Origin: Flavobacteriaceae bacterium
Lineage (GTDB): Bacteria; Bacteroidota; Bacteroidia; Flavobacteriales; Flavobacteriaceae
Assembly (NCBI GenBank): GCA_016744415.1
Contig: JADGEL010000001.1
Span: 558,001 to 622,000, forward strand
Direction: 5' to 3'
Length of the DNA stretch: 64,000 nt
A program made the translations under genes and the position numbers. Shown here in pieces: positions 1 through 64,000 of this stretch (the stretch's first letter is position 1; each line of letters opens with the position of its first letter). The notes beneath the pieces are model-generated. The model saw only the letters and a list, made by a program, of their open reading frames with translations. It searched no databases and was not told the DNA's origin.

Positions 1-372
1 GAATCTAACCAGGGTGATGGTAGTGTTACAATTGATAATCCCGTAGAAGGAATTGAAACTAGTGGTGTTCGTCCTAAGGCATTGATGCTAAGTTCACTTG
101 CAGGATGTGGAGCGTTAGATATCGTTTCACTCTTAAAAAAAATGCGTGCTGAAGTAGATGATTTTAAAGTAGTGGTGACAGCTGAGTTGACTGATGAGCA
201 TCCAAAAATATATAAAGATGTAGTGGTGAGCTATCAGTTTTTCGGATCGGATTTTAAAAAGGATAAGATTCAGAAAGCAGTTGATTTATCAGTTGAACGC
301 TATTGTGGAGTGATGGAAATGTTTCGTAAATTTACAGATGTAACTGTCAATGTTGAGTATATAGAACAATAG
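1..372 (+). CDS. OsmC/Ohr-family redox protein (5-prime truncated by window edge)
   Basis: The frame is open from base 1, so the start lies upstream; 123 codons remain and perhaps 15 are missing compared with the usual 135-140 residues. The OsmC-type core LSSLAGCGALDIVSLL carries the first conserved cysteine, and a second sits in ERYCGVMEMF on the C-terminal helix. In OsmC/Ohr proteins these two cysteines reduce organic hydroperoxides in the cytoplasm. The sequence looks closest to the YhfA-like branch, whose physiological substrate is not settled. It ends with TAG 48 bases before recJ, on the same strand. Family assignment is fairly safe; substrate is not. Confidence 0.85.
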   Translation, partial: ESNQGDGSVTIDNPVEGIETSGVRPKALMLSSLAGCGALDIVSLLKKMRAEVDDFKVVVTAELTDEHPKIYKDVVVSYQFFGSDFKKDKIQKAVDLSVERYCGVMEMFRKFTDVTVNVEYIEQ

Positions 373-420
373 TCGTTCTAAGCTTATTTCAGAATATCAT
401 CAAATAAATTGCTATAAAAA

Positions 421-2118
421 ATGCGTTGGATTCTTAAAGAGCAACCAAGTGCTGAAAAAGTAAATGCTCTCTCAAAATCTTTGGGAGTAGATATACTTAT
501 TTCCAAATTATTAGTGCAACGAGGTATTGAAACTTATGAAGAAGCAAAACAATTTTTTAGGCCTAAGTTAGATGATTTGCACAATCCGTATTTGATGAAA
601 AATATGGATGTGGCAGTTGCACGAATTGAAAAAGCAATTGCCAACAACGAAAATATTTTGGTATATGGCGATTATGATGTGGATGGAACCACGGCAGTAT
701 CGTTGATGTCTTCCTATTTATTATCATTGTATCCTAATGTTTCAACCTATATTCCTGATAGATATGAAGAGGGGTACGGAATCTCTTTTAAAGGAATTGA
801 TTTTGCAGATGACAATGATTTCTCATTAATTATTGCCTTGGATTGTGGTATTAAAGCCATTGATAAAGTTGAATATGCATCAGAAAAAAACATAGATTTT
901 ATTATTTGTGACCATCACAGGCCGGGAAATGAAATTCCAAAAGCAATCGCTGTTTTAGACCCAAAACAAGAAGATTGCAAGTATCCTTATGATGAATTAT
1001 GTGGATGCGGTGTTGGATTTAAATTGATTCAGGCATTGGCAGTAAATCAAAATCAAACTATAGATGATTTGATTCCGTATTTAGATTTGGTTGCTACAGC
1101 AATTGCTGCAGATATTGTTCCGATGACAGGAGAAAATCGTGTGTTAGCTTATCACGGATTACAAGTTATCAATAAAAGTCCTAGGGTTGGAATTAAAGCC
1201 TTGATTCATCAATTAGACAGAAAAAAACTAACGATTACTGATGTGGTTTTTGTAATTGCCCCTCGGATTAATGCTGCAGGACGAATGAAACACGGTCAGC
1301 ATGCTGTTGATATTTTAACGGAACCAAATTTTGAATCAGCCTTAAAATTGGCAAGTGGAATTGAAACGTTTAATTCTGATAGGAAAGAACTAGATAAAAA
1401 AATAACAGATGAAGCTCTACAACAAATTAAAGAAACTAATGAAGAACAGAACCTTGCAACTGTTGTTTATAGCGAAACTTGGCATAAAGGTGTTATTGGT
1501 ATTGTGGCTTCTAGATTGATAGAGACCTATTATCGCCCTACTTTAGTTTTTACTAAGAGTGGTAATAAATATGCTGCATCAGCAAGATCTGTAAAAGGTT
1601 TTGATGTCTATAATGCTATTGGTCAATGCTCAGAATTTGTAGAGCAATTTGGTGGACATAAATATGCAGCAGGTTTAACATTACTGCCAGAAAACTATGA
1701 GAGGTTTAAATTGAAGTTTGAAGAAATTGTAAAAAAAACAATGCCAGATGAGTTGAAAACTCCTCAATTATCTATCAGCTCGGAAATGGAATTGAGTGAA
1801 ATTTCTCCAAAAATATTTAGAGTTTTAAAACAATTTGCCCCTTTTGGGCCTTTAAATATGCATCCCCTTTTTATGTCGAGCGGTTTACGAGATAATGGCT
1901 ATGGCAAACAAGTAGGCGCAGACAAGAGTCATTTAAAATTAAATATTATAGATGGGGCAAATCAAAAAACATACAATGCTATCGGTTTTGGTTTGGGTGA
2001 TAAATTGCAGCTAATTGGAAATGGAAAATCTTTTAACGCCGCTTTTACACTTGACGAAAATCATTGGAATGGAACCACTTCTTTACAATTAATACTGAAG
2101 GATATTCAAGAAGAATAA
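421..2118 (+). CDS. recJ: single-stranded-DNA-specific exonuclease RecJ
   Basis: A 565-residue RecJ of normal Bacteroidota length. The DHH phosphoesterase core shows GDYDVDG at residues 83-89 and the name-giving DHH at 164-166 (ICDHHRPG). The DHHA1 domain shows GGHKYAAG at about 411-418, followed by an OB-fold tail. RecJ degrades single-stranded DNA 5-prime to 3-prime using two metal ions, in RecF-pathway recombination, mismatch repair and base excision repair. All recognised catalytic Asp/His positions look intact. The gene ends at a hairpin shared with the convergent gene downstream. Confidence 0.97.
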   Translation: MRWILKEQPSAEKVNALSKSLGVDILISKLLVQRGIETYEEAKQFFRPKLDDLHNPYLMKNMDVAVARIEKAIANNENILVYGDYDVDGTTAVSLMSSYLLSLYPNVSTYIPDRYEEGYGISFKGIDFADDNDFSLIIALDCGIKAIDKVEYASEKNIDFIICDHHRPGNEIPKAIAVLDPKQEDCKYPYDELCGCGVGFKLIQALAVNQNQTIDDLIPYLDLVATAIAADIVPMTGENRVLAYHGLQVINKSPRVGIKALIHQLDRKKLTITDVVFVIAPRINAAGRMKHGQHAVDILTEPNFESALKLASGIETFNSDRKELDKKITDEALQQIKETNEEQNLATVVYSETWHKGVIGIVASRLIETYYRPTLVFTKSGNKYAASARSVKGFDVYNAIGQCSEFVEQFGGHKYAAGLTLLPENYERFKLKFEEIVKKTMPDELKTPQLSISSEMELSEISPKIFRVLKQFAPFGPLNMHPLFMSSGLRDNGYGKQVGADKSHLKLNIIDGANQKTYNAIGFGLGDKLQLIGNGKSFNAAFTLDENHWNGTTSLQLILKDIQEE

Positions 2119-2122
2119 AAAA

Positions 2123-2146
2123 GCCGCTGCTATAATAAGCAGCAGC
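2123..2146. terminator. bidirectional hairpin between recJ and the convergent gene
   Basis: GCTGCT pairs with AGCAGC around a 6-base loop, with a further GC pair step beyond one mismatch. A run of A on the left gives a U-tract for leftward transcription, and CTTT follows on the right. It sits between two convergent genes. Confidence 0.65.
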
Positions 2147-2171
2147 CTTTGAATTTGTTCAAAGATAAATA

Positions 2172-2873
2172 TTATAAACTATGATAATAATTTAACACCT
2201 TTACAATATCATGTTCTTTCTTAAAATTAATTTTATTTGACGCTACATAAGATTTTACCTCTTTATTTTTATTGCTTAATACTTTAAGAACTGCTTTCTT
2301 ATTTAATTTGGTTTTTATGTATTTACCACTACTGTTTTTAATAAAGTAATAGGTTCTTTTTTTCCATTCCATTGGAAGGCTGTTTTCTGTTTGATAACCT
2401 CTACTCTTATTAGGGTCGTATAAATATTTTTGTACTTCCTTTACTAAATAGTTTGTTTTTTCTAAGTTAGAAATTACCTCATAAAAATGAGATGTTCTAT
2501 CTCTATTTTCAAATTGTGATGGTTCCAAACGAATGTATAAATGTTTATTTACACTATTGTCTTTATTTATAGCAAATCCCGTAATTGCTTTGTCGTCAAT
2601 TATTGTTCCTCTACCTTCTCCAATACCAACAATTAATTCTCCTTTTTCCAAATCTACTTGTATTTTTTTTTGTGGAGATATAACTGTGTCGTTTATTACT
2701 AAATAACCTTCTTTCCATTCATCATATAAATATGGGTTCCCTTTGTTTTCTGTATGATAATTGATTCTTAATTCAGTACCCGTATTATTGAGTAGGTCAT
2801 TATTGTAGTTATTATTATCTTGAGCAATAAGAAATGTTGGAATAATAAAAAAGGTGAGCAATAATTTTTTCAT
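2172..2873 (-). CDS. secreted protein of unknown function
   Basis: I do not recognise a named family. The start is set at the methionine that begins a clear signal peptide, MKKLLLTFFIIPTFLIAQ, giving 233 residues; an in-frame ATG 60 bases upstream would put extra residues ahead of the signal peptide and is unlikely. The mature part is polar, begins with an Asn-rich stretch (DNNNYNNDLLNN) and has alternating beta-type segments followed by a Lys-rich C-terminal third. No lipobox and no T9SS C-terminal sorting signal are visible, so it is probably periplasmic. A TATTTTTG box lies 37 bases upstream of the start. It is convergent with recJ and directly downstream of the nuclease pair. Confidence 0.7.
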   Translation of the reverse strand: MKKLLLTFFIIPTFLIAQDNNNYNNDLLNNTGTELRINYHTENKGNPYLYDEWKEGYLVINDTVISPQKKIQVDLEKGELIVGIGEGRGTIIDDKAITGFAINKDNSVNKHLYIRLEPSQFENRDRTSHFYEVISNLEKTNYLVKEVQKYLYDPNKSRGYQTENSLPMEWKKRTYYFIKNSSGKYIKTKLNKKAVLKVLSNKNKEVKSYVASNKINFKKEHDIVKVLNYYHSL

Positions 2874-2909
2874 AATAATTAAAGTTTTAATTAAGATTTT
2901 GATTTCAAA

Positions 2910-2917
2910 CAAAAATA
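2910..2917 (-). promoter_or_regulatory. -7 promoter box (TATTTTTG) for the secreted protein gene
   Basis: The minus strand reads TATTTTTG, an exact match to the Bacteroidota -7 consensus TAnnTTTG, 37 bases before the ATG. No good -33 TTG at normal spacing was found, so support is moderate. Confidence 0.4.
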
Positions 2918-2936
2918 ACAAAAAACATGCCAATAA

Positions 2937-3983
2937 TCATTGCTCTCTAATCAAATAAATATACACTGGGTAATGGTCACTAAAACCTCCTGTAAATTGA
3001 TTCTTAGAAAAACTTCGAAAGGGATATCCTTTATAACGCCCTTGTTTTGTAGTTAGGTACGTTGGGTTATAAATTCCTGCTTTGTAAAATTGATACTCCT
3101 TATAATTATTAGTCAATAGATTTGAAGTAAGTATGAGTTGATCAAACAAGTTTATATTGTCTCTAAAGCCAAGTGACCCAATGCCTTTTTTAAACATTTT
3201 TTCGAAAGGATTGTATAATTCATTTTCTTTCAGTTTCTTTTTTTCTGATTTTGTCTCTAAAATTTTTTTAATGCTGTAATCAGTAGGATTGTCATTAAAA
3301 TCGCCCATAATAATAATTTTACTATTTGACTCCTCTAATTTAATTTGATTTAAAATACTTAAAGTGAGTTCGGCGGATTTCTTTCTTAAATAAGCTGTTT
3401 TATCTTTACCGCTTCTTTGTGATGGCCAATGGTTGATAATTAGGTAAATAAGCTCATTGTCTAAATATCCAGACACTAATAATTGACTTCTTGTTTTAAC
3501 ACGATAACCCTTATCATTCCATGCTTTCAGCTCAAACAATTTGTAATCAGATGGGCTAAATAAAGTCGTGTTGTAAATCAAAGCAACATCAATTCCACGC
3601 CAATCAGGAGATTCTTGATGAATGTAATCATAGGGTTGATTTTTAAAATAAGTAGTGTTTAAAATATCATCTAATACATTGCTATTTTCAATTTCACAGA
3701 CTCCAATAACTGCCGCTGTTTTACCAGTTTTTGCCTTTCCAATTTCTGATAAAACCCTAGCCATATTATCAATCTTCTCCCAATAAGCTTCTGACTTATT
3801 TGTTTTCATTTGGAGGATAGGACTGTACTCATCCTTTTTTAAAGGATTGTCAATAGTATCAAATAAATTTTCGAGATTGTAAAAAGCGATGGTACTAATA
3901 ACATAACTTTTCTTTGCTGAATTCTGAGAATAACACAAACAGCAAACTAGACTAAATCCACAAGCAAATAATATCCGTTTCAT
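2937..3983 (-). CDS. secreted endonuclease/exonuclease/phosphatase (EEP) family protein, copy 1
   Basis: A 348-residue protein with a signal peptide (MKRILFACGFSLVCCLCYSQ). EEP-fold motifs appear in order: FYNLENLFDT near 34-43, the metal-binding Glu in GVCEIEN (about 94-100), RGIDVALIY (129-137), NHWPSQRSG (184-192), MGDFND (226-231) and SDHYP near the C-terminus (catalytic Asp-His). The family hydrolyses phosphodiester or phosphomonoester bonds in nucleic acids, sphingolipids or phosphoinositides; the substrate here is unknown. It is a tandem paralogue of the next gene, with about half the aligned residues identical by eye. Export, together with the divergent receptor/lipoprotein pair, suggests a role in using extracellular phosphodiesters such as DNA. 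Confidence 0.9.
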   Translation of the reverse strand: MKRILFACGFSLVCCLCYSQNSAKKSYVISTIAFYNLENLFDTIDNPLKKDEYSPILQMKTNKSEAYWEKIDNMARVLSEIGKAKTGKTAAVIGVCEIENSNVLDDILNTTYFKNQPYDYIHQESPDWRGIDVALIYNTTLFSPSDYKLFELKAWNDKGYRVKTRSQLLVSGYLDNELIYLIINHWPSQRSGKDKTAYLRKKSAELTLSILNQIKLEESNSKIIIMGDFNDNPTDYSIKKILETKSEKKKLKENELYNPFEKMFKKGIGSLGFRDNINLFDQLILTSNLLTNNYKEYQFYKAGIYNPTYLTTKQGRYKGYPFRSFSKNQFTGGFSDHYPVYIYLIREQ

Positions 3984-3997
3984 AGCAAAAACAGTTA

Positions 3998-4014
3998 CAC
4001 CTTCTTAGAAGGTG
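3998..4014. terminator. small perfect inverted repeat between the two EEP genes
   Basis: CACCTTC pairs with GAAGGTG around the loop TTA. On the minus strand it is followed by TAACTGTTTTTG. It may act as a terminator or attenuator between the paralogues, but the evidence is only structural. Confidence 0.35.
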
Positions 4015-4042
4015 GTATTACTTAATAAAATAACTTGAGATT

Positions 4043-4068
4043 CATTTTTAATAGGGAAATTAAAAATG
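4043..4068. repeat. 10-bp inverted repeat after EEP copy 2
   Basis: CATTTTTAAT and ATTAAAAATG form a perfect 10-bp stem with a 6-base loop (AGGGAA), 37 bases past the stop of the upstream paralogue. It is AT-rich, so a weak terminator is the most likely role. Confidence 0.4.
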
Positions 4069-4104
4069 GCATGATGCTAAATTACTGATTTTAAGCGTAA
4101 AGTC

Positions 4105-5151
4105 CTATTTTTTTTCTTTCATTAAAAAAATATATACAGGGAAGTGGTCACTATAACCTTCTATGTATTTACCGTAAGAAAAACTTCTTCTAGGGTATCC
4201 TTTATACCTTCCTTTCCTATTTATTAACCTTTTTGGACTATAGATTTTAGCGTCGTACATTTTATAATCACTAAAATCATTAGTGGTAGTTACAAATTGA
4301 GAACTAACAACTATTTGGTCGAACAAAGAAATATTGTCTCTATATGCACCTGTAAAACTGCCTTTTTTAAACTTAGATTCATAAGGGTTATACATATCAT
4401 TTTCAGCTACATTATCTTTTTTAGATTTTGTCTTCATGATTTTTTTGAAACTTGACTCTATAGGGTCATCGTTAAAATCGCCCATAGTAATAACTTTTGC
4501 ATTCGGTTCCTTCTCTCTAATTTCTGCAATAATTTTTAAATTCAATGCTGCTGCTTTTTCTCTAAAAGGAATACTTCGAGTACCTCCTCTTTTTGATGGC
4601 CAGTGGTTTACAATAATATGAATTAACTCATCATCTAAATAACCCGATACTAATAATTGATCACGCGTATAAACACGCTCACCTTCATTATCATAAATCA
4701 TTAAAGGGTAAGCTTTATGACTAACTGGTTTAAAATAACGAGGTTGATACAATAGCCCTACATCAATCCCTCTTTTGTCTGGTGACTCATGATGCACAAA
4801 ACCATAACGCTTGTCTTTTAAATTTTTACCGTTTATTAAATCTTTTAAAACAGTATCATTTTCTATTTCAACCACCCCAATTAAAACAGGGCTGTTTTTT
4901 GTTTTTTCTAAACCAATATCAGCTAGCACACTCCCTAGCTTATCAATTTTATCCCAATATACTTTAGACTTGTTTCCCTTTAATTCCATCATAGGGCTTG
5001 CTTCATCATTTTTAGCAGGATTATTTATGGTGTCAAAAAGGTTTTCAAGATTATAAAAAGCAAGAGTTCTAATCTTATATTGTTTGTCTTGCGAAAAAGA
5101 ATTATTAGACATTACTAAGGCAGCCAAAAGGAAAAATAAAATACGAGTCAT
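4105..5151 (-). CDS. secreted endonuclease/exonuclease/phosphatase (EEP) family protein, copy 2
   Basis: This 348-residue protein has exactly the length of its downstream neighbour and the same motif order: FYNLENLFDT, GVVEIEND, KRGIDVGLLY, NHWPSKRGG, MGDFNDDP and SDHFPVYIF. The signal peptide is MTRILFFLLAALVMSNNSFS. All expected metal-binding and catalytic residues are visible, so both copies should be active. It is the first gene of the leftward unit and starts 148 bases from the divergent TonB-dependent receptor gene. Exported EEP enzymes beside SusC-like receptors fit scavenging of phosphate or nucleotides from extracellular nucleic acids or phospholipids; that role is inferred, not shown. 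Confidence 0.9.
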   Translation of the reverse strand: MTRILFFLLAALVMSNNSFSQDKQYKIRTLAFYNLENLFDTINNPAKNDEASPMMELKGNKSKVYWDKIDKLGSVLADIGLEKTKNSPVLIGVVEIENDTVLKDLINGKNLKDKRYGFVHHESPDKRGIDVGLLYQPRYFKPVSHKAYPLMIYDNEGERVYTRDQLLVSGYLDDELIHIIVNHWPSKRGGTRSIPFREKAAALNLKIIAEIREKEPNAKVITMGDFNDDPIESSFKKIMKTKSKKDNVAENDMYNPYESKFKKGSFTGAYRDNISLFDQIVVSSQFVTTTNDFSDYKMYDAKIYSPKRLINRKGRYKGYPRRSFSYGKYIEGYSDHFPVYIFLMKEKK

Positions 5152-5174
5152 AAAAAAATTTATTAATGAATCAT

Positions 5175-5202
5175 CAAAAATAGAAACAATTTTGAAAGCA
5201 AA
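5175..5202 (-). promoter_or_regulatory. promoter of the leftward EEP nuclease unit
   Basis: On the minus strand TTTG (5199-5202) is followed after 16 bases by TATTTTTG (5175-5182), matching the flavobacterial -33/-7 pattern. The -7 box is 24 bases upstream of the ATG. Confidence 0.6.
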
Positions 5203-5245
5203 ATAATAATAATGTTAAAATAAGTTAATATGCATATATTATTGC

Positions 5246-5253
5246 TATTTTTG
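5246..5253 (+). promoter_or_regulatory. -7 promoter box (TATTTTTG) for the receptor/lipoprotein operon
   Basis: TATTTTTG matches TAnnTTTG and lies 46 bases upstream of the receptor start. The -33 region (GTTA) is weak. It is divergent from the nuclease promoter in the same 148-base gap, so the two sides could share control. Confidence 0.45.
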
Positions 5254-5299
5254 AAGGCAAAATTGCACCAACAACAAATAAACTAGTTTAATTTCAAAC

Positions 5300-8182
5300 A
5301 TGAGAAAAATTATTACTTCAATGTTCTTTGTTTTAGCGACCGTATTAGTTACGAACGCTCAATCATTGGGTATTGTTAAAGGAAGTGTTTCTGATAGTTA
5401 TAACGCTACCCCATTGGCAAGCGTGAAAGTAGCTTTGATAGGAACCACAATTGAACAGCTAACTGATGCTGAGGGTAATTTTCTGATTCAAAATGCTCCT
5501 GCAGGTAATCAACTTTTAGAGTTGAGTCTTGAAGGGTTTGAAACTCAGAATTTCCCAATCACAATTAGCGAAGGAGGCGAAGTAGATTTAGGAAGCATAC
5601 TTTTATACGAAGTTGCTTTAGATCAAACCGATTTAAGTGTCATCTCTCTTTCTGAAGAAGAGTTGAGTACTGATGAAGGTGCTGCAGATAATACTGCTGG
5701 GTTACTACAGTCGTCTAAAGACGTATTTTTAAGTACTGCTGCTTACGAATTTAGTGCTACTTTTTTTAGAGCTCGTGGTTACAATTCTGAAAACGGAAAA
5801 TTGTTAATCAACGGAATCGAAATGAACAAAATCTACAACGGTCGCCCACAATGGGGCAACTGGGGTGGTATGAATGACTTGATGAGAAATCAAATCTTAA
5901 CCAATGGTTTAGAAGCATCAGAATACACTTTTGGTGGTGTTGGTGGATCTAACAATGTTGTGATGAGAGCCTCAGAATATAGTCAAGGAGGTAGAGTCTC
6001 TTATGCTTCATCTAACAGGTCTTATACTGGTAGAGTGATGGCAAGTTACAGTTCTGGTTTAAACGAAAAAGGTTGGGCATATTCATTTTTAGCTGCTAGA
6101 CGCTTTGGAACTGAAGGTTATAATGATGCTACTTTATATGATGCAAATTCATTTGCTGTATCTATAGAAAAGGTAATTAATAACAATCACAGTTTAAACT
6201 TTACAGGTTTTTATACACCAAATCGTAGAGGTAAATCATCACCAAATACACAAGAGGTGTATGATTTAAAAAACACGAGATACAATTCGTATTGGGGAAA
6301 ACAAGACTCTAATAAAAGAAACTCTAGAGAGCGAAATATTGAAGAACCTGTTTTAATGTTAAACCATTATTGGGATATTAGCGACAAAACAACATTGAAT
6401 ACAAACGTTGCTTATCAATTTGGAAAAATTGGGAACAGTCGCTTAGATTATGGCGGTACCACTTTATTAACAGATTCTTCTGGTGATGAATCTATTGAAG
6501 GTGGCGGTTCAAATCCTGATCCTACTTATTATCAAAAATTACCAAGTTATTATTTAGGTGATGTAGATAATCCTGATTATGAACAAGCATATTTAGCTGA
6601 GCAAGAATTTAAGAATGATGGTCAAATAGATTGGAACTCTCTATATTCTGCTAACTTAAGTGCTGGTGCGCAAGGAAAAAATTCTGTGTATGCTTTATAT
6701 GAAGATAGAAATGATGATAATCAATTCACAGCAAATACAATTTTTAGAACAGAATTGAATGAGAATATTGATATCAATGCAGCGGTAACCTATCGCAATT
6801 TAAAGTCTAAGAACTTTGCAAACATGCTAGACCTTTTAGGAGGAACAGGCTTTTTAGATGCTGATTCATTTTCTGATACAGTTGATGAAGCTCAAAACGA
6901 TTTAAATAACAGAAACAGAATTGTACAAGAAGGTGATACTTTTAAATATAGTTATGAAATCGATGCAGATATAGTTGATGCGTTTGCTCAAGCACAATTT
7001 TCGTATGATAAAATTGATTTTTACGTTGGTACACAAGTGTCTGCTACCAATTACCAAAGAAATGGTTTGTATAAAAATGGACGTTTCGAGGATAATTCAT
7101 TTGGAAAAAGTGAAAAATTAAACTTTACAAATTTTGGCTTTAAAGGCGGGTTGACCTATAAATTATCTGGTCGTCATTTATTTACTGCTAATTTAGGATA
7201 TAGAACAAAAGCACCTAGTATTCGTAATTCATTCTCTAACTCTAGAGAAAATAACGATGTTGTAGTTGATATTGAAAATGGTGTCGTTTCTGGATTAAAA
7301 AGCGAAACAATTACTTCCTTTGATGCGAGTTATATTTTAAGAACTCCGATGATTCAAGCAAGGTTTACTGGGTATTATACACAATTTACCGATGCCACAG
7401 AAATTTCATTTTTCTACGCTGATGGTATAACTGTTTTAACACCTGGAGGTCAACAAAATGAATCTAATGCTTTTGTACAAGAAGTTGTAACTGGTATCGA
7501 CAAACGTAATATTGGAATGGAAATCGGGCTTTCTGCACAAGTAACTTCTAGAATTAAGTTGAAAGGAGCCTTGGCATTGGGTGATTATGTATATTCAGGC
7601 AATGCAAATGTGTATGCTACTTCATCTGCAATTAGTGAATTTAATGACGGCAATGGAAATGTAATAAATGAAGGAGATAGAATTGATTTTGGGCAAACAA
7701 ACTTAAAAAATTATCATGTTGCAGGTGGTCCTCAACGTGCAGTTTCAGCTGGATTTGAATATAGAGACCCAGAATACTGGTGGTTTGGTGCAACAATCAA
7801 TTTCTTTTCAAATGCTTATGTAGATGTTGCTCCTATTACAAGAACAGAAAGCTTTGGTTTAGATGATGATGGTTTACCATTTAACGATTATGACCCTGCA
7901 ATTGCAAGAGAATTATTGGCACAAGAAAAATTTGACAATTACCATTTAGTAAATATAGTTGGTGGTAAGTCTTGGAGAATAGACGATTATTATATTGGCT
8001 TCTTTGCTAACGTTAGTAACGTGCTAAATAAAAAATATAAAACAGGTGGTTTTGAACAATCACGTAACGCAAGCTATAGAGTTTTAAAAGACGATAAAGA
8101 GCGAGATACTCCTGTATTTGGATCAAAATACTGGTATGGTTATGGTGCATCTTATTACCTAAATGTGTACTTCAGATTTTAA
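5300..8182 (+). CDS. TonB-dependent receptor with N-terminal carboxypeptidase-regulatory-like domain
   Basis: A 960-residue outer-membrane transporter. After the signal peptide (MRKIITSMFFVLATVLVTNA) comes a carboxypeptidase-regulatory-like beta-sandwich (about 25-110: GIVKGSVSDS, GNFLIQNAPAG), typical of Bacteroidota receptors. A plug domain follows (about 130-230, with FFRARGYNSENGKLLINGIE), then a long beta-barrel ending in YLNVYFRF; the terminal Phe is the usual BAM-recognition residue. It would import a ligand using TonB-ExbBD energy. The DUF5689 lipoprotein follows after 33 bases, presumably its surface partner, and secreted EEP enzymes are encoded divergently. Substrate is unknown; nucleic-acid or phosphoester fragments are the best guess from context. 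Confidence 0.95.
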   Translation: MRKIITSMFFVLATVLVTNAQSLGIVKGSVSDSYNATPLASVKVALIGTTIEQLTDAEGNFLIQNAPAGNQLLELSLEGFETQNFPITISEGGEVDLGSILLYEVALDQTDLSVISLSEEELSTDEGAADNTAGLLQSSKDVFLSTAAYEFSATFFRARGYNSENGKLLINGIEMNKIYNGRPQWGNWGGMNDLMRNQILTNGLEASEYTFGGVGGSNNVVMRASEYSQGGRVSYASSNRSYTGRVMASYSSGLNEKGWAYSFLAARRFGTEGYNDATLYDANSFAVSIEKVINNNHSLNFTGFYTPNRRGKSSPNTQEVYDLKNTRYNSYWGKQDSNKRNSRERNIEEPVLMLNHYWDISDKTTLNTNVAYQFGKIGNSRLDYGGTTLLTDSSGDESIEGGGSNPDPTYYQKLPSYYLGDVDNPDYEQAYLAEQEFKNDGQIDWNSLYSANLSAGAQGKNSVYALYEDRNDDNQFTANTIFRTELNENIDINAAVTYRNLKSKNFANMLDLLGGTGFLDADSFSDTVDEAQNDLNNRNRIVQEGDTFKYSYEIDADIVDAFAQAQFSYDKIDFYVGTQVSATNYQRNGLYKNGRFEDNSFGKSEKLNFTNFGFKGGLTYKLSGRHLFTANLGYRTKAPSIRNSFSNSRENNDVVVDIENGVVSGLKSETITSFDASYILRTPMIQARFTGYYTQFTDATEISFFYADGITVLTPGGQQNESNAFVQEVVTGIDKRNIGMEIGLSAQVTSRIKLKGALALGDYVYSGNANVYATSSAISEFNDGNGNVINEGDRIDFGQTNLKNYHVAGGPQRAVSAGFEYRDPEYWWFGATINFFSNAYVDVAPITRTESFGLDDDGLPFNDYDPAIARELLAQEKFDNYHLVNIVGGKSWRIDDYYIGFFANVSNVLNKKYKTGGFEQSRNASYRVLKDDKERDTPVFGSKYWYGYGASYYLNVYFRF

Positions 8183-8215
8183 TAAAATAGAAAAACAGAA
8201 CAAAAAACGAATACA

Positions 8216-9631
8216 ATGAAAACAATTAAATTTTTAAAACTAATCTCATTTTCTGCCATGGCAGCTTTGACCATATCTTGTGTACAAGATGATGAATATG
8301 ATGTACCACCAGTTGGAGGTACAGAGCCAGAGATAGAAGTTAACTCAAGTATTGGCGCAGTAAGATCTGCATGGGATCAAAATAATGCAAGTAACAATGA
8401 AGATATATATACTTTTCCAACAGATGGCGGAGATTTATATTTAGCCGCATATGTAGTTTCTAGTGATTATGGTGGAAACTTTTACAAAACTTTAGTGGTA
8501 CAAGATGCTCCTGAAAGTCCAGAATTTGGTATCGAAGTATTGGTAGATAAAACATCTTTATTCGAATCGTATGAAGTAGGACGTAAAGTATACATTAAAT
8601 TAAACGGTCTGTCTGTATCTTATGATGATGGTGATGATAATGATCCAACTGATCCAACTGCAGGACGCTATAGTTTAGGGTCTTTAATTGGTGGTAGAGT
8701 TGATGATATTCCTCAATTTACCTATACAAACCATATCATACGTTCAACAGAAGTTGCTACAATTGTACCAACTGTAATTGCTATTGAAGATTTTGATCAA
8801 GACAATTTAAACACAATGGTTCAAATTCAAGGGATGCAGTTTGAAGTGAGTGAATTAAGTAAAACCTATGCTGGTGAAGCTAGTGATTCATTTGATGGAT
8901 TTAGAATTTTGTTGAGTTGTGAAGACGAATCAACTGCAACGTTGCAAACAAGTACGTTTGCTGATTTTAAATCTCATACTGTTGCACAAGGTCAAGGAAA
9001 TATCAATGCTGTTTTGGCAAAGGACTTTAGAGCAGATTTCTTTGTAATGATTATCAACACCCCAACAGATGTTGATTTTGCTAGCACTGATAGATGTGAC
9101 CCTGTAGTTTTAGAATGTACAGATCCTTCAGGTGGAGGCTCTGCTATATATTCTGAAGATTTTGAAGGGTTTTCTGATTATGCTTCTGAAGGTTGGGTAG
9201 AAGAAGTTGTTAGCGGAACTACTGATTGGTTTATTAGTGGTTTTGGAGGTAATACTTATTCACGTATCTCTGCGTTTAGGTCAGGAGATACCGATGGAAA
9301 AGCTTGGTTAGTAACTCCTGTAATTAATTTAGATGGCACAACGGGAGAAGAATTATCTTTTGATGTTCAGGCTAGTTATGATAATGGAGTCAATTTATCT
9401 GTATTTATTTCAACAGATTTTACTGGAGATCCAGAAACGGCAACTTGGCAACAGCTTGATGCAGATATCCCTTCAGGACCGTCTAGTGCTTTTGGTAATT
9501 TCGAATCTGTTGATCCAATAAATATTTCTTGTTTAGATGGTGACGTTCATATTGGCTTTTTATACAAAGGTATTGACCCAAGCGCAACAACAAGATATCA
9601 TATAGATAACATTGAAGTTACTGGAAACTAA
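8216..9631 (+). CDS. DUF5689 domain-containing lipoprotein with C-terminal choice-of-anchor-like domain
   Basis: A 471-residue lipoprotein. The lipobox LTISC places the lipidated cysteine at residue 22, followed by acidic residues (VQDDEYD) that in this phylum favour surface export. The N-terminal two thirds fits the DUF5689 family (OB-like fold, with YVVSSDYGGNFYKTLVVQD). The C-terminal 160 residues resemble a choice-of-anchor/cleaved-adhesin beta-sandwich (WLVTPVINLDG, LSVFISTDF). It is co-directional with the TonB-dependent receptor and probably co-transcribed. The pair parallels SusC/SusD logic, with this protein as ligand-binding lid or surface accessory. An intrinsic terminator follows. 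Confidence 0.88.
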   Translation: MKTIKFLKLISFSAMAALTISCVQDDEYDVPPVGGTEPEIEVNSSIGAVRSAWDQNNASNNEDIYTFPTDGGDLYLAAYVVSSDYGGNFYKTLVVQDAPESPEFGIEVLVDKTSLFESYEVGRKVYIKLNGLSVSYDDGDDNDPTDPTAGRYSLGSLIGGRVDDIPQFTYTNHIIRSTEVATIVPTVIAIEDFDQDNLNTMVQIQGMQFEVSELSKTYAGEASDSFDGFRILLSCEDESTATLQTSTFADFKSHTVAQGQGNINAVLAKDFRADFFVMIINTPTDVDFASTDRCDPVVLECTDPSGGGSAIYSEDFEGFSDYASEGWVEEVVSGTTDWFISGFGGNTYSRISAFRSGDTDGKAWLVTPVINLDGTTGEELSFDVQASYDNGVNLSVFISTDFTGDPETATWQQLDADIPSGPSSAFGNFESVDPINISCLDGDVHIGFLYKGIDPSATTRYHIDNIEVTGN

Positions 9632-9640
9632 AAAATATGT

Positions 9641-9665
9641 GTCATTCTCGTGAAAATGGGAATCC
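9641..9665 (+). repeat. REP-like dispersed repeat (GTCATT...GGAATCC type)
   Basis: GTCATTCTCG and TGGGAATCC are imperfect arms of the widespread GTCATTCC/GGAATGAC palindrome. It lies right after the lipoprotein stop; related units occur at 9767 and 54697. Confidence 0.5.
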
Positions 9666-9690
9666 ACAAGTTTTACAAATAGAATTTTAT

Positions 9691-9719
9691 AAGCCGAAGC
9701 AATATGCTTCGGCTTTTTT
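9691..9719 (+). terminator. intrinsic terminator of the receptor/lipoprotein operon
   Basis: AAGCCGAAGC pairs perfectly with GCTTCGGCTT around a 5-base loop, followed by a run of T. Confidence 0.93.
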
Positions 9720-9727
9720 GTTTTTTG

Positions 9728-9735
9728 TACATTTG
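9728..9735 (+). promoter_or_regulatory. -7 promoter box (TACATTTG) upstream of hflX
   Basis: TACATTTG is an exact TAnnTTTG match just after the terminator and 105 bases before hflX. No TTG at the right spacing was seen. Confidence 0.4.
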
Positions 9736-9766
9736 TAGTTTACTATAAGTAGATATTAAAAGAATT

Positions 9767-9809
9767 GTCATTCCGATAGAGAGAGAAACGAACGACAAGG
9801 AATCTCATC
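9767..9809 (+). repeat. dispersed flavobacterial-type repeat (GTCATTCCG...GGAATCTCATC)
   Basis: The unit starts GTCATTCCGATAG and ends AAGGAATCTCATC, the common form of an intergenic repeat in this family. It lies in the probable 5-prime UTR of hflX, so it may be transcribed with it. Confidence 0.5.
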
Positions 9810-9840
9810 AACAAATTAATACAAACAGCATTCCTTTAAA

Positions 9841-11058
9841 ATGATCGAAGAAAAAAAAGCAACATCAGAAAAAGCAGTTTTAATAGCGGTAGTTTCTCAA
9901 CTTCAAGACGAAGAAAAAACAACAGAGTATCTTGATGAGTTAGAATTTTTGACTTTAACTGCTGGTGGAAGAGCTGTAAAAAGATTCACCCAAAAGTTAG
10001 AAAAACCAAATCCAAAAACTTTTATCGGAACTGGTAAGTTAGAAGATATTGCTACTTATATAGAGCAACACAATATTGGTACCGCCATTTTTGATGATGA
10101 ATTAAACCCAGCTCAATTACGTAATATTGAAAAAGTATTAGACTGTAAAATCTTAGATCGCACCAATCTTATCTTAGATATTTTTGCTCAACGAGCACAA
10201 ACCTCTTATGCCCGCACCCAGGTTGAGTTGGCGCAATGTCAATACTTATTACCAAGACTTACAAGATTATGGACACACTTGAGTCGTCAAAAAGGGGGAA
10301 TCGGAATGCGTGGTCCTGGTGAAACAGAAATTGAAACAGATAGACGTATTGTGCGTGATAAAATTGCTTTGCTAAAAAAGAAGTTAACGGTTATTGATAA
10401 GCAAATGGCTGTTCAAAGAAAAAATAGAGGTAAAATGGTACGCGTAGCCTTAGTAGGCTATACCAATGTTGGTAAATCTACTTTAATGAATGTAGTGAGT
10501 AAAAGCGATGTGTTTGCCGAAAACAAATTGTTTGCAACCTTAGATACTACCGTAAGAAAAGTGGTAATTAAAAACATTCCGTTTTTATTGACAGATACTG
10601 TTGGATTTATTAGAAAATTACCAACACAATTAATCGAATCTTTTAAATCTACTTTGGATGAAGTGCGCGAAGCAGATTTGTTATTGCACGTAGTAGATAT
10701 TTCTCATCCAAATTTTGAAGACCATATTACCTCTGTAAATAAAATACTTGATGAAATTGAAAGCATAAACAAGCCAACCATTTTAGTTTTTAATAAAATT
10801 GATGCTTATAATCACGAAACCATCGACGATGACGATTTGGTTACTAAATTTTCAAAAGCACATTATACCCTAAATGATTGGAAGAAAACTTGGATGAATT
10901 CTGGAGATAATTGTTTGTTTATTTCGGCACTTAATAAAGAAAATTTAGATGACTTCCGTAAAAAGGTTTTTGAGGAAGTTAAAAAAATTCACATCCAACG
11001 TTTTCCATACAATGACTATTTGTATTATGAATATGATGAAAATGGAGAAGGAATTTAA
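9841..11058 (+). CDS. hflX: ribosome-associated GTPase HflX
   Basis: A 405-residue HflX/Obg-superfamily GTPase. An N-terminal HflX domain (with the glycine-rich linker GGIGMRGPGETEIETD) is followed by the G domain: G1 GYTNVGKST at 206-214, G3 DTVGFI near 252, and G4 NKID near 318. HflX binds the 50S subunit and splits or rescues stalled ribosomes under stress. A short acidic C-terminal tail is normal for this phylum. It ends exactly where the convergent CNNM-family gene ends, with no gap. Confidence 0.96.
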   Translation: MIEEKKATSEKAVLIAVVSQLQDEEKTTEYLDELEFLTLTAGGRAVKRFTQKLEKPNPKTFIGTGKLEDIATYIEQHNIGTAIFDDELNPAQLRNIEKVLDCKILDRTNLILDIFAQRAQTSYARTQVELAQCQYLLPRLTRLWTHLSRQKGGIGMRGPGETEIETDRRIVRDKIALLKKKLTVIDKQMAVQRKNRGKMVRVALVGYTNVGKSTLMNVVSKSDVFAENKLFATLDTTVRKVVIKNIPFLLTDTVGFIRKLPTQLIESFKSTLDEVREADLLLHVVDISHPNFEDHITSVNKILDEIESINKPTILVFNKIDAYNHETIDDDDLVTKFSKAHYTLNDWKKTWMNSGDNCLFISALNKENLDDFRKKVFEEVKKIHIQRFPYNDYLYYEYDENGEGI

Positions 11059-12117
11059 TTAGTCGTCAGTTAATCCATATCGTTTAGCTCTAGTTTTCCA
11101 CATGTTTCTTGCAAGTGTTTGCAAATCTTCATGGCTATCACTTTCGTCTACAATTTCTAAGCCTAAAAGTGTTTCAATAATATCTTCTTGTGTCACCAAA
11201 CCGCTAATTGACCCAAACTCATCAACAACCAAAGCTATGTGTTCACGTTTTTCAATTAAATCTTCAAACAACGGTTTTATTTGAGCATTTCTTTCGGTTA
11301 TAATAATTGTACGTTTAATCGTTTTTAAGGTTTCATTACCATTCCCCTTAATGATTGCTTCTAGCATTTGATCTTTCAAAAAATAACCAGTGATGGCATC
11401 TATTGAATCATCATAAATAGGTATTCTAGAAAATTTTAATTGCGGATTTTCATCATAAAAATCTTTAATATTCATCGTTTCAATGGCGGTCTGCAAAACT
11501 GTTCTAGGAGTCATGATATCTTTTACTAGAACCTTTTTAAAGTCAATAAGATTTTTAATTACTTTACTTTCCGATTCTTGAAAAACACCCTCTTCTTTAG
11601 CAATATCTGCCATAGCTTGAAAGTCTTCTCTACTTACATTTGCTTCGTGAGTATTTTTACCTACTAGATTTGTTACTAATTCTAACAACCATAAAACACC
11701 TGTTATTTTTAATGGAAACATGAGTATTATGGTTCCTTTGGTTGTGAAATTAGCTAGTTTTTTCCAATAAGTTGCTCCAATTGACTTTGGAATGATTTCT
11801 GATAAAATTAATATCAATAAAGTCATAATAGCTGATACAATTCCGACTGCATTGTTTCCAGAGCCAAAAGTTTTTTCAGCTTGTACACCTACCATAATCG
11901 CACCAACTGTATGAGCAATTGTATTGACGGTTAAAATAGTAATTAGCGGTTTGTTAATATCATCCTTCAACACTTTCAAGGTTTTAGCAAATGCTTCTCC
12001 TTCTTTCTTTTTTATAGTAATATACGTCGGTGTTATACTTAATAAAACAGCTTCAAATATGGAGCATAAAAAAGAAAAAGCAATAGAGATTACTGCGTAA
12101 AGAATTAATAATGACAT
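11059..12117 (-). CDS. CNNM/CorC-like hemolysin-family membrane protein (DUF21 + CBS pair)
   Basis: A 352-residue inner-membrane protein. The N-terminal DUF21/CNNM domain (about 1-190) has three to four hydrophobic segments, including LLILILSEIIPKSIGA. A CBS-domain pair follows (about 200-330), with KDIMTPRTV and ALVVDEFGSISGLVTQED as the two typical signatures. The C-terminal CorC_HlyC FAD-like domain of longer relatives is missing, which is a recognised short form. CNNM/CorC proteins are implicated in magnesium or sodium/magnesium transport, with CBS domains sensing nucleotide. The name hemolysin is historical. Confidence 0.9.
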   Translation of the reverse strand: MSLLILYAVISIAFSFLCSIFEAVLLSITPTYITIKKKEGEAFAKTLKVLKDDINKPLITILTVNTIAHTVGAIMVGVQAEKTFGSGNNAVGIVSAIMTLLILILSEIIPKSIGATYWKKLANFTTKGTIILMFPLKITGVLWLLELVTNLVGKNTHEANVSREDFQAMADIAKEEGVFQESESKVIKNLIDFKKVLVKDIMTPRTVLQTAIETMNIKDFYDENPQLKFSRIPIYDDSIDAITGYFLKDQMLEAIIKGNGNETLKTIKRTIIITERNAQIKPLFEDLIEKREHIALVVDEFGSISGLVTQEDIIETLLGLEIVDESDSHEDLQTLARNMWKTRAKRYGLTDD

Positions 12118-12160
12118 TCAAAATAGTTTTTGCTAAATTACAATTTTATAAAATAGGTAT

Positions 12161-12190
12161 AAAAAAAGCTTCCTTAAAAAGAAAGCTTTA
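12161..12190 (-). terminator. intrinsic terminator of the DUF3078 gene
   Basis: AAAGCTT pairs with AAGCTTT, with the stem extending past one mismatch to a 3-base loop. The minus strand continues into a seven-T tract. Confidence 0.8.
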
Positions 12191-12212
12191 ATATTTATTG
12201 ATTATTAAATTC

Positions 12213-13142
12213 TTAAAAATTAAGATTAACTCCTAAACCAAATACTTCTCTAACCTGAAAACCTGAATAGGCATTGTCGTCATAAATAGTTTGGAAAGTT
12301 AAGTTTGTAGATAATACATCATTTATTTTCATTACCAAATTCATAGTGTAATCAATGTCAATGTTTTGAGGCTTGTCAATATAGTTTGAATAAAGAGATA
12401 TTAAATTCTCCATCGAAACATTTTTCATAATATCAAATTTATAATATCCTCTAATGTTTAAACCAAATTCAAACAAGCTTTTATCTCCAGGATTAACTCC
12501 AAAAGTTTCAACATCATTACTAGAATCATACGTTACATTATTTGGATCATCATCATTATACGAAAATATTTCACTCGTAATAAATGTAAATTTAGCCGTT
12601 GCTGGTGATAAATTTACATATAAGTTATCCGATTTTTTCCACAAGAAACCGGGTCCAAAACTCCAATAAGCTGGTTTAAAAAATCCTGATGTAGGAAAAT
12701 TTTCACTGTCTGCGCCTGGATTTTGGTCTAAATAATCATCTTCATAATCATATCCATCAGTAAACTGTGTTTTAAAGTTCATAAAGAAAGAAAAATTCCA
12801 GTATTCTTTTTTCATTTTCCGCCCTAAAATAGAATTCAACTCTAATCTATCGTCTGTTTTTCTTGCACCATCATCATCATTAATTGTAAGCCCATAACTA
12901 GCTAATAGTTTATTATCTAATGTCCAAATTCCTTTAGTATAATTAAAATCATAGTTTACATTCAGGTTCCCTGCAAAATTATTATCTCCTCCTGCTTGCC
13001 AATTAGAAAAAGCTGTTTGATTAATTAATAAGGTAATAGTTCCTGAGGTTCTCCAACCATCTTGAATGCTGTCTGTTTCTTCTTGTGCATAAACAAATGT
13101 ACTTGTAATAATTAGCAATGCAACTAATAGTAATTTTTTCAT
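12213..13142 (-). CDS. DUF3078 domain-containing outer-membrane beta-barrel protein
   Basis: The start is set at MKKLLLVALLIITSTFVYAQ, a clean signal peptide, giving 309 residues; an upstream in-frame ATG at 13178 would add 12 residues and overlap the promoter. The mature protein has the DUF3078 signature (NQTAFSNWQAGGDNN, then FDYNY-type strands) and alternating amphipathic strands ending in a terminal Phe (FGLGVNLNF), as in outer-membrane barrels. Function is unknown. In flavobacteria this gene commonly ends the SufE/DUF59/DUF2480 run, as here. It has its own promoter box, so it need not depend on the Suf genes. Confidence 0.88.
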   Translation of the reverse strand: MKKLLLVALLIITSTFVYAQEETDSIQDGWRTSGTITLLINQTAFSNWQAGGDNNFAGNLNVNYDFNYTKGIWTLDNKLLASYGLTINDDDGARKTDDRLELNSILGRKMKKEYWNFSFFMNFKTQFTDGYDYEDDYLDQNPGADSENFPTSGFFKPAYWSFGPGFLWKKSDNLYVNLSPATAKFTFITSEIFSYNDDDPNNVTYDSSNDVETFGVNPGDKSLFEFGLNIRGYYKFDIMKNVSMENLISLYSNYIDKPQNIDIDYTMNLVMKINDVLSTNLTFQTIYDDNAYSGFQVREVFGLGVNLNF

Positions 13143-13167
13143 TTTTATAGAATTTAGTTTAAGTGTG

Positions 13168-13175
13168 CAAAGATA
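13168..13175 (-). promoter_or_regulatory. -7 promoter box (TATCTTTG) for the DUF3078 gene
   Basis: The minus strand reads TATCTTTG followed by C, the form seen repeatedly in this window, 25 bases upstream of the ATG. The -33 element is unclear. Confidence 0.5.
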
Positions 13176-13199
13176 CACTTATTAGCTAAAAATAAAAGG

Positions 13200-13706
13200 C
13201 TATTTTTTTGATTTAAAAATCGGTACTGTAGAACATGCCTCACCATACATCACCGATTTTGCAACAGGAATTAATTTTGAAATTAACTGAATGTAGGCAG
13301 TTTCTGGAATGGGTTTGTTTGAACACCCTTTTATGATGATTGGTTTGTCTTTATATGCATCAATTGGTAATGTCAAAATAATATCTTGAAAAATTGCAGT
13401 TTCTAATTCAACTAAATTTCCAACAACAATTCTTTGAGTAAATAATGAAAGCTGGGAAGTGATTAAAAGGTAAGCCCAAGACGGAATGATAGCATCAACA
13501 GAACAGGTGAGCGCCACAAAATAATTTTGATATTGTGACCAATCGTGGTTTTGAACCTGATCTCTAAAGTCTTTCTCTTTGAGAATTAATTCTTGAAACA
13601 ACCAATCTTTAATATCAAAAACAAAACGCTTCCCTTGAGGGTAATAATCTTCAAGATCTATAGTAATCAGCTTACTTTTTGCAACTCTGTTTTTAATTTC
13701 TTTCAT
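13200..13706 (-). CDS. DUF2480 family protein
   Basis: A 168-residue cytoplasmic protein without signal peptide or membrane segment. It matches the DUF2480 pattern (LEDYYPQGKRFVFDIKDWLF near the N-terminus, then QNYFVALTCSVDAIIPSWAY). The family has no established activity but is regularly found beside SUF iron-sulfur genes in Bacteroidota. Cysteines occur in TCSVD, GCSNK and EACSTV. It lies 39 bases downstream of the SufT-like gene in the same direction, so a role linked to Fe-S assembly is plausible by context only. Confidence 0.88.
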   Translation of the reverse strand: MKEIKNRVAKSKLITIDLEDYYPQGKRFVFDIKDWLFQELILKEKDFRDQVQNHDWSQYQNYFVALTCSVDAIIPSWAYLLITSQLSLFTQRIVVGNLVELETAIFQDIILTLPIDAYKDKPIIIKGCSNKPIPETAYIQLISKLIPVAKSVMYGEACSTVPIFKSKK

Positions 13707-13745
13707 TATAAATTGTTATTCCTGTTTACATAGGGATGATAACTC

Positions 13746-14066
13746 CTACAAAAAACCTAATTCCAATTTTGCTTCTTCGCTCATTAAATCTTGTGTCCAA
13801 GTAGGGTCAAAAGTAATCTCAACATTACAATCTCTAACTTCTTCTAAAGTCTTTACTTTTTCTTCAACCTCAATAGGTAAAGTTTCAGCAACAGGGCAAT
13901 TTGGAGATGTTAAAGTCATCAATATCTTAATATCATTTTCCTCACTCACCATTACATCATAAATCAATCCTAATTCATAAATATCTACCGGTATCTCAGG
14001 GTCAAAAATTGATTTTAAAACTCCAACTATTTTATCTCCTAAATTTTGTGTGTCATCTTGTGTCAT
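13746..14066 (-). CDS. SUF-system Fe-S assembly protein, DUF59/MIP18 family (SufT-like)
   Basis: A 106-residue DUF59/MIP18 protein. The conserved DPEIPVDIYELGLIYDV (22-38) and the reactive cysteine in TSPNCPVAE (C57) are intact. Members assist maturation or transfer of iron-sulfur clusters in the cytoplasm. It follows sufE after 12 bases and precedes DUF2480. The relatives PaaD and SufT share the fold; the neighbours favour the Fe-S role. Confidence 0.93.
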   Translation of the reverse strand: MTQDDTQNLGDKIVGVLKSIFDPEIPVDIYELGLIYDVMVSEENDIKILMTLTSPNCPVAETLPIEVEEKVKTLEEVRDCNVEITFDPTWTQDLMSEEAKLELGFL

Positions 14067-14078
14067 AACTTTATGATT

Positions 14079-14504
14079 TTATTCTGTTAATTTACTTTGA
14101 TACGCTAAGGCATATAACTTTATTTGTTTCAACATAGACACCAATCCATTTGCTCTTGTTGGCGATAAATGCTCTTTTAATCCAATTTCATTAATAAATT
14201 CTGTATCAGCTTCTAAAATGTCAGCAGGTTTCTGGTCGGAAAAAACTCGTAAAACCAACGCTACAATTCCTTTAGTTAAAATCGCATCACTGTCAGCAGT
14301 AAAATGAATTTTATCATCATTTAAATCTGCATGAATCCAAACTTTAGATTGGCAGCCTTTAATCAAATTTTCTTCAATTTTGTTAGCAACATCAATAATT
14401 TCTACTGATTTTCCTAGATCAATCATATATTCATAACGCTCCATCCAATCGTCAAAGACATCGAACTCATCAATAATTTCTTCTTGTATTTCTTTGATAG
14501 TCAT
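14079..14504 (-). CDS. sufE: SufE family sulfur acceptor protein
   Basis: A 141-residue SufE. The acceptor cysteine is C51 in LIKGCQSKVWIHA, the usual SufE context; RANGLVSMLKQI is the typical C-terminal helix. SufE takes persulfide sulfur from the SufS cysteine desulfurase and passes it to the SufBCD scaffold. None of sufS, sufB, sufC or sufD is in the window: upstream is a divergent sugar kinase. The start codon lies 99 bases from that kinase, with divergent promoter boxes. Confidence 0.93.
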   Translation of the reverse strand: MTIKEIQEEIIDEFDVFDDWMERYEYMIDLGKSVEIIDVANKIEENLIKGCQSKVWIHADLNDDKIHFTADSDAILTKGIVALVLRVFSDQKPADILEADTEFINEIGLKEHLSPTRANGLVSMLKQIKLYALAYQSKLTE

Positions 14505-14522
14505 TTTTAAAACTTATTTTTG
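14493..14522 (+). promoter_or_regulatory. promoter of the PfkB kinase gene
   Basis: TTTG (14493-14496), 18 bases, then TATTTTTG (14515-14522). The -33 element overlaps the first codons of divergent sufE. Expected transcript start is about 75 bases before the kinase ATG. Confidence 0.55.
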
Positions 14523-14541
14523 CAAAAAAATAATTAAGGCA

Positions 14542-14549
14542 CAAAAATA
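14542..14549 (-). promoter_or_regulatory. -7 promoter box (TATTTTTG) for the sufE run
   Basis: The minus strand reads TATTTTTG, 37 bases before the sufE ATG. No clear -33 element. It faces the kinase promoter, and the two transcripts would overlap. Confidence 0.45.
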
Positions 14550-14603
14550 GTACATTTATATGATAAATAGCTGCTCTTTTAAAGTGCAAAATTGATGTAA
14601 ATT

Positions 14604-15527
14604 ATGAGTAAATTATTAGCTGTTGGTACAGTTGCTTTTGATGCTATTGAAACTCCTTTTGGGAAAACAGATAAAATTTTGGGTGGTTCAGGTACATTTG
14701 TTGGTCTTGCCGCTTCTAAATTCGAAGTTAATATCGGAATTGTTTCTGTAGTAGGTGGAGATTTCCCCCAATCGTATTTAGATATGATGAAAGAAAACGG
14801 AATTAATACTGACGGAGTCGAAATTATCAAAGAAGGTAAAACATTTTTTTGGAGTGGTAAATATCACAATGATATGAACTCTAGAGATACTTTGATTACC
14901 GAGTTAAATGTTTTAGAACATTTTAAGCCTATAGTTCCAGAAGCATATAAAAATTCTAGTATTGTAATGTTGGGGAATTTACACCCTTTAACCCAAGCTT
15001 CTGTTTTAGATCAAATGTCTGTGAAACCAAAACTGGTAGTTTTAGATACTATGAATTTTTGGATGGATATTGCTTTAGACGATTTACACCAAGTTTTAAA
15101 ACGTATAGATGTAATTACCATTAATGATGATGAAGCAAGACAATTGAGTGGTGAGTATTCTTTGGTAAATGCTGCGAAGAAGATTCACACGATGGGGCCT
15201 AAATACGTGGTGATTAAAAAAGGAGAGCATGGTGCTTTATTGTTTAGCGAAGAAGGAATGTTCTATGCACCGGCATTACCCCTAGCTGAGGTTTTTGATC
15301 CAACTGGTGCGGGAGATACTTTTGCAGGAGGTTTTTGTGGATATTTAGCCAAGACAGAAAATATCTCATTTGAGAATATGAAAAATGCCATTATATACGG
15401 TTCTAATCTCGCATCGTTTTGTGTTGAGAAATTTGGAACTCAAAGAATGGAAGAATTAAAAAATGGTGAAGTGGAAGAACGACTACGCGCCTTTAAAGAG
15501 CTGACTCAATTTGATATTGTGTCTTAA
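14604..15527 (+). CDS. PfkB-family carbohydrate/nucleoside kinase
   Basis: A 307-residue ribokinase-fold kinase. The N-terminal substrate region has GGSGTFVGLAASKF and the C-terminal PfkB signature is DPTGAGDTFAGGF (from residue 232), with the catalytic Asp in GAGD. PfkB enzymes phosphorylate sugars or nucleosides with ATP; the substrate cannot be told from sequence alone. It is followed after a terminator by a PurF-like gene, a pairing I recall from other flavobacteria, which hints at ribose or nucleoside metabolism. Confidence 0.92.
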   Translation: MSKLLAVGTVAFDAIETPFGKTDKILGGSGTFVGLAASKFEVNIGIVSVVGGDFPQSYLDMMKENGINTDGVEIIKEGKTFFWSGKYHNDMNSRDTLITELNVLEHFKPIVPEAYKNSSIVMLGNLHPLTQASVLDQMSVKPKLVVLDTMNFWMDIALDDLHQVLKRIDVITINDDEARQLSGEYSLVNAAKKIHTMGPKYVVIKKGEHGALLFSEEGMFYAPALPLAEVFDPTGAGDTFAGGFCGYLAKTENISFENMKNAIIYGSNLASFCVEKFGTQRMEELKNGEVEERLRAFKELTQFDIVS

Positions 15528-15532
15528 TTTTG

Positions 15533-15559
15533 AAATTCCGCCTTTGTGCGGAATTTTTT
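15533..15559 (+). terminator. intrinsic terminator after the PfkB kinase
   Basis: AATTCCGC pairs with GCGGAATT around a 6-base loop, followed by Ts. Confidence 0.9.
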
Positions 15560-15637
15560 ATTTTAAATGTTCTTGAAGTTATTGAGTAAAATAAAAGCAA
15601 GAATCTAAAAAACAACACATACAAAACCTAAACAAAA

Positions 15638-17536
15638 ATGAGCGACGCTATAAAACACGAATGTGGAATTGCATTGTTAAGGTTGTTAAAGCCTTTAGAC
15701 TATTACAAAAAAAAATACGGTACTTCTTTCTACGGAATCAACAAGATGTATTTGTTAATGGAAAAACAACACAATCGCGGTCAAGATGGTGCTGGTTTTG
15801 CAAGTGTTAAGTTTGATATGCAACCTGGTAATAGATATATTAGTAGGGTTAGATCAAATAAAGCGCAACCGATTCAAGATATTTTTGCTCAGATTAATGA
15901 ACGTTTAAATAGTGTCTTAACCGAAAACCCTGATAAAAAAGACGATGTACAGTGGCAAAAAGAAAACATGCCTTATTTAGGAGAATTGTTTTTAGGTCAT
16001 GTACGTTACGGAACTTTTGGGAAAAATAGCATTGAAAGTGTACATCCATTTTTACGTCAAAATAACTGGAAACACAAAAATCTAATTTGCGCTGGTAATT
16101 TTAATTTAACCAACTCTAACCAAATTATGCAAGAGTTAATTGAGTTAGGGCAGCATCCAAAAGAAAATACCGATACCGTTACGGTGATGGAAAAAATTGG
16201 GCACTTTTTAGATGATGAAGTTGAACAATTATATCAAGATTATAAAAGTGAAGGTGTCAACAAAAAAGAAGCTACTGATTTGATTGCAGCAAATTTACAA
16301 GTTGAAAAAGTATTGCAGCGTGCTTCAAAAAGTTGGGATGGTGGTTATGCCATGGCTGGGTTAATAGGTCATGGAGATGCTTTTGTATTGAGAGATCCTG
16401 CAGGAATTAGACCAACCTATTTTTATCAAGATGATGAGATTGTAGTAGTTGCATCTGAAAGACCTGTGATTCAAACAGTTTTTAATGTTGATATTGATAA
16501 AATTCAAGAATTAGATCGCGGTCATGCACTTGTTGTCAAAAGAAATGGTGACACTTCAGTAAAACCTGTATTAGAGCAACTTCCTAAAAAATCGTGTTCG
16601 TTTGAGCGAATTTATTTCTCTCGTGGTTCGGATGCTGATATTTATAAAGAACGAAAAATGTTAGGAAAAAATGTGTTTCCACAAATATTAGAATCTATTG
16701 ATAACGATATTAAAAACACTGTTTTTTCATTTATTCCAAATACAGCTGAAACTTCTTTTTATGGAATGTTTGAAGCAGCAGAAGACTTTTTAAATCAGCA
16801 AAAAACAGAGAAACTATTAAAAGGTAATCACAACCTCTCTGCAAAAGAAGTTACAGCATTATTATCTGTCAGACCACGAATGGAAAAGATTGCCGTGAAA
16901 GATGTAAAGCTACGCACCTTTATTGCAGATGACAATTCTAGAGATGATTTAGTTGCGCATGTTTATGATGTTACTTATGGCGTTGTAAAACCAACTGATA
17001 ATTTGGTGATTATTGATGATAGTATTGTTCGCGGAACAACCTTAAAGAAAAGTATCATAAAAATATTAGATCGATTAAATCCAAAGAAAATAGTTATTGT
17101 TTCATCAGCGCCTCAAATTCGTTTTCCAGATTGCTACGGAATTGACATGGCAAAAATTGGAGATTTTATAGCCTTTAAAGCAACGATTGCATTGTTAAAA
17201 GAAACAAAGCAAACTACTATTATCGATTTGGTGTATGCAAAATGCAAACAACAAAAAGATTTAGGTGATGACCAAATTCAGAATTTTGTAAAAGAGATTT
17301 ATGCTCCTTTTACAGATGAAGAAATTTCGAATAAAATTGCCGAAATGCTAAAAACCGATGACATTAAATCAGATATTGAAGTCATTTATCAAACCGTTGA
17401 TAATTTACACAAAGCAATTCCAGAACATTTAGGAGATTGGTATTTTACTGGTGATTACCCAACTCCTGGAGGTAATCGTGTTGTGAATTCTGCCTTTATG
17501 AATTTTTACGAAGGTTCAGATGCTAGAGCATATTAA
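15638..17536 (+). CDS. purF: amidophosphoribosyltransferase (PurF-like, long form)
   Basis: A 632-residue class-II glutamine amidotransferase fused to a type-I PRTase, as in PurF. The nucleophile is probably C9 in HECGIALL, which would need removal of eight residues to become N-terminal. The PRPP loop is VIIDDSIVRGTTLKKS. It is about 130 residues longer than canonical PurF (about 500), with extra sequence between the domains and at the C-terminus (GDWYFTGDYPTPGGNRVVN). PurF makes 5-phosphoribosylamine, the first step of purine synthesis. Flavobacteria often carry both a short PurF and this long form, so this may be a paralogue with a shifted role. It is followed by a strong terminator. Confidence 0.88.
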   Translation: MSDAIKHECGIALLRLLKPLDYYKKKYGTSFYGINKMYLLMEKQHNRGQDGAGFASVKFDMQPGNRYISRVRSNKAQPIQDIFAQINERLNSVLTENPDKKDDVQWQKENMPYLGELFLGHVRYGTFGKNSIESVHPFLRQNNWKHKNLICAGNFNLTNSNQIMQELIELGQHPKENTDTVTVMEKIGHFLDDEVEQLYQDYKSEGVNKKEATDLIAANLQVEKVLQRASKSWDGGYAMAGLIGHGDAFVLRDPAGIRPTYFYQDDEIVVVASERPVIQTVFNVDIDKIQELDRGHALVVKRNGDTSVKPVLEQLPKKSCSFERIYFSRGSDADIYKERKMLGKNVFPQILESIDNDIKNTVFSFIPNTAETSFYGMFEAAEDFLNQQKTEKLLKGNHNLSAKEVTALLSVRPRMEKIAVKDVKLRTFIADDNSRDDLVAHVYDVTYGVVKPTDNLVIIDDSIVRGTTLKKSIIKILDRLNPKKIVIVSSAPQIRFPDCYGIDMAKIGDFIAFKATIALLKETKQTTIIDLVYAKCKQQKDLGDDQIQNFVKEIYAPFTDEEISNKIAEMLKTDDIKSDIEVIYQTVDNLHKAIPEHLGDWYFTGDYPTPGGNRVVNSAFMNFYEGSDARAY

Positions 17537-17558
17537 TAGAATTAAATAATCTTATAAA

Positions 17559-17590
17559 AAAAACCAGAAGCAATTGCTTCTGGTTTTTTG
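17559..17590 (+). terminator. intrinsic terminator after the PurF-like gene
   Basis: AAACCAGAAGC pairs perfectly with GCTTCTGGTTT around AATT, followed by a T run and preceded by an A run; it could work in both directions. Confidence 0.93.
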
Positions 17591-17640
17591 TGTTTTAAGC
17601 TTCACTACAAATTTTCTATAAGAAGCAGTCTCATTTTAAA

Positions 17641-17667
17641 GATTACTTCGTGTTGTTCGCAATGATA
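17641..17667 (-). repeat. dispersed CATTGCGA-type repeat, copy 1
   Basis: Read on the minus strand it is TATCATTGCGAACAACACGA followed by AGTAATC, a degenerate copy of the ATTGCGAGGAACGAAGCAAT intergenic repeat. It lies just after the superoxide dismutase stop. Confidence 0.55.
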
Positions 17668-17673
17668 GAATAT

Positions 17674-18279
17674 CTATTTTCCAGCAGCATATCGTCTTTC
17701 AACTTCGTTCCAGTTAATTACATTAAAAAATGCTTGGATATAATCTGGTCTTCTGTTTTGGTAATTTAAATAGTAAGCATGTTCCCAAACATCCAATCCT
17801 AAAATTGGTGTTCCTCCACATCCATCAGGCATTAAAGGGTTGTCTTGATTTGGAGTTGAACAAACTTCAACTTTTCCTCCAGGATGCACACATAACCACG
17901 CCCAACCAGATCCAAATCTAGTTGCTGCAGCTTTTGCAAAAGCATCTTTAAACGCATCAACAGAGCCATAAGCTGCTTCGATAGCATCTCTTAATTCTCC
18001 TGTTAAATATCCTTTATCTTCTGGATTCATTACAGACCAAAATAATGAGTGATTGTAAAATCCGCCTCCGTTATTTCTTACTGCACCATTGTTCATGTCT
18101 AATTCTGTTAAAATATCATTGATAGATTTTCCTTCTAAATCAGTTCCTGCAATCGCATTGTTTAAATTGTTTGTATATCCTTGGTGATGTTTACTATAAT
18201 GTATTTCCATAGTTCTAGCATCAATATGTGGTTCTAACGCGTCATAAGCGTATCCTAATTGTGGTAATTCAAAAGCCAT
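17674..18279 (-). CDS. sodB: superoxide dismutase (Fe/Mn family)
   Basis: A 201-residue Fe/Mn superoxide dismutase. The start is set at [10 protein letters not shown], the usual N-terminus; an in-frame ATG 54 bases upstream adds an unrelated leader that spans the promoter. Metal ligands are H27 (EIHYSKHH), the His of NHSLFW, and Asp and His of [11 protein letters not shown]. It converts superoxide to hydrogen peroxide and oxygen in the cytoplasm. Iron or manganese preference cannot be settled by eye, so the symbol is tentative. Monocistronic: a promoter box sits 39 bases upstream. Confidence 0.95.
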
Positions 18280-18317
18280 AATATTTCTTTTTAAGTGTTG
18301 TACAAAATTTTCTACGT

Positions 18318-18325
18318 CAAAGGTA
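18318..18325 (-). promoter_or_regulatory. -7 promoter box (TACCTTTG) for superoxide dismutase
   Basis: The minus strand reads TACCTTTG, an exact TAnnTTTG match 39 bases upstream of the ATG. The -33 TTG is not at ideal spacing. Confidence 0.5.
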
Positions 18326-18392
18326 CACAACAAAACTCAATCACGGAAATTGATTGTTTTTATAAATGTATTAGAAAAGTTTATGGGGTGAG

Positions 18393-19415
18393 TTAATAAT
18401 TTTTATCCTCTGGGTATTTCGCCATAAACTCTTCAGCATCGGCAACCATTTTTTTACTTCCACAGAAAAATGGAACTCGTTGGTGTAATTCAGTTGGTTT
18501 AATTTCCATAATACGTTTATAACCATCAGTGGCTACACCTTTTGCTTGCTCTGCTAAAAAAGCCATAGGGTTACATTCATACAACAAACGTAATTTTCCT
18601 TTTGGAGCTTTTGAACTTGTTGGATACAGATAAATACCTCCTTTAATCATATTTCTATGAAAATCAGAAACCAACGAGCCAATGTACCTTGATGTATATG
18701 GACGATTATCGACTTCTTCTTGACAGTACTTTAAATAGTCTTTAACGCCTTGTGGAAAGTGAATATAGTTTCCTTCGTTGATAGAATAGATTTGTCCGTC
18801 TTCTGGAAATTCCATATTTGGATGTGATAGATAAAAAGTTCCAATAGCTGGGTTTAAAGTAAATCCATTAACTCCATGACCAGTGGTATAAACTAACATA
18901 GTAGAGGTTCCGTAAATAATATATCCAGCTGCAACTTGCCCAGTGCCAGCTTGTAAAAAATCTTCTTCTTGAACTGGAGACCCAACAGGAGTAACTCTAT
19001 GATATACAGAAAAAATAGTTCCGACAGAAACATTTACATCTACATTCGATGATCCGTCTAATGGATCAATCAATACTACATATTTATTATTATGTCCTCC
19101 ATTTTTACTTTTGATAGTAATAAAATTATCTTCTTCTTCACTAGCAACTCCACAAACAATTTGTCTTTTAGTTAGCGTTTGCATAAAAACGTCATTGGCA
19201 TATACATCTAACTTTTGTTGATCTTCTCCTTGAATATTAGTATCGCCAGCACTTCCCAAAATATCAACCAATCCCGCTTTATTTACTTCATGATTCACTA
19301 CTTTTGCTGCTAAACGAAGAGAGTTTATTAATCGAGAAAGTTCTCCTGAAGAGTACTGAAAGTGTTTTTGATTGTCAATAATAAATTCTCCGAGGGTTGT
19401 ATTTTTTTGAGACAT
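18393..19415 (-). CDS. fbp: class 1 fructose-1,6-bisphosphatase
   Basis: A 340-residue class 1 FBPase. The metal-binding signature [19 protein letters not shown] is intact, as is the EEED stretch contributing acidic ligands; the sugar-phosphate region includes [13 protein letters not shown] and [17 protein letters not shown]. It hydrolyses fructose-1,6-bisphosphate in gluconeogenesis, needed for growth on amino acids and peptides. It stands alone between superoxide dismutase and a divergent GNAT gene, 62 bases away. Confidence 0.97.
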
Positions 19416-19477
19416 AGCAGTTTTATTAAGTTATTTTACAAATATCACAAATTATAATAGATTAGCACTTAATATTT

Positions 19478-19963
19478 ATGAATTTCACTATCCGGAAAGC
19501 AAAAAAAGAAGACGCAAAATCAATTTTAGAATTAATTCAGCACCTTGCTGATTTTGAAAAAGAACCTGAAGCTGTTGTGCTAACTGTTCAAGAAATTAAA
19601 CAGGATGGTTTTGGGCAGCAACCTCTTTTTCAAACTCTCATTGCTGAGGTTGATAAAAAAGTTGTAGGTATGGCTTTGTATTATTACCGCTATTCTACTT
19701 GGAAAGGTAAGACCATTCATTTAGAAGATTTAATTGTATTTGAAAGCTATAGAAAACAAAATATTGGACGGGCTTTATATGACAGAGTTTTGCAGCAAGC
19801 ATATAAGGAAAAAGTAAGACGAGTTGAATGGAATGTGTTGGATTGGAATACACCAGCTCGTGATTTTTATATCAATACTGGTGCGCAAATTTTAAAAGGG
19901 TGGGAAGTCGTGCAAATGGACGAAGAGAGGTTGGTTACATACATTAATAATTCAAAAAGGTGA
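19478..19963 (+). CDS. GNAT-family N-acetyltransferase
   Basis: A 161-residue GNAT acetyltransferase. The acetyl-CoA pyrophosphate loop appears as SYRKQNIGRALYDRV, preceded by the beta4 strand IHLEDLIVF; the C-terminal strands include WNVLDWNTPARDFYINTGA, typical of the spermidine/diamine acetyltransferase-like branch. Substrate unknown. The stop overlaps the GTG start of aspartate kinase (GTGA), so the two are probably translationally coupled. Confidence 0.9.
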   Translation: MNFTIRKAKKEDAKSILELIQHLADFEKEPEAVVLTVQEIKQDGFGQQPLFQTLIAEVDKKVVGMALYYYRYSTWKGKTIHLEDLIVFESYRKQNIGRALYDRVLQQAYKEKVRRVEWNVLDWNTPARDFYINTGAQILKGWEVVQMDEERLVTYINNSKR

Positions 19964-21207
19964 GAGTATTTAAGTTTGGAGGAGCATCGGTCAAAGATGC
20001 GGCATCGGTTAAAAATTTAGCTAAAGTGTTAAAACATGAAGGCGTTAATGATACCTTGGTCATCATTTCGGCTATGGGTAAAATGACTAATGCGTTCGAA
20101 AAAATTGTAGCTGCATACCTGTATAAAAAATCTGATTTAGAGAATTCTATTGAATTTGTAACCTCATTTCATGAAATTATTTTACATGCTCTATTTGAAA
20201 ATAAAAACCACAATACTTTTTTAAAAGTTGAGAATTTATTTGAGAAATTGCGCTTCTTTTTAAAAGAAAACAAATCTGTAGATTACAATTACACCTACGA
20301 CCAAATTGTTCCTTTTGGTGAGTTGTTATCAACCACCATTGTGAGTGATTATCTGTTAAGTATTAATATTAAAAACAAATGGGTTGATGTTCGTAATATT
20401 ATAAAAACAGATGCCAGTTATCGCGATGCTAAAGTTGATTGGGAGTTGACAGAAAATAAAATCAACCAAAATATTGATATATCAAAACTTAATATTACGC
20501 AAGGATTTTTGGGAGGTAATAATGAAAGTACCACAACACTTAGCAGAGAAGGTTCTGATTTTACTGCTGCTATTTTTGCCTATTGTTTAAATGCCGAAAG
20601 TGTAACTATTTGGAAAGATGTTGATGGTGTACTAAATGCAGATCCTAGAAAGTTTGATGATACTATTTTGCTAAAACACATCTCTTATAAAGAAGCTATT
20701 GAAATGGCTTTTTATGGCGCTTCTGTAATTCATCCAAAAACATTGAAGCCTTTAGAAAATAAATTGATTCCGTTGAAAGTTCGCTCTTTTGAAAATTTGA
20801 ATTCAGAAGGAACGGTAGTGTATAAGGGAGAGGATATGATTCCAAAAGTTCCGTGTTTTATTCAAAAAGAAAATCAAATTTTAGTGTCTATTTCGGCCTT
20901 GGATTTTTCATTTATTTTAGAGCATAATTTGAGTGATATCTTTCAGCATTTACATAAATTTAAACTTAAAGTAAATTTAATTCAGAATTCTGCTTTGAGT
21001 TTTTCGATGTGTATCGAAGATAGATTCAACACCTTTAATGATTTTTACAACAATATACGCCCTAAATATAAAATGGTATATAATAAGAATGTAACTCTTT
21101 TTACCATTAGACATTTTGACGAAGCATCTTTGCGTAAAATTGATAATAATAATAAAGTCCTCTTAAGGCAAACCAGTAGGGAAACTATACAAATTGTAAT
21201 AGAATAG
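19960..21207 (+). CDS. lysC: aspartate kinase
   Basis: A 415-residue monofunctional aspartate kinase starting at GTG; its first four bases overlap the stop of the GNAT gene. The N-terminal MRVFKFGGASVKDA carries the ATP-binding KFGG motif. Later kinase elements include LSREGSDFTAAIFAYCL and WKDVDGVLNADPRK, and the C-terminal part is ACT-like regulatory sequence. It phosphorylates aspartate, opening synthesis of lysine/diaminopimelate, threonine and methionine. The C-terminus is shorter and less conserved than in LysC of E. coli, so allosteric control is uncertain. Confidence 0.93.
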   Translation: MRVFKFGGASVKDAASVKNLAKVLKHEGVNDTLVIISAMGKMTNAFEKIVAAYLYKKSDLENSIEFVTSFHEIILHALFENKNHNTFLKVENLFEKLRFFLKENKSVDYNYTYDQIVPFGELLSTTIVSDYLLSINIKNKWVDVRNIIKTDASYRDAKVDWELTENKINQNIDISKLNITQGFLGGNNESTTTLSREGSDFTAAIFAYCLNAESVTIWKDVDGVLNADPRKFDDTILLKHISYKEAIEMAFYGASVIHPKTLKPLENKLIPLKVRSFENLNSEGTVVYKGEDMIPKVPCFIQKENQILVSISALDFSFILEHNLSDIFQHLHKFKLKVNLIQNSALSFSMCIEDRFNTFNDFYNNIRPKYKMVYNKNVTLFTIRHFDEASLRKIDNNNKVLLRQTSRETIQIVIE

Positions 21208-21220
21208 TTTTGTACATTTG
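21194..21220 (+). promoter_or_regulatory. promoter of olsF
   Basis: TTG (21194-21196), 16 bases, TACATTTG (21213-21220), 21 bases before the ATG. The -33 part lies inside the end of the aspartate kinase gene. Confidence 0.6.
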
Positions 21221-21241
21221 GCTTTTATCAAAAAAAAATAA

Positions 21242-23050
21242 ATGAGCTTAGTAACCGCAAAGGAAGTAGCAAAGGCAGTAAATCTTGACAAATATGGGTT
21301 TATTGGTACTTTTTTCGGATGGCTATTGATGAAAATTTTACGCATTTCTACACTCAATAAAATTTACAATAAGCACAAACATCTCTCTGAATTAGAATTC
21401 TTTGACGCCTTGTTAGATGATCTTCAAATTCAATTTGAAATCCCCAAAGAAGACCTTGATAGAATTCCAAAAGATGGAGCTTTTATCACCATTTCTAATC
21501 ATCCATTAGGAGGTATTGACGGAATCTTACTCTTAAAATTACTTATCAAAAAAAGACCTGATTATCGTATCGTTGCAAATTTTTTATTGCACAGAATAGA
21601 ACCGATGAAATCTTATATAATGCCTGTTAATCCTTTTGAAGACAGGAAAGATGTTAAATCTAGTTTAGCCGGTGTAAAAGAAGCGCTGCTACATTTAAAA
21701 GAAGATAAACCTTTGGGAATTTTTCCTGCAGGTGAAGTGTCTACTTATAGAGACGGAAAATTAGTCATTGACAAACCATGGGAAGAAGGTGCTGTTAAGT
21801 TGATTAAAAAAGCAAGTGTGCCAATAATACCTATATACTTTCATGCAAAAAATAGTAAGTTATTTTACATCCTATCAAAAATTAGCGACACATTAAGAAC
21901 AGCCAAATTACCTTCAGAATTATTATCGCAACGAGGAAGAGTTATCAAGGTAAGAGTTGGAAAACCTATTAGTGTTAAGGATCAAAATCAATATGAAAAC
22001 ATTGAAGATTTTCATGAATTTATCCGTAAGAAAACCTACATGTTGGCAAACCCTTTTGAAGAGCCTACCAAGACAATTTCTACAGCTACTTTAAAATTTC
22101 CTAAGGAGCCAAAAGAAGTTGTTGCACAAGGAAACGTGCAGTCGTTTATTGATGAGGTTGATGCTTTGAGAGAAAGCGAATGTAGGATGATGGCAAGTAA
22201 AAATTACGAAGTGTTTTTTGCAAATGCTGATAAAATTCCAAATCTACTTCAAGAAATAGGTCGACTTAGAGAAATTACTTTTAGAGAGGTCGGTGAAGGA
22301 ACAAACAACTCCATTGACTTAGATAAATTTGATCAAGAATATCATCATTTATTTTTATGGGATAACAAAGATAATATGTTGGTTGGTGCATACAGAATGG
22401 GCTTAGGTGTCGATATTTTTAAGAAGTATGGTATAGAAGGGTTTTATGTACAAACTCTTTTTAAGTTTGATGAGGAGCTACATAAAATGATGAGTCAGAC
22501 CATAGATATTGGTCGTGCTTTTATAGTTAATGAATACCAGCAAAAACCAATGCCTCTCTTTTTTCTATGGAAAGGAATCATCCATGTTACGCTTAGATAT
22601 CCAAAACATAAATATTTAACTGGAGGTGTAAGTATCTCTAATCAGTTTTCGAATTTTTCAAAATCTTTAATGATTGAATTTATGAAATCTCATTATTACG
22701 ATCCATATATTGCACAATATATTCACCCTAAAAAAGAATATAAAGTAAAGCTAAAAGATGCCGATCGCGATTTTGTTTTTGACGCTACACAAGCAGATTT
22801 AAAAAAGTTTGACAAAGTAATTGACGAACTAGAACCTGGTAATTTAAGAATGCCTGTATTGATTAAAAAATACATTAAACAAAATGCAAAATTGGTTGCT
22901 TTTAATGTTGATCCTAAATTTAACAACGCCATAGATGGATTAATCTTCTTGAGAATTGCAGATATCCCTGAAAGCACAGTTGGGCCAGTTATGGAAGAGT
23001 TTCAAGCTGAATTAGAGCGAAAAATGGCTGAAGAAAATAATAAATTATAA
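21242..23050 (+). CDS. olsF: bifunctional acyltransferase of the OlsF type (aminolipid synthesis)
   Basis: A 602-residue fusion. The N-terminal half is a PlsC-type acyltransferase with NHPLGGID at 86-93 (NHx4D motif) and FPAGE from 161. The C-terminal half is an OlsB/hemolysin-like GNAT N-acyltransferase (DIGRAFIVNEYQQKPMPLFF). This layout matches OlsF described in Flavobacterium johnsoniae and Serratia, where the C-terminal domain N-acylates ornithine (or glycine) and the N-terminal domain adds the second acyl chain. The product would be an ornithine or glycine lipid, a phosphorus-free membrane lipid. It has its own promoter and a shared terminator with the convergent TM2 gene. Confidence 0.85.
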   Translation: MSLVTAKEVAKAVNLDKYGFIGTFFGWLLMKILRISTLNKIYNKHKHLSELEFFDALLDDLQIQFEIPKEDLDRIPKDGAFITISNHPLGGIDGILLLKLLIKKRPDYRIVANFLLHRIEPMKSYIMPVNPFEDRKDVKSSLAGVKEALLHLKEDKPLGIFPAGEVSTYRDGKLVIDKPWEEGAVKLIKKASVPIIPIYFHAKNSKLFYILSKISDTLRTAKLPSELLSQRGRVIKVRVGKPISVKDQNQYENIEDFHEFIRKKTYMLANPFEEPTKTISTATLKFPKEPKEVVAQGNVQSFIDEVDALRESECRMMASKNYEVFFANADKIPNLLQEIGRLREITFREVGEGTNNSIDLDKFDQEYHHLFLWDNKDNMLVGAYRMGLGVDIFKKYGIEGFYVQTLFKFDEELHKMMSQTIDIGRAFIVNEYQQKPMPLFFLWKGIIHVTLRYPKHKYLTGGVSISNQFSNFSKSLMIEFMKSHYYDPYIAQYIHPKKEYKVKLKDADRDFVFDATQADLKKFDKVIDELEPGNLRMPVLIKKYIKQNAKLVAFNVDPKFNNAIDGLIFLRIADIPESTVGPVMEEFQAELERKMAEENNKL

Positions 23051-23077
23051 GGCCTTTTAAAACCAAGCCTTATAATT
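23043..23077. terminator. bidirectional hairpin at the olsF/TM2 convergent junction
   Basis: AATTATAAGGC and GCCTTATAATT form an 11-bp perfect stem with a 13-base loop, covering the stop codons of both genes. Confidence 0.65.
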
Positions 23078-23347
23078 ATTTTGATAAACCTCTACAAATT
23101 CTTCATCTGATTTAGTTAAATAAATAATGCCTTCTATTAGTCCAATTAACCCCATCAAACCTCCCAAAATGCCAAAGGTGACAATAGTTAAAACCAACAT
23201 AATAACACCTTGTTTTGTGTAACCTAAAATAAATTTGTGAATACCTAAGGCCCCAAACAAAATTGCAAATACACCTGCTAAAATTCGCTTGCTTTCTTGA
23301 GTTGTAAATTGTGGTTGTTTGTTTCCGTTTTTATCAACTATTTCCAT
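23057..23347 (-). CDS. TM2 domain-containing membrane protein
   Basis: A 96-residue protein with the TM2 pattern: two membrane helices (ILAGVFAILFGALGIHKFIL and VIMLVLTIVTFGILGG) joined by a short turn with conserved His-Lys-Phe. An acidic C-terminal tail follows. Function is unknown for bacterial members. It is the last gene before the olsF convergent junction. Confidence 0.9.
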   Translation of the reverse strand: MEIVDKNGNKQPQFTTQESKRILAGVFAILFGALGIHKFILGYTKQGVIMLVLTIVTFGILGGLMGLIGLIEGIIYLTKSDEEFVEVYQNNYKAWF

Positions 23348-23389
23348 AAATATAATTTTGATTTGTTAGTAATGTAAAATTATCAAAAA

Positions 23390-23776
23390 TTATTCAAAAG
23401 CACTATCAATAGGCTCCCAAAGTTCAATTTTATTTCCGTCATTGTCTAGTATCCAACCAAACTTTCCGTAATCATAGGTCTCCATTTCACCTACAATTAT
23501 AACTCCTTCTGATTTCAAAACCTTTAGTAATTCAACCAAATTCTCTACACGATAATTGAACATAAAGTCTTTTTTTGAAGGTGCAAAATAATCGGAATCT
23601 TTTGCAAATGGACTCCATTGAGTGGAGCATTTATTCCCATCTTTGTCCTTCCACCAAAAGGTACACCCCCAATCATCGGTATTAAAATCTAAATGCTTTT
23701 TATACCAATCTTTTGATTCTTTTGGGTTCGTAGCTTTAAAAAATAATCCTCCAATTCCTGTGACGCGTTTTTTCAT
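23390..23776 (-). CDS. VOC (glyoxalase/bleomycin-resistance fold) family protein
   Basis: A 128-residue single VOC domain. It starts TGIGGLFFKATNPKESKDWY and ends KFGWILDNDGNKIELWEP, whose final Glu is the usual metal ligand. Such proteins include dioxygenases, isomerases and antibiotic-binding proteins, and the function here is unknown. It lies 24 bases after the dehydrogenase gene in the leftward run. Confidence 0.88.
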   Translation of the reverse strand: MKKRVTGIGGLFFKATNPKESKDWYKKHLDFNTDDWGCTFWWKDKDGNKCSTQWSPFAKDSDYFAPSKKDFMFNYRVENLVELLKVLKSEGVIIVGEMETYDYGKFGWILDNDGNKIELWEPIDSAFE

Positions 23777-23800
23777 GCTTATAGTTTTAGTAAGATAATA

Positions 23801-24739
23801 CTACAAAAAATTAGCTTTGATTTTATCCACAATGGTTTGTGCTAATTTTGTTTTTGAGGTTACTGTCCAGCCTGCAACATGAGGTGACAACAATACATTG
23901 TTAGCATTTGTTAAATATTCAAATGCAGCAGGTAGAGAGTCGCCATCAAATAGATTTTCGAAAGATGTTTTTTCATATTCTAATACGTCGAGCCCTGCGC
24001 CTAAAACTTTACCTTCCATTAAAGCTTTCACCAAATCACCTGTTACAACAGCGGTTCCACGTGCTGTATTTATCAACCAAAATTGTTTAGTAAACTGATT
24101 AATAAAATTGATATTTACCATGTTATGAGACAATTCATTAAACGGTGTGTGTAAACTCAACACGTCTGTTTTTTGCTGTAATTCTTTTAAAGAAACCTGT
24201 TTGCAATTTTTATCTCCAACGCCTTCTTTAATGTCGTAACAAATAACTTCTACATCAAAACCACGTAATTTTTTTGCAAAAGCCTTACCCATATTTCCGT
24301 AACCAATGAGTCCAACTGTAAGTCCATCTAATTCAACCCCACGATTATTTTCACGTAGCCATTTGCCGTCCTTTACCTCTCTATCAGCCTTATTTAATTT
24401 ATTAAATAGTGATAAAATCATTCCAAGCGCATGTTCACCAACGGCATTACTATTACCTTCAGGGGCTGCTATAAGCTTTATGTTTTTACTTTCGGCTAAT
24501 TCACAATCGATGTTTTCCAATCCAGCGCCAACACGTGCTATGAATTTTAAATTGGTAGCAGCTTCAATAAATTGTTTATCTATTTTAAAACGACTGCGAA
24601 TCACTATACCATGATATTCACTAATTTTTTGTTCTACTTCAAATTTTGTTGAGGTATAATCTTCGTCATTTATAAACCCTAAATCATTCAGTTCATTGAC
24701 TAATAAATGGTGGTTGGTATCAAGATGTAAAATTTTCAA
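23801..24739 (-). CDS. D-isomer-specific 2-hydroxyacid dehydrogenase
   Basis: A 312-residue NAD-dependent dehydrogenase with the SerA/LdhA fold. The Rossmann motif is VGLIGYGNMGKAFAKKL; the catalytic Arg is in NTARGTAV, the Glu in LDVLEYEK and the His in LSPHVAGWT. It lacks the C-terminal ACT domain of long SerA and is about the length of glyoxylate/hydroxypyruvate or short phosphoglycerate dehydrogenases. Exact substrate unknown. Only 3 bases separate it from the upstream cupin gene, so they are co-transcribed. Confidence 0.92.
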   Translation of the reverse strand: MKILHLDTNHHLLVNELNDLGFINDEDYTSTKFEVEQKISEYHGIVIRSRFKIDKQFIEAATNLKFIARVGAGLENIDCELAESKNIKLIAAPEGNSNAVGEHALGMILSLFNKLNKADREVKDGKWLRENNRGVELDGLTVGLIGYGNMGKAFAKKLRGFDVEVICYDIKEGVGDKNCKQVSLKELQQKTDVLSLHTPFNELSHNMVNINFINQFTKQFWLINTARGTAVVTGDLVKALMEGKVLGAGLDVLEYEKTSFENLFDGDSLPAAFEYLTNANNVLLSPHVAGWTVTSKTKLAQTIVDKIKANFL

Positions 24740-24742
24740 AAT

Positions 24743-25108
24743 TTATATTTTAGGATAATTTATAACTGTTTTTTCGTGATTGACATTGCCAGTATGTGCT
24801 GTTGTTAATTTTTCAAAAAGCAATACGTGTACTTCCTCTCCATCTTTTGTTTTAGGACAGTGTTCAACACCTTTAGGAACTACAATAATTTCGCCTTCTT
24901 TAACAAGCTCTATTTTATCTCTAAAGTGCATTTCTAAAGTTCCTTTTTGAACAAAAAACAATTCATCCTCTTCTTTATGTTTGTGCCACACAAACTCATC
25001 TTTAATTTTTGCCAATAACACCTGCATATTATCAACTACTGCTATTTGATGTGGATGCCAATGCTGGCTAAAAGAAGAAAATTTTTGATTTAGGCTTATT
25101 GCTTTCAA
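24743..25108 (-). CDS. cupin domain-containing protein
   Basis: A 121-residue single cupin. Cupin motif 1 is seen as WHKHKEEDELFFVQKGTLEM (His-His-Glu metal ligands) and motif 2 as VVPKGVEHCPKTKDGEE. It could be a small isomerase, a dioxygenase or a sensor, and nothing decides between them. It lies between panB (12 bases) and the 2-hydroxyacid dehydrogenase (3 bases). Confidence 0.88.
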   Translation of the reverse strand: MKAISLNQKFSSFSQHWHPHQIAVVDNMQVLLAKIKDEFVWHKHKEEDELFFVQKGTLEMHFRDKIELVKEGEIIVVPKGVEHCPKTKDGEEVHVLLFEKLTTAHTGNVNHEKTVINYPKI

Positions 25109-25120
25109 TACATATTTAGT

Positions 25121-25939
25121 TTAGTATTGTTCATCATCATTTGGGAAATCGACTGATTTTACATCAGTAATATAATTTTCAAAAGCTTTCGTCATGTCAT
25201 CATATAAATTTAAATAACGACGTAAAAATCGCGGGTTGAATTCATGGGTCATTCCTAACATATCATGGGTTACTAAAACTTGTCCGTCAACACCAGAACC
25301 AGCACCAATTCCTATTACTGGTATTGTTAAGCTCTCTGCAACTTCTTGTGCTAATTTGGCAGGAACCTTCTCTAATACAATTGCAAAACAACCTAATTTT
25401 TCTAATAGTTTAGCATCCTTTTTTAGTTTTTCTGCTTCCTCATCTTCTTTGGCTCTTACAGTATATGTTCCAAATTTATAAATGGATTGAGGAGTTAACC
25501 CAAGATGTCCCATTACCGGAATACCTGCATTTAAAATTCGTTTAATAGAATCCTTTATCTCTTTGCCTCCTTCTAATTTTACAGAGTGTGCTCCGCTTTC
25601 TTTTAAAATTCTAATAGCAGATCTCAAGGCTTCTTTTGGATCTGACTGGTAGCTCCCAAAAGGTAAATCTACTACTACTAAACAACGCTGTATTGCACGC
25701 ACCACTGAACCTGCATGATAAATCATTTCGTTTAACGTAATAGGCACTGTCGTTTCATGACCTGCCATAACGTTAGAGGCAGAATCGCCCACCAAGAGTA
25801 CATCTATATTGGCATTGTCTAATATTTTTGCCATGGTATAATCATAGGCAGTTAACATCGAAATTTTTTCTCCGTTACGTTTCATCTCTACCAAAGATTT
25901 TACCGTGACTCTTTTATATTCCTTTTTTGCTACTGACAT
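25121..25939 (-). CDS. panB: 3-methyl-2-oxobutanoate hydroxymethyltransferase
   Basis: A 272-residue PanB. Motifs include [37 protein letters not shown] (metal and ketoacid site) and [17 protein letters not shown]. It transfers a hydroxymethyl group from methylene-tetrahydrofolate to 2-oxoisovalerate to make ketopantoate, the first committed step of pantothenate and CoA synthesis. It heads the leftward run panB, cupin, dehydrogenase, VOC. A link between the dehydrogenase and ketopantoate chemistry is tempting but unproven. Confidence 0.97.
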
Positions 25940-26052
25940 TTTTAATCAATTTTAGAATGTAAAAATAGTGAAATTTTGATTGTTAAACTTGTCATAATTA
26001 ATTTTCAGAACGAAGTTTTTGGATTAGATTTATGGCAACTAAACCTATTACT

Positions 26053-26883
26053 ATGAAAAAATTACTTTACTTATTTATCTTCATTTCAACGATTTCTTTT
26101 GCTCAAACTAAAAATCAAGTAAACATTTTTTTGCCAGAATTATTCAGTCAATTTCCTCATGTTAGGGATTTGGCAACAACCTACAGTTGCTACATTTTCG
26201 GGAATGGATAAAGATTTAGAGCCTTTTTTATCTCCAAATAATTTGAAATTGTTTTTTGCGTCTAATCGAAAAATAATAGAGGGTCAAGAAAAAAAGATAT
26301 GGACATTTGGTTTGTTGAGCGTTCAACAATTAATAGTAACTGGTCTAAGCCAAAAAATATTGGCGCGCCAATAAATACTGAAAAAGATGAGTTCTATCCA
26401 TCGGTTGCAACAAATGTAAATTTATATTTTACGACAACTATTAATAATGATACCAAAGGAAAAGAAGATATTTATATAAGTTCATTTGTTAATGGCACTT
26501 ATCAAAACCCAGTATCATTGTCAAATAATATCAATTCTGAAACCTACGAATTTAACGCCTATATTTCTCCTGATGAGCACACTATTATTTTTTCTTCTTA
26601 TCGAAGAAATGATAGTTTTGGAGGTACAGATTTGTATATATCATCAAAAGATGAAAATGGAAATTGGCAACCAGGAGAAAATATAAATTCTGACAAAATT
26701 GATTATTGTCCTTTTGTTGATTTTAAAACAAGCACATTTTATTTTACAAGCGAAAATAGTCAGCAAAATAAATCCTACTCCAAACAAATGAGCTTAAAAG
26801 AAATTTTATTCGAAATGAAAGAAAGCCCAAATGGACAAAGTAGAATCTACACAACAAAATTAGATCTGTCAATATTCAAATAA
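26053..26883 (+). pseudogene. broken PD40/TolB-like beta-propeller secreted protein gene
   Basis: The reading frame begins at ATG 26053 with a clean signal peptide (MKKLLYLFIFISTISFAQ) but stops at 26209-26211. The homologous coding continues in frame 2 (GIWQQPTVATFSGMDKD, DLEPFLSPNNLKLFFASNR) and then returns to frame 1 just after a run of seven A near 26289-26295 (DIWFVERSTINSNWSKP). The rest is intact PD40-like repeats (YISPDEHTIIFSSYRR, SFGGTDLYIS). The first frame change also appears to have lost about 20-25 residues of a propeller blade. At least two lesions make this a likely pseudogene; the A-run could be a sequencing slip, the first lesion less easily. Confidence 0.75.
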
Positions 26884-26935
26884 TTAACGACAAATTGTAT
26901 ATCTTCGTCAATCTAAAAACCTGTTGTTTTAATAC

Positions 26936-27505
26936 ATGTCAACAAACACTAAGCATACTTTAGAGCCCAATAAATGGGTGCAATTATATTCTGACTATCT
27001 TTTTAATTACACGATAACCCGTGTGAGCGGAAGTGAAATTGCAAAAGATTTAGTTCAGGAAACTTTTTTTTCTGGATTAAAATCAATGAAGAATTTTAAA
27101 GGGTTGGCAAGCGAGCGCACTTGGTTAGTATCTATTCTTAAGAGAAAAATAATTGATCATTATCGAAAAATAAATTCTAAAAAAGGAAAAGCCGAAGTTA
27201 GAATGAATTTTTATAAAGATGGTGAAAATGAAGGAGAGTGGATTGAAGAGCGCGCACCAAATACTTGGGCTGAAGATACCGATAAGGGAGTTGAAAACGA
27301 AGAATTAAAAGCAGCGCTAGAATATTGTATTGACAAATTGCCTGAAAAATATGGAATGGTTTTTAATATGAAAACAATTCAAGGTTTTGAAACAGAAGAG
27401 ATTTGTAAGGAGTTAGACATCACATCGTCAAATTTATGGGTAATAATTCATAGGGCGCGAACTCAATTAAGAAGATGTATGGAAGATAATTGGTTTAATA
27501 ATTAG
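26936..27505 (+). CDS. ECF-type RNA polymerase sigma factor
   Basis: A 189-residue sigma-70 ECF factor. Region 2 is visible as DYLFNYTITRVSGSEIAKDL, then LVQETFFSGLKSMKNFKG and ERTWLVSILKRKIIDHYR (2.3-2.4). Region 4 is LPEKYGMVFNMKTIQGFETE with the HTH (EEICKELDITSSNLWVIIHR). Five bases downstream starts a small Cys/His protein with a ZAS-type motif, its likely anti-sigma. Target genes are unknown. The pair is followed by an O-methyltransferase in the same direction. Confidence 0.94.
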   Translation: MSTNTKHTLEPNKWVQLYSDYLFNYTITRVSGSEIAKDLVQETFFSGLKSMKNFKGLASERTWLVSILKRKIIDHYRKINSKKGKAEVRMNFYKDGENEGEWIEERAPNTWAEDTDKGVENEELKAALEYCIDKLPEKYGMVFNMKTIQGFETEEICKELDITSSNLWVIIHRARTQLRRCMEDNWFNN

Positions 27506-27510
27506 GTTGG

Positions 27511-27771
27511 ATGGGAAAGTTTAAAATTACTTGTGATGAGGCAACTGCTATTTGTGATAAAAACCAATATGGTGAAGCTAGTTTTGGTGAGAAAATAAAA
27601 TTAACAATCCACTTTTATAAGTGTAAAATTTGCAAATGTTATAGTGACCAAAACGTTACAATGACTAAAATTTACAATAATTATTCTAAAGACAAATGCA
27701 ATAAAAATACCTGCTTAACATCAAAGGATAAAGAAAAAATAGAAGAAGCAGTAAAAGAAAAAATGGAATAA
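27511..27771 (+). CDS. small ZAS-type Cys/His protein, likely soluble anti-sigma factor
   Basis: An 86-residue protein directly after the ECF sigma gene. It carries HFYKCKIC, which fits the HxxxCxxC zinc anti-sigma (zf-HC2/ZAS) motif, with an upstream Cys in CDEATAICDKN that could complete the site. There is no membrane segment, unlike most anti-sigma factors, so it would be cytoplasmic. The C-terminal half has two more cysteines (KCNKNTC) and ends in a Lys/Glu-rich helix. Many zinc anti-sigmas respond to oxidants, so redox sensing is possible. Function inferred from motif and position. Confidence 0.7.
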   Translation: MGKFKITCDEATAICDKNQYGEASFGEKIKLTIHFYKCKICKCYSDQNVTMTKIYNNYSKDKCNKNTCLTSKDKEKIEEAVKEKME

Positions 27772-27793
27772 ATAAAAAAGTGAAATTGCCTAA

Positions 27794-28435
27794 ATGGATT
27801 TTCTCTCAAATAAAATAGACACCTACATTACCAACCACTCTGAAGATGAACCAAAAATCTTGCAAGAACTTTCTAAAGAGACTTGGCAAAAAGTGTTGGT
27901 TCCTCGAATGTTAAGTGGGCATTTTCAAGGACGTGTTTTATCAATGATTTCTAAACTTGTAAACCCAAAAAATATTTTGGAGATTGGTACATATACCGGT
28001 TATTCAGCTTTGTGTTTGGCTGAAGGAATACAGGCTGAAGGCGCTCTACACACAATTGACAAAAATGAAGAGTTAGTAGGTTTCCAAAAAAAATATTTTG
28101 ACAAATCAGACTACAAGAATCAAATACATCAACATTTAGGAAATGCTTTAGATATCATTAAAATCTTAGATTTAAAATTTGATTTGATTTTTATTGATGC
28201 TGATAAAAGCAACTACTCAAATTATTTTCATGCTATTATTGACAAGATGAATGAAGGCGGGGTTATCATTTCAGACAATGTTTTATGGAGTGGTAAGGTG
28301 GTGGATCCGATTCAACCAAAAGATCAAGATACTCCTGCTCTGATTGAATATAATAAACTACTTAAAAATGACCCAAGGATAGAAACGGTATTATTGCCAA
28401 TAAGAGACGGGTTAACAATTAGTAGAATCGTATAA
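27794..28435 (+). CDS. class I SAM-dependent O-methyltransferase (Methyltransf_3)
   Basis: A 213-residue methyltransferase of the caffeoyl-CoA/catechol O-methyltransferase type. SAM motif I is ILEIGTYTGYSALCLAEG; the metal-binding region appears as FIDADKSNYSNYF and ISDNVLWSGKV. Members methylate catechol-like hydroxyls using a divalent metal; the bacterial substrate is unknown. It is 22 bases after the ZAS protein and may belong to the sigma operon. Confidence 0.92.
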   Translation: MDFLSNKIDTYITNHSEDEPKILQELSKETWQKVLVPRMLSGHFQGRVLSMISKLVNPKNILEIGTYTGYSALCLAEGIQAEGALHTIDKNEELVGFQKKYFDKSDYKNQIHQHLGNALDIIKILDLKFDLIFIDADKSNYSNYFHAIIDKMNEGGVIISDNVLWSGKVVDPIQPKDQDTPALIEYNKLLKNDPRIETVLLPIRDGLTISRIV

Positions 28436-28442
28436 TTTTCTG

Positions 28443-28462
28443 TTTGTACGTTACAAATTTTA
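28443..28462 (+). terminator. weak hairpin at the O-methyltransferase/tatA convergent junction
   Basis: TTTGTA pairs with TACAAA around CGT and is followed by TTTTAATT. Confidence 0.35.
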
Positions 28463-28476
28463 ATTACTCAAAAAAA

Positions 28477-28761
28477 TTAATGTCCTCGTTTTATTGGACC
28501 CGTAATGTCGTCAATATTATCTTGAACCGTATTCTTAACTTTTTTAATTCCATCTTTAAGCTCTCTCGTAAACTCAGTATCAATACCTTGTTTTTCAGCA
28601 CTATCTTTAATTTCTTTCTTAATATCATTGGTTGCATCCTTTACTTGACGCATTGTTTTACCTAAGCTACGAGCAATCTCTGGAATTTTATCTGCACCAA
28701 AAAGCATTACTACTATAAGTAGAATTACAAAAATTTCTGGACCACTAATAAATAAAAGCAT
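28477..28761 (-). CDS. tatA: Sec-independent protein translocase TatA/E, first of two
   Basis: A 94-residue TatA/B-type subunit: a short N-terminal membrane helix (LLFISGPEIFVILLIVVMLF), the FGADKIPEIARSLGK hinge, then a long charged amphipathic helix. TatA oligomers form the translocation element for folded twin-arginine proteins. Its 50-residue charged tail is longer than in the second copy at 39990, so it could serve a TatB-like role. A short leader is predicted from the promoter box 18 bases upstream. No tatC in the window. Confidence 0.9.
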   Translation of the reverse strand: MLLFISGPEIFVILLIVVMLFGADKIPEIARSLGKTMRQVKDATNDIKKEIKDSAEKQGIDTEFTRELKDGIKKVKNTVQDNIDDITGPIKRGH

Positions 28762-28778
28762 AGAAGTAATTTATGTGA

Positions 28779-28786
28779 CAAAGATA
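28779..28786 (-). promoter_or_regulatory. -7 promoter box (TATCTTTG) for tatA
   Basis: The minus strand reads TATCTTTG, 17 bases before the ATG, implying a leader of about 14 bases. No -33 TTG seen. Confidence 0.45.
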
Positions 28787-28888
28787 AAACATTTCTAAGA
28801 AATTCTAATCTTTTTTAGTTTTGATAAAATTATATCCCTTTAATTTTGATATTGATTAAACTTCTGCATAAAACAAAATTATTCAACG

Positions 28889-28896
28889 TATTTTTG
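28889..28896 (+). promoter_or_regulatory. -7 promoter box (TATTTTTG) for the flippase/dut unit
   Basis: TATTTTTG matches TAnnTTTG, 30 bases before the flippase ATG. The -33 region is not convincing. Confidence 0.45.
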
Positions 28897-28926
28897 TTTC
28901 GATTAAATATGGATTTTCAAAAATAA

Positions 28927-30381
28927 ATGGCCTCATTAAAACGATTTTTTAAAGACACTTTTATCTACGGATTAGCAACCGTATTACCGCGTGTTATCAA
29001 TTTTTTATTAGTGAGAATTCATACAGATGCTTTACCTACAAATGATTATGCACAAAACACTGACTTTTATATTTGGGCTGGATTAACAGCTGTACTTTTA
29101 ACCTTTGGGCTAGAAACTGCTTTCTTTAGATTCTATGCCAAAGTTGATAAAAAAGATGCGTTGGTATCTACATCTTTTATAAGTATGCTAATGATTGTCG
29201 TTGTTTTCATAATGATGATGTTCTTCTTTTTTGATTCTTTTCTAAATTTCTTTGATTTTAAAAACAGCCCTCTTAGATTAAAATTATTTATCGGAATTAT
29301 GGTATTGGACGCAATAGCTATGGTTCCTTTCGCTTATTTACGTGCATCTAATAGACCTATGAAATATGCCATCATTAAATTGGTAAATGTTGGGGTAATT
29401 GTAATTATAAATTTAGTGTTCTTAAAATTTGTTCCGGAGTTTATTGCTGATGGAAAATCATTACCAAAAATTATTACAGCTAATTATAATTCCATTCCAA
29501 TAGTAGAATATATTTTTGTGGCAAATATTTTTGGAGCTGCAATTTCATTTCTTTTGTTACTCCCTTATTTATTGCGATTCAAATTTCAATTTGATATTGA
29601 TTTACTTAAAAAAATGTTAGCATATAGTTGGCCAATTGCAGTTGCAGGAATTGCATATATCATCAATGAAAATCTTGATAAATATTTAATAAAACGAATG
29701 ATTGGCGATACAGAAATGGGTATTTATGCCGCCTGCTATAAGTTGGCAATTTTTATGAATTTATATGTCATGGCGTTTCGTTTAGGAGCAGAGCCTTTCT
29801 TTTTTAATCATGCTGATAAAAAAGATGCTAAAGAAACCTATGCTAGAATTATGAATTATTTTGTGATTATTGGCGCATTGGTTTTTGTTGTAATCGTTGT
29901 TTATATTGATTTTTTAAAAGGCCTTTTTATCAATCAAGAATATTGGTCGGCAATACAAATTGTTCCTGTAGTGCTCCTTGCCTATTTGTTTTTAGGTATT
30001 TATCATAACTTATCTATTTGGTATAAGTTAACAGACAAAACCAGATATGGCATGTATTTATCAATCATTGGTGCGATTGTAACAATCGTTCTAAATCTTT
30101 GGTTGATTCCTGAAATCGGAATTATGGCAGCCGCTTGGGCAACTTTAATAGCTTATGGAACAATGACAGTCATTTCATTTTTTATTGGAAAAAAACACTA
30201 CCCTATAAATTATCCTCTTAAAAAAATGGGAGGATATTTAATGGTTTCTATTGTGATTTCTTCGATTTCATTTTTGATATTTAGAGAAAATTTTTGGGCC
30301 TCAACCTCTTTAGTTATCATTTTTGGAGGCATTATATTTTTAAATGAACGGAAGGAAATAAAATTATTATTAAGTAAATAA
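28927..30381 (+). CDS. polysaccharide biosynthesis / oligosaccharide flippase (Wzx-like, MOP superfamily)
   Basis: A 484-residue membrane protein with about 12-14 hydrophobic segments. It has the MOP/Wzx pattern: N-terminal [20 protein letters not shown], and a mid-protein repeat [20 protein letters not shown], the usual restart of the second bundle. It would flip a lipid-linked glycan across the inner membrane. No glycosyltransferases are nearby; instead dut follows after 16 bases, so the glycan is unknown. Confidence 0.88.
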
Positions 30382-30397
30382 AAAATTATATATAAAA

Positions 30398-30829
30398 ATG
30401 CAAATACAAATTATCAACAAGTCAAAACACGAATTGCCAAGTTATGAAACCATTGCTTCTGCTGGAATGGATTTACGCGCAAACATAGAAGAAGCTATCA
30501 CATTAAAACCTTCAGAAAGAACCATTGTAAAAACAGGATTATTCATTGCATTGCCAATTGGGACAGAAGCTCAAGTGAGACCAAGAAGTGGGTTGGCGGC
30601 TAAAAAAGGTATTACGGTTTTAAATGCTCCTGGCACTGTAGATGCAGATTATCGTGGAGAAATTGGTGTAATATTAGTCAACTTATCTAATGATGATTTT
30701 GAAATTAATGATGGTGAGCGTATCGCTCAATTGGTAATTGCAAAACACGAGCGTGTCAATTGGATTGAAGTTGTAGAACTTGACAAAACTAAGCGTGGTA
30801 CCGGTGGTTTTGGGAGTACAGGAGTTTAA
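30398..30829 (+). CDS. dut: dUTP diphosphatase
   Basis: A 143-residue trimeric-type dUTPase with all five motifs: AGMDLRA (1), RSGLAAKKG (2), [13 protein letters not shown] (3, catalytic Asp), ERIAQLVI (4) and the C-terminal GTGGFGSTG (5, P-loop-like). It hydrolyses dUTP to dUMP and pyrophosphate, preventing uracil in DNA. It is probably co-transcribed with the upstream flippase gene (16 bases) and ends at a long hairpin shared with recA. Confidence 0.97.
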
Positions 30830-30878
30830 TATAAATGTTTGATTTTAGACAAAAAAAGAAAGATTAAATTATAACAAA

Positions 30879-30913
30879 ACAAAGTCCTTCTAAATTTTTT
30901 AGAAGGACTTTGT
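30879..30913. terminator. long bidirectional hairpin between dut and recA
   Basis: A 16-bp perfect stem (left arm ACAAAGTCCTTCTAAA) with a 3-base loop lies between convergent genes. T-tracts outside the stem are short, but the stem is strong. Confidence 0.8.
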
Positions 30914-30939
30914 AATAAAATCAACTTAAGAATAAATTT

Positions 30940-31944
30940 TTATTTCTCAGCAATTGCTGCTTTAATTTTAACTTCTAATTCTTCAGCTAAATCTGGATTG
31001 TCTTTAATTAAACCTTTAACAGCATCACGCCCTTGACCTAATTTGGTTTCACCATAGCTAAACCATGAACCGCTTTTTTTAACGATTCCGTATTCAACTC
31101 CTAAATCTAGAATTTCCCCAACTTTTGAAATTCCCTCACCATACATAATATCAAATTCTGCTATTTGAAATGGTGGAGCAACTTTGTTTTTTACCACTTT
31201 TACTTTGGTGCTATTTCCAATTACTTGATCACCATCTTTAATTTGAGTTCTACGACGAATGTCTAAACGAACAGAGGCATAAAACTTTAAGGCGTTACCA
31301 CCAGTAGTTGTTTCAGGGTTACCAAACATCACCCCAATTTTTTCTCTTAATTGATTGATAAATATAACTGTACAATTTGTTTTGCTAATTGTACCTGTTA
31401 GTTTACGTAATGCTTGAGACATTAAACGTGCATGTAGCCCCATTTTAGAATCTCCCATTTCGCCTTCAATTTCACTTTTAGGTGTTAAAGCTGCAACGGA
31501 ATCAATCACAATAATATCTATAGCACCAGAACGAATTAAATTCTCTGTAATTTCTAATGCTTGCTCTCCGTAATCTGGTTGAGAAATAATTAAATTGTCA
31601 ATATCAATTCCTAAATTCTCGGCATAAAAACGATCAAAAGCGTGTTCTGCATCAACAAAAGCAGCAATACCTCCTGCTTTTTGAGCTTCGGCAATAGCAT
31701 GCAAAGTTAGTGTTGTTTTACCTGATGACTCTGGACCATAAATTTCTATAACTCTACCTCTAGGATATCCTCCCACGCCTAAGGCTAAATCTAACCCTAA
31801 TGAACCTGATGAAATGGCATCGATGTTTTCATAAGCCACGTCGCCCATTTTCATTACTGATCCTTTACCATAGGTTTTATCTAACTTATCTAATGTAAGT
31901 TGCAATGCCTTTAATTTTGCTGCTTTTTCTTTATCTTCTGCCAT
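30940..31944 (-). CDS. recA: recombinase RecA
   Basis: A 334-residue RecA. Walker A is GPESSGKTT at 70-78; other motifs are [19 protein letters not shown] and the L2 region [20 protein letters not shown]. It forms the filament for homologous recombination and triggers LexA/UmuD-type autocleavage. The C-terminal acidic tail is short, ending in KIKAAIAEK. No LexA-type operator was recognised upstream, and no TAnnTTTG box was found in the 208-base gap. Confidence 0.98.
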
Positions 31945-32152
31945 ACTCTTTTGTGTTAGTTCTATTTGTTTTTTGAACGCATAAAATTACTAAAACAATT
32001 TTAAGAAAGTAGGTTATTTTACTTTAAAATAATTGTATTTACGCTACTTATTAATTCTAAATAACCAATTGCTTTATTATTTTATAAAATTAATGCACCA
32101 TCAAACGAAAATTATTTTGTAATATTGTTCTTCACAATTATAAATTAATGTT

Positions 32153-32803
32153 ATGCTTAGAAAATTACTTTTATTATTATTAATCGGTTTTGCGTTTACT
32201 GAAGTGAATGCGCAATCAAATATTATTATTAACACTAACAACTGTATAACTGGAAGTGATGTTGTTCTTAATGAATTTGATTATAATGGCGATGTTAATT
32301 CACGAGTTTCATATCAAAGGGTAACTGCGTTAACTCCGATGTGGTGGGCAGACTATTCTCCTAATTCAGTTGTTGGAGGTAGTGGTACTCATTTTATTGA
32401 GTGGGATGGTGTAAAATGGATTTATAGAGTTGGAGGTACTACAATATGGCAAAATTTAGCAACATCTACTTTACCTCCTGATTCTGGTTGGACATATGTT
32501 GGCGGTTGTCCTTCAGGTGATGGAACTCTAGCTTTACTTGAAAGTCAAGATGGATTAGCTTTACCTGTTAATAGAGAAGAATTTAGTAATATCAAAATAT
32601 ATCCAAATCCATCAAATGGGTTTATCAACATTAGCAATTTAAAAGAAAATAGTAGAGTTGTTATTAGCAACATTGCTGGACAAGTTGTAAAAGACGTTGT
32701 AGTTGGTATGAATGATAATAGAATTGATATTCAAGATCTATCGCAAGGTTTTTACTTTGTTGAGCTAGTGGGAAAGAAAACTATTAAACTTCTTAAGAGA
32801 TAA
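32153..32803 (+). CDS. secreted protein with type IX (Por) C-terminal sorting domain
   Basis: A 216-residue exported protein: signal peptide MLRKLLLLLLIGFAFTEVNA, a central region of about 110 residues rich in Trp and Gly (WWADYSPNSV, GWTYVGGCPSGDG), and a C-terminal Por_Secre_tail (IKIYPNPSNGFINISNL, DLSQGFYFVELVGKKTIKLL). Such tails direct cargo through the type IX system to the cell surface and are cleaved. The central part matches no family I know. It is a single-gene unit with two hairpins after the stop. Confidence 0.88.
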   Translation: MLRKLLLLLLIGFAFTEVNAQSNIIINTNNCITGSDVVLNEFDYNGDVNSRVSYQRVTALTPMWWADYSPNSVVGGSGTHFIEWDGVKWIYRVGGTTIWQNLATSTLPPDSGWTYVGGCPSGDGTLALLESQDGLALPVNREEFSNIKIYPNPSNGFINISNLKENSRVVISNIAGQVVKDVVVGMNDNRIDIQDLSQGFYFVELVGKKTIKLLKR

Positions 32804-32816
32804 AAGAATTAAAGGT

Positions 32817-32839
32817 GTACAACATAAAACTTGTTGTAC
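32817..32839 (+). terminator. first hairpin after the T9SS cargo gene
   Basis: GTACAACA pairs with TGTTGTAC around a 7-base loop, 14 bases after the stop, followed by TTTAATAATT. It may protect the mRNA end or act with the next hairpin. Confidence 0.4.
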
Positions 32840-32868
32840 TTTAATAATTCAACCAAACTTTTTATAAT

Positions 32869-32899
32869 AACCGTTGCATTTATTTGTAGCGGTTTTTTT
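32869..32899 (+). terminator. intrinsic terminator of the T9SS cargo gene
   Basis: AACCGTTGCA pairs with TGTAGCGGTT (two G-U pairs) around a 6-base loop, followed by seven T. Confidence 0.8.
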
Positions 32900-32955
32900 G
32901 TATTTACAAGTAACGTAGGAATGTGGTAATCTCTTTAAATATAGTAACAAACATT

Positions 32956-33000
32956 ATGAGGTTGCCACGTCGATCCGTTGTCTCTCCTTGCAAAGACGCT
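32956..33000 (-). repeat. dispersed CATTGCGA-type repeat, copy 2
   Basis: On the minus strand it starts AGCGTCTTTGCAAGGAGAGA and ends CGTGGCAACCTCAT, a longer form of the ATTGCGAGG...GCAATCTC repeat. It directly abuts the stop of the GNAT gene at 33000. Confidence 0.6.
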
Positions 33001-33446
33001 TAACCATTATAAACCATCTTAATATGCGGAATTCCATCTTCTAAGTATTCTAACCCTTCTTTAATAAATCCGTGAGATTCATAAAACTTCTTTAAATAGG
33101 TTTGAGCAGAAATGGTAATTATTGAAGTATTAAATTTTTGTTGAATTGCCTTTATGGATACATCGATTAATTGATGTCCTAAACCATCTTTTCTATAATC
33201 AGATGCCGAAACTACCCTACCAATACTAGCTGTATCAAAATAGAGTCCTGGAGCAAACAAACGTGTATAAGCAACTACTTTGTTATTGTTAGTAATAAAT
33301 AAATGAGTTGCTTGTTGGTCTTTATCATCAACATCTTGATATACACAATCTTGTTCTACTACAAAAACTTCGCTTCGTAATCTTAGGATTTGATATAATT
33401 CTGAAGTGGTTAATTCATTAAATGTTTTAATGGTTGATTTGTACAT
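33000..33446 (-). CDS. GNAT-family N-acetyltransferase (ElaA-like)
   Basis: A 148-residue protein with the ElaA-type start ELYQILRLRSEVFVVEQDC and the acetyl-CoA region SDYRKDGLGHQLIDVSIKAI, then SHGFIKEGLEYLEDGIPHIK near the end. Substrate unknown. It lies 42 bases after the cation exporter gene in the same direction and its stop is flanked by a dispersed repeat. Confidence 0.9.
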   Translation of the reverse strand: MYKSTIKTFNELTTSELYQILRLRSEVFVVEQDCVYQDVDDKDQQATHLFITNNNKVVAYTRLFAPGLYFDTASIGRVVSASDYRKDGLGHQLIDVSIKAIQQKFNTSIITISAQTYLKKFYESHGFIKEGLEYLEDGIPHIKMVYNG

Positions 33447-33488
33447 ATTATATTTTTTAGACTCACACTTTTACAAGAAAGACATTTG

Positions 33489-34415
33489 TCAATCTTGAAC
33501 AATCACATCTTTCTTATCACACTTTCTATATTCTGGTTGAATATTTACATGGTTAATTTGATAATTGTTAAATAAAAAGTCTTCAATGGTATCTAAAGTT
33601 TTATCAAATTCTGAAAGCTTAATATCATTTTCAAAATCTATATGAGCTTCGAGGTGCACTTCATCTTCATTTAATTGCCAAATATGAATGTGATGCATAT
33701 TCTCAACTCCTTCTAAACTATTTACTTTCAATACCATTTCATCTACCGGAAAATCAGTAGGTGTAAATAACATTAAAACTCTTAAAGACTCTCTTAATAA
33801 TTGGGCACCCACTACAATTAAATAAATTGCGATTGCAAAAGTTAAGACGCTATCTACCCAATAAATTTGATAAAATTTCATTAACAATCCTCCTATTAAC
33901 ACAGCAACACTTGCCAACATATCTGTCAATAAGTGTAAATAAGCAGATCGCATATTCATGTTTTTATCTGCATCCTTTTTTAGAAGTAATACACTAAATC
34001 CATTGGCTAAAATTCCTAATAAAGATAGCCATATCACTAAATCTGAATTTATTTCTGATACTATTTGAAAACGTTCTATAGCTTCAAAAATTAATAAAAT
34101 AGCAACAATGATAAGCGTAGCAGCATTTACAAAAGCAGCTAAAATTTCTGCGCGTTTATATCCAAAAGTTCGTCTGGTAGAAGCTTTCTTTTTCCCTAAT
34201 TTATTAGCAACATAACTAATAATTAAAGACAATACATCAGAAAAATTATGAAGTGCATCAGATAATAATGCCAAACTTCCTGATATCAATCCGCCAATTA
34301 CTTGGGCTAGGGTAATAAGAATATTTAAAAGAATAGAAATTAAAAGATTACGCCCTTTTAAGTCTCCGTGATGGTGATGAGAATGGTTGTGATTATGTGA
34401 ATGTAAACGTGCCAC
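33489..34415 (-). CDS. cation diffusion facilitator family transporter (Zn-type)
   Basis: A 308-residue CDF transporter. It has a His-rich N-terminus (HSHNHNHSHHHHGD), six membrane helices, and the two intramembrane metal motifs: SDALHNFSD on helix 2 and HLLTDMLAS on helix 5, both with His/Asp as in Zn exporters. A cytoplasmic C-terminal domain follows (MHHIHIWQLNEDEVHLEAHI). It exports Zn2+ (or Cd2+/Co2+) in exchange for protons. Its ATG overlaps the last base of rpiB, so the two are translationally linked. Confidence 0.94.
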   Translation of the reverse strand: MARLHSHNHNHSHHHHGDLKGRNLLISILLNILITLAQVIGGLISGSLALLSDALHNFSDVLSLIISYVANKLGKKKASTRRTFGYKRAEILAAFVNAATLIIVAILLIFEAIERFQIVSEINSDLVIWLSLLGILANGFSVLLLKKDADKNMNMRSAYLHLLTDMLASVAVLIGGLLMKFYQIYWVDSVLTFAIAIYLIVVGAQLLRESLRVLMLFTPTDFPVDEMVLKVNSLEGVENMHHIHIWQLNEDEVHLEAHIDFENDIKLSEFDKTLDTIEDFLFNNYQINHVNIQPEYRKCDKKDVIVQD

Positions 34416-34855
34416 TAAACAATTTTACACATCGGTATTTTATCAACTCTTGTTTGATGTCTACCTCCTTCAAATTTGGTTGCTAAAAAAGTTTTCACCA
34501 TTTCAATAGCTTGTGGAATGGCAGTATATCTTGCTGGAATACACAAAATATTTGCATTGTTATGTAGTTTAATTAACTCAACTATTTCTTTATTCCAACA
34601 TAAACCTGCACGTACATTTTTATATTTATTAGCGGTCATGGCCACTCCATTTGCCGATCCACAAAATAAAATACCCAAATCAACTTTACCTTCATTAACA
34701 TCACTTGCAACAGGATGTACAAAATCAGGATAATCTACACTATCAACAGTATCGGTTCCATAATTAATTACTTTAATATTCTTAGATTCTAAATATCCTA
34801 AAACAGCAAATTTATAATCTGGTCCTGCGTGGTCATTTCCTATAGCTATCTTCAT
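34415..34855 (-). CDS. rpiB: ribose 5-phosphate isomerase B
   Basis: A 146-residue RpiB/LacAB-family isomerase: AIGNDHAGPDYKFAV, VDYPDFVHPVASDV, the active-site cysteine in LFCGSANGVAMTANKY, and LHNNANILCIPAR. It interconverts ribose-5-phosphate and ribulose-5-phosphate. It heads an rpiB/CDF pair. Upstream lies a gap of more than 500 AT-rich bases without a TAnnTTTG box near the start, so its promoter is not obvious. Confidence 0.96.
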   Translation of the reverse strand: MKIAIGNDHAGPDYKFAVLGYLESKNIKVINYGTDTVDSVDYPDFVHPVASDVNEGKVDLGILFCGSANGVAMTANKYKNVRAGLCWNKEIVELIKLHNNANILCIPARYTAIPQAIEMVKTFLATKFEGGRHQTRVDKIPMCKIV

Positions 34856-35395
34856 ATTTGTAGATTTATATTAATAGCTGTAAAAATACAAAATGCCGTT
34901 ATTAACAACTAAAAATTTAATTGTTAATAGTGATTTTATAAAAGACTGAACATCAAACTAATTAAATAAAAGTGGAAATGTTAGTAAAAAAGTAGTTAAA
35001 AAAGATAAGTTAATTTGGATACTATATTAATTATTACAATACTCGAACAACTATTTAATATGCAACTTTTATTATTGGTTTTTCAATACGAGTTATGAAC
35101 TATAAAAAGAAGGTTTATTAACAAATAATTTAATTGTTTTTTAAACTTATCTAAGTTCATATTAGTATCAGTAGGTTGTTTATAACTCTTATGTTATTTT
35201 TGATTTTAAGGGTTTTACAAAATTATAAGTTGTTCATTATTTTTAATAAGTCATTAATCAAAATAAAAAAGTAGAAAGTTGTGCTAGCTATTAACACACT
35301 ATAATAACCATCATTGTTTTTTAAAATTTATAAAAGAAAAATAATATATATATAATAGTTGTTAATAAGGTTTACTAAAAAAAAGTTTTCAAAAT
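34856..35395. other. AT-rich noncoding block upstream of rpiB with repeated TTATTAACAA sites
   Basis: No credible gene in about 540 bases. Base composition is extremely AT-rich. TTATTAACAA occurs at 34899-34908 and 35115-35124 on the plus strand and at 35359-35368 on the minus strand; a 9/10 match (CTATTAACAA) is on the minus strand at 34921-34930, and a weaker one is near 35288. The first pair forms an inverted repeat. Binding sites for a regulator are possible; so is chance in such AT-rich DNA. Confidence 0.5.
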
Positions 35396-35566
35396 TTAAT
35401 TAAAAATAAAAACAGCAACCTTTAAATTCAAAAAAGAAGGATTCATAGAAACAACTTCAGTATTTACTTCATCAGAAATATTATCATTAATACTTTTTAC
35501 CGCAAAGTAAATTCCTACCAAAAAGATAAGAATAAATAGGATGATAATTTTATAAAGTCGCCTCAT
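35396..35566 (-). CDS. putative small single-pass membrane protein
   Basis: A 56-codon frame starting MRRLYKIIILFILIFLVGIY: two Arg and a Lys, then a membrane helix, followed by a short polar region (VKSINDNISDEVNTEV) and a hydrophobic end (LKVAVFIFN). Positive charge ahead of the helix predicts an N-in, C-out topology. It sits 68 bases upstream of the lipid kinase coordinates, in the same direction as its neighbours. I do not recognise a family and no clear ribosome binding site was seen; it may be real or a chance frame. Confidence 0.4.
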   Translation of the reverse strand: MRRLYKIIILFILIFLVGIYFAVKSINDNISDEVNTEVVSMNPSFLNLKVAVFIFN

Positions 35567-35633
35567 TAGTTGATTTTCATGTATAATATAGACGATGGAA
35601 ATGTTAAAATGTTACAATTTTATTAAGATATAT

Positions 35634-36557
35634 TTAACATATTTTGGGAATTACAACCTGTATTGCTTTTGGAAGTAAGGTAATTTTAAAATTACCAGTA
35701 TCTAATAATTCGCCATCAGCTTGTATATATATTAGAGAGTTATCTAAAATAGAAATGCTAATTTCATTAGTTTTAAAAGTATCAACCTTAGAATGATTTA
35801 TAATCTTACCATTAAATAATTTTAAAATATTTAACAATACAACTCTTAAACTTAAATCTTTAATTATAGTAATATCAAACAACCCATCATTAGGATTTGA
35901 ATTATGAGTAAGTTGCATACCACCACCCGAATATTTACATAAACCAATTAAAGTCATTAATGATTTTACCTTTATTTCTAAACCATTTAATTCTATTTTT
36001 AATTGTTTAGATTTATAAGTAGAAAAACCAGTAAACACCCCAAAAAGATAAGCAAGTGATCCGAGTTTTTTATAATTATTAATTGCGTTTACTACATGTC
36101 CGTCAAAACCAATTCCGGCTAAATTATTAAAGTAAACAATCGAGTTATCTTTAGTATACGTTATTTTTCCAATGTCTTGAGTCTTTGTATTTTCTTGTTT
36201 TATAATTGCTATACTTTTTCTAATATTTTTTGATATCCCGTAGTTTTTAACCCAATCATTTCCTGTTCCTACCGGAACTACAGCAATTTTAATTTCTGAT
36301 GTTGCTATTATAGTTTGATTAAAAATGCCATTGATTATATTATGTAATGTTCCGTCACCACCAACAGATATAAACTTTTTAAATCCTTTTTTTATTTGTT
36401 CTTGAGTAATTTTAAATTCGTGATTTGCATACTCAGTAATTGAATATTGAAAATTAATTTTTTCTTTATTAAGAGTATTGATAATTTTAGAAATGTACTT
36501 TTTAGATTTTCCATTTCCAGAAGTAGGGTTAATAATAACAAACCAATAATCATTCAT
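35634..36557 (-). CDS. diacylglycerol/lipid kinase family protein (YegS/DagK-like)
   Basis: The start is set at MNDYWFVIINPTSGNGKSKK, giving 307 residues; an upstream in-frame ATG adds 13 residues not matching the family. Motifs are INPTSGNGKS, the nucleotide-binding GGDGTLHNIING, and VGTGNDWVKNYG. DAGK_cat-domain enzymes phosphorylate lipids such as diacylglycerol, sphingosine or undecaprenol with ATP. Which lipid is used here cannot be told. Confidence 0.92.
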   Translation of the reverse strand: MNDYWFVIINPTSGNGKSKKYISKIINTLNKEKINFQYSITEYANHEFKITQEQIKKGFKKFISVGGDGTLHNIINGIFNQTIIATSEIKIAVVPVGTGNDWVKNYGISKNIRKSIAIIKQENTKTQDIGKITYTKDNSIVYFNNLAGIGFDGHVVNAINNYKKLGSLAYLFGVFTGFSTYKSKQLKIELNGLEIKVKSLMTLIGLCKYSGGGMQLTHNSNPNDGLFDITIIKDLSLRVVLLNILKLFNGKIINHSKVDTFKTNEISISILDNSLIYIQADGELLDTGNFKITLLPKAIQVVIPKIC

Positions 36558-36664
36558 AATAAAATTTGTAAGCAACCAATTTACAAATACTAGCATAACT
36601 ATTTAATAATATTAAATCAAATAATTATATTGTACTTTTAACCCCTTAATAATTAGACTAATTT

Positions 36665-38869
36665 ATGTCAAAAAAGAAGAAAAAAATTTACAAGAAAAAG
36701 AACAATAATATTAAACATTTATCAGAAAACGTTTTAAAAATATTTAATCAAAATTCCTCAAAAATATTTAACTACAAACAAATTGCTGCAAAATTACATA
36801 TAGTAGACGCTCATGGTAAACAGCAAATAATTCAACAAATAGAAGAACTTAAGAGTCACGGAAAAATAGAAGAAATTGATAGAGGAAAATTTAAAGTTTT
36901 ACAAAATGATCATTATTACGAAGGTAAAGTTGATGTAACATCACGTGGTAATGCATATGTAATTTGTGAAGATTTAGAGCATGATATTTACATACCATCT
37001 AGAAATTTAAATCATGCTTTGCATAATGATTTTGTAAAAGTATATGTGTATAACCGTAAGAGAAGTGATAAACAAGAAGGAGATATCGTAGAAATATTAG
37101 AGCGTAAAAAAACAGAGTATGTTGGTGTATTGCAAATGAACAAAAATTTTGGATTTGTAATTCCAGATGACTTAAAAATGTATGTAGATTTTTTTGTACC
37201 TCAAAAAAAATACAACAATGCAGAAGATGGTGACAAAGTTGTTGTATCCTTTGTTGATTGGCCAGAAAATTCTAAAAATCCTTTCGGAAAAATTACAAAA
37301 GTTTTAGGTAAACCAGGAGATCATAATACAGAGATACATTCTATTTTATTAGAATATGATTTACCTTATGAATTTCCTCAAGAAGTTGAAGAAGATGCTT
37401 CTCAATTACCAATAGAAATTACGAAAGAAGAAATAGCTAAGCGTCGCGATATGCGACAAACAACAACCTTTACTATAGATCCAAAAACTGCTAAAGATTT
37501 TGATGATGCTTTATCATTTAAAAAATTAGAAAATGGTAATTATGAAATTGGAATTCACATTGCTGATGTATCACATTACGTACAAGAAGATACAATTTTA
37601 GATGACGAAGCGTATGCCAGAGCAACTTCGGTTTATTTGGTTGATAGAGTAGTACCAATGTTACCAGAAGTATTATCGAATAATGTTTGTTCGTTGAGAC
37701 CAAATGAAGAAAAATTAACTTTTTCTGCAGTTTTTGAAATCAATGAAAAGGCGCAAGTAGTACATCAATGGTTCGGAAGAACAGTGATTTATTCTGATGC
37801 TCGTTTTGCTTATGAAGAAGCGCAATTTTTGATTGAGAACCCTACTAATAATATGATGCCTGATGATATTTCACTCACAGGAAAATCATATAAAGTAGCA
37901 GATGAGATAGTAGAAGCAACATTAACGTTAGATACACTTGCTAAAAAACTTAGAAAGAAAAGAATACAACAAGGAGCTATTACTTTTGATAGGGTTGAAG
38001 TTGGTTTTCAATTAGATGAAGAATTCAATCCAACGGGAGTGTTTTTTAAAGAATCTAAAGACGCTAATAAATTGATTGAAGAATTTATGTTATTAGCGAA
38101 TAGAAAAGTGGCTGAATTCATTGGTTTTGAAAAAGGAAAAGCTACAAATAACACATTTATTTATAGGATTCATGACGAACCAAATATTGATAAGTTAACC
38201 GCATTACAAGGAATCATCAGTAAGTTTGGATATAAGATTAATACAGAAAACCGTCAAAAAATATCCGAATCCTTAAATCAATTATTGTCAGATGTACATG
38301 GTAAAGGAGAATCTAATATGATAGAAACTTTAGCAATCCGATCAATGAGCAAAGCGGTTTATACAACTGATAATATTGGTCACTACGGATTAGCATTTGA
38401 CTATTACAGTCATTTTACATCACCAATTAGACGTTATCCAGATGTGATGACACATAGATTACTTCAATATTATTTAGACGGTGGTAAATCTCCTAAATCA
38501 GCTGTTTATGAAGAAAAATGCGAACACTCATCTGAAAGAGAACAACTTGCTTCTAAAGCTGAAAGAGATTCTATTAAATACATGCAAGTTAAATACATGC
38601 AAGATCATCAAGATCAAGTTTTTGATGGGGTGGTTTCTGGAGTAACTGAATGGGGAATTTATGTTGAAATAATTGAAAATAAATGTGAAGGGATGGTACG
38701 TATCAGAGATATAAAAGACGATTATTATATTTTTGATGAAAAGCAATATGCTATTATTGGTCAATCAACTCAAAACATGATTCAGCTAGGTGATGAAGTT
38801 ACGGTAAAAGTAAAACACACCGATTTAGAGCGTAAGCATTTAGATTTTACACTGATTATAGATAATTAA
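36665..38869 (+). CDS. rnr: ribonuclease R
   Basis: A 734-residue RNase II/R family exoribonuclease. It has a winged-helix-like N-terminus, two cold-shock OB domains (YVICEDLEHDIYIP; KNFGFVIPDDLKMYVDFFVP), the RNB catalytic domain with four Asp in TIDPKTAKDFDDALSF, YSHFTSPIRRYPDV, and a C-terminal S1 domain (FDGVVSGVTEWGIYVEI). It degrades structured RNA 3-prime to 5-prime. The C-terminal basic tail of E. coli RNase R is missing; the N-terminus is Lys-rich instead (MSKKKKKIYKKKNNN). Confidence 0.96.
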   Translation: MSKKKKKIYKKKNNNIKHLSENVLKIFNQNSSKIFNYKQIAAKLHIVDAHGKQQIIQQIEELKSHGKIEEIDRGKFKVLQNDHYYEGKVDVTSRGNAYVICEDLEHDIYIPSRNLNHALHNDFVKVYVYNRKRSDKQEGDIVEILERKKTEYVGVLQMNKNFGFVIPDDLKMYVDFFVPQKKYNNAEDGDKVVVSFVDWPENSKNPFGKITKVLGKPGDHNTEIHSILLEYDLPYEFPQEVEEDASQLPIEITKEEIAKRRDMRQTTTFTIDPKTAKDFDDALSFKKLENGNYEIGIHIADVSHYVQEDTILDDEAYARATSVYLVDRVVPMLPEVLSNNVCSLRPNEEKLTFSAVFEINEKAQVVHQWFGRTVIYSDARFAYEEAQFLIENPTNNMMPDDISLTGKSYKVADEIVEATLTLDTLAKKLRKKRIQQGAITFDRVEVGFQLDEEFNPTGVFFKESKDANKLIEEFMLLANRKVAEFIGFEKGKATNNTFIYRIHDEPNIDKLTALQGIISKFGYKINTENRQKISESLNQLLSDVHGKGESNMIETLAIRSMSKAVYTTDNIGHYGLAFDYYSHFTSPIRRYPDVMTHRLLQYYLDGGKSPKSAVYEEKCEHSSEREQLASKAERDSIKYMQVKYMQDHQDQVFDGVVSGVTEWGIYVEIIENKCEGMVRIRDIKDDYYIFDEKQYAIIGQSTQNMIQLGDEVTVKVKHTDLERKHLDFTLIIDN

Positions 38870-38878
38870 CCAACTTTA

Positions 38879-39226
38879 ATGAAAAAGATATTTATTATTA
38901 TAATTATTAGTTTATGTTTATTTTCTTGTGATAATATATCGGTATTAGAAAGGGATTTAGGTATTAATTTTCCAAATAATTATAAAATAATAAAAGATAC
39001 TATCGAAGGGGAAATTGATTTCGTTGTTAAAATACAATTAGAGTTTAATAAAAAAGACCTTAACAAAGTATTAGATGATATTAAACATTCAAAAAAGAAT
39101 TTTAATTTAAAGCAGAATTTTAGAGGATACGAATTTGATTTTTTAATTAAACCATCTTATGCAAATGCTCGTGTTGAAATAGATACAATCAAGAATATGT
39201 TTTATTATAATGAAACACATTTTTAA
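38879..39226 (+). CDS. small lipoprotein of unknown function
   Basis: A 115-residue protein with a lipoprotein signal peptide, MKKIFIIIIISLCLFSC, lipidated at C17. The mature part (VLERDLGINFPNNYKIIKDT, then EIDFVVKIQLEFNKKDL) is a small alpha/beta sequence that I do not recognise. It starts 9 bases after rnr and 23 bases before the DUF2807 gene, all in the same direction, so the three may share a transcript. Confidence 0.75.
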   Translation: MKKIFIIIIISLCLFSCDNISVLERDLGINFPNNYKIIKDTIEGEIDFVVKIQLEFNKKDLNKVLDDIKHSKKNFNLKQNFRGYEFDFLIKPSYANARVEIDTIKNMFYYNETHF

Positions 39227-39249
39227 TAATAAAAACTAAAACAATAAAA

Positions 39250-39927
39250 ATGAAAAAATTAACAATCTTAGTATTATTACTATCTACCACTATAAGTTTT
39301 TCACAAGAAACAATCAGAGCTAAATTAGGAAGTTTTGATGAAATTAAAGTTTTTAGTGGATTAAAAATTACATTGATAAAAGCTGATGTTGCTGAAATTG
39401 AAATCAGCGGAGAAAAATCATCAGACTTAGTGTATAAAAATGTGAATGGACGATTAAAATTATCGATGCGTTTTCCAGAAACGTTTAATGCAAGCGATGT
39501 TGATGTGATTGTATATTACTCTGAACCTATTCATTTAATTGATGTAAATGAAGGAAGTGTAATTACTTCAAAAGAAATTTTTAAGCAAGATAAAATGGAG
39601 CTAAAATCTCAAGAAGGTGCTTATATTAAGCTTTCTATTGATGTTACTTATTTAACTATTAGATCTGTTTTAGGAGGATCTATTGCTGTGAACGGAAAGG
39701 TAGATAATCAAGATATTGAAGCAAATACTGGAGGGTCTTATGATGGGTATTATTTAGAGTCAAATAATACAACTGCAGTTGCTGCGTCAGGAGCAACAAT
39801 TAAAGTAAATATAATTGATGTATTAGATGCAACCGTACGCTTTGGAGGAAATATTTATTACAAAGGAAGACCTTCTCAAGTTATAAAAAATAAAGTGATT
39901 GGTGGTACGATTGAATCTAAAGATTAA
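39250..39927 (+). CDS. head GIN domain-containing (DUF2807) exported protein
   Basis: A 225-residue exported protein: signal peptide MKKLTILVLLLSTTISFSQ, then repetitive beta strands of the DUF2807 right-handed helix type (FDEIKVFSGLKITLIKADVA, ISGEKSSDLVYKNV, VYYSEPIHLIDVNEGSVI). The family forms parallel beta-solenoids, sometimes adhesin-like. Function is unknown. It is probably co-transcribed with the small lipoprotein. Confidence 0.9.
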   Translation: MKKLTILVLLLSTTISFSQETIRAKLGSFDEIKVFSGLKITLIKADVAEIEISGEKSSDLVYKNVNGRLKLSMRFPETFNASDVDVIVYYSEPIHLIDVNEGSVITSKEIFKQDKMELKSQEGAYIKLSIDVTYLTIRSVLGGSIAVNGKVDNQDIEANTGGSYDGYYLESNNTTAVAASGATIKVNIIDVLDATVRFGGNIYYKGRPSQVIKNKVIGGTIESKD

Positions 39928-39963
39928 TTTATTGCCTTTAATCATTAAAACAAATAACTTTTA

Positions 39964-39971
39964 TATCTTTG
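39964..39971 (+). promoter_or_regulatory. -7 promoter box (TATCTTTG) for the second tatA
   Basis: TATCTTTG matches TAnnTTTG, 18 bases before the ATG. No -33 TTG at normal spacing. Confidence 0.45.
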
Positions 39972-39989
39972 TTCTCTAAATTATAATTA

Positions 39990-40184
39990 ATGATTTTACA
40001 AACAATTTTTTTAGGAATGGTTGGCCCTTGGCAAATTGCAATTATTGTGGTTTTAGTATTATTACTTTTTGGAGGTAAGAAAATTCCAGAGTTAATGAGA
40101 GGTCTTGGAGGAGGAATTAAGGAGTTTAAAAACGCCTCTAAAGATGAGGAGCTAGAAGAAGAAAAAAAAGAAGAAAAAAAATAG
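39990..40184 (+). CDS. tatA: Sec-independent protein translocase TatA/E, second of two
   Basis: A 64-residue TatA: membrane helix QIAIIVVLVLLLFGGKKIPE with the FGGKKIPELMRGLGGGI hinge and a short Lys/Glu-rich tail. It is shorter than the paralogue at 28477 and closer to canonical TatA/E. Both copies may combine with a TatC encoded elsewhere. A dispersed repeat begins right after the stop. Confidence 0.94.
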   Translation: MILQTIFLGMVGPWQIAIIVVLVLLLFGGKKIPELMRGLGGGIKEFKNASKDEELEEEKKEEKK

Positions 40185-40208
40185 CCATTGCGAGGAACGA
40201 AGCAATTT
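40185..40208 (+). repeat. dispersed CATTGCGA-type repeat, copy 3
   Basis: ATTGCGAGGAACGAAGCAAT is the most complete and palindromic copy in the window. It begins at the base after the tatA stop codon. Confidence 0.65.
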
Positions 40209-40226
40209 ATTTATACAAGAACTAAT

Positions 40227-40260
40227 AAAAAATCCTGCTAACTAATTAGCAGGATTTTTT
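40227..40260. terminator. bidirectional terminator between tatA and the SPFH gene
   Basis: A 15-bp perfect stem (AAAAAATCCTGCTAA and its complement) with a 4-base loop; the A and T ends serve both directions for these convergent genes. Confidence 0.92.
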
Positions 40261-40282
40261 GTTTTTAGAAATAGCAATGGCA

Positions 40283-41206
40283 TTATTCTTTTTTCTTTCT
40301 ACCAGAAGAAGAAGATTCATTTATTTTATTAGCTGCCACTAAACTTGTAACCATATCATTTAGCATACTACTAGCAGCATTTGGATTGTTAGGAAGCAAA
40401 ATTAAATTAGAGTTGGTATCAGCGCCAATACTTTGTAATGTGTCATAATGCTGTGTAATCACAATTAGTGCAGATGCTTCTTGTGAATTAATTCCAGCGC
40501 TATTTAAAACATCTACACTCTCTTCTAATCCACGTGCAATTTCTCTTCGTTGATCTGCGATACCCTTACCCTGTAAACGTTTACTTTCAGCTTCTGCTTT
40601 AGCACGCTCAACAATTAAAATACGTTGTGCATCACCTTCGTGTTGTGCCGCTACTTTTTCACGCTCCGCAGCATTTATTCGGTTCATTGCTATTTTTACA
40701 TTTTCATCAGGATCAATATCAGTAACCAATGCTTTTACAATATCATATCCATAATCTAGCATTGCTTCTTTTAACTCACGTTGAATAGCGACTGCAATTT
40801 CTTCTTTCTTTACAAATACACCATCTAATTTCATTTTAGGAACTTCTGCTCTTACTGTATCAAAAATAAATGCGGTGATTTGCTCATGTGGATTTTGTAG
40901 TTTATAAAATGCATTATACACATGATCGCGTTGAATTTGAAACTGAACTGATATTTTTAAATGTACAAAAACATCATCCAATGTTTTTGTTTCAACAATA
41001 ACATCTAATTGTTGAATACGCAAGCTAACACGACCCGCAACTCTATCAATAACAGGAAATTTAAAGTTGAAACCCGCACCATAATCTTTTGAGAATTTTC
41101 CTAGGCGTTCCACAACTGCAATAGTTTGTTGTTTCACAATAAAAAATCCTGATAGGATAAGTAATACTAAAGGGATTACCCACCAATAAGTAAATAATAA
41201 AGACAT
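40283..41206 (-). CDS. SPFH/band 7 family protein (paraslipin/stomatin-like)
   Basis: A 307-residue protein with one N-terminal membrane segment (VIPLVLLILSGFFIV), a band 7/SPFH domain (VERLGKFSKDYGAGFNFKFP, DVIVETKTLDDVFVHLKISV), a coiled-coil rich in Ala/Glu (AAEREKVAAQHEGDAQ), and the paraslipin C-terminal signature (INSQEASALIVITQHYDTLQ). Such proteins form large membrane rings and help partition membrane or assist proteases. No NfeD partner gene lies beside it. Confidence 0.92.
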   Translation of the reverse strand: MSLLFTYWWVIPLVLLILSGFFIVKQQTIAVVERLGKFSKDYGAGFNFKFPVIDRVAGRVSLRIQQLDVIVETKTLDDVFVHLKISVQFQIQRDHVYNAFYKLQNPHEQITAFIFDTVRAEVPKMKLDGVFVKKEEIAVAIQRELKEAMLDYGYDIVKALVTDIDPDENVKIAMNRINAAEREKVAAQHEGDAQRILIVERAKAEAESKRLQGKGIADQRREIARGLEESVDVLNSAGINSQEASALIVITQHYDTLQSIGADTNSNLILLPNNPNAASSMLNDMVTSLVAANKINESSSSGRKKKE

Positions 41207-41336
41207 AGAAATTTAGTTTTAAAAGTTAAAAATAATTGATTTATAAGGTAAGAATATTTTTAGTTATAGCAATGAATATCAACATATAAATTATTGATTA
41301 TTTTAGCAATGCAATTACCTTTTAAATAAGACAACC

Positions 41337-41888
41337 ATGAATAGGATTTATAAAAGTGCTACAGACTCAGAAATTACTTTAACAGAATTAATGTTACCAT
41401 CACATTCTAATTTTAGTGGTAAAATTCACGGAGGTTTTATTTTATCATTGATGGATAAAGCAGCTTTTTCTTCTGCTTCTAAATTCTCAGGCCAATATTG
41501 TGTAACGGCTTCGGTAAATAGAGTAGATTTTTTAAACCCAATTGAAGTTGGAGAATTGGTTACGTTGAGATCTCGAGTAAATTATGTTGGTAATTCTTCT
41601 ATGGTTGTAGGGATTCGTGTAGAATCTCAAAATATCCAAACTGGTGAAATCAAACATTGCAATTCTTCTTATTTCACTATGATTGCTAAAGACACTTCAG
41701 GAAAAAACATAAAAGTTCTTGGGTTAGTTATTAAAACACAAAATGATTTACGTCGTTTTTTAAGATCTATAGAACACCTACGAATGCGAAAAGAGCGCAA
41801 AGAAATATTTAGCTCTACTAATTTTATTTCGAATGATTATGTTGAAATTTTAAAAGAATATAATGTAAAATTAGAAATGGATAATTAA
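41337..41888 (+). CDS. acyl-CoA thioesterase, hotdog fold
   Basis: A 183-residue hotdog-fold thioesterase of the YciA/cytosolic acyl-CoA hydrolase type. The catalytic region is SGKIHGGFILSLMDKAAFSS, with Asp in LMDKAA, and the second strand region is SVNRVDFLNPIEVGELV. It hydrolyses acyl-CoA to free acid and CoA; chain length unknown. Its TAA overlaps the stop of the convergent gltX. Confidence 0.92.
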   Translation: MNRIYKSATDSEITLTELMLPSHSNFSGKIHGGFILSLMDKAAFSSASKFSGQYCVTASVNRVDFLNPIEVGELVTLRSRVNYVGNSSMVVGIRVESQNIQTGEIKHCNSSYFTMIAKDTSGKNIKVLGLVIKTQNDLRRFLRSIEHLRMRKERKEIFSSTNFISNDYVEILKEYNVKLEMDN

Positions 41889-43423
41889 AGTGTTTCTATT
41901 GCATTTTTAATTCTCTTAATTGTTTCTTCTTTACCAATCATTTCTGCAATATCAAACAAATGTGGGCCACTCATAGCACCCACCAAAGCCAATCTAAAAG
42001 GAGGCATTACTTTACCAAAGCCTAATTTGCTTTCAGTTAACCATTCTTTTACAATAGTTTCAATATTTTGAGAGTTAAAATCTGTTATTGGTTTTAATAC
42101 CGAAATCAAGTCTTGCATTATTTGAGGCGTCGCCTCTTTCCATTGCTTTTTAGATGCTTTTGTATCATATTCAGTTGGAGCAACAAAAAAGAAACTACTC
42201 AACTCCCAAAAGTCAGCAACAAAAGTTGCGCGCTCTTTAATTAAAGAAACAACTTTAGTAATATATTCTTTAGTAGTTCCCTGAGTGAAGTCGAAGGGAA
42301 TATTTTCTAAAACAAATAACTCAGCCAATTCTTCATCAGATTTTTGTTGTAAATACTGTTGATTGTACCACTTAGTTTTATCAAAATCAAATCTTGCTCC
42401 AGCTTTATTTACGCGACTTAAGTCAAAAGAGCTAATGAGCTCATCTAAAGAAAATAATTCTTGTTCTGTACCGGGATTCCAACCTAAAAATGCTAAGAAG
42501 TTAATTACGGTTTCTGGAAAATACCCATCTTCTTTAAAACCACGAGAAACATCATCAGTTGCTTCGTTTGAATATGCTAATGGAAATACCGGAAACCCTA
42601 ATTTATCACCATCACGTTTACTTAATTTTCCTTTTCCTGTTGGTTTTAAAATCAATGGTAAATGTGCAAATTCCGGAGCGTTCCAACCAAGAGCTTGATA
42701 TAAAGCAATATGTAATGGAACAGAAGGTAACCATTCTTCACCACGAATTACATGGCTTATTTCCATCAAATGATCATCCACAACATTTGCTAAATGATAG
42801 GTTGGCATCCCATCAGATTTAAACAAAATTTTATCATCTAAAATTTCTCTTTTAAAAGAAACATGACCCCTTATTAAGTCTGTTGTGATAATTGTTCCAT
42901 GTGAGCCTTCTTCTGGCTTATACATTTTAAATCTCACAACATATTTATCACCGTTATCAATTCTATTTTTAACTTCATCAGCAGATAAAACCAAGGAATT
43001 TACCAAACGTCCTTTTTCACGATTGTGCCAATTATAAATAAATGTTTTCCCTTGCTCTTCATGTCCCTTTCGCTCTCTATCTAAATCTTCAGCAGTATCA
43101 AAAGCATAATATGCGTTACCAGAATCAATTAATTCTTTGGCATATTTTTTATAGATTTCTTTGCGTTCTGACTGACGATAAGGGCCAAACTTTTCATTCT
43201 TACCAACAGTTTCGTCAGGCGAAATTCCACACCATTCTAACGCATCTTTTATATATTGTTCAGCATTTGATACATACCTGTTTTGATCGGTATCTTCTAT
43301 CCTTAGGACAAAAGTTCCGTTATTTTTTTTTGCAAATAAATAATTGAAAAGAGCAGTTCTTACACCACCAATATGTAAAGGCCCAGTTGGGCTAGGAGCA
43401 AAGCGAACACGTATGTTAGACAT
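41885..43423 (-). CDS. gltX: glutamate--tRNA ligase
   Basis: A 512-residue class I synthetase. The HIGH motif is PSPTGPLHIGGVRTAL at the N-terminus; KMSKS is present as KLSKRDG; the C-terminal anticodon-binding part ends KRIKNAIETL. It charges tRNA-Glu. Oddly, at 42277-42300 the gene contains a TTCCCT/AGGGAA inverted repeat element of intergenic type, read in frame as PFDFTQG inside the anticodon-binding region. Stop codons of this gene and the convergent thioesterase overlap by four bases. Confidence 0.97.
   Translation of the reverse strand: MSNIRVRFAPSPTGPLHIGGVRTALFNYLFAKKNNGTFVLRIEDTDQNRYVSNAEQYIKDALEWCGISPDETVGKNEKFGPYRQSERKEIYKKYAKELIDSGNAYYAFDTAEDLDRERKGHEEQGKTFIYNWHNREKGRLVNSLVLSADEVKNRIDNGDKYVVRFKMYKPEEGSHGTIITTDLIRGHVSFKREILDDKILFKSDGMPTYHLANVVDDHLMEISHVIRGEEWLPSVPLHIALYQALGWNAPEFAHLPLILKPTGKGKLSKRDGDKLGFPVFPLAYSNEATDDVSRGFKEDGYFPETVINFLAFLGWNPGTEQELFSLDELISSFDLSRVNKAGARFDFDKTKWYNQQYLQQKSDEELAELFVLENIPFDFTQGTTKEYITKVVSLIKERATFVADFWELSSFFFVAPTEYDTKASKKQWKEATPQIMQDLISVLKPITDFNSQNIETIVKEWLTESKLGFGKVMPPFRLALVGAMSGPHLFDIAEMIGKEETIKRIKNAIETL
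42277..42300 (-). repeat. palindromic intergenic-type repeat embedded in gltX
   Basis: On the minus strand it reads TTCCCTTCGACTTCACTCAG followed by GGAA, the known flavobacterial intergenic CCCTTCGAC...CTCAGGG repeat. Here it is inside the gltX reading frame and does not break it. Confidence 0.6.
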
Positions 43424-43451
43424 CGACGAATTTTTTTGTTAAAATAAAGTG

Positions 43452-43459
43452 CAAAGATA
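43452..43459 (-). promoter_or_regulatory. -7 promoter box (TATCTTTG) for gltX
   Basis: The minus strand reads TATCTTTG followed by C, 28 bases before the ATG. The -33 element is unclear. Confidence 0.5.
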
Positions 43460-43498
43460 CTATTTGGGATTGAAAATAGTATTTTTATCAATTAATAA

Positions 43499-46400
43499 AT
43501 GAGCAATTTCCAAAACATACAAACTAAATTACAGGCATTCGTTAAAAAGTATTATAAAAACGAACTGATTAAAGGGTTGATTTTATTTTCAGCTTTTGGG
43601 TTATTGTATTTTATTTTCACTTTGTTTGTTGAATATATTTTTTGGTTACAACCACTTTTTAGAACCTTATTATTTTGGTTTTTTATTTTAGTTGAGCTTT
43701 CGTTTTTAGTAAAATATATTTTACTGCCTATTTCTAAATTGATAGGATTAAAAGAAGGGATTTCTACCAAAGATGCCGCGTTGATAATTGGAAAACACTT
43801 TAAAGAAGTTGATGATAAATTGCTGAATGTTTTACAGCTACAACAAGAAACAAGTCAATCGGATTTATTGTTGGCGAGTATTGAGCAAAAATCAAGAAAC
43901 TTAGAACCTATTCCTTTTAAAAAAGCGATTGATTTTAAAACAAATAGAAAATATTTAAAGTATTTATCTATACCAATTTTTATTTGGTTGTTGACTTTTA
44001 TTTCTGGAAACAGTTCGTTGTTTACTGAAAGTTATGACCGTGTGGTACATCATCAAACTGCTTATGAGCCACCAGCACCTTTTATATTTATTATTCAAAA
44101 TAATAATCTTAATGTGATTGAAGGTAAATCATTTACCATTCAGATTAAAACGGAAGGAAATACAATTCCTGAAGATGTAATAATTCATCTTAATAATCAG
44201 AACTATTTTGCTCAGAATAAAGGATTGGGTCAATTTGAATATTCGTTTTCTTCTGTTCAAAAACCAATTTCTTTTTTTGTTGAGTCTAATGGGGTTAGAT
44301 CTAAAGAATATCACATTACTGTAATTCCAACTCCTATAATTATAGGTTTTGAAATGCTGTTAGATTATCCATCTTATACTCAAAAGAAAGATGAATTGAT
44401 AAAAAATACCGGAAATGCTATTGTGCCCCAAGGGACAAAAGTTACGTGGAAATTAAAAGGAAGAAATACAGATGCTGTTTCTTTTAATTCAGATGAATCA
44501 AGAAAATTTAATTTAAAATCACCCAATGAATTTGAGTTTGAAAAGAAAATATTTAAAAAATTAGAATATCAAATAGCTACGTCTAACAGTCAATTACAGA
44601 ACTATGAGTCTTTAAATTTTATACTTGAAGTAATAGTAGATGGGTTTCCTAAAATTTATGTTAGGTCAGACATTGATTCAATTACTAGAGGTTCCGTTCA
44701 GTTTGTTGGGCAACTTTCTGATGATTATGGATTGCAAAAATTAAGAATAGTATATTATGATAAAAAAAAATCTTTAATACATAAAGAATTAGAGTTGCCA
44801 ATTCAAAAATTGAATTTTGAAGAATTTTATTATGTTTTTCCTATGGGAATTGAATTGCAAGAAGGAGTTGCTTATGATTTTTATTTTGAAGTTTTTGACA
44901 ATGATGGAGTGAATGGAAGTAAATCGACTAAGAGCACTACTTTTTCATATTATAAGAAGACAGAGTTAGAATTGAAAGAACAAGTCTTAGAAGATCAAAA
45001 GGAATCAATTTCTGATTTAGAAAAATCGATTGAGAAAAGTAAAGAGGTAAAAGAGGAGTTTCAAAAACTAGAAGAATCTCTTCATAATAAATCGGAGATG
45101 AATTGGAATGATCAAAAGAAATTAGAGAGTTTTATACAGCGTCAGGAGCAATATGAAAATATGATGCAGCGCCAAACTGAAGAAATTGATCAAAACCTAG
45201 AGGAGCAACCTAAGAGTGAAAATGAGGTGTTAGAGAGTAAAAAAGAAGAAATTCAGAAGCGATTAAAAGAAGTTAAAGAATTAGCAAAGCAAGAACAGCT
45301 TAGAGAAGAATTAAATAAGCTAGCTGAAAAATTAGATAAAGAAGAATTAACTAAAAAGCTAAAAAAGCTTACTGAAAATAACTGCCAAAACGAACGCAAC
45401 TTAGAGCGTATTTTAGAATTAACTAAACGATTTTACGTCGAACAAAAAGCAAATCAGATTCAAGAAAAATTAGAAAATTTATCTAAAAAACAAGATGAGT
45501 TGGCAGATGAAAAAGAGAATTCGTCAGAAAAACAAAAAGAGCTGAAAGAAGAGTTTAAAGATATAAAAGAGGAATTGGATGCTTTAGATAAAGAGAATGA
45601 AAGTTTACTAAAACCGATGGACTTACCTAAAACTGAGAAAGAGGAAAAAGCTATTGATGAAGATCAAAAGTCTGCTATAGAAAAATTAGAGGAATCAGAA
45701 TCAAATGATGAGAATAAGGATTCAGAGAGCAAATCAGAAGAGAATAAAAAATATGCAAGTAAAAAGCAAAAAACAGCTGCTCAAAAAATGAAACAAATGA
45801 GCCAGAAAATGAAACAATCTATGAAGTCTATGCAGGGAGAGAGTATGGATGAAGATATTGAAATGTTACGAGCTATTTTAGAAAACTTATTAGCATTCTC
45901 TTTTCAACAAGAAGAATTGATGAATGATTTTTCAGCGATTGATAATGCACATCCCGATTTTTCGAACAAATTAAAACAACAGCATGTTTTAAAAGAATAT
46001 TTTGAGCATATTGATGACAGTTTATATACCCTGTCTATGCGTCAACCAAAAATTGGAACTACGATTTTTAAGGATTTGTCAGATGCTCATTATCATTTAG
46101 ATGAAGCCTTAAACCATTTTACTGAAAATCAATTTGATGTTGGTATTTCTGATCAACAATTTGTGATGACAGCTGCAAATAATATTGCATATTTATTGAG
46201 TAATATTTTAAATAGTATGCAAAATGCTAATCCATCGATGGGGCAAGGTCAAGGCGATTCTTTCGGATTACCTGATATTATACAAAAGCAGGAAGATGCT
46301 ATTGGTAAAATGAAAGAGGGTCTAAAGGAAGGAGAAAAACCAGGGGATAAAAATGGAGAAAAAGGGGCGGAAGGGAAAGAAGGTGAAGGCAAAAACGGAA

Positions 46401-46852
46401 ATAAACCTAGTAATAGTCAAGGGGAACAAATGAATGGTGAATTGTATGAAATATATAAACAGCAAGTTCAGTTACGTCAGCTTTTAGAAGATACATTAAA
46501 AGATAAAAAGAGTATTGGTAAGGGAGTAGGGGAAGAAGCTTTGAAACAGATGGAGCAATTAGAGCAAGATCTTTTAGAAAAGGGATTTACAAATGAAACA
46601 CTTCAAAAAATGATGCAGATGAAGCATCAATTATTAAAATTGCAAGAAGCTACTCAAGAGCAAGGAATAGATTTAAAACGTAAATCAGATACAAATCAGA
46701 CTCAGTTTGAGAACAGAACCATAAAAGAGATAGATGTTTCTAAACTATGGTATAATCAAAATGAAATTTTAAATAGACAATCACTACCTTTGCGCGCTCA
46801 GTATAAAAAGAAAGTACAAGAATATTTTAAAGCAAATGATAGTATTCAATAA
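43499..46852 (+). CDS. DUF4175 family membrane protein with long coiled coil
   Basis: A 1117-residue protein typical of the DUF4175 family. Two to three N-terminal membrane segments (within residues 20-90) and another near 155-165 anchor it; an Ig-like extracytoplasmic part follows. Then comes a very long Glu/Lys/Gln-rich coiled coil (about 490-780), with repeats such as KMKQMSQKMKQSMKSMQG. A Gly/Glu/Lys-rich low-complexity stretch (KPGDKNGEKGAEGKEGEGKN) precedes the C-terminal helix bundle. Function unknown. Its 3-prime end overlaps ybeY by 17 bases. Confidence 0.9.
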   Translation: MSNFQNIQTKLQAFVKKYYKNELIKGLILFSAFGLLYFIFTLFVEYIFWLQPLFRTLLFWFFILVELSFLVKYILLPISKLIGLKEGISTKDAALIIGKHFKEVDDKLLNVLQLQQETSQSDLLLASIEQKSRNLEPIPFKKAIDFKTNRKYLKYLSIPIFIWLLTFISGNSSLFTESYDRVVHHQTAYEPPAPFIFIIQNNNLNVIEGKSFTIQIKTEGNTIPEDVIIHLNNQNYFAQNKGLGQFEYSFSSVQKPISFFVESNGVRSKEYHITVIPTPIIIGFEMLLDYPSYTQKKDELIKNTGNAIVPQGTKVTWKLKGRNTDAVSFNSDESRKFNLKSPNEFEFEKKIFKKLEYQIATSNSQLQNYESLNFILEVIVDGFPKIYVRSDIDSITRGSVQFVGQLSDDYGLQKLRIVYYDKKKSLIHKELELPIQKLNFEEFYYVFPMGIELQEGVAYDFYFEVFDNDGVNGSKSTKSTTFSYYKKTELELKEQVLEDQKESISDLEKSIEKSKEVKEEFQKLEESLHNKSEMNWNDQKKLESFIQRQEQYENMMQRQTEEIDQNLEEQPKSENEVLESKKEEIQKRLKEVKELAKQEQLREELNKLAEKLDKEELTKKLKKLTENNCQNERNLERILELTKRFYVEQKANQIQEKLENLSKKQDELADEKENSSEKQKELKEEFKDIKEELDALDKENESLLKPMDLPKTEKEEKAIDEDQKSAIEKLEESESNDENKDSESKSEENKKYASKKQKTAAQKMKQMSQKMKQSMKSMQGESMDEDIEMLRAILENLLAFSFQQEELMNDFSAIDNAHPDFSNKLKQQHVLKEYFEHIDDSLYTLSMRQPKIGTTIFKDLSDAHYHLDEALNHFTENQFDVGISDQQFVMTAANNIAYLLSNILNSMQNANPSMGQGQGDSFGLPDIIQKQEDAIGKMKEGLKEGEKPGDKNGEKGAEGKEGEGKNGNKPSNSQGEQMNGELYEIYKQQVQLRQLLEDTLKDKKSIGKGVGEEALKQMEQLEQDLLEKGFTNETLQKMMQMKHQLLKLQEATQEQGIDLKRKSDTNQTQFENRTIKEIDVSKLWYNQNEILNRQSLPLRAQYKKKVQEYFKANDSIQ

Positions 46853-47249
46853 CGAAATAGAATTTACGCTTGATAATCAAGATAATTTAAGCCAGTGGAT
46901 TACTCAAACAATTGATAAAGAGGGGTTTAAAACAGGTGAATTGAATTATATATTTTGTTCTGACGACCAATTGTTAAAAAAAAATATAGAATTTTTAAAT
47001 CATAATACTTTTACTGATATTATTAGTTTTGATTACACAATGGGTAAATTGATATCCGGAGATATTTTTATTTCTATAGACCGTGTTACCGAAAATGCTA
47101 GCTCGTTCAAAACTTCATTTCAAGATGAACTAAACCGCGTTATGATTCATGGGGTATTACATTATTGTGGGTATAAAGACAAAACAGACGAAGACAAATC
47201 TTTAATGCGTAGTAAAGAGGATTATTACTTAACTTTGCGAAAATTTTAA
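46836..47249 (+). CDS. ybeY: endoribonuclease YbeY (rRNA maturation)
   Basis: A 137-residue YbeY. The metal site is HGVLHYCGYKDKTDED; the canonical HGxLHLxGYDH third histidine is replaced by Asp (GYKDK), as I recall from other Bacteroidota. It matures the 3-prime end of 16S rRNA and takes part in ribosome quality control. The start overlaps the end of DUF4175 by 17 bases, so translation is probably coupled, and mnmG follows after 23 bases that hold a parS-like site. Confidence 0.94.
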   Translation: MIVFNNEIEFTLDNQDNLSQWITQTIDKEGFKTGELNYIFCSDDQLLKKNIEFLNHNTFTDIISFDYTMGKLISGDIFISIDRVTENASSFKTSFQDELNRVMIHGVLHYCGYKDKTDEDKSLMRSKEDYYLTLRKF

Positions 47250-47254
47250 AACTA

Positions 47255-47270
47255 AGTTTCACGTGGAACA
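47255..47270 (-). promoter_or_regulatory. parS-like centromere site 1 (upstream of mnmG)
   Basis: The minus strand reads TGTTCCACGTGAAACT, matching 15 of 16 bases of the ParB site TGTTNCACGTGAAACA. It fills the gap between ybeY and mnmG. A second identical site lies at 49150-49165. Confidence 0.85.
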
Positions 47271-47272
47271 CT

Positions 47273-49150
47273 ATGAGTATTTATAAAACAACATATGATG
47301 TTATTGTAGTTGGAGGGGGACATGCAGGAAGTGAGGCGGCAGCTGCAGCAGCGAATCTAGGAGCGCACACTTTATTAATAACAATGAGCTTGCAAAATAT
47401 TGCTCAGATGAGCTGTAACCCCGCTATGGGAGGTATTGCGAAAGGTCAAATTGTAAGAGAAATCGATGCTTTAGGTGGTTATAGCGGAATTATAACCGAC
47501 AAAACAGCAATTCAATTTAAGATGCTCAACAAATCTAAAGGACCTGCAATGTGGAGTCCGAGAGCGCAAAGTGATCGTATGCGTTTTGCAGAAGAGTGGC
47601 GCTATCAATTAGAAAATATCGACAACTTAGATCTGTTTCAAGATTCTGTTAATGGATTATTGTTTAATGATAATAAAATTATTGGTGTTAAAACAGCTTT
47701 AGGAATTGAGATAAAATCTAAAACCGTAATAGTAACAGCAGGAACATTTCTAAATGGCTTGATTCATATTGGAGAAAAGACTTTTGGAGGTGGTAGAGCT
47801 GGTGAAAGTGCTTCAACTGGAATTACTGAAGATTTAGTTGCAAAAGGATTTGAATCTGGAAGGATGAAAACCGGAACACCACCACGAGTGGATGCAAGAT
47901 CGTTAGATTTTTCTAAAATGATCGAGCAGCCAGGAGATGAAAACCCTGTCAAGTTTTCTTATCTAAAAGAAATTAAACCCCTGACAAATCAACGCTCTTG
48001 TTTTATGACATATACTTCTTTAGAAGTGCATGATTTATTACGTGAAGGTTTTGACAGATCTCCTATGTTTAGTGGTCGTATTAAAAGTACTGGCCCTAGA
48101 TATTGTCCCTCGATAGAAGATAAAATTGATCGTTTTGCGAGTAAAGAAAGGCATCAAATTTTTGTAGAACCTGAGGGATGGAAAACGAATGAAATATATG
48201 TGAATGGTTTCTCTACTTCATTACCAGATGACATTCAGGATTTAGCTTTAAGAAAAGTTGCAGGTTTTGAAAAAGTCAAATTTTTAAGATATGGCTATGC
48301 GATAGAATACGATTATTTTCCACCTACACAATTAAAACATACTTTAGAAACAAAGTTGATAGAAAACCTTTATTTCGCAGGCCAAATTAATGGAACTACA
48401 GGTTATGAAGAAGCAGGAGCCCAAGGATTGATGGCAGGTATAAATGCTGCTTTGAAAGTTCAAAATAAAGAATCATTTATTTTAAAAAGAGACGAGGCTT
48501 ATATTGGAGTTTTAATTGATGACTTAATTACAAAAGGAACAGATGAGCCTTATAGAATGTTTACTTCCCGTGCAGAATATAGAACGTTATTAAGACAAGA
48601 TAATGCTGATTTACGATTGACGAAAAAAGGATATAAATTAGGTTTAGCAAGCCAGGAAAGAATGGATCGAGTAGAAGAAAAGAAATTTAAAACAGATTTG
48701 TTTGCTCAATTTTTAAATGAAACAAGTGTACTACCAGAGGAGGTAAATCAAGTTTTAGAGGAAAGAAATACTGCGGTTATTTCACAACCAATGAAGATGA
48801 TTAGAATTGCATCTAGACCTCAAATCTCTCTTTCTGATTTAAAAATTTTACCAAAGCTTGTAGAGTTTATTAAAGATAATAATATTGATTTTGAGGTAGA
48901 AGAACAGGCCGAAATTCACGTAAAATATGCTGGATACATAGCTAAGGAAAAGAACAATGCTGATAAGCTAAACCGTTTAGAGAATGTTAAAATCCCTGAT
49001 AGTTTCGACTATGCTAAACTAAAATCTGTTTCAATTGAAGCAAAACAAAAACTAAATAAGATTAAACCAACAACCATTGCACAGGCAAGCAGAATAAGCG
49101 GGGTTTCTCCAAGTGATGTTTCTGTTTTATTAGTTTATCTTGGGCGTTAA
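47273..49150 (+). CDS. mnmG: tRNA uridine-5-carboxymethylaminomethyl(34) synthesis enzyme MnmG
   Basis: A 625-residue MnmG (GidA). The FAD-binding motif is VVGGGHAGSEAAAAAA near the N-terminus. Other signatures are MSCNPAMGGIAKGQIVREID, MKTGTPPRVDARSLDF and GQINGTTGYEEAGAQGLMAG. With MnmE it adds the carboxymethylaminomethyl group at wobble uridine 34 of several tRNAs. mnmG lies near oriC in many bacteria, and two parS-like sites flank this copy exactly. Confidence 0.98.
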   Translation: MSIYKTTYDVIVVGGGHAGSEAAAAAANLGAHTLLITMSLQNIAQMSCNPAMGGIAKGQIVREIDALGGYSGIITDKTAIQFKMLNKSKGPAMWSPRAQSDRMRFAEEWRYQLENIDNLDLFQDSVNGLLFNDNKIIGVKTALGIEIKSKTVIVTAGTFLNGLIHIGEKTFGGGRAGESASTGITEDLVAKGFESGRMKTGTPPRVDARSLDFSKMIEQPGDENPVKFSYLKEIKPLTNQRSCFMTYTSLEVHDLLREGFDRSPMFSGRIKSTGPRYCPSIEDKIDRFASKERHQIFVEPEGWKTNEIYVNGFSTSLPDDIQDLALRKVAGFEKVKFLRYGYAIEYDYFPPTQLKHTLETKLIENLYFAGQINGTTGYEEAGAQGLMAGINAALKVQNKESFILKRDEAYIGVLIDDLITKGTDEPYRMFTSRAEYRTLLRQDNADLRLTKKGYKLGLASQERMDRVEEKKFKTDLFAQFLNETSVLPEEVNQVLEERNTAVISQPMKMIRIASRPQISLSDLKILPKLVEFIKDNNIDFEVEEQAEIHVKYAGYIAKEKNNADKLNRLENVKIPDSFDYAKLKSVSIEAKQKLNKIKPTTIAQASRISGVSPSDVSVLLVYLGR

Positions 49151-49165
49151 GTTTCACGTGGAACA
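49150..49165 (-). promoter_or_regulatory. parS-like centromere site 2 (downstream of mnmG)
   Basis: The minus strand reads TGTTCCACGTGAAACT again, identical to site 1 over 16 bases. It begins on the last base of the mnmG stop codon and lies in the short gap before the membrane protein gene. Confidence 0.85.
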
Positions 49166-49172
49166 AGTTTAA

Positions 49173-49649
49173 ATGAAATCAATGACACAAGTTATTTTTA
49201 AGCAAGACAAGCCAACAACAGTTATAATGTTAGGAGTGCTTTTAGTATTACTTTCAATAATTTCTACCTCAAGCCTAGTGGATTTTATTTTTCTTTTTTT
49301 AATTGCATTGTTGCTTTTAGGATATAGAGTATCTTATAGAATCTCTAAAGATTATAACAATAAAAAAATTATTTCCCTTTTTTGGATACCATTAATAATA
49401 ATGAAATTGGATATTATTTATCCTGATTATATATCGGTATTTGGAGCTAATTTTTCTAAAAGAAATGATTGGGGTCCAGTTTCTGCAATTGGCACTAACT
49501 CTAATGCAGATAAATTTGTTGTTAGATTATTTAAAGAAAGTGAGAAATTCACTCTTTTCAAAACAGGAAAATATGAAGAGGCTAGGTATTTAGCAAGACA
49601 ATTAAGTGGCGTGTTGGAAGTAGAATTAGTAGATAAAATAGACAACTAA
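49173..49649 (+). CDS. small membrane protein of unknown function
   Basis: A 158-residue protein with two hydrophobic segments in the first third (TVIMLGVLLVLLSIIST and FIFLFLIALLLLGY) and a probable soluble C-terminal domain (KFVVRLFKESEKFTLFKTGK, EEARYLARQLSGVLEVEL), somewhat like a small PH-type domain. I do not recognise a named family. It follows mnmG after 22 bases containing parS site 2 and precedes a methyltransferase by 4 bases. Confidence 0.8.
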   Translation: MKSMTQVIFKQDKPTTVIMLGVLLVLLSIISTSSLVDFIFLFLIALLLLGYRVSYRISKDYNNKKIISLFWIPLIIMKLDIIYPDYISVFGANFSKRNDWGPVSAIGTNSNADKFVVRLFKESEKFTLFKTGKYEEARYLARQLSGVLEVELVDKIDN

Positions 49650-49653
49650 ATTT

Positions 49654-50538
49654 ATGATAAAAAACACAAGTTATAGCTTTAATATTGATTTTTCAATGCT
49701 ATATTTAAAATGTTTAGATCATACAGTTTCGAATGAAGAATTTGAATTATTGTTGGATGAAACTTTAGAAATGCTCGTTACCACTCCCCAGCCTTCTATC
49801 AAAAATCTAGGAAAGTATTATGAAAGTGAGTCTTATATTTCTCATACAGATTCTAAAGGCTCTTTTATTGATAGGGTATACCAATTTGTGAAGATTTTTA
49901 CCATTTCAAAAAAGGTAAGATTAATTACAGATTTTTCGAATTTAAATGATACTAATAATTCCCTGTTAGACATTGGGTGTGGTACGGGAGATTTTCTCGT
50001 TGCGAGTCAAAAAAAAGGATTTTCGGTTGTTGGGATAGAACCAAATGAAAAGGCAAGACAATTAACAAGCTCCAAATTAAAAACTACAATTTATAAAGAT
50101 ATTTCTGAAATTTCTTCTGAACAGTTTGATTGCATAACGATGTGGCACGTGTTGGAACATGTTCCAAACTTATTCGATTATATTTCAAAATTAAAGAGCT
50201 TGTTAAAACCAAATGGAATCTTAATTGTAGCTGTTCCAAATTATAAAAGTTTTGACGCTAATTATTATGGTAAGTTTTGGGCGGCTTATGATGTACCTAG
50301 ACATTTATGGCATTTTTCTCAAAAGTCTATAAAACTACTTTTTAAGAAAGAAAATATGAAAGTGATTAAAACCAAACCAATGTTGTTTGATTCTTTTTAT
50401 GTTTCTCTTTTAAGTGAGAAGTATAAAAATGGAAAATCAAATCCACTGAAAGCTTTTTTAGTAGGGTTGAAATCTAACTTAAAGGCAAAACAAACTTCAG
50501 AGTATTCTTCTCTAAAATACATCATCAAAAACGATTAA
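49654..50538 (+). CDS. class I SAM-dependent methyltransferase
   Basis: A 294-residue methyltransferase with SAM motif I LLDIGCGTGDFLVASQKKG, the acidic residue VGIEPNE after strand 2, and the post-I motif DCITMWHVLEHVPNLFDYI typical of the Methyltransf_11/23 (UbiG-like) group. An N-terminal extension of about 100 residues is present. Substrate unknown. Only 4 bases follow the membrane protein gene, so they are coupled. Confidence 0.92.
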   Translation: MIKNTSYSFNIDFSMLYLKCLDHTVSNEEFELLLDETLEMLVTTPQPSIKNLGKYYESESYISHTDSKGSFIDRVYQFVKIFTISKKVRLITDFSNLNDTNNSLLDIGCGTGDFLVASQKKGFSVVGIEPNEKARQLTSSKLKTTIYKDISEISSEQFDCITMWHVLEHVPNLFDYISKLKSLLKPNGILIVAVPNYKSFDANYYGKFWAAYDVPRHLWHFSQKSIKLLFKKENMKVIKTKPMLFDSFYVSLLSEKYKNGKSNPLKAFLVGLKSNLKAKQTSEYSSLKYIIKND

Positions 50539-50684
50539 TTATCATTTTAAGAAACGCTTGTTAATGCAAAAAGCGCTTTACAACACAATACTCCTTTAAA
50601 AAGACAGAGGCCTGCAGAGAGCATTAAAAAACAATATTTATAATAAAAATTATATATTAACAAATATATTTTAATAAATAAATA

Positions 50685-51080
50685 CTATTGTAGTAAAATT
50701 AGGACAAAAATATTGATGATAAAGTAAACGGCAAGTGTCATGGCACCAGCATAATCTTTTGCTAACCTTTGTCCAATTAACATAAATATTAATGAGATTG
50801 CAGATATTTCGGCACCCAATAAAGCGATTGATTTTCCTCCTTCAGAAACTAACTCATAAATTCCGAATCCCATCAACAGGCTTGCAATAATTTCCATTGC
50901 TAAAATTGTTCCTACTAACATAGGCACCATATTTTTTAAAGGTGAATTTTTAAAGTGATCGGTAATAAAACGAACATTCCCTTTCCAGTCAGTAATTTTA
51001 TCAATTCCAGATTGTAAAAAAGTAACAATTAAAAAAAGTAAGGTTAAAATTTCAGCAGGATAGTTTTGTAGTAGTGTCAT
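50685..51080 (-). CDS. DoxX-like family membrane protein
   Basis: A 131-residue protein with four hydrophobic helices (ILTLLFLIVTFLQSGIDKI, VGTILAMEIIASLLMGFGIY, SIALLGAEISAISLIFMLIG, MTLAVYFIINIFVLILLQ), the DoxX layout. Function of this subgroup is unknown. It follows holB after 3 bases, so it is co-transcribed. Confidence 0.85.
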   Translation of the reverse strand: MTLLQNYPAEILTLLFLIVTFLQSGIDKITDWKGNVRFITDHFKNSPLKNMVPMLVGTILAMEIIASLLMGFGIYELVSEGGKSIALLGAEISAISLIFMLIGQRLAKDYAGAMTLAVYFIINIFVLILLQ

Positions 51081-51083
51081 ATT

Positions 51084-52226
51084 TTATTCTTTAGCGTGTA
51101 ATAATCTTGTTAGTTTAATTGATAAATCTAATAAAATAATTTTAGCATTTCCGTTGCGCTCAATATGATAAATAGCATCGTTTAACTCCTTATCAATTTC
51201 CATAATATTAGATCCGTGTACAAAAGGAGCAAACTTGTTTAAGTTAAAACCAGAAGTTTTTGTTTCAAGAAACACTAAATTGTTTGCCTTATAATTTAGC
51301 AATAATGTTTGTCTAAAAAATTGCAAACAGTAATTTAAAAATCGTTTTTGAGTTTCTCTTCCTGTTTTTGAAATGCTATCACTCCATCCAATTAGCTCAT
51401 TAATTACCGAAGCATTTCCTTTGGCTTTAAAAGCGGCACGGATCCAAGTAATAAACCATTCTTCAAAAACAAAATCAGAGGAATCATTATTTAAAATATG
51501 AAGTGCTTTATTAAAATTACCATCACATTGATGTGCAATTTTTTGAGCTTCATTTTCTGTAATATTTTCTTTTACAATTAACCCAGAAACGATATCATTT
51601 TCACTTAATACTGGAAAATGTAATACTTGACAACGAGAGCGAATTGTACCAATAATTTGTTCCTCATTTTCGGTAATCAATATAAAAACAGTTTTTTCAG
51701 GCGGCTCTTCAATCAGTTTTAGTAATTTATTAGATGCAGATATATTCATCTTTTCTGCCATCCAAATAATCATCACCTTAAATCCACCTTCATATGATTT
51801 TAACAGTAGAGATTTTACGATAGATTCTGCTTCGTGGACACTAATATTACCTTGCTTGTTTTCAACACCAATAAATTGCAACCAATTAAATAAATTTCCA
51901 AAGGGTTGTTCATTGATAAACTGTCTCCACTCTTCAATAAAAAGATTACTAATAGGTTTTTTTGGAGATTTAACCTTATCGTTATTTGTAACAGGAAAAG
52001 CAAAATGCAGATCAGGATGTGCTAAATTATCACACTTTAAATTACAAGCCTTACTATTCTCATTTGTGCTACAAATTAAATATTGGGCATATGCAATAGC
52101 AGTTGTTAGTGTTCCAGAACCTTCTTTACCAACAAACAATTGTGCATGAGGAATTCGACCTTTTTCTGCCGATTGCTGCAAATGGTTTTTAATATGTTCT
52201 TGCCCTAGAATTTCTGAGAAATGCAT
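51084..52226 (-). CDS. holB: DNA polymerase III subunit delta-prime
   Basis: The start is set at MHFSEILGQEHIKNHLQQS, giving 380 residues; an upstream in-frame ATG would include the promoter region. The AAA+ fold is visible, but the P-loop is degenerate (GKEGSGTLTTA, the Lys replaced), as expected for the non-ATP-binding delta-prime subunit. Sensor and zinc-like segments are CSTNENSKACNLKC and LLKLIEEPPEKTVFILI. It is part of the clamp loader. A TATATTTG box lies only five bases upstream, suggesting a nearly leaderless transcript. Confidence 0.93.
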   Translation of the reverse strand: MHFSEILGQEHIKNHLQQSAEKGRIPHAQLFVGKEGSGTLTTAIAYAQYLICSTNENSKACNLKCDNLAHPDLHFAFPVTNNDKVKSPKKPISNLFIEEWRQFINEQPFGNLFNWLQFIGVENKQGNISVHEAESIVKSLLLKSYEGGFKVMIIWMAEKMNISASNKLLKLIEEPPEKTVFILITENEEQIIGTIRSRCQVLHFPVLSENDIVSGLIVKENITENEAQKIAHQCDGNFNKALHILNNDSSDFVFEEWFITWIRAAFKAKGNASVINELIGWSDSISKTGRETQKRFLNYCLQFFRQTLLLNYKANNLVFLETKTSGFNLNKFAPFVHGSNIMEIDKELNDAIYHIERNGNAKIILLDLSIKLTRLLHAKE

Positions 52227-52230
52227 TGCA

Positions 52231-52238
52231 CAAATATA
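52231..52238 (-). promoter_or_regulatory. -7 promoter box (TATATTTG) for holB
   Basis: The minus strand reads TATATTTG, 4 bases before the ATG; TTTG lies 15 bases further upstream (52254-52257). A start about four bases after the box would leave almost no leader. Confidence 0.5.
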
Positions 52239-52273
52239 ACAAAATCGGATTAGCAAAGAGCACCTATAATCAC

Positions 52274-52281
52274 TATCTTTG
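52274..52281 (+). promoter_or_regulatory. -7 promoter box (TATCTTTG) for pgk
   Basis: TATCTTTG followed by C, 29 bases before the pgk ATG; divergent from the holB box in the same gap. -33 unclear. Confidence 0.5.
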
Positions 52282-52310
52282 CATTCCTTTAAATTGAAAA
52301 ACACACAGCA

Positions 52311-53498
52311 ATGATAACAGTAAATGATTTTAATTTCGATAATAAAAAAGCATTAATCCGAGTAGATTTTAACGTACCATTAAATGCAGAATTTAATGTA
52401 ACAGATACTACAAGAATTGAAGCAGCTACTCCAACAATATTAAAAGTTTTAGAAGATGGTGGAAGCTGTATTTTGATGTCACATTTAGGAAGACCAAAAG
52501 GAGTCTCTCCAGAGTTTTCGTTAAGTCATATTGTTGATACTGTGAGTGAGATAATTGGCGTACAAGTTAAATTTATTGCCGATTGTATTGGAAAAAATGT
52601 TGAACAAGCAGCAGCAGAATTAGAATCAGGAGAAATTTTATTATTAGAAAACTTACGTTTTTATAATGAAGAGAAAAATGGCGATATCGATTTTGCAGAA
52701 CAACTTTCTAAACTAGGCGATATTTATGTTAATGATGCATTTGGCACAGCACATAGAGCACATGCTTCTACTACAATAGTTGCACAATTTTTTGAAGAAA
52801 AAAAATGTTTTGGTAAGTTATTAGCAAAAGAAATAGAGAGCATTAAAAAAGTATTGAATGATAGCGAAAGACCTGTTACTGCTATTTTAGGTGGGGCAAA
52901 AGTTTCATCTAAAATTACGGTAATTGAAAATATTTTAGATAAAGTAGACCACCTAATAATTGGAGGAGGAATGAGTTTTACGTTTGTAAAGGCATTGGGA
53001 GGTGAAATAGGAAACTCAATTTGCGAAGATGACAAACATGAAATGGCACTAAATATTCTAAAGGAAGCAAAAGAAAAAGACGTTCAAATTCATTTACCTG
53101 TAGATGTAATTGCTGCTGATGATTTCAGCAATGATGCCAATACAAAAGTTTTAGACATTAATGAAATACCAAATGGCTGGCAAGGTTTAGATGCTGGACC
53201 AAAATCTAGAGAAATTTTTAATGATGTTGTAATGCAATCAAAAACGATCCTTTGGAACGGTCCTTTAGGCGTTTTTGAAATGGAGTCTTTTGCTGGTGGA
53301 ACAATATCTTTAGGAGACTCAATTGTGGCATCAACAAAAAACGAATGCTTCTCTTTAGTTGGTGGAGGTGATTCTGTTGCAGCCGTGAAACAATTTGGAT
53401 TTGCAGACAAAGTGAGTTATGTTTCTACTGGAGGTGGTGCAATGTTAGAAATGTTAGAAGGAAAAACATTACCAGGGATAGAAGCAATTTTGAAATAG
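52311..53498 (+). CDS. pgk: phosphoglycerate kinase
   Basis: A 395-residue Pgk. N-terminal [45 protein letters not shown], and C-terminal [13 protein letters not shown] are all family signatures. It transfers phosphate between 1,3-bisphosphoglycerate and ADP in glycolysis and runs in reverse in gluconeogenesis. Single-gene unit with its own promoter box and an intrinsic terminator, divergent from holB. Confidence 0.98.
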
Positions 53499-53501
53499 AT
53501 T

Positions 53502-53558
53502 TTCTCGTCAGTTCGTGTGAATTTCATGATTAAAAAGAGTGAGATTTGTATCGAAAAC
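53502..53558 (+). repeat. dispersed flavobacterial-type repeat (CGTCAGTTCG...GTATCGA)
   Basis: It begins TTCTCGTCAGTTCGTGTGAA and ends GATTTGTATCGAAAAC, the layout of a common intergenic repeat in this family with partly complementary ends. It follows the pgk stop by a few bases, ahead of the terminator. Confidence 0.5.
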
Positions 53559-53568
53559 AACTTTATAC

Positions 53569-53608
53569 AAACCTCTTTTTATTCTTATAAAAAGAGGTTT
53601 CTTTTTTA
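53569..53608 (+). terminator. intrinsic terminator of pgk
   Basis: AAACCTCTTTTTA pairs perfectly with TAAAAAGAGGTTT around a 6-base loop, followed by CTTTTTTATT. Confidence 0.92.
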
Positions 53609-53657
53609 TTGATTATTTTTGAGATTCAAAAAAATAAAACCTAACACATCAAACAAA

Positions 53658-54692
53658 ATGAAATATACGACACTACCATTTACCAATATCAAAGTCAGCA
53701 AAATATGTTTAGGCACAATGACTTTTGGCGAACAGAACACAGAAGCTGAAGGACATGAACAAATGAATTATGCTTTAGATCAAGGTATTAATTTTTTTGA
53801 TACAGCCGAATTATATTCAGTACCTGCAAAAGCAGAAACCTATGGTGCAACAGAAAGGATTATAGGTTCTTGGTTTAAAAAAACAGGTAATAGAGACAAG
53901 GTTATTTTAGCAAGTAAAATTGCTGGTCCTGGACCATATACGACTCATATTAGAGATAAGGGTTTTTCTAAACAAGCAATTTCTGAAGCAATTGAAGGAA
54001 GTCTTAAAAGGTTGCGAACCGATTATATTGATTTATATCAGCTTCATTGGCCATTACGTCCAGTAAATCTTTTTGGTTTAAGGAGTTTTCCTCATGAAAA
54101 TTTTAGAAAACAAGAAGATCAATTTGTGGATGTTTTAGAAACATTAGATGGCTTTGTGAAACAGGGAAAAATTAGACAGATAGGATTATCTAATGAAACA
54201 CCTTGGGGGATCATGAAATATTTAAGAGCTTCAGAAGAACATAATTTACCAAGAATGATTACTCTACAAAATTCATTTTCACTAATTCACAGGTCTTTTG
54301 AAACAGGTTTATCTGAAGTTTGTATGCAAGAAAATATAGGACTATTAGTATATTCTCCATTAGCATTTGGAGTTTTGAGTGGTAAGTATTTAAACGGAAT
54401 GCCAGAAGGTGCTAGAGTTACATTATTCCCTAATTTTAGTAGATATAGTAGTGAAGAATCTGCTGCGGCAGTTCGTAAATATTTAGAAATTGCAAACAAA
54501 CACGGTTTGACATTACCAGAACTTTCTTTGGCTTTTGTAAATCAATTACCTTTTGTTACGAGTAATATTATAGGAGCAACTAAGTTGAGCCAACTTAAAG
54601 AAAATATTAATAGTATAAATATAGAGCTATCTAAAGAAATTATTGATGAGATAAATGCTGTACATGCTCTAATTCCGAACCCAGCACCCTAG
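53658..54692 (+). CDS. NADP(H)-dependent aldo-keto reductase (Tas-like)
   Basis: The start is set at MKYTTLPFTNIKVSKICLGT, the family N-terminus, giving 344 residues; an in-frame ATG 39 bases upstream adds unrelated residues. The catalytic tetrad is visible: Asp in FFDTAELY, Tyr in the same motif, Lys in VILASKIAG and His in LYQLHWP. A C-terminal NADPH-binding part has GATKLSQLKENINS. It reduces aldehydes or ketones; substrate unknown. A REP-like repeat follows the stop. Confidence 0.93.
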   Translation: MKYTTLPFTNIKVSKICLGTMTFGEQNTEAEGHEQMNYALDQGINFFDTAELYSVPAKAETYGATERIIGSWFKKTGNRDKVILASKIAGPGPYTTHIRDKGFSKQAISEAIEGSLKRLRTDYIDLYQLHWPLRPVNLFGLRSFPHENFRKQEDQFVDVLETLDGFVKQGKIRQIGLSNETPWGIMKYLRASEEHNLPRMITLQNSFSLIHRSFETGLSEVCMQENIGLLVYSPLAFGVLSGKYLNGMPEGARVTLFPNFSRYSSEESAAAVRKYLEIANKHGLTLPELSLAFVNQLPFVTSNIIGATKLSQLKENINSINIELSKEIIDEINAVHALIPNPAP

Positions 54693-54696
54693 CGTT

Positions 54697-54722
54697 GTCA
54701 TTTCTGTAAAAGCAGGAATGAC
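54697..54722. repeat. REP-like palindrome (GTCATT...GGAATGAC)
   Basis: GTCATTTCTG and CAGGAATGAC are 10-base arms with one mismatch around TAAAAG, 5 bases after the reductase stop and 17 bases before the next start. It is the most symmetric member of this repeat type here. Confidence 0.65.
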
Positions 54723-54738
54723 GGTTCAATTTATAATT

Positions 54739-55503
54739 ATGGATAAGCAAGATTTTAAAGAATTTCTCGATGAAAAAGTGTTGGAGTACAATCAACCAAA
54801 ATTTATTGAGTCAGATCCTATTCAAATTCCGCATCAATTTTCTTTAAAAGAGGATATTGAAATCTCTGGATTTTTAACATCAACTATCGCATGGGGCAAT
54901 CGAAAAATGATTATTAGAAATGCAAATAAGATGATGGAATTGATGGGAGATTCACCTTATGATTTTGTGATGCATCACACAGAAAAAGATTTAAAAGTGT
55001 TTGAATCATTTGTACACCGGACTTTTAACAGTATTGATTCTATTCATTTTATAAAGTCGTTAAAAAATATTTACAAAAATCATGGTGGATTAGAGTTTGT
55101 GTTTTCACAATTCAAAAATGACGATAATAATAAGCAAACAATTCATCAATTTAAAAAGGTATTTTTTGAAATACCACATCAACAAAGAACACAAAAACAT
55201 GTTGCTGATCCCATGAAAGGAAGTGCCTCAAAACGTATCAATATGTTTTTAAGATGGATGGTGCGTAATGATACTATGGGAGTCGATTTTGGAATTTGGA
55301 AACAAATACCAATGTCAAAATTGTCATGTCCGTTAGATATTCATTCTGGTAATGTTGCACGGAAATTAAACTTGCTTACACGAAAACAAAATGATTGGAA
55401 AGCACAAGAAGAATTGGATTTTAGTTTACGGAAGTTAGACCCAATTGACCCAACTAAATATGATTTTGCTTTGTTTGGTTTGGGTATTTTTGAGAAATTT
55501 TAA
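54739..55503 (+). CDS. TIGR02757 / DUF2400 family protein
   Basis: The start is set at MDKQDFKEFLDEKVLEYN, giving 254 residues; a slightly earlier ATG at 54718 lies inside the REP-like repeat and is unlikely. Family features: FLTSTIAWGNRKMIIRNANK, KGSASKRINMFLRWMVRND and CPLDIHSGNVARKLNLLTRK. The family is related to helix-hairpin-helix DNA glycosylase folds, but its function is unknown. Convergent with the DUF481 gene. Confidence 0.9.
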   Translation: MDKQDFKEFLDEKVLEYNQPKFIESDPIQIPHQFSLKEDIEISGFLTSTIAWGNRKMIIRNANKMMELMGDSPYDFVMHHTEKDLKVFESFVHRTFNSIDSIHFIKSLKNIYKNHGGLEFVFSQFKNDDNNKQTIHQFKKVFFEIPHQQRTQKHVADPMKGSASKRINMFLRWMVRNDTMGVDFGIWKQIPMSKLSCPLDIHSGNVARKLNLLTRKQNDWKAQEELDFSLRKLDPIDPTKYDFALFGLGIFEKF

Positions 55504-55510
55504 TAACATT

Positions 55511-56530
55511 TTATTTTAGTTCCCAACCAAAAGAGGTTTGAAAAACATAATCCCCCTCAGTTGCACCTTCTACAGGTTGGTTATCATAATTATACGTTGT
55601 ACCCATTTTGATGTAAAAATCCCAAGGCAAATCGTATTTTAAATCAAATTTAAAATCTGCTCTAAAACGACCACTTTCTGTTAAACTAGGATAGGCATAT
55701 ATGGAAGTTAGTAAACTTAAGTCGCCAATTTCATATTTGTCAAATTGAGTGCCAAAATAGGCCTCGATACTGTTTTTGCTTTCGATTAACGGATCAGTAT
55801 AAGTTTCATTGTTGTATGCTAAACCAGCACCTGTAGAAAAATTCATACTGTTGTTGTTTATAAAGCTATATCCACCACCCAATTTACCTGTAGTTCTTAA
55901 TTTAAGCTTTTGTTCGCTATTAGATAAAAAATTTGCAGATGTTGATAAAAACCAATCTTTTGGTAAAAACCATTGAAAGTTTGTATTCCCTTCAACACGT
56001 CTAATATCTTCAACCTCATCTTGGCTACTTAAAACAGTATTGAACGAACCTGTAAGTTTCCATTTATTTGCTACATACCCTAGTAGTGCATTTGAAGTAA
56101 ACTGTTTTGAGTTATTGGCTTTTGTTAGTGTAATCCCTAAATCAAATTCAGCAGTTAAACGACTTAAAAAATTTTGACCTATAGCATCCAAAAAAATTAT
56201 TTCATTTAATTCTGATTCCAAAATATAACCGCCAGCATTTAATAAAACGATATTCTTATTGATAGAATCTGTTTGGATAGATGCGCTAAAACGCTTGCCA
56301 TTTTCTAATGAAACAATAAAATAACGATTACTATAAATTTCTTTAACATGATACCATTTTATTTTAAAATCTTTATCACTAAAAGAAGTTTTAAGAGTTA
56401 AAACACTCTTATCTAAACTTTTAATTTCACCTACTATTCTATTATTGTTTTTTAATATGATAGAATCGTTTTGAGAAAACATCAAATAATTAGTAAACAG
56501 TAAAACAAAAAGCAGAAAAAGTTTGTTCAT
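55511..56530 (-). CDS. DUF481 domain-containing outer-membrane protein
   Basis: A 339-residue exported protein: signal peptide MNKLFLLFVLLFTNYLMFSQ, a short N-terminal beta region (NRIVGEIKSLDKSVLTLKTS), then a DUF481 salt-induced outer-membrane barrel with alternating strands (TAEFDLGITLTKANN, YSFINNNSMNFSTGAG) ending in TSFGWELK. Function unknown. It is 33 bases downstream of trpS in the same direction. Confidence 0.88.
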   Translation of the reverse strand: MNKLFLLFVLLFTNYLMFSQNDSIILKNNNRIVGEIKSLDKSVLTLKTSFSDKDFKIKWYHVKEIYSNRYFIVSLENGKRFSASIQTDSINKNIVLLNAGGYILESELNEIIFLDAIGQNFLSRLTAEFDLGITLTKANNSKQFTSNALLGYVANKWKLTGSFNTVLSSQDEVEDIRRVEGNTNFQWFLPKDWFLSTSANFLSNSEQKLKLRTTGKLGGGYSFINNNSMNFSTGAGLAYNNETYTDPLIESKNSIEAYFGTQFDKYEIGDLSLLTSIYAYPSLTESGRFRADFKFDLKYDLPWDFYIKMGTTYNYDNQPVEGATEGDYVFQTSFGWELK

Positions 56531-56563
56531 TAAGGTTGATTGAAATACAAATATAAAAAAATC

Positions 56564-57532
56564 TTAATAGCCTAATTTAGTACGGACTCTTTTTAAAACT
56601 CCATCAGCAATTTCAGTTGCTTTTTTTGCTCCGATTGCTAAGGCTTTATCAATTTCTTCTAAATTATTCATATAATAATGATAACTTTTACGCTCTTCTT
56701 TAAAGGTTTCAACAATCAATTGATAATAGGCTTGTTTTGCATGACCATAACCATAATTTCCACCTTCATAATTGGCACGCATTTCTGCAATCTGATTTTC
56801 TGATGCAATTAATTTATACAGGGCAAATAAGTTACATGTGTCTGGGTTTTTTGGATCTTCTAGCGGAGTTGAATCCGTTTCAATCTTCATTATTTGTTTA
56901 CGAAGTTTCTTATCATCTAAAAATATGTTGATAATATTTCCTTGCGACTTACTCATCTTTCCACCATTAGTTCCGGGGACATACATGGTTCCTTCCTGAA
57001 TTTTAGCTTGAGGCGGCACCAAGGTTTCTCCCATTTGATGGTTAAATCTATTTGCAACATCTCTGGTCATTTCTAAATGTTGTAATTGATCTTTCCCCAC
57101 AGGTACAATTTCAGCATCATACAATAAAATATCTGCAGCCATAAGCATTGGGTACGAAAACAATCCAGAATTTACATCTTCCAATCTGTCGGCTTTATCC
57201 TTAAAGCTATGAGCTAATGTTAAACGTTGATAAGGGTAAAAACAACTTAAATACCAAGTCAGTTCAGAAACTTGTGGGACATCACTCTGACGATAAAAAA
57301 CAGTTTTTTCTACATTTAACCCACAAGCTAACCAAGTTGCGGCAGTGCTATATGTGTTTTCTCTAAGAGTTTTTCCATCTTTAATTTGAGTGAGTGAATG
57401 CATATCAGCAATAAATAAAAAAGATTCATTTTCACTATTCTTAGCAAGTTCAATTGCTGGTAAAATTGCTCCTAATATATTTCCGAGATGTGGTGTTCCA
57501 GTACTTTGTACACCAGTAAGAATTCTTGACAT
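56564..57532 (-). CDS. trpS: tryptophan--tRNA ligase
   Basis: A 322-residue class I synthetase. The HIGH equivalent is GVQSTGTPHLGNILGA and KMSKS is intact in GGKMSKSQGNIINIF; the Trp-binding region includes YPMLMAADILLYDA. It charges tRNA-Trp. A TATTTTTG box is 20 bases upstream of the start. The DUF481 gene follows in the same direction. Confidence 0.98.
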   Translation of the reverse strand: MSRILTGVQSTGTPHLGNILGAILPAIELAKNSENESFLFIADMHSLTQIKDGKTLRENTYSTAATWLACGLNVEKTVFYRQSDVPQVSELTWYLSCFYPYQRLTLAHSFKDKADRLEDVNSGLFSYPMLMAADILLYDAEIVPVGKDQLQHLEMTRDVANRFNHQMGETLVPPQAKIQEGTMYVPGTNGGKMSKSQGNIINIFLDDKKLRKQIMKIETDSTPLEDPKNPDTCNLFALYKLIASENQIAEMRANYEGGNYGYGHAKQAYYQLIVETFKEERKSYHYYMNNLEEIDKALAIGAKKATEIADGVLKRVRTKLGY

Positions 57533-57552
57533 TTTTTAAACTTTAAGAATAG

Positions 57553-57560
57553 CAAAAATA
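57553..57560 (-). promoter_or_regulatory. -7 promoter box (TATTTTTG) for trpS
   Basis: The minus strand reads TATTTTTG, 20 bases before the ATG. No -33 TTG at normal spacing. Confidence 0.45.
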
Positions 57561-57598
57561 GGAATTTATACTCTAAGAAATGAAACGAATATTATTAC

Positions 57599-57606
57599 TA
57601 TTTTTG
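57599..57606 (+). promoter_or_regulatory. -7 promoter box (TATTTTTG) for plsC
   Basis: TATTTTTG ends 7 bases before the plsC ATG, giving a predicted leader of only about four bases. No clear -33 element. Confidence 0.4.
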
Positions 57607-57613
57607 GCATTAT

Positions 57614-58354
57614 ATGAAATTATTTAAAAACATAGCAATTTTAATTTGGCGCATCTGGTTTTATGGTTGGATGATAGGAACTATTATTGTGGTATTTCCA
57701 GTTTTAATTGTTGTAACAGCTAGAGAAAGTGGCTATCCTTATTTTTTTAAAATTGCTAGAACTTGGGCAAAAACTATTTTGTTTGTGATGGGATTTCGAG
57801 TTAAAATTGAAACTGAACAACAAATTGAAAAATCAAAGAGCTATATGTTTTGTGCCAATCATACATCAATTATAGATATATTATTAATGCTAGCAGTGGT
57901 TAAAAATACATTTGTTTTTGTTGGAAAAGCAGAGTTAAGCAAGCTACCAATTTTCGGATTTTTTTATAAACGGACTTGTATTTTGGTTGATAGAAATGAC
58001 CCAGAAAGTAGAAAAGCAGTTTTTGAAGCAGCTGAAAGAAGATTAAATTCAGGATTAAGTGTTTGTATTTTTCCTGAAGGTAAAGTGCCAGACGATGAGA
58101 GTGTAGTGTTAGATCAATTTAGAAATGGTGCATTTATTTTGGCGTTAGAGCATCAAATACCGATTGTACCAATGACATTTTATGATTGTAAAAAAAGATT
58201 TTCATACACTTTTTTTAGCGGAAGCCCTGGAATAATACGAACAAAAATTCATCAGTTTATTGAAACAAAAAATTTAAAAGTATCAGATAAAAAAGAAATT
58301 AATAGTAAAACATTTAAGGTGATTTACGATGAATTGATAAATGACATGTCTTAA
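57614..58354 (+). CDS. plsC: 1-acyl-sn-glycerol-3-phosphate acyltransferase (PlsC-like)
   Basis: A 246-residue membrane-bound acyltransferase. One N-terminal membrane segment (IIVVFPVLIVVT) precedes the catalytic NHTSIIDILLML (NHx4D) and the substrate motifs LVDRNDPESRKA and FPEGKVPDDE. It acylates lysophosphatidate to phosphatidate in phospholipid synthesis. A hemolysin III gene starts 3 bases after its stop, so both are co-translated. Confidence 0.92.
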   Translation: MKLFKNIAILIWRIWFYGWMIGTIIVVFPVLIVVTARESGYPYFFKIARTWAKTILFVMGFRVKIETEQQIEKSKSYMFCANHTSIIDILLMLAVVKNTFVFVGKAELSKLPIFGFFYKRTCILVDRNDPESRKAVFEAAERRLNSGLSVCIFPEGKVPDDESVVLDQFRNGAFILALEHQIPIVPMTFYDCKKRFSYTFFSGSPGIIRTKIHQFIETKNLKVSDKKEINSKTFKVIYDELINDMS

Positions 58355-58357
58355 GAT

Positions 58358-59011
58358 ATGGATTTAAAAAACATAACCTTTTATGATAAAAAAGAAGAAA
58401 AACTCAATGTAATTTCACATGCCATTGGTTTAGTTTTAAGCATTATTGCATTAGTCTTATTATTGGTAAAGGCAGGTTATTATGGTAATGTTTGGCATAT
58501 TACAAGTTTTAGTATTTATGGGGCAAGTTTGATTGTTTTGTATGCCGCATCTACTTTTTACCATTACTCACAGACACCAAAACTTAGGCACAGGCTTAAT
58601 ATTTTTGATCACGCCTCAATTTATGTTTTAATTGCAGGAACCTACACTCCTTTTACTTTGGTTGTGTTAAACGGATGGGTTGGTTGGACCATTTTCGGAA
58701 TTTCATGGGGGCTTGCAATAGTTGGGATCACTTTAAAACTATTCTTTATAGGGCGATTCGATAAAATATCAACCATCGCTTATGTGTTAATGGGCTGGGT
58801 TATTGTATTTGCCATAAAACCTTTGATAGATAATATTTCATCAGAAGGTTTGTTGTGGTTGTTATCTGGTGGAATTTTTTACACTATTGGAGCTGTTTTA
58901 TTTAGTATTCCAAAGATAAAATACAATCATGCCATTTTTCATATTTTTGTTCTCCTAGGAAGTTTTTGCCATTTTATGGTGGTATACTTTCACATTTTAC
59001 CAATTAAATAA
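58358..59011 (+). CDS. hemolysin III / PAQR family membrane protein
   Basis: A 217-residue protein with seven hydrophobic helices and the family signatures: NVISHAIGLVLSIIALVLLL with the conserved His, STFYHYS (Ser-His site), FDHASIYVLIAGTYTP and the C-terminal IFHIFVLLGSFCHFMVVYFH. The His/Asp residues form a zinc site in PAQR proteins, suggesting hydrolase activity on lipids. Bacterial role uncertain; pairing with plsC fits membrane lipid homeostasis. Confidence 0.92.
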   Translation: MDLKNITFYDKKEEKLNVISHAIGLVLSIIALVLLLVKAGYYGNVWHITSFSIYGASLIVLYAASTFYHYSQTPKLRHRLNIFDHASIYVLIAGTYTPFTLVVLNGWVGWTIFGISWGLAIVGITLKLFFIGRFDKISTIAYVLMGWVIVFAIKPLIDNISSEGLLWLLSGGIFYTIGAVLFSIPKIKYNHAIFHIFVLLGSFCHFMVVYFHILPIK

Positions 59012-59193
59012 ATAGGTAAAAGAGAGTTAAGTTGATTTTTATGCTAAGCTCATAATTGGACATAACTTCTTATATATTTCAAAATCACAAATTTTATTTA
59101 CAAGTCAATTTCTTTGAAAATTAACCGTAATTTTTGGTAGTCAACTGAAAAGTTGTAAATTGCATTGAAGTAACTAAATTAAACCCTACTAAG

Positions 59194-59934
59194 ATGTTAA
59201 AAATTGTTATAGTTGATGATGAAAATGATGCATTAGAAGCTTTAGAGTGGAAACTGAACAGATATATAGAAAATGTAGAAATTATTAAATGTCTTTCCCC
59301 GCTAGCTTCAATTGACATAATTAACAAAACCGAACCAGACATTGTTTTTTTAGATATTCAAATGCCAGAAATGGATGGATTTACACTATTAGAAAACCTC
59401 AGTAATCGACAATTTAATTTAATTTTCACCACTGCTCATGATGAGTTTGCATTAAAAGCAATTAAAGTTTCGGCTATTGATTATTTGTTAAAACCTGTTG
59501 ATAAGGATGAATTAATGGAAGCGATTAATAAAATTCAAGAACAGAAAAAAGGTGGCCTTTTAGAAGATAAACTTCAAATGTTATTAGGGAATATAAATGA
59601 AACAGCAAATGATAAAATTAATATATCAGCTGATGGTAAAGTTTATTTGTTAGATAGGAATGATGTAATTATGCTGAAGTCAGACAAAAGCTATACAACA
59701 CTGTTTTTAACTAACGACCAACAAATAGTAGTTTCAAAAACCTTGAAAGAAGTTGAAAAGAAATTTCAATTCTCACAGTTTTTCAGAGTACATAATTCAT
59801 ATTTAATAAATCTAACTCATGTTAAGGAATACCTAAAGGGGCTTGGTGGAGAATTAATTATGAGTAATGGCTATACTGCTGCAATTAGTAGAAATAAAAA
59901 AGCAGAACTATTTAAGAAATTGTACTTAGACTAA
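59194..59934 (+). CDS. LytTR-type response regulator
   Basis: A 246-residue regulator. The receiver domain has the acidic pair in VIVDDEND and the phosphoacceptor D54 in FLDIQMPEMDGF; Lys is in DYLLKPVDKDE. The LytTR DNA-binding domain (about 145-246) shows SDKSYTTLFLTNDQQIVVSK and FFRVHNSYLINLTHVKEYL. Eight bases later begins the LytS-type histidine kinase. A small hairpin (CAACTGAAAAGTTG near 59140) lies 40 bases upstream. Confidence 0.95.
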   Translation: MLKIVIVDDENDALEALEWKLNRYIENVEIIKCLSPLASIDIINKTEPDIVFLDIQMPEMDGFTLLENLSNRQFNLIFTTAHDEFALKAIKVSAIDYLLKPVDKDELMEAINKIQEQKKGGLLEDKLQMLLGNINETANDKINISADGKVYLLDRNDVIMLKSDKSYTTLFLTNDQQIVVSKTLKEVEKKFQFSQFFRVHNSYLINLTHVKEYLKGLGGELIMSNGYTAAISRNKKAELFKKLYLD

Positions 59935-59941
59935 CTAAACT

Positions 59942-61279
59942 ATGTTTACCGATCTTAATTCAGAAATTTTTGCTTGGATACGTGGAGGTCTTTTAATCTT
60001 AGCAATTTATCACTTACTTTTATATTTTCAGAATGGCAAAAAACTATATTTATATTATTGCCTTTACCTGTTAACATTCTTTGCTTTTTTTGCTTCACGT
60101 CTTTTTCAAAATATTGAAAATGATATGATATTAGGATTCTTTTCTATACCCATGTTTTTTCTAACCTCCGCATCATTTTATGCACTAACAAGAACTATTT
60201 TAGAAACAAAATCTAGAATTCCGAAATGGGATCATTATTTTAAAATTGCTGCAGTTGTTTCTGTAGGTGTTGCCTTCTTATTTTTTATTTTACAACTATT
60301 TTTAGGTTCAAAATTCTCATTAAGCTTTGTTAAAATTATAGGGCCATTTTATTATCTATTTGTAATAATTACGGCATTTGTTGTTTTAGAAACAAAATTA
60401 AAATCTGCTATATATTTTAGTGTTTCAACATTTTTATTTGCGATTTTAGGACTTGCTACTTTGATGCAATATTATATTGGAGTAGACCTTTTTTTTGAGA
60501 TAAATATCATTCCAATATTTTTTCTATATATAGGTGCATTTATTCAAAGTATGTCATTTGCTTATATTATAGGGTTGAGCGTAAAGAGAGTAGAAATGCA
60601 AAATAAAAGTGCTGAAATAAAATTAGCATTTAAATATAAAGAATTAGAAGAGTTAAAAATGACAGCTTTACAAAGTCAAATGAATCCTCATTTTCTGTTT
60701 AACTCATTAAATTCTATAAACAATTTTGTTTTAAAAAATGAAATTGAAAAAGCATCAGACTATATTACAAAATTTTCTAGACTAATTCGTGTTATTTTAA
60801 AAAGTTCAACAAGTTTAACGGTTCCGTTTTCTGAAGAGCTAGGAATTCTTTCTCTATACGTAAAATTAGAGCAAATGAGAATCCATGGTGGATTTGAATA
60901 TATTGTAAAAATTGACAAGAACATTCGTTTAGAGGAAATAAAAGTTCCACCGTTATTTTTACAACCGTTTATTGAAAATTCAATTTGGCATGGATTAACG
61001 CATATTGAAGGAGATAAACGCATTTCTCTTACAATTAGTAAAGAGACAGATAATATTATTTGTGAGATAATTGATAATGGGATTGGTATAGATAAAGCGA
61101 GAGCACGATCTCATAAAAAAATAGACAGAAGAAAGTTTTTTGGCACACAGGCAACCGAAAACAGGATACAACTATTATATAAAAAAGCAAATGTTGATAT
61201 TGATGTGAAAGATATATCAGACGCAACATCTTCAGGAACAAAAGTTAGAATTGTTTTTCCACATATTCTAAAGGGATAA
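59942..61279 (+). CDS. LytS-type sensor histidine kinase (7TM N-terminus)
   Basis: A 445-residue kinase. Seven N-terminal membrane helices resemble the 7TMR-DISM module without its extracytoplasmic part; a coiled linker (KYKELEELKMTALQSQ) leads into the His_kinase domain with the phosphoacceptor H250 in MNPHFLFNSLNSI. The HATPase part has PPLFLQPFIENSIWHG and IIDNGIGIDKARARSH. It phosphorylates the LytTR regulator encoded just upstream. The signal is unknown. A weak terminator follows. Confidence 0.94.
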   Translation: MFTDLNSEIFAWIRGGLLILAIYHLLLYFQNGKKLYLYYCLYLLTFFAFFASRLFQNIENDMILGFFSIPMFFLTSASFYALTRTILETKSRIPKWDHYFKIAAVVSVGVAFLFFILQLFLGSKFSLSFVKIIGPFYYLFVIITAFVVLETKLKSAIYFSVSTFLFAILGLATLMQYYIGVDLFFEINIIPIFFLYIGAFIQSMSFAYIIGLSVKRVEMQNKSAEIKLAFKYKELEELKMTALQSQMNPHFLFNSLNSINNFVLKNEIEKASDYITKFSRLIRVILKSSTSLTVPFSEELGILSLYVKLEQMRIHGGFEYIVKIDKNIRLEEIKVPPLFLQPFIENSIWHGLTHIEGDKRISLTISKETDNIICEIIDNGIGIDKARARSHKKIDRRKFFGTQATENRIQLLYKKANVDIDVKDISDATSSGTKVRIVFPHILKG

Positions 61280-61296
61280 TTTCCATTTATTTAAAG

Positions 61297-61320
61297 AAAA
61301 TACCCACAGGTGTATTTTTC
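61297..61320 (+). terminator. terminator of the LytTR/LytS operon
   Basis: AAAATAC pairs with GTATTTT around CCACAGGT, followed by TC. Confidence 0.55.
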
Positions 61321-61364
61321 TAGTGCAATCATTTATTTACACAAAATAATCAAACGAATAATTG

Positions 61365-61372
61365 TATTTTTG
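61365..61372 (+). promoter_or_regulatory. -7 promoter box (TATTTTTG) upstream of the orphan small ORF
   Basis: TATTTTTG matches TAnnTTTG, 56 bases before ATG 61429. The -33 region is not convincing. Confidence 0.35.
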
Positions 61373-61428
61373 GGGTTCCCAAACGCAAGTCCCTTAAATT
61401 TATTATTGATAGTAAAACTGAAGTTGTA

Positions 61429-61674
61429 ATGACATTGATTTCATTTATTATCCCCACAGAAAAAGACATACTTAAAGACTTAAACGAAGAATCTCGTACA
61501 ATTAAATTTATTGGGTCGGCAACCTTTTCTCAAAAACTAGATCAAATAAAATTTTCAAGAACATTTAAACACCGATTTGATAATCAAAATCAATTAAAGG
61601 AAGTGGTTTATTTTAGGAAAGGTCTTGTTTGGAAATTTACTGAAGTAGTTTTATGTGCTGAATTAGCAAGTTAA
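61429..61674 (+). CDS. small orphan protein of unknown function
   Basis: An 81-residue frame (MTLISFIIPTEKDILKDLNE, SATFSQKLDQIKFSRTFKHR, VVYFRKGLVWKFTEVVL). It is charged, has no signal peptide or membrane helix, and matches nothing I recognise. Codon use resembles its neighbours and a promoter box lies upstream, but no conserved context supports it. It may be a remnant or a real small gene. Confidence 0.4.
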   Translation: MTLISFIIPTEKDILKDLNEESRTIKFIGSATFSQKLDQIKFSRTFKHRFDNQNQLKEVVYFRKGLVWKFTEVVLCAELAS

Positions 61675-61762
61675 CAGATTTCTATTAACAACCTATTTAC
61701 CGTTTATTATTCATAATCACCCATTTGTAGTTTTTTTACCTCCATTTTTACATTTAAATAAA

Positions 61763-61789
61763 TTGCAATTAGAATAAGACTTATATTTG
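61763..61789 (+). promoter_or_regulatory. promoter of sRNA-like unit copy 1
   Basis: TTG (61763-61765), 16 bases, TATATTTG (61782-61789). The same spacing and position recur in copy 2. Identity between the copies becomes perfect four bases after the box, where transcription should start. Confidence 0.65.
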
Positions 61790-61792
61790 TTA

Positions 61793-61862
61793 TGTAAATG
61801 AGTCTTTGGGGTTGATTTATTTATAACTCGAATTTAACGAAAGTTGACTTCGAGTTTTTTTT
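61793..61862 (+). ncRNA. putative small RNA, copy 1
   Basis: A predicted RNA of about 65-70 bases, identical over 69 bases with copy 2. It starts at the expected distance from a TTG-N16-TAnnTTTG promoter and ends in a stable hairpin: AACTCGAA pairs with TTCGAGTT, then one mismatch, five more pairs and a GAAA tetraloop, followed by eight T. The 5-prime 30 bases are unstructured and could pair with targets. It also holds a five-codon frame ATG AGT CTT TGG GGT TGA. Not recognised as a known RNA family. Confidence 0.6.
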
Positions 61863-61987
61863 GTTCTAAATATTTAAAGCAAAAAACACAAAGAAGAATG
61901 AAGTTTTTGAAAAACTATTTCTATCAGAATATTGAGCAAACCAAACCATTTATTGTTTTTTTACTTCCGTTTTTGAATTTGAAGTAT

Positions 61988-62014
61988 TTGGTAAATAAAA
62001 ACCTATTATGTTTG
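61988..62014 (+). promoter_or_regulatory. promoter of sRNA-like unit copy 2
   Basis: TTTG ending at 61990, 16 bases, TATGTTTG (62007-62014), exactly 225 bases after the copy 1 elements. Flanking bases differ while both boxes are kept, which argues for selection on the promoter. Confidence 0.65.
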
Positions 62015-62017
62015 TCG

Positions 62018-62086
62018 TGTAAATGAGTCTTTGGGGTTGATTTATTTATAACTCGAATTTAACGAAAGTTGACTTCGAGTTTTTTT
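62018..62086 (+). ncRNA. putative small RNA, copy 2
   Basis: The second 69-base unit, identical to copy 1 through the hairpin and seven T of the terminator; the T run is one base shorter. The 5-prime flank shares only partial similarity with that of copy 1 (TTTTTTTAC then TCC or TCCG), consistent with an older duplication in which only promoter and RNA are conserved. Confidence 0.6.
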
Positions 62087-62374
62087 GTTCAATTTTTAAA
62101 AGGGCTTTACTCAATTTAGAATTGTAATATTTAAGAGGTTCCGTTACTTCTTCTACTAACTAATTTGGTTTTTAAAAAGTTTCATTATCTGAATTTAATT
62201 CAACTTTGACTATTACTAGCCCCTATTTTCCATATTGAATTTATTAATTTCAAAAAGCGTGACTTACAGTTTCTACCTATTATCGTTTTTAACGATAGTT
62301 TATTTATATAATGAAAGAAAAATGTTAGCATTTGATTATAAATATTATTTTTTGAGTTAAAATAATACCTTTTA

Positions 62375-62401
62375 TTGTTACGTTATTATTAAATATCTTT
62401 G
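62375..62401 (+). promoter_or_regulatory. promoter of porZ
   Basis: TTG (62375-62377), 16 bases, TATCTTTG (62394-62401), 22 bases before the chosen ATG. Same spacing as the sRNA and olsF promoters. Confidence 0.6.
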
Positions 62402-62423
62402 AACGAAATTAATAATGTTAAGA

Positions 62424-64000
62424 ATGAAGAGAATCATTAGTGTAGTAACTTTTTTATTTTTTATTGGTGCTTGGTCACAAACTGATTACTCTAACAATTG
62501 GGAAGATTTTTATTCTTATAATAATGTTAAAGATTTTGTGAAAGTTGACACAAAAATTTATGCATTGGTAGATAATGCCATTTTTATTTATGATGTTTCT
62601 ACAAATGAAATTAATAAAATGTCTTCTGTTAATGGATTGTCTGGAGAAGTAGCCACGAGTATTCATTACAACGCAACCTTTCAAAGGTTAGCAGTTGGGT
62701 ATGCAAATGGGTTGCTCGAAATTGTTGACGTAAATGGAGAGATTACAATCGCTCCAGATATTGCCAATTTCCCTTTAGCTGCTGAAAAAGAAATTACTAA
62801 CATTACAGAATACAATGATATTTTATATCTATCAACTTCCTTTGCAATTGTAGTATATGATATTGGCAACTTAGTTTTTGGAGACACTTATTTTATAGGA
62901 GACCAATCATCAGAGGTAAAAGTGAATGAAACAATTGTTTTTAATGAAACGATTTATGCCGCAACTGAAAATGGAATTTATTCTGCTGATGTTAACAACC
63001 CAAATTTGATTGACTTTAATAATTGGACTAAATTCGATACAAGAAACTTCACATCAATTGTAACTTTTGACAATGAAATTTATATTTCTTTTGGAAGAAA
63101 TTTTTATAGGTTTATATCAACAGGTTCTTTGCAATTAATTCAAAGACTGCCAAATACAATTTTAAGATTAAAGGCTTCTAACGAGTTTTTATCAATAGCA
63201 ATTAAAAGAGAAGCATTTATTTATGATACAGGCTTGAATTTGGTGTCTAATATTATTTCTGATGATACTTCAGATTTTTATTTCGAATTAAATGCAGTTT
63301 TTACAGAAGGGAATACTGCATATCTCTGCACAAAAGAATTCGGAATATTACAAACAGATTTAATAGCTACACAGCCTTTTGTTGAAATTCACCCAGATGG
63401 TCCAACCTCAAATATTGCCTTTTCTATTAGTGTATTAAACGATAATTTATGGGTAGTTTATGGTGGATACTCTTCTTCATATACTCCTTTGAATAATAGG
63501 TTGGGATATAGTCATTTTAATGGAGAAAATTGGGTAAACATTCAGTATGATACAAATTTTCCAGCAAAAAATTTAGTACATGCTACAATTGACCCAAATG
63601 AAGAAAATAAAGTGTATTTGAGTTCTTGGGCAGCAGGAAATAGTGCTCCTTTATCAGGAAATGGTGGGATATTAGTTGTGGAAAATAACGAGCCAATAGT
63701 ATTGTTAGATCAAACCAATAGCGAATTGGAAGATGCAGTTCCAGATAATCCGAATTATAATAGTGTCAGAGTTAACGGATCTGCTTTTGATAGAGAAGGA
63801 AATTTATGGGTTGCCAATGCATGGGTTGATAATATGGTAAAAAAAATGTCACCAAGTGGTGCTTGGTCTAGTTTTAATATTAGTGAATTATTAACTACTG
63901 GAGCAAGAGGTTTAAACGAATTAATTATTGATAAAACAGGGAGTATTTGGATTGGAACTAGAAGAAATGGAGTATTAGTTTTTAATGAAAGAGGAGAACG
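62424..64000 (+). CDS. porZ: type IX secretion system protein PorZ (3-prime end beyond window)
   Basis: The frame is open to the last base. The start chosen gives the signal peptide MKRIISVVTFLFFIGAWSQ; an ATG nine bases earlier (62415) is possible. The mature start NWEDFYSYNNVKDFVKVD and the beta-propeller repeats (NAIFIYDVSTNEINKMSSVN, GLSGEVATSIHYN, IWIGTRRNGVLVF) match the two-component-regulator-propeller layout of PorZ. In Porphyromonas PorZ is part of the type IX attachment complex that joins A-LPS to cargo. About 525 of perhaps 770-800 residues are present; the C-terminal domain lies outside. A T9SS cargo gene is at 32153. Confidence 0.85.
   Translation, partial: MKRIISVVTFLFFIGAWSQTDYSNNWEDFYSYNNVKDFVKVDTKIYALVDNAIFIYDVSTNEINKMSSVNGLSGEVATSIHYNATFQRLAVGYANGLLEIVDVNGEITIAPDIANFPLAAEKEITNITEYNDILYLSTSFAIVVYDIGNLVFGDTYFIGDQSSEVKVNETIVFNETIYAATENGIYSADVNNPNLIDFNNWTKFDTRNFTSIVTFDNEIYISFGRNFYRFISTGSLQLIQRLPNTILRLKASNEFLSIAIKREAFIYDTGLNLVSNIISDDTSDFYFELNAVFTEGNTAYLCTKEFGILQTDLIATQPFVEIHPDGPTSNIAFSISVLNDNLWVVYGGYSSSYTPLNNRLGYSHFNGENWVNIQYDTNFPAKNLVHATIDPNEENKVYLSSWAAGNSAPLSGNGGILVVENNEPIVLLDQTNSELEDAVPDNPNYNSVRVNGSAFDREGNLWVANAWVDNMVKKMSPSGAWSSFNISELLTTGARGLNELIIDKTGSIWIGTRRNGVLVFNERGE

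Follow-up and report, generated by a model that had tools for sequence, protein, structure and literature searches.

A tandem pair of putative regulatory RNA genes behind a LytTR two-component system in Flavobacteriaceae, with a G-rich loop probably directed at C-rich mRNA leaders

The window analyzed here, a stretch of 64,000 nt from a Flavobacteriaceae bacterium, carries two units which are probably tandem genes of a trans-acting regulatory RNA of about 68-70 nt. In the reading we prefer, to which we assign a probability of about 0.6, this RNA is driven by a LytTR regulator, acts independently of Hfq and uses its G-rich loop to pair with C-rich leaders of genes for surface proteins, gliding and type IX secretion. 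The duplicated small regulatory RNA gene suggested in an earlier note on this DNA is supported by the unit's own promoter, a near-invariant 5' hairpin, terminator changes that preserve pairing and synteny; that note had missed the 5' hairpin with its G-rich loop, the linkage to a two-component system, the operator and the likely targets. The features of the locus are as follows.

59194..59934, plus strand: LytTR response regulator (Response_reg and LytTR, Pfam 1.5e-22 and 2.2e-19), 246 aa, proposed from its adjacency as activator of both sRNA promoters
59942..61279, plus strand: histidine kinase (7TMR-DISM_7TM and His_kinase, Pfam), 445 aa
61283..61311, plus strand: degenerate operator upstream of the 81-aa ORF, CCATTTAT followed by CCACAGGT at period 21, found by eye
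61365-61372: TATTTTTG box, 53 bp after the degenerate operator
61429..61674, plus strand: 81-aa ORF between kinase and sRNA, no Pfam or NCBIfam match
61700..61749, plus strand: operator of sRNA copy 1, three repeats (61700-61707, 61721-61728, 61742-61749) at period 21
61763..61789, plus strand: promoter of sRNA copy 1, TTG-N16-TATATTTG, -7 box 53 bp after the second repeat
61793..61862, plus strand: sRNA copy 1, expected +1 about 61794; stem 61793-61825 with loop UUUGGGGUU at 61805-61813, terminator hairpin about 61826-61855, T-run 61855-61862
61946..61974, plus strand: operator of sRNA copy 2, CCATTTAT at 61946-61953 and CCGTTTTT at 61967-61974
61988..62014, plus strand: promoter of sRNA copy 2, TTG-N16-TATGTTTG, 53 bp after CCATTTAT
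62018..62086, plus strand: sRNA copy 2, 69 bases identical to copy 1, loop 62030-62038
62415..64000, plus strand: porZ (type IX secretion; NCBIfam T9SS_PorZ, 1.1e-126), downstream neighbor continuing past the window end

String comparison confirmed that 61793-61861 and 62018-62086, which start 225 bases apart, are exactly identical over 69 bases, and the TTG-N16-TAnnTTTG element described ahead of each is present at both promoter positions listed above. TAnnTTTG is given as the sigma-A consensus of Flavobacterium psychrophilum in PMC9723704. According to fold prediction each unit consists of a 12-bp hairpin with the nine-base loop and a terminator hairpin followed by the T-run; the predicted energy is -22.1 kcal/mol (z -4.9 and -4.85) and none of 200 shuffled sequences was as stable. 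The terminator hairpin with its GAAA loop and T-run was found as previously described, its stem being predicted as 7+5 bp rather than 8+5 bp. The GNRA cap holds for the units of the window and was rejected as a conserved signature, the tetraloop being lost in relatives. Each unit has its own promoter, an intrinsic terminator and no conserved ORF, the last because the ATG of the hairpin is changed in a related locus (L016); the mini-peptide MSLWG that could start there was dismissed, as L016 has ATA at this place with the pairing kept. Rfam 15 gave no match at the gathering threshold in the window, and locally only six sub-threshold ones (best E 1.1), which is in accordance with the previous statement that no named family is known for the unit. 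The RNA belongs to none of the families tested and would be a new family. A search of the unit's own genome with a 371-base query over both units matched only at this place, apart from one 24-base match elsewhere, and this excludes the repeat spread through the genome that had been considered as an alternative. Gene conversion or strong selection may be a likelier source of the identity of the two copies than recent duplication.

The sRNA unit was found by blastn in all 13 other genomes of the same genus that were searched, while its flanks differ, so its presence is not due to chance. The tandem arrangement of the window recurs in four of them (G005, G007, G008 and G009), and in G011 a second copy sits on another contig. 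In G007 (L005), where the two sRNA copies differ from each other, there is a promoter region closely similar to that of copy 2. The covariance search proposed earlier placed the unit in at least 14 of 397 genomes of the family and 6 of 237 genera, a lower bound since the filters were strict and the second helix of the model was shifted by two columns. A pattern scan of a genome collection yielded 59 stretches, mostly from records titled Lutibacter, the others from Urechidicola, Flavicella, Aureivirga, one Gelidibacter bin and Flavobacteriaceae or Bacteroidetes bins. Three of these stretches (L071, L093 and L108) were judged chance matches by eye and by their neighbors and were dropped before the operator, spacing and synteny counts, and L051 was left out of the neighbor count, where it gave no match to the pattern, and of the synteny count. 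No viral contig carried the core pattern of the sRNA, a phage search gave no match to the unit and a plasmid search one weak match (E 1); the viral core GAGTCTTTGGGGTTGAT occurred in eight contigs, in contexts that look like chance.

About 39 bases from the 5' end of the RNA are nearly invariant among relatives, the 5' hairpin with the G-rich loop being the most conserved part, and flanks and terminator stems vary. The Lutibacter-type RNA is about 43 nt longer on its 5' side and there has an extra GGGG hairpin, GUCAA-GAGGGGUU-UUGRC, the second pair of which is U-G in 21, U-A in 13 and C-G in one of 35 sequences. The terminator sequence also varies among these 35 with pairing kept; for six of its pairs there are sequences, at most 11 of the 35, in which both partners differ. 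Across 16 distinct forms, 84.4% of the cells of the main (5') hairpin are standard pairs, more than in slid registers, and its pairs showed no covariation beyond shuffles (69 of 500 shuffles reach the observed value), because nearly all change falls on the 5' strand. The 3' strand hardly varies, partly because the scan pattern that found the loci demands it. GGGGUUGAUUUAUUUAU is the constrained part of the RNA, a result that the scan pattern used to find the loci favors.

A homologue of the 7TMR-DISM kinase lies just upstream of the sRNA on the same strand in 51 of 56 distinct loci with enough upstream sequence; before collapsing there were 82 loci, 11 of which had less than 650 nt upstream. 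Four of the five exceptions are second copies, three of them from Flavicella and a close relative (L060, L068, L052/L088) and one from a Lutibacter bin (L096); the fifth is a bin of the window's genus (L008/L064). Instead of the many dispersed copies without conserved synteny expected of a mobile repeat, the genome of the window has two tandem copies in a setting that is kept among relatives. Homologues of the 81-aa ORF are also found in many related sRNA loci. Genes downstream of the sRNA vary between genera, and several loci have them on the opposite strand. Since the downstream genes differ among relatives, porZ, which starts 329 bp after copy 2, is not considered part of the unit. Among 199 genomes of the family, full-length kinase matches with at least 39% identity fell in seven sRNA carriers and in G154; in the latter the kinase is followed by the operator and then by a homologue of the 81-aa ORF, and no sRNA was seen in spite of the kinase and the operator. 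Variants of the arrangement were also observed: in G005 (L120) the kinase gene is duplicated in tandem beside the tandem sRNAs, and in two genomes of genus g200 (L050, L053) the sRNA lies between two kinase genes.

Upstream of the sRNA promoter, 37 of 64 distinct regions contain a pair of CC[AG]TT[TC][AG]T repeats exactly 21 bp apart, a pair that never appeared in 200 rounds of mononucleotide shuffling. The strict pair is absent from 27 regions, including all seven of the Flavicella type. The distance from the last repeat to TAnnTTTG was 53 in 43 of the 64 regions, 52 in three, 73-75 in eight and 32 in one, and in nine it could not be measured; the eight gaps of 73-75 look as if one repeat had gone unread in an otherwise unchanged geometry. 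The longer RNA of the Lutibacter type is matched by an operator about 43 bases further from the loop. In the window there are three repeats at copy 1 and two at copy 2, with the 53-bp gap kept in both. We compared these repeats with the AgrA-type LytTR consensus as given in PMC8826819. Only one of the five window repeats, ACCGTTTAT at 61699-61707, fits it in all nine positions; the next two repeats of copy 1 fit in seven and those of copy 2 (CCATTTAT, CCGTTTTT) in eight each, levels reached by 0.08% (9/9), 1% (8/9) and 5.5% (7/9) of the 9-mers of the window. By sequence, the two LytTR repeats 21 bp apart upstream of a promoter would correspond to an AgrA-type promoter.

The operator is not confined to the sRNA. 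With at most one mismatch it occurs 8, 12, 10 and 19 times in G000, G005, G009 and G083 (reversed pattern 3, 4, 5 and 2) and 16, 6, 9 and 6 times in G304, G069, G154 and G216 (reversed pattern 4, 1, 1 and 6). An exact operator precedes an ORF of more than 1750 aa with SprB repeats in G083, as well as a giant gene in G304 which is its counterpart by position; further exact operators precede genes for CAP-domain proteins (Pfam for L216 and L217 of G304) and, in G083, for an LRR protein. Some genes behind exact operators lack CCCC. The genome of the window has exact operators ahead of sRNA copy 1 and of a 100-aa ORF adjacent to a CAP gene, and the gene of a 608-aa beta-helix protein is preceded there by one-mismatch operators in tandem. 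For operators in the same orientation, TAnnTTTG is found at 53 for the giant-protein genes (G304, G083) and two G154 genes; for two bshB1-like genes the distances are 78 and 39. With reversed operators, four leaders have TAnnTTTG at 42-43, and the remaining ones have it at another distance or not at all. Genes named bshB1-like by eye follow the operator in three genera, exactly in L153 and L224 and with one mismatch in L167, and the two leaders of this kind that were counted contain no CCCC. By eye, a terminator-like hairpin was also seen before the start codon in the leaders of giant secreted genes (L202, L198, L203), which would suggest additional attenuation.

CCCC was present in 11 of the 20 leaders next to exact operators (27 sites in 3352 nt) and in 4 of 56 window leaders of 200 nt each (P 2.3e-5); GGGG showed no excess (1 of 20 vs 5 of 56). 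The nine operator leaders without CCCC include those of three lpdA genes, two bshB1-like genes and a small ORF of G154. A longer motif, CCCCACAA, lies within 300 nt of an operator (at most one mismatch) in 14 of its 170 occurrences in five genomes, where 0.36 were expected: 3 of 28 in G304 (P 4.6e-5), 5 of 38 in G083 (P 1.3e-7), 1 of 37 in G005 (P 0.078), 1 of 46 in G000 (P 0.049) and 4 of 21 in G009 (P 9.5e-8), the last being the independent case, as the motif was picked after it had been seen beside operators in the other four. Within 1500 nt the numbers are 8, 10, 4, 4 and 7 in G304, G083, G005, G000 and G009 (P <4e-4 each). Enrichment of the motif across whole genomes was rejected and only its clustering near operators stands: forward and reverse occurrences against those of the control were 46/50 in G000, 37/17 in G005, 21/14 in G009, 38/35 in G083, 28/41 in G304 and 191/198 in G031. 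Pairing with the RNA does not account for the ACAA of CCCCACAA. Arrays of it also occur outside ORFs of at least 90 aa (L190:8743-9391 and L191:8791-9011), one of them behind a CAP gene and the other, in a different genome, between lpdA and a peptidase gene at a place without a giant ORF; these could be sponges of the sRNA or gene remnants.

The complement of the loop, AACCCCAAA, occurs 60 times in the genome of the window, two of these being the sRNA genes themselves. The other 58 sites comprise 11 in sense leaders, 14 in sense ORFs, 25 antisense and 8 elsewhere between genes. The share in sense leaders, 11 of 58, exceeds the 3.7% background (P 8e-6), and there is little genome-wide excess (occurrences vs control 60/42 in G000, 50/43 in G005, 34/31 in G009, 74/72 in G304 and 58/39 in G083). 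One of the 11 leaders belongs to gldL (TIGR03513, 2.2e-67), whose site gives the strongest predicted duplex, -23.8 kcal/mol, of 19 non-self intergenic sites. Of the 11, only the leader of the beta-helix gene has an operator within 300 nt when up to two mismatches are allowed; the other ten, that of gldL among them, have none. The longest exact complement of the RNA, 22 nt in a leader of G083 (L229), ends 16 nt before an ATG in a leader that has further CCCC, where a search allowing up to two mismatches detected no operator. The stretch L229:1770-2366 of this Lutibacter bin contains a gene judged by eye to be MarR-like, a small ORF and a CAP-like gene; about nine CCCC sites lie there, the 22-nt complement among them. 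A CAP leader with operator (L217) has a 14-nt exact complement. Elsewhere the longest exact complements are 9-13 nt, level with the sense-strand control, which reaches 13; the lengths of a 9-nt match in a G009 leader and of six pairs in the giant-gene leader of the window's genome are therefore no evidence. Complementarity to mRNA leaders goes beyond background in the leader share and in the 22-nt match, although the bulged complement CCCCNNAAGACT was below its control (11 sites vs 19, with a site in 6 of 12 genomes) and was rejected as a target signature. Ten loci with C-rich leaders gave no Rfam match.

From these results a regulatory chain can be proposed. The LytTR regulator and 7TMR-DISM kinase encoded upstream most likely turn on the sRNA, the regulator working through the direct repeats of 21-bp period whose end lies 53 bp ahead of the -7 box, and the same regulator probably also acts on the operator-bearing genes of secreted proteins and adhesins. 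The RNA would expose UUUGGGGUU in the apical loop, followed by GAUUUAUUUAU, and would pair with CCCC-containing sites in 5' leaders, both of some operator-linked mRNAs and of further genes without operator, such as gldL. Such pairing would proceed without Hfq, since the RNA does not have the genomic background of an Hfq-dependent sRNA: a search for Hfq (PF17209) gave nothing in 14 sRNA carriers, three of them less than 90% complete, and a control search gave a hit in five of 14 well-known genomes. The gene, its predicted structure, its synteny, the repeats, their spacing and the complementarity can all be read from the DNA itself, and from them we infer transcription, binding of the regulator, RNA-RNA pairing and the sign of its effect. 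Sites near the start codons of CAP lipoprotein genes, small ORFs and the LRR protein gene suggest repression of translation, which for any given gene we consider about as likely as not; in the long leader of the SprB-repeat gene the sites come early and could have either effect.

Other explanations have to be considered as well. The RNA and its LytTR operator could be real and the function different from leader pairing, with the C-rich leaders reflecting regulation at the level of DNA or protein that merely resembles targeting. This would fit the CCCCACAA arrays outside leaders, the operator leaders without CCCC, the AACCCCAAA leaders that mostly have no operator and the scarcity of CCCCNNAAGACT. 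We find it unlikely, though deserving some weight, in view of the strand-specific enrichment of the exact loop complement in leaders and of the 22-nt complement in L229. It is also conceivable that under the same LytTR control the GGGG loops bind and titrate a protein, of the RRM RNA-binding type or similar, and that the CCCC leaders serve another factor. Loop number is raised both by the two GGGG hairpins of the Lutibacter-type copies and by the tandem genes in five genomes of the same genus, and carriers in which no Hfq was found agree with such a role; nevertheless the match of the loops to C-rich leaders beside the same operator, and a leader complement as long as 22 nt, make titration quite improbable in our opinion.

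A different question is whether the units are free sRNAs at all or transcribed leaders or attenuators of the gene that follows. They do lie on the same strand as porZ, here and in several relatives. The change of downstream gene between genera, its opposite strand in several loci, the terminator-like hairpin at the end of each unit and the distance to porZ speak for a separate RNA, and we regard the leader interpretation as very improbable. The pairing sRNA under LytTR control, our preferred reading, could be extended: a LytTR system may run a dedicated RNA regulon of gliding and type IX secretion in Hfq-less Flavobacteriaceae, in which one sRNA with a G-rich loop, its effect multiplied through tandem genes or an additional GGGG hairpin, reads arrays of C-rich sites in leaders (those of the SprB-repeat giant protein, CAP lipoproteins and gldL), and the CCCCACAA arrays behind some of these genes serve as built-in sponges. 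This extension is possible but still doubtful.

The arrangement resembles AgrA-RNAIII of staphylococci, in which, as described in PMC8826819, a LytTR regulator and a kinase are encoded beside a regulatory RNA, LytTR direct repeats lie in the promoter region and RNAIII acts on surface and secreted proteins. It differs from it in an RNA of about 70 nt without conserved ORF and of unrelated sequence (by eye), in the 7TM kinase and the tandem copies, and in that no gene of a peptide signal is among the listed neighbors. Rfp18 of F. psychrophilum is likewise a flavobacterial sRNA conserved in its genus, with predicted pairing to mRNAs of metalloproteases and a secreted adhesin; according to PMC9723704 its predicted pairing region is the third stem-loop, and it is by this description, not by sequence, that we set it apart. 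No record titled Flavobacterium appeared in our pattern scan. RepG of Helicobacter pylori is reported to be aimed at a homopolymeric repeat in an mRNA leader as proposed here, with the polarity swapped: here the loop is G-rich and the leaders C-rich, several leaders are concerned and there is a two-component operator. GacA-RsmY/Z systems likewise have a two-component regulator whose effect is carried by small RNAs, in which an exposed loop motif, GGA, recurs. The likeness lies in the regulator and the exposed loops, which here show GGGG and not GGA, and unlike those systems the complementarity to leaders points to base pairing. By analogy, the wiring is like that of AgrA-RNAIII and the choice of targets like that of RepG with the letters swapped. 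Among the titles and abstract openings listed for flavobacterial or Lutibacter sRNA, for LytTR with sRNA or with gliding and for SprB with sRNA, subscription papers and preprints aside, there was no prior description of the system. For few sRNAs of Bacteroidota is a regulator or the logic of target choice known. What the unit offers for testing is a chain from the sensor kinase and the LytTR regulator via the sRNA promoter to the exposed seed and a list of leaders in named organisms; such a chain would link signalling with gliding and with surface proteins that are secreted.

A second, dispersed copy of the RNA is present in Flavicella and a close relative (L052, L060, L068), 44-46 bp behind a 93-aa ORF which we take to be PpnP-like. 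These dispersed copies are without strict operator repeats and are possibly derived from the 3' end of the mRNA of that ORF.
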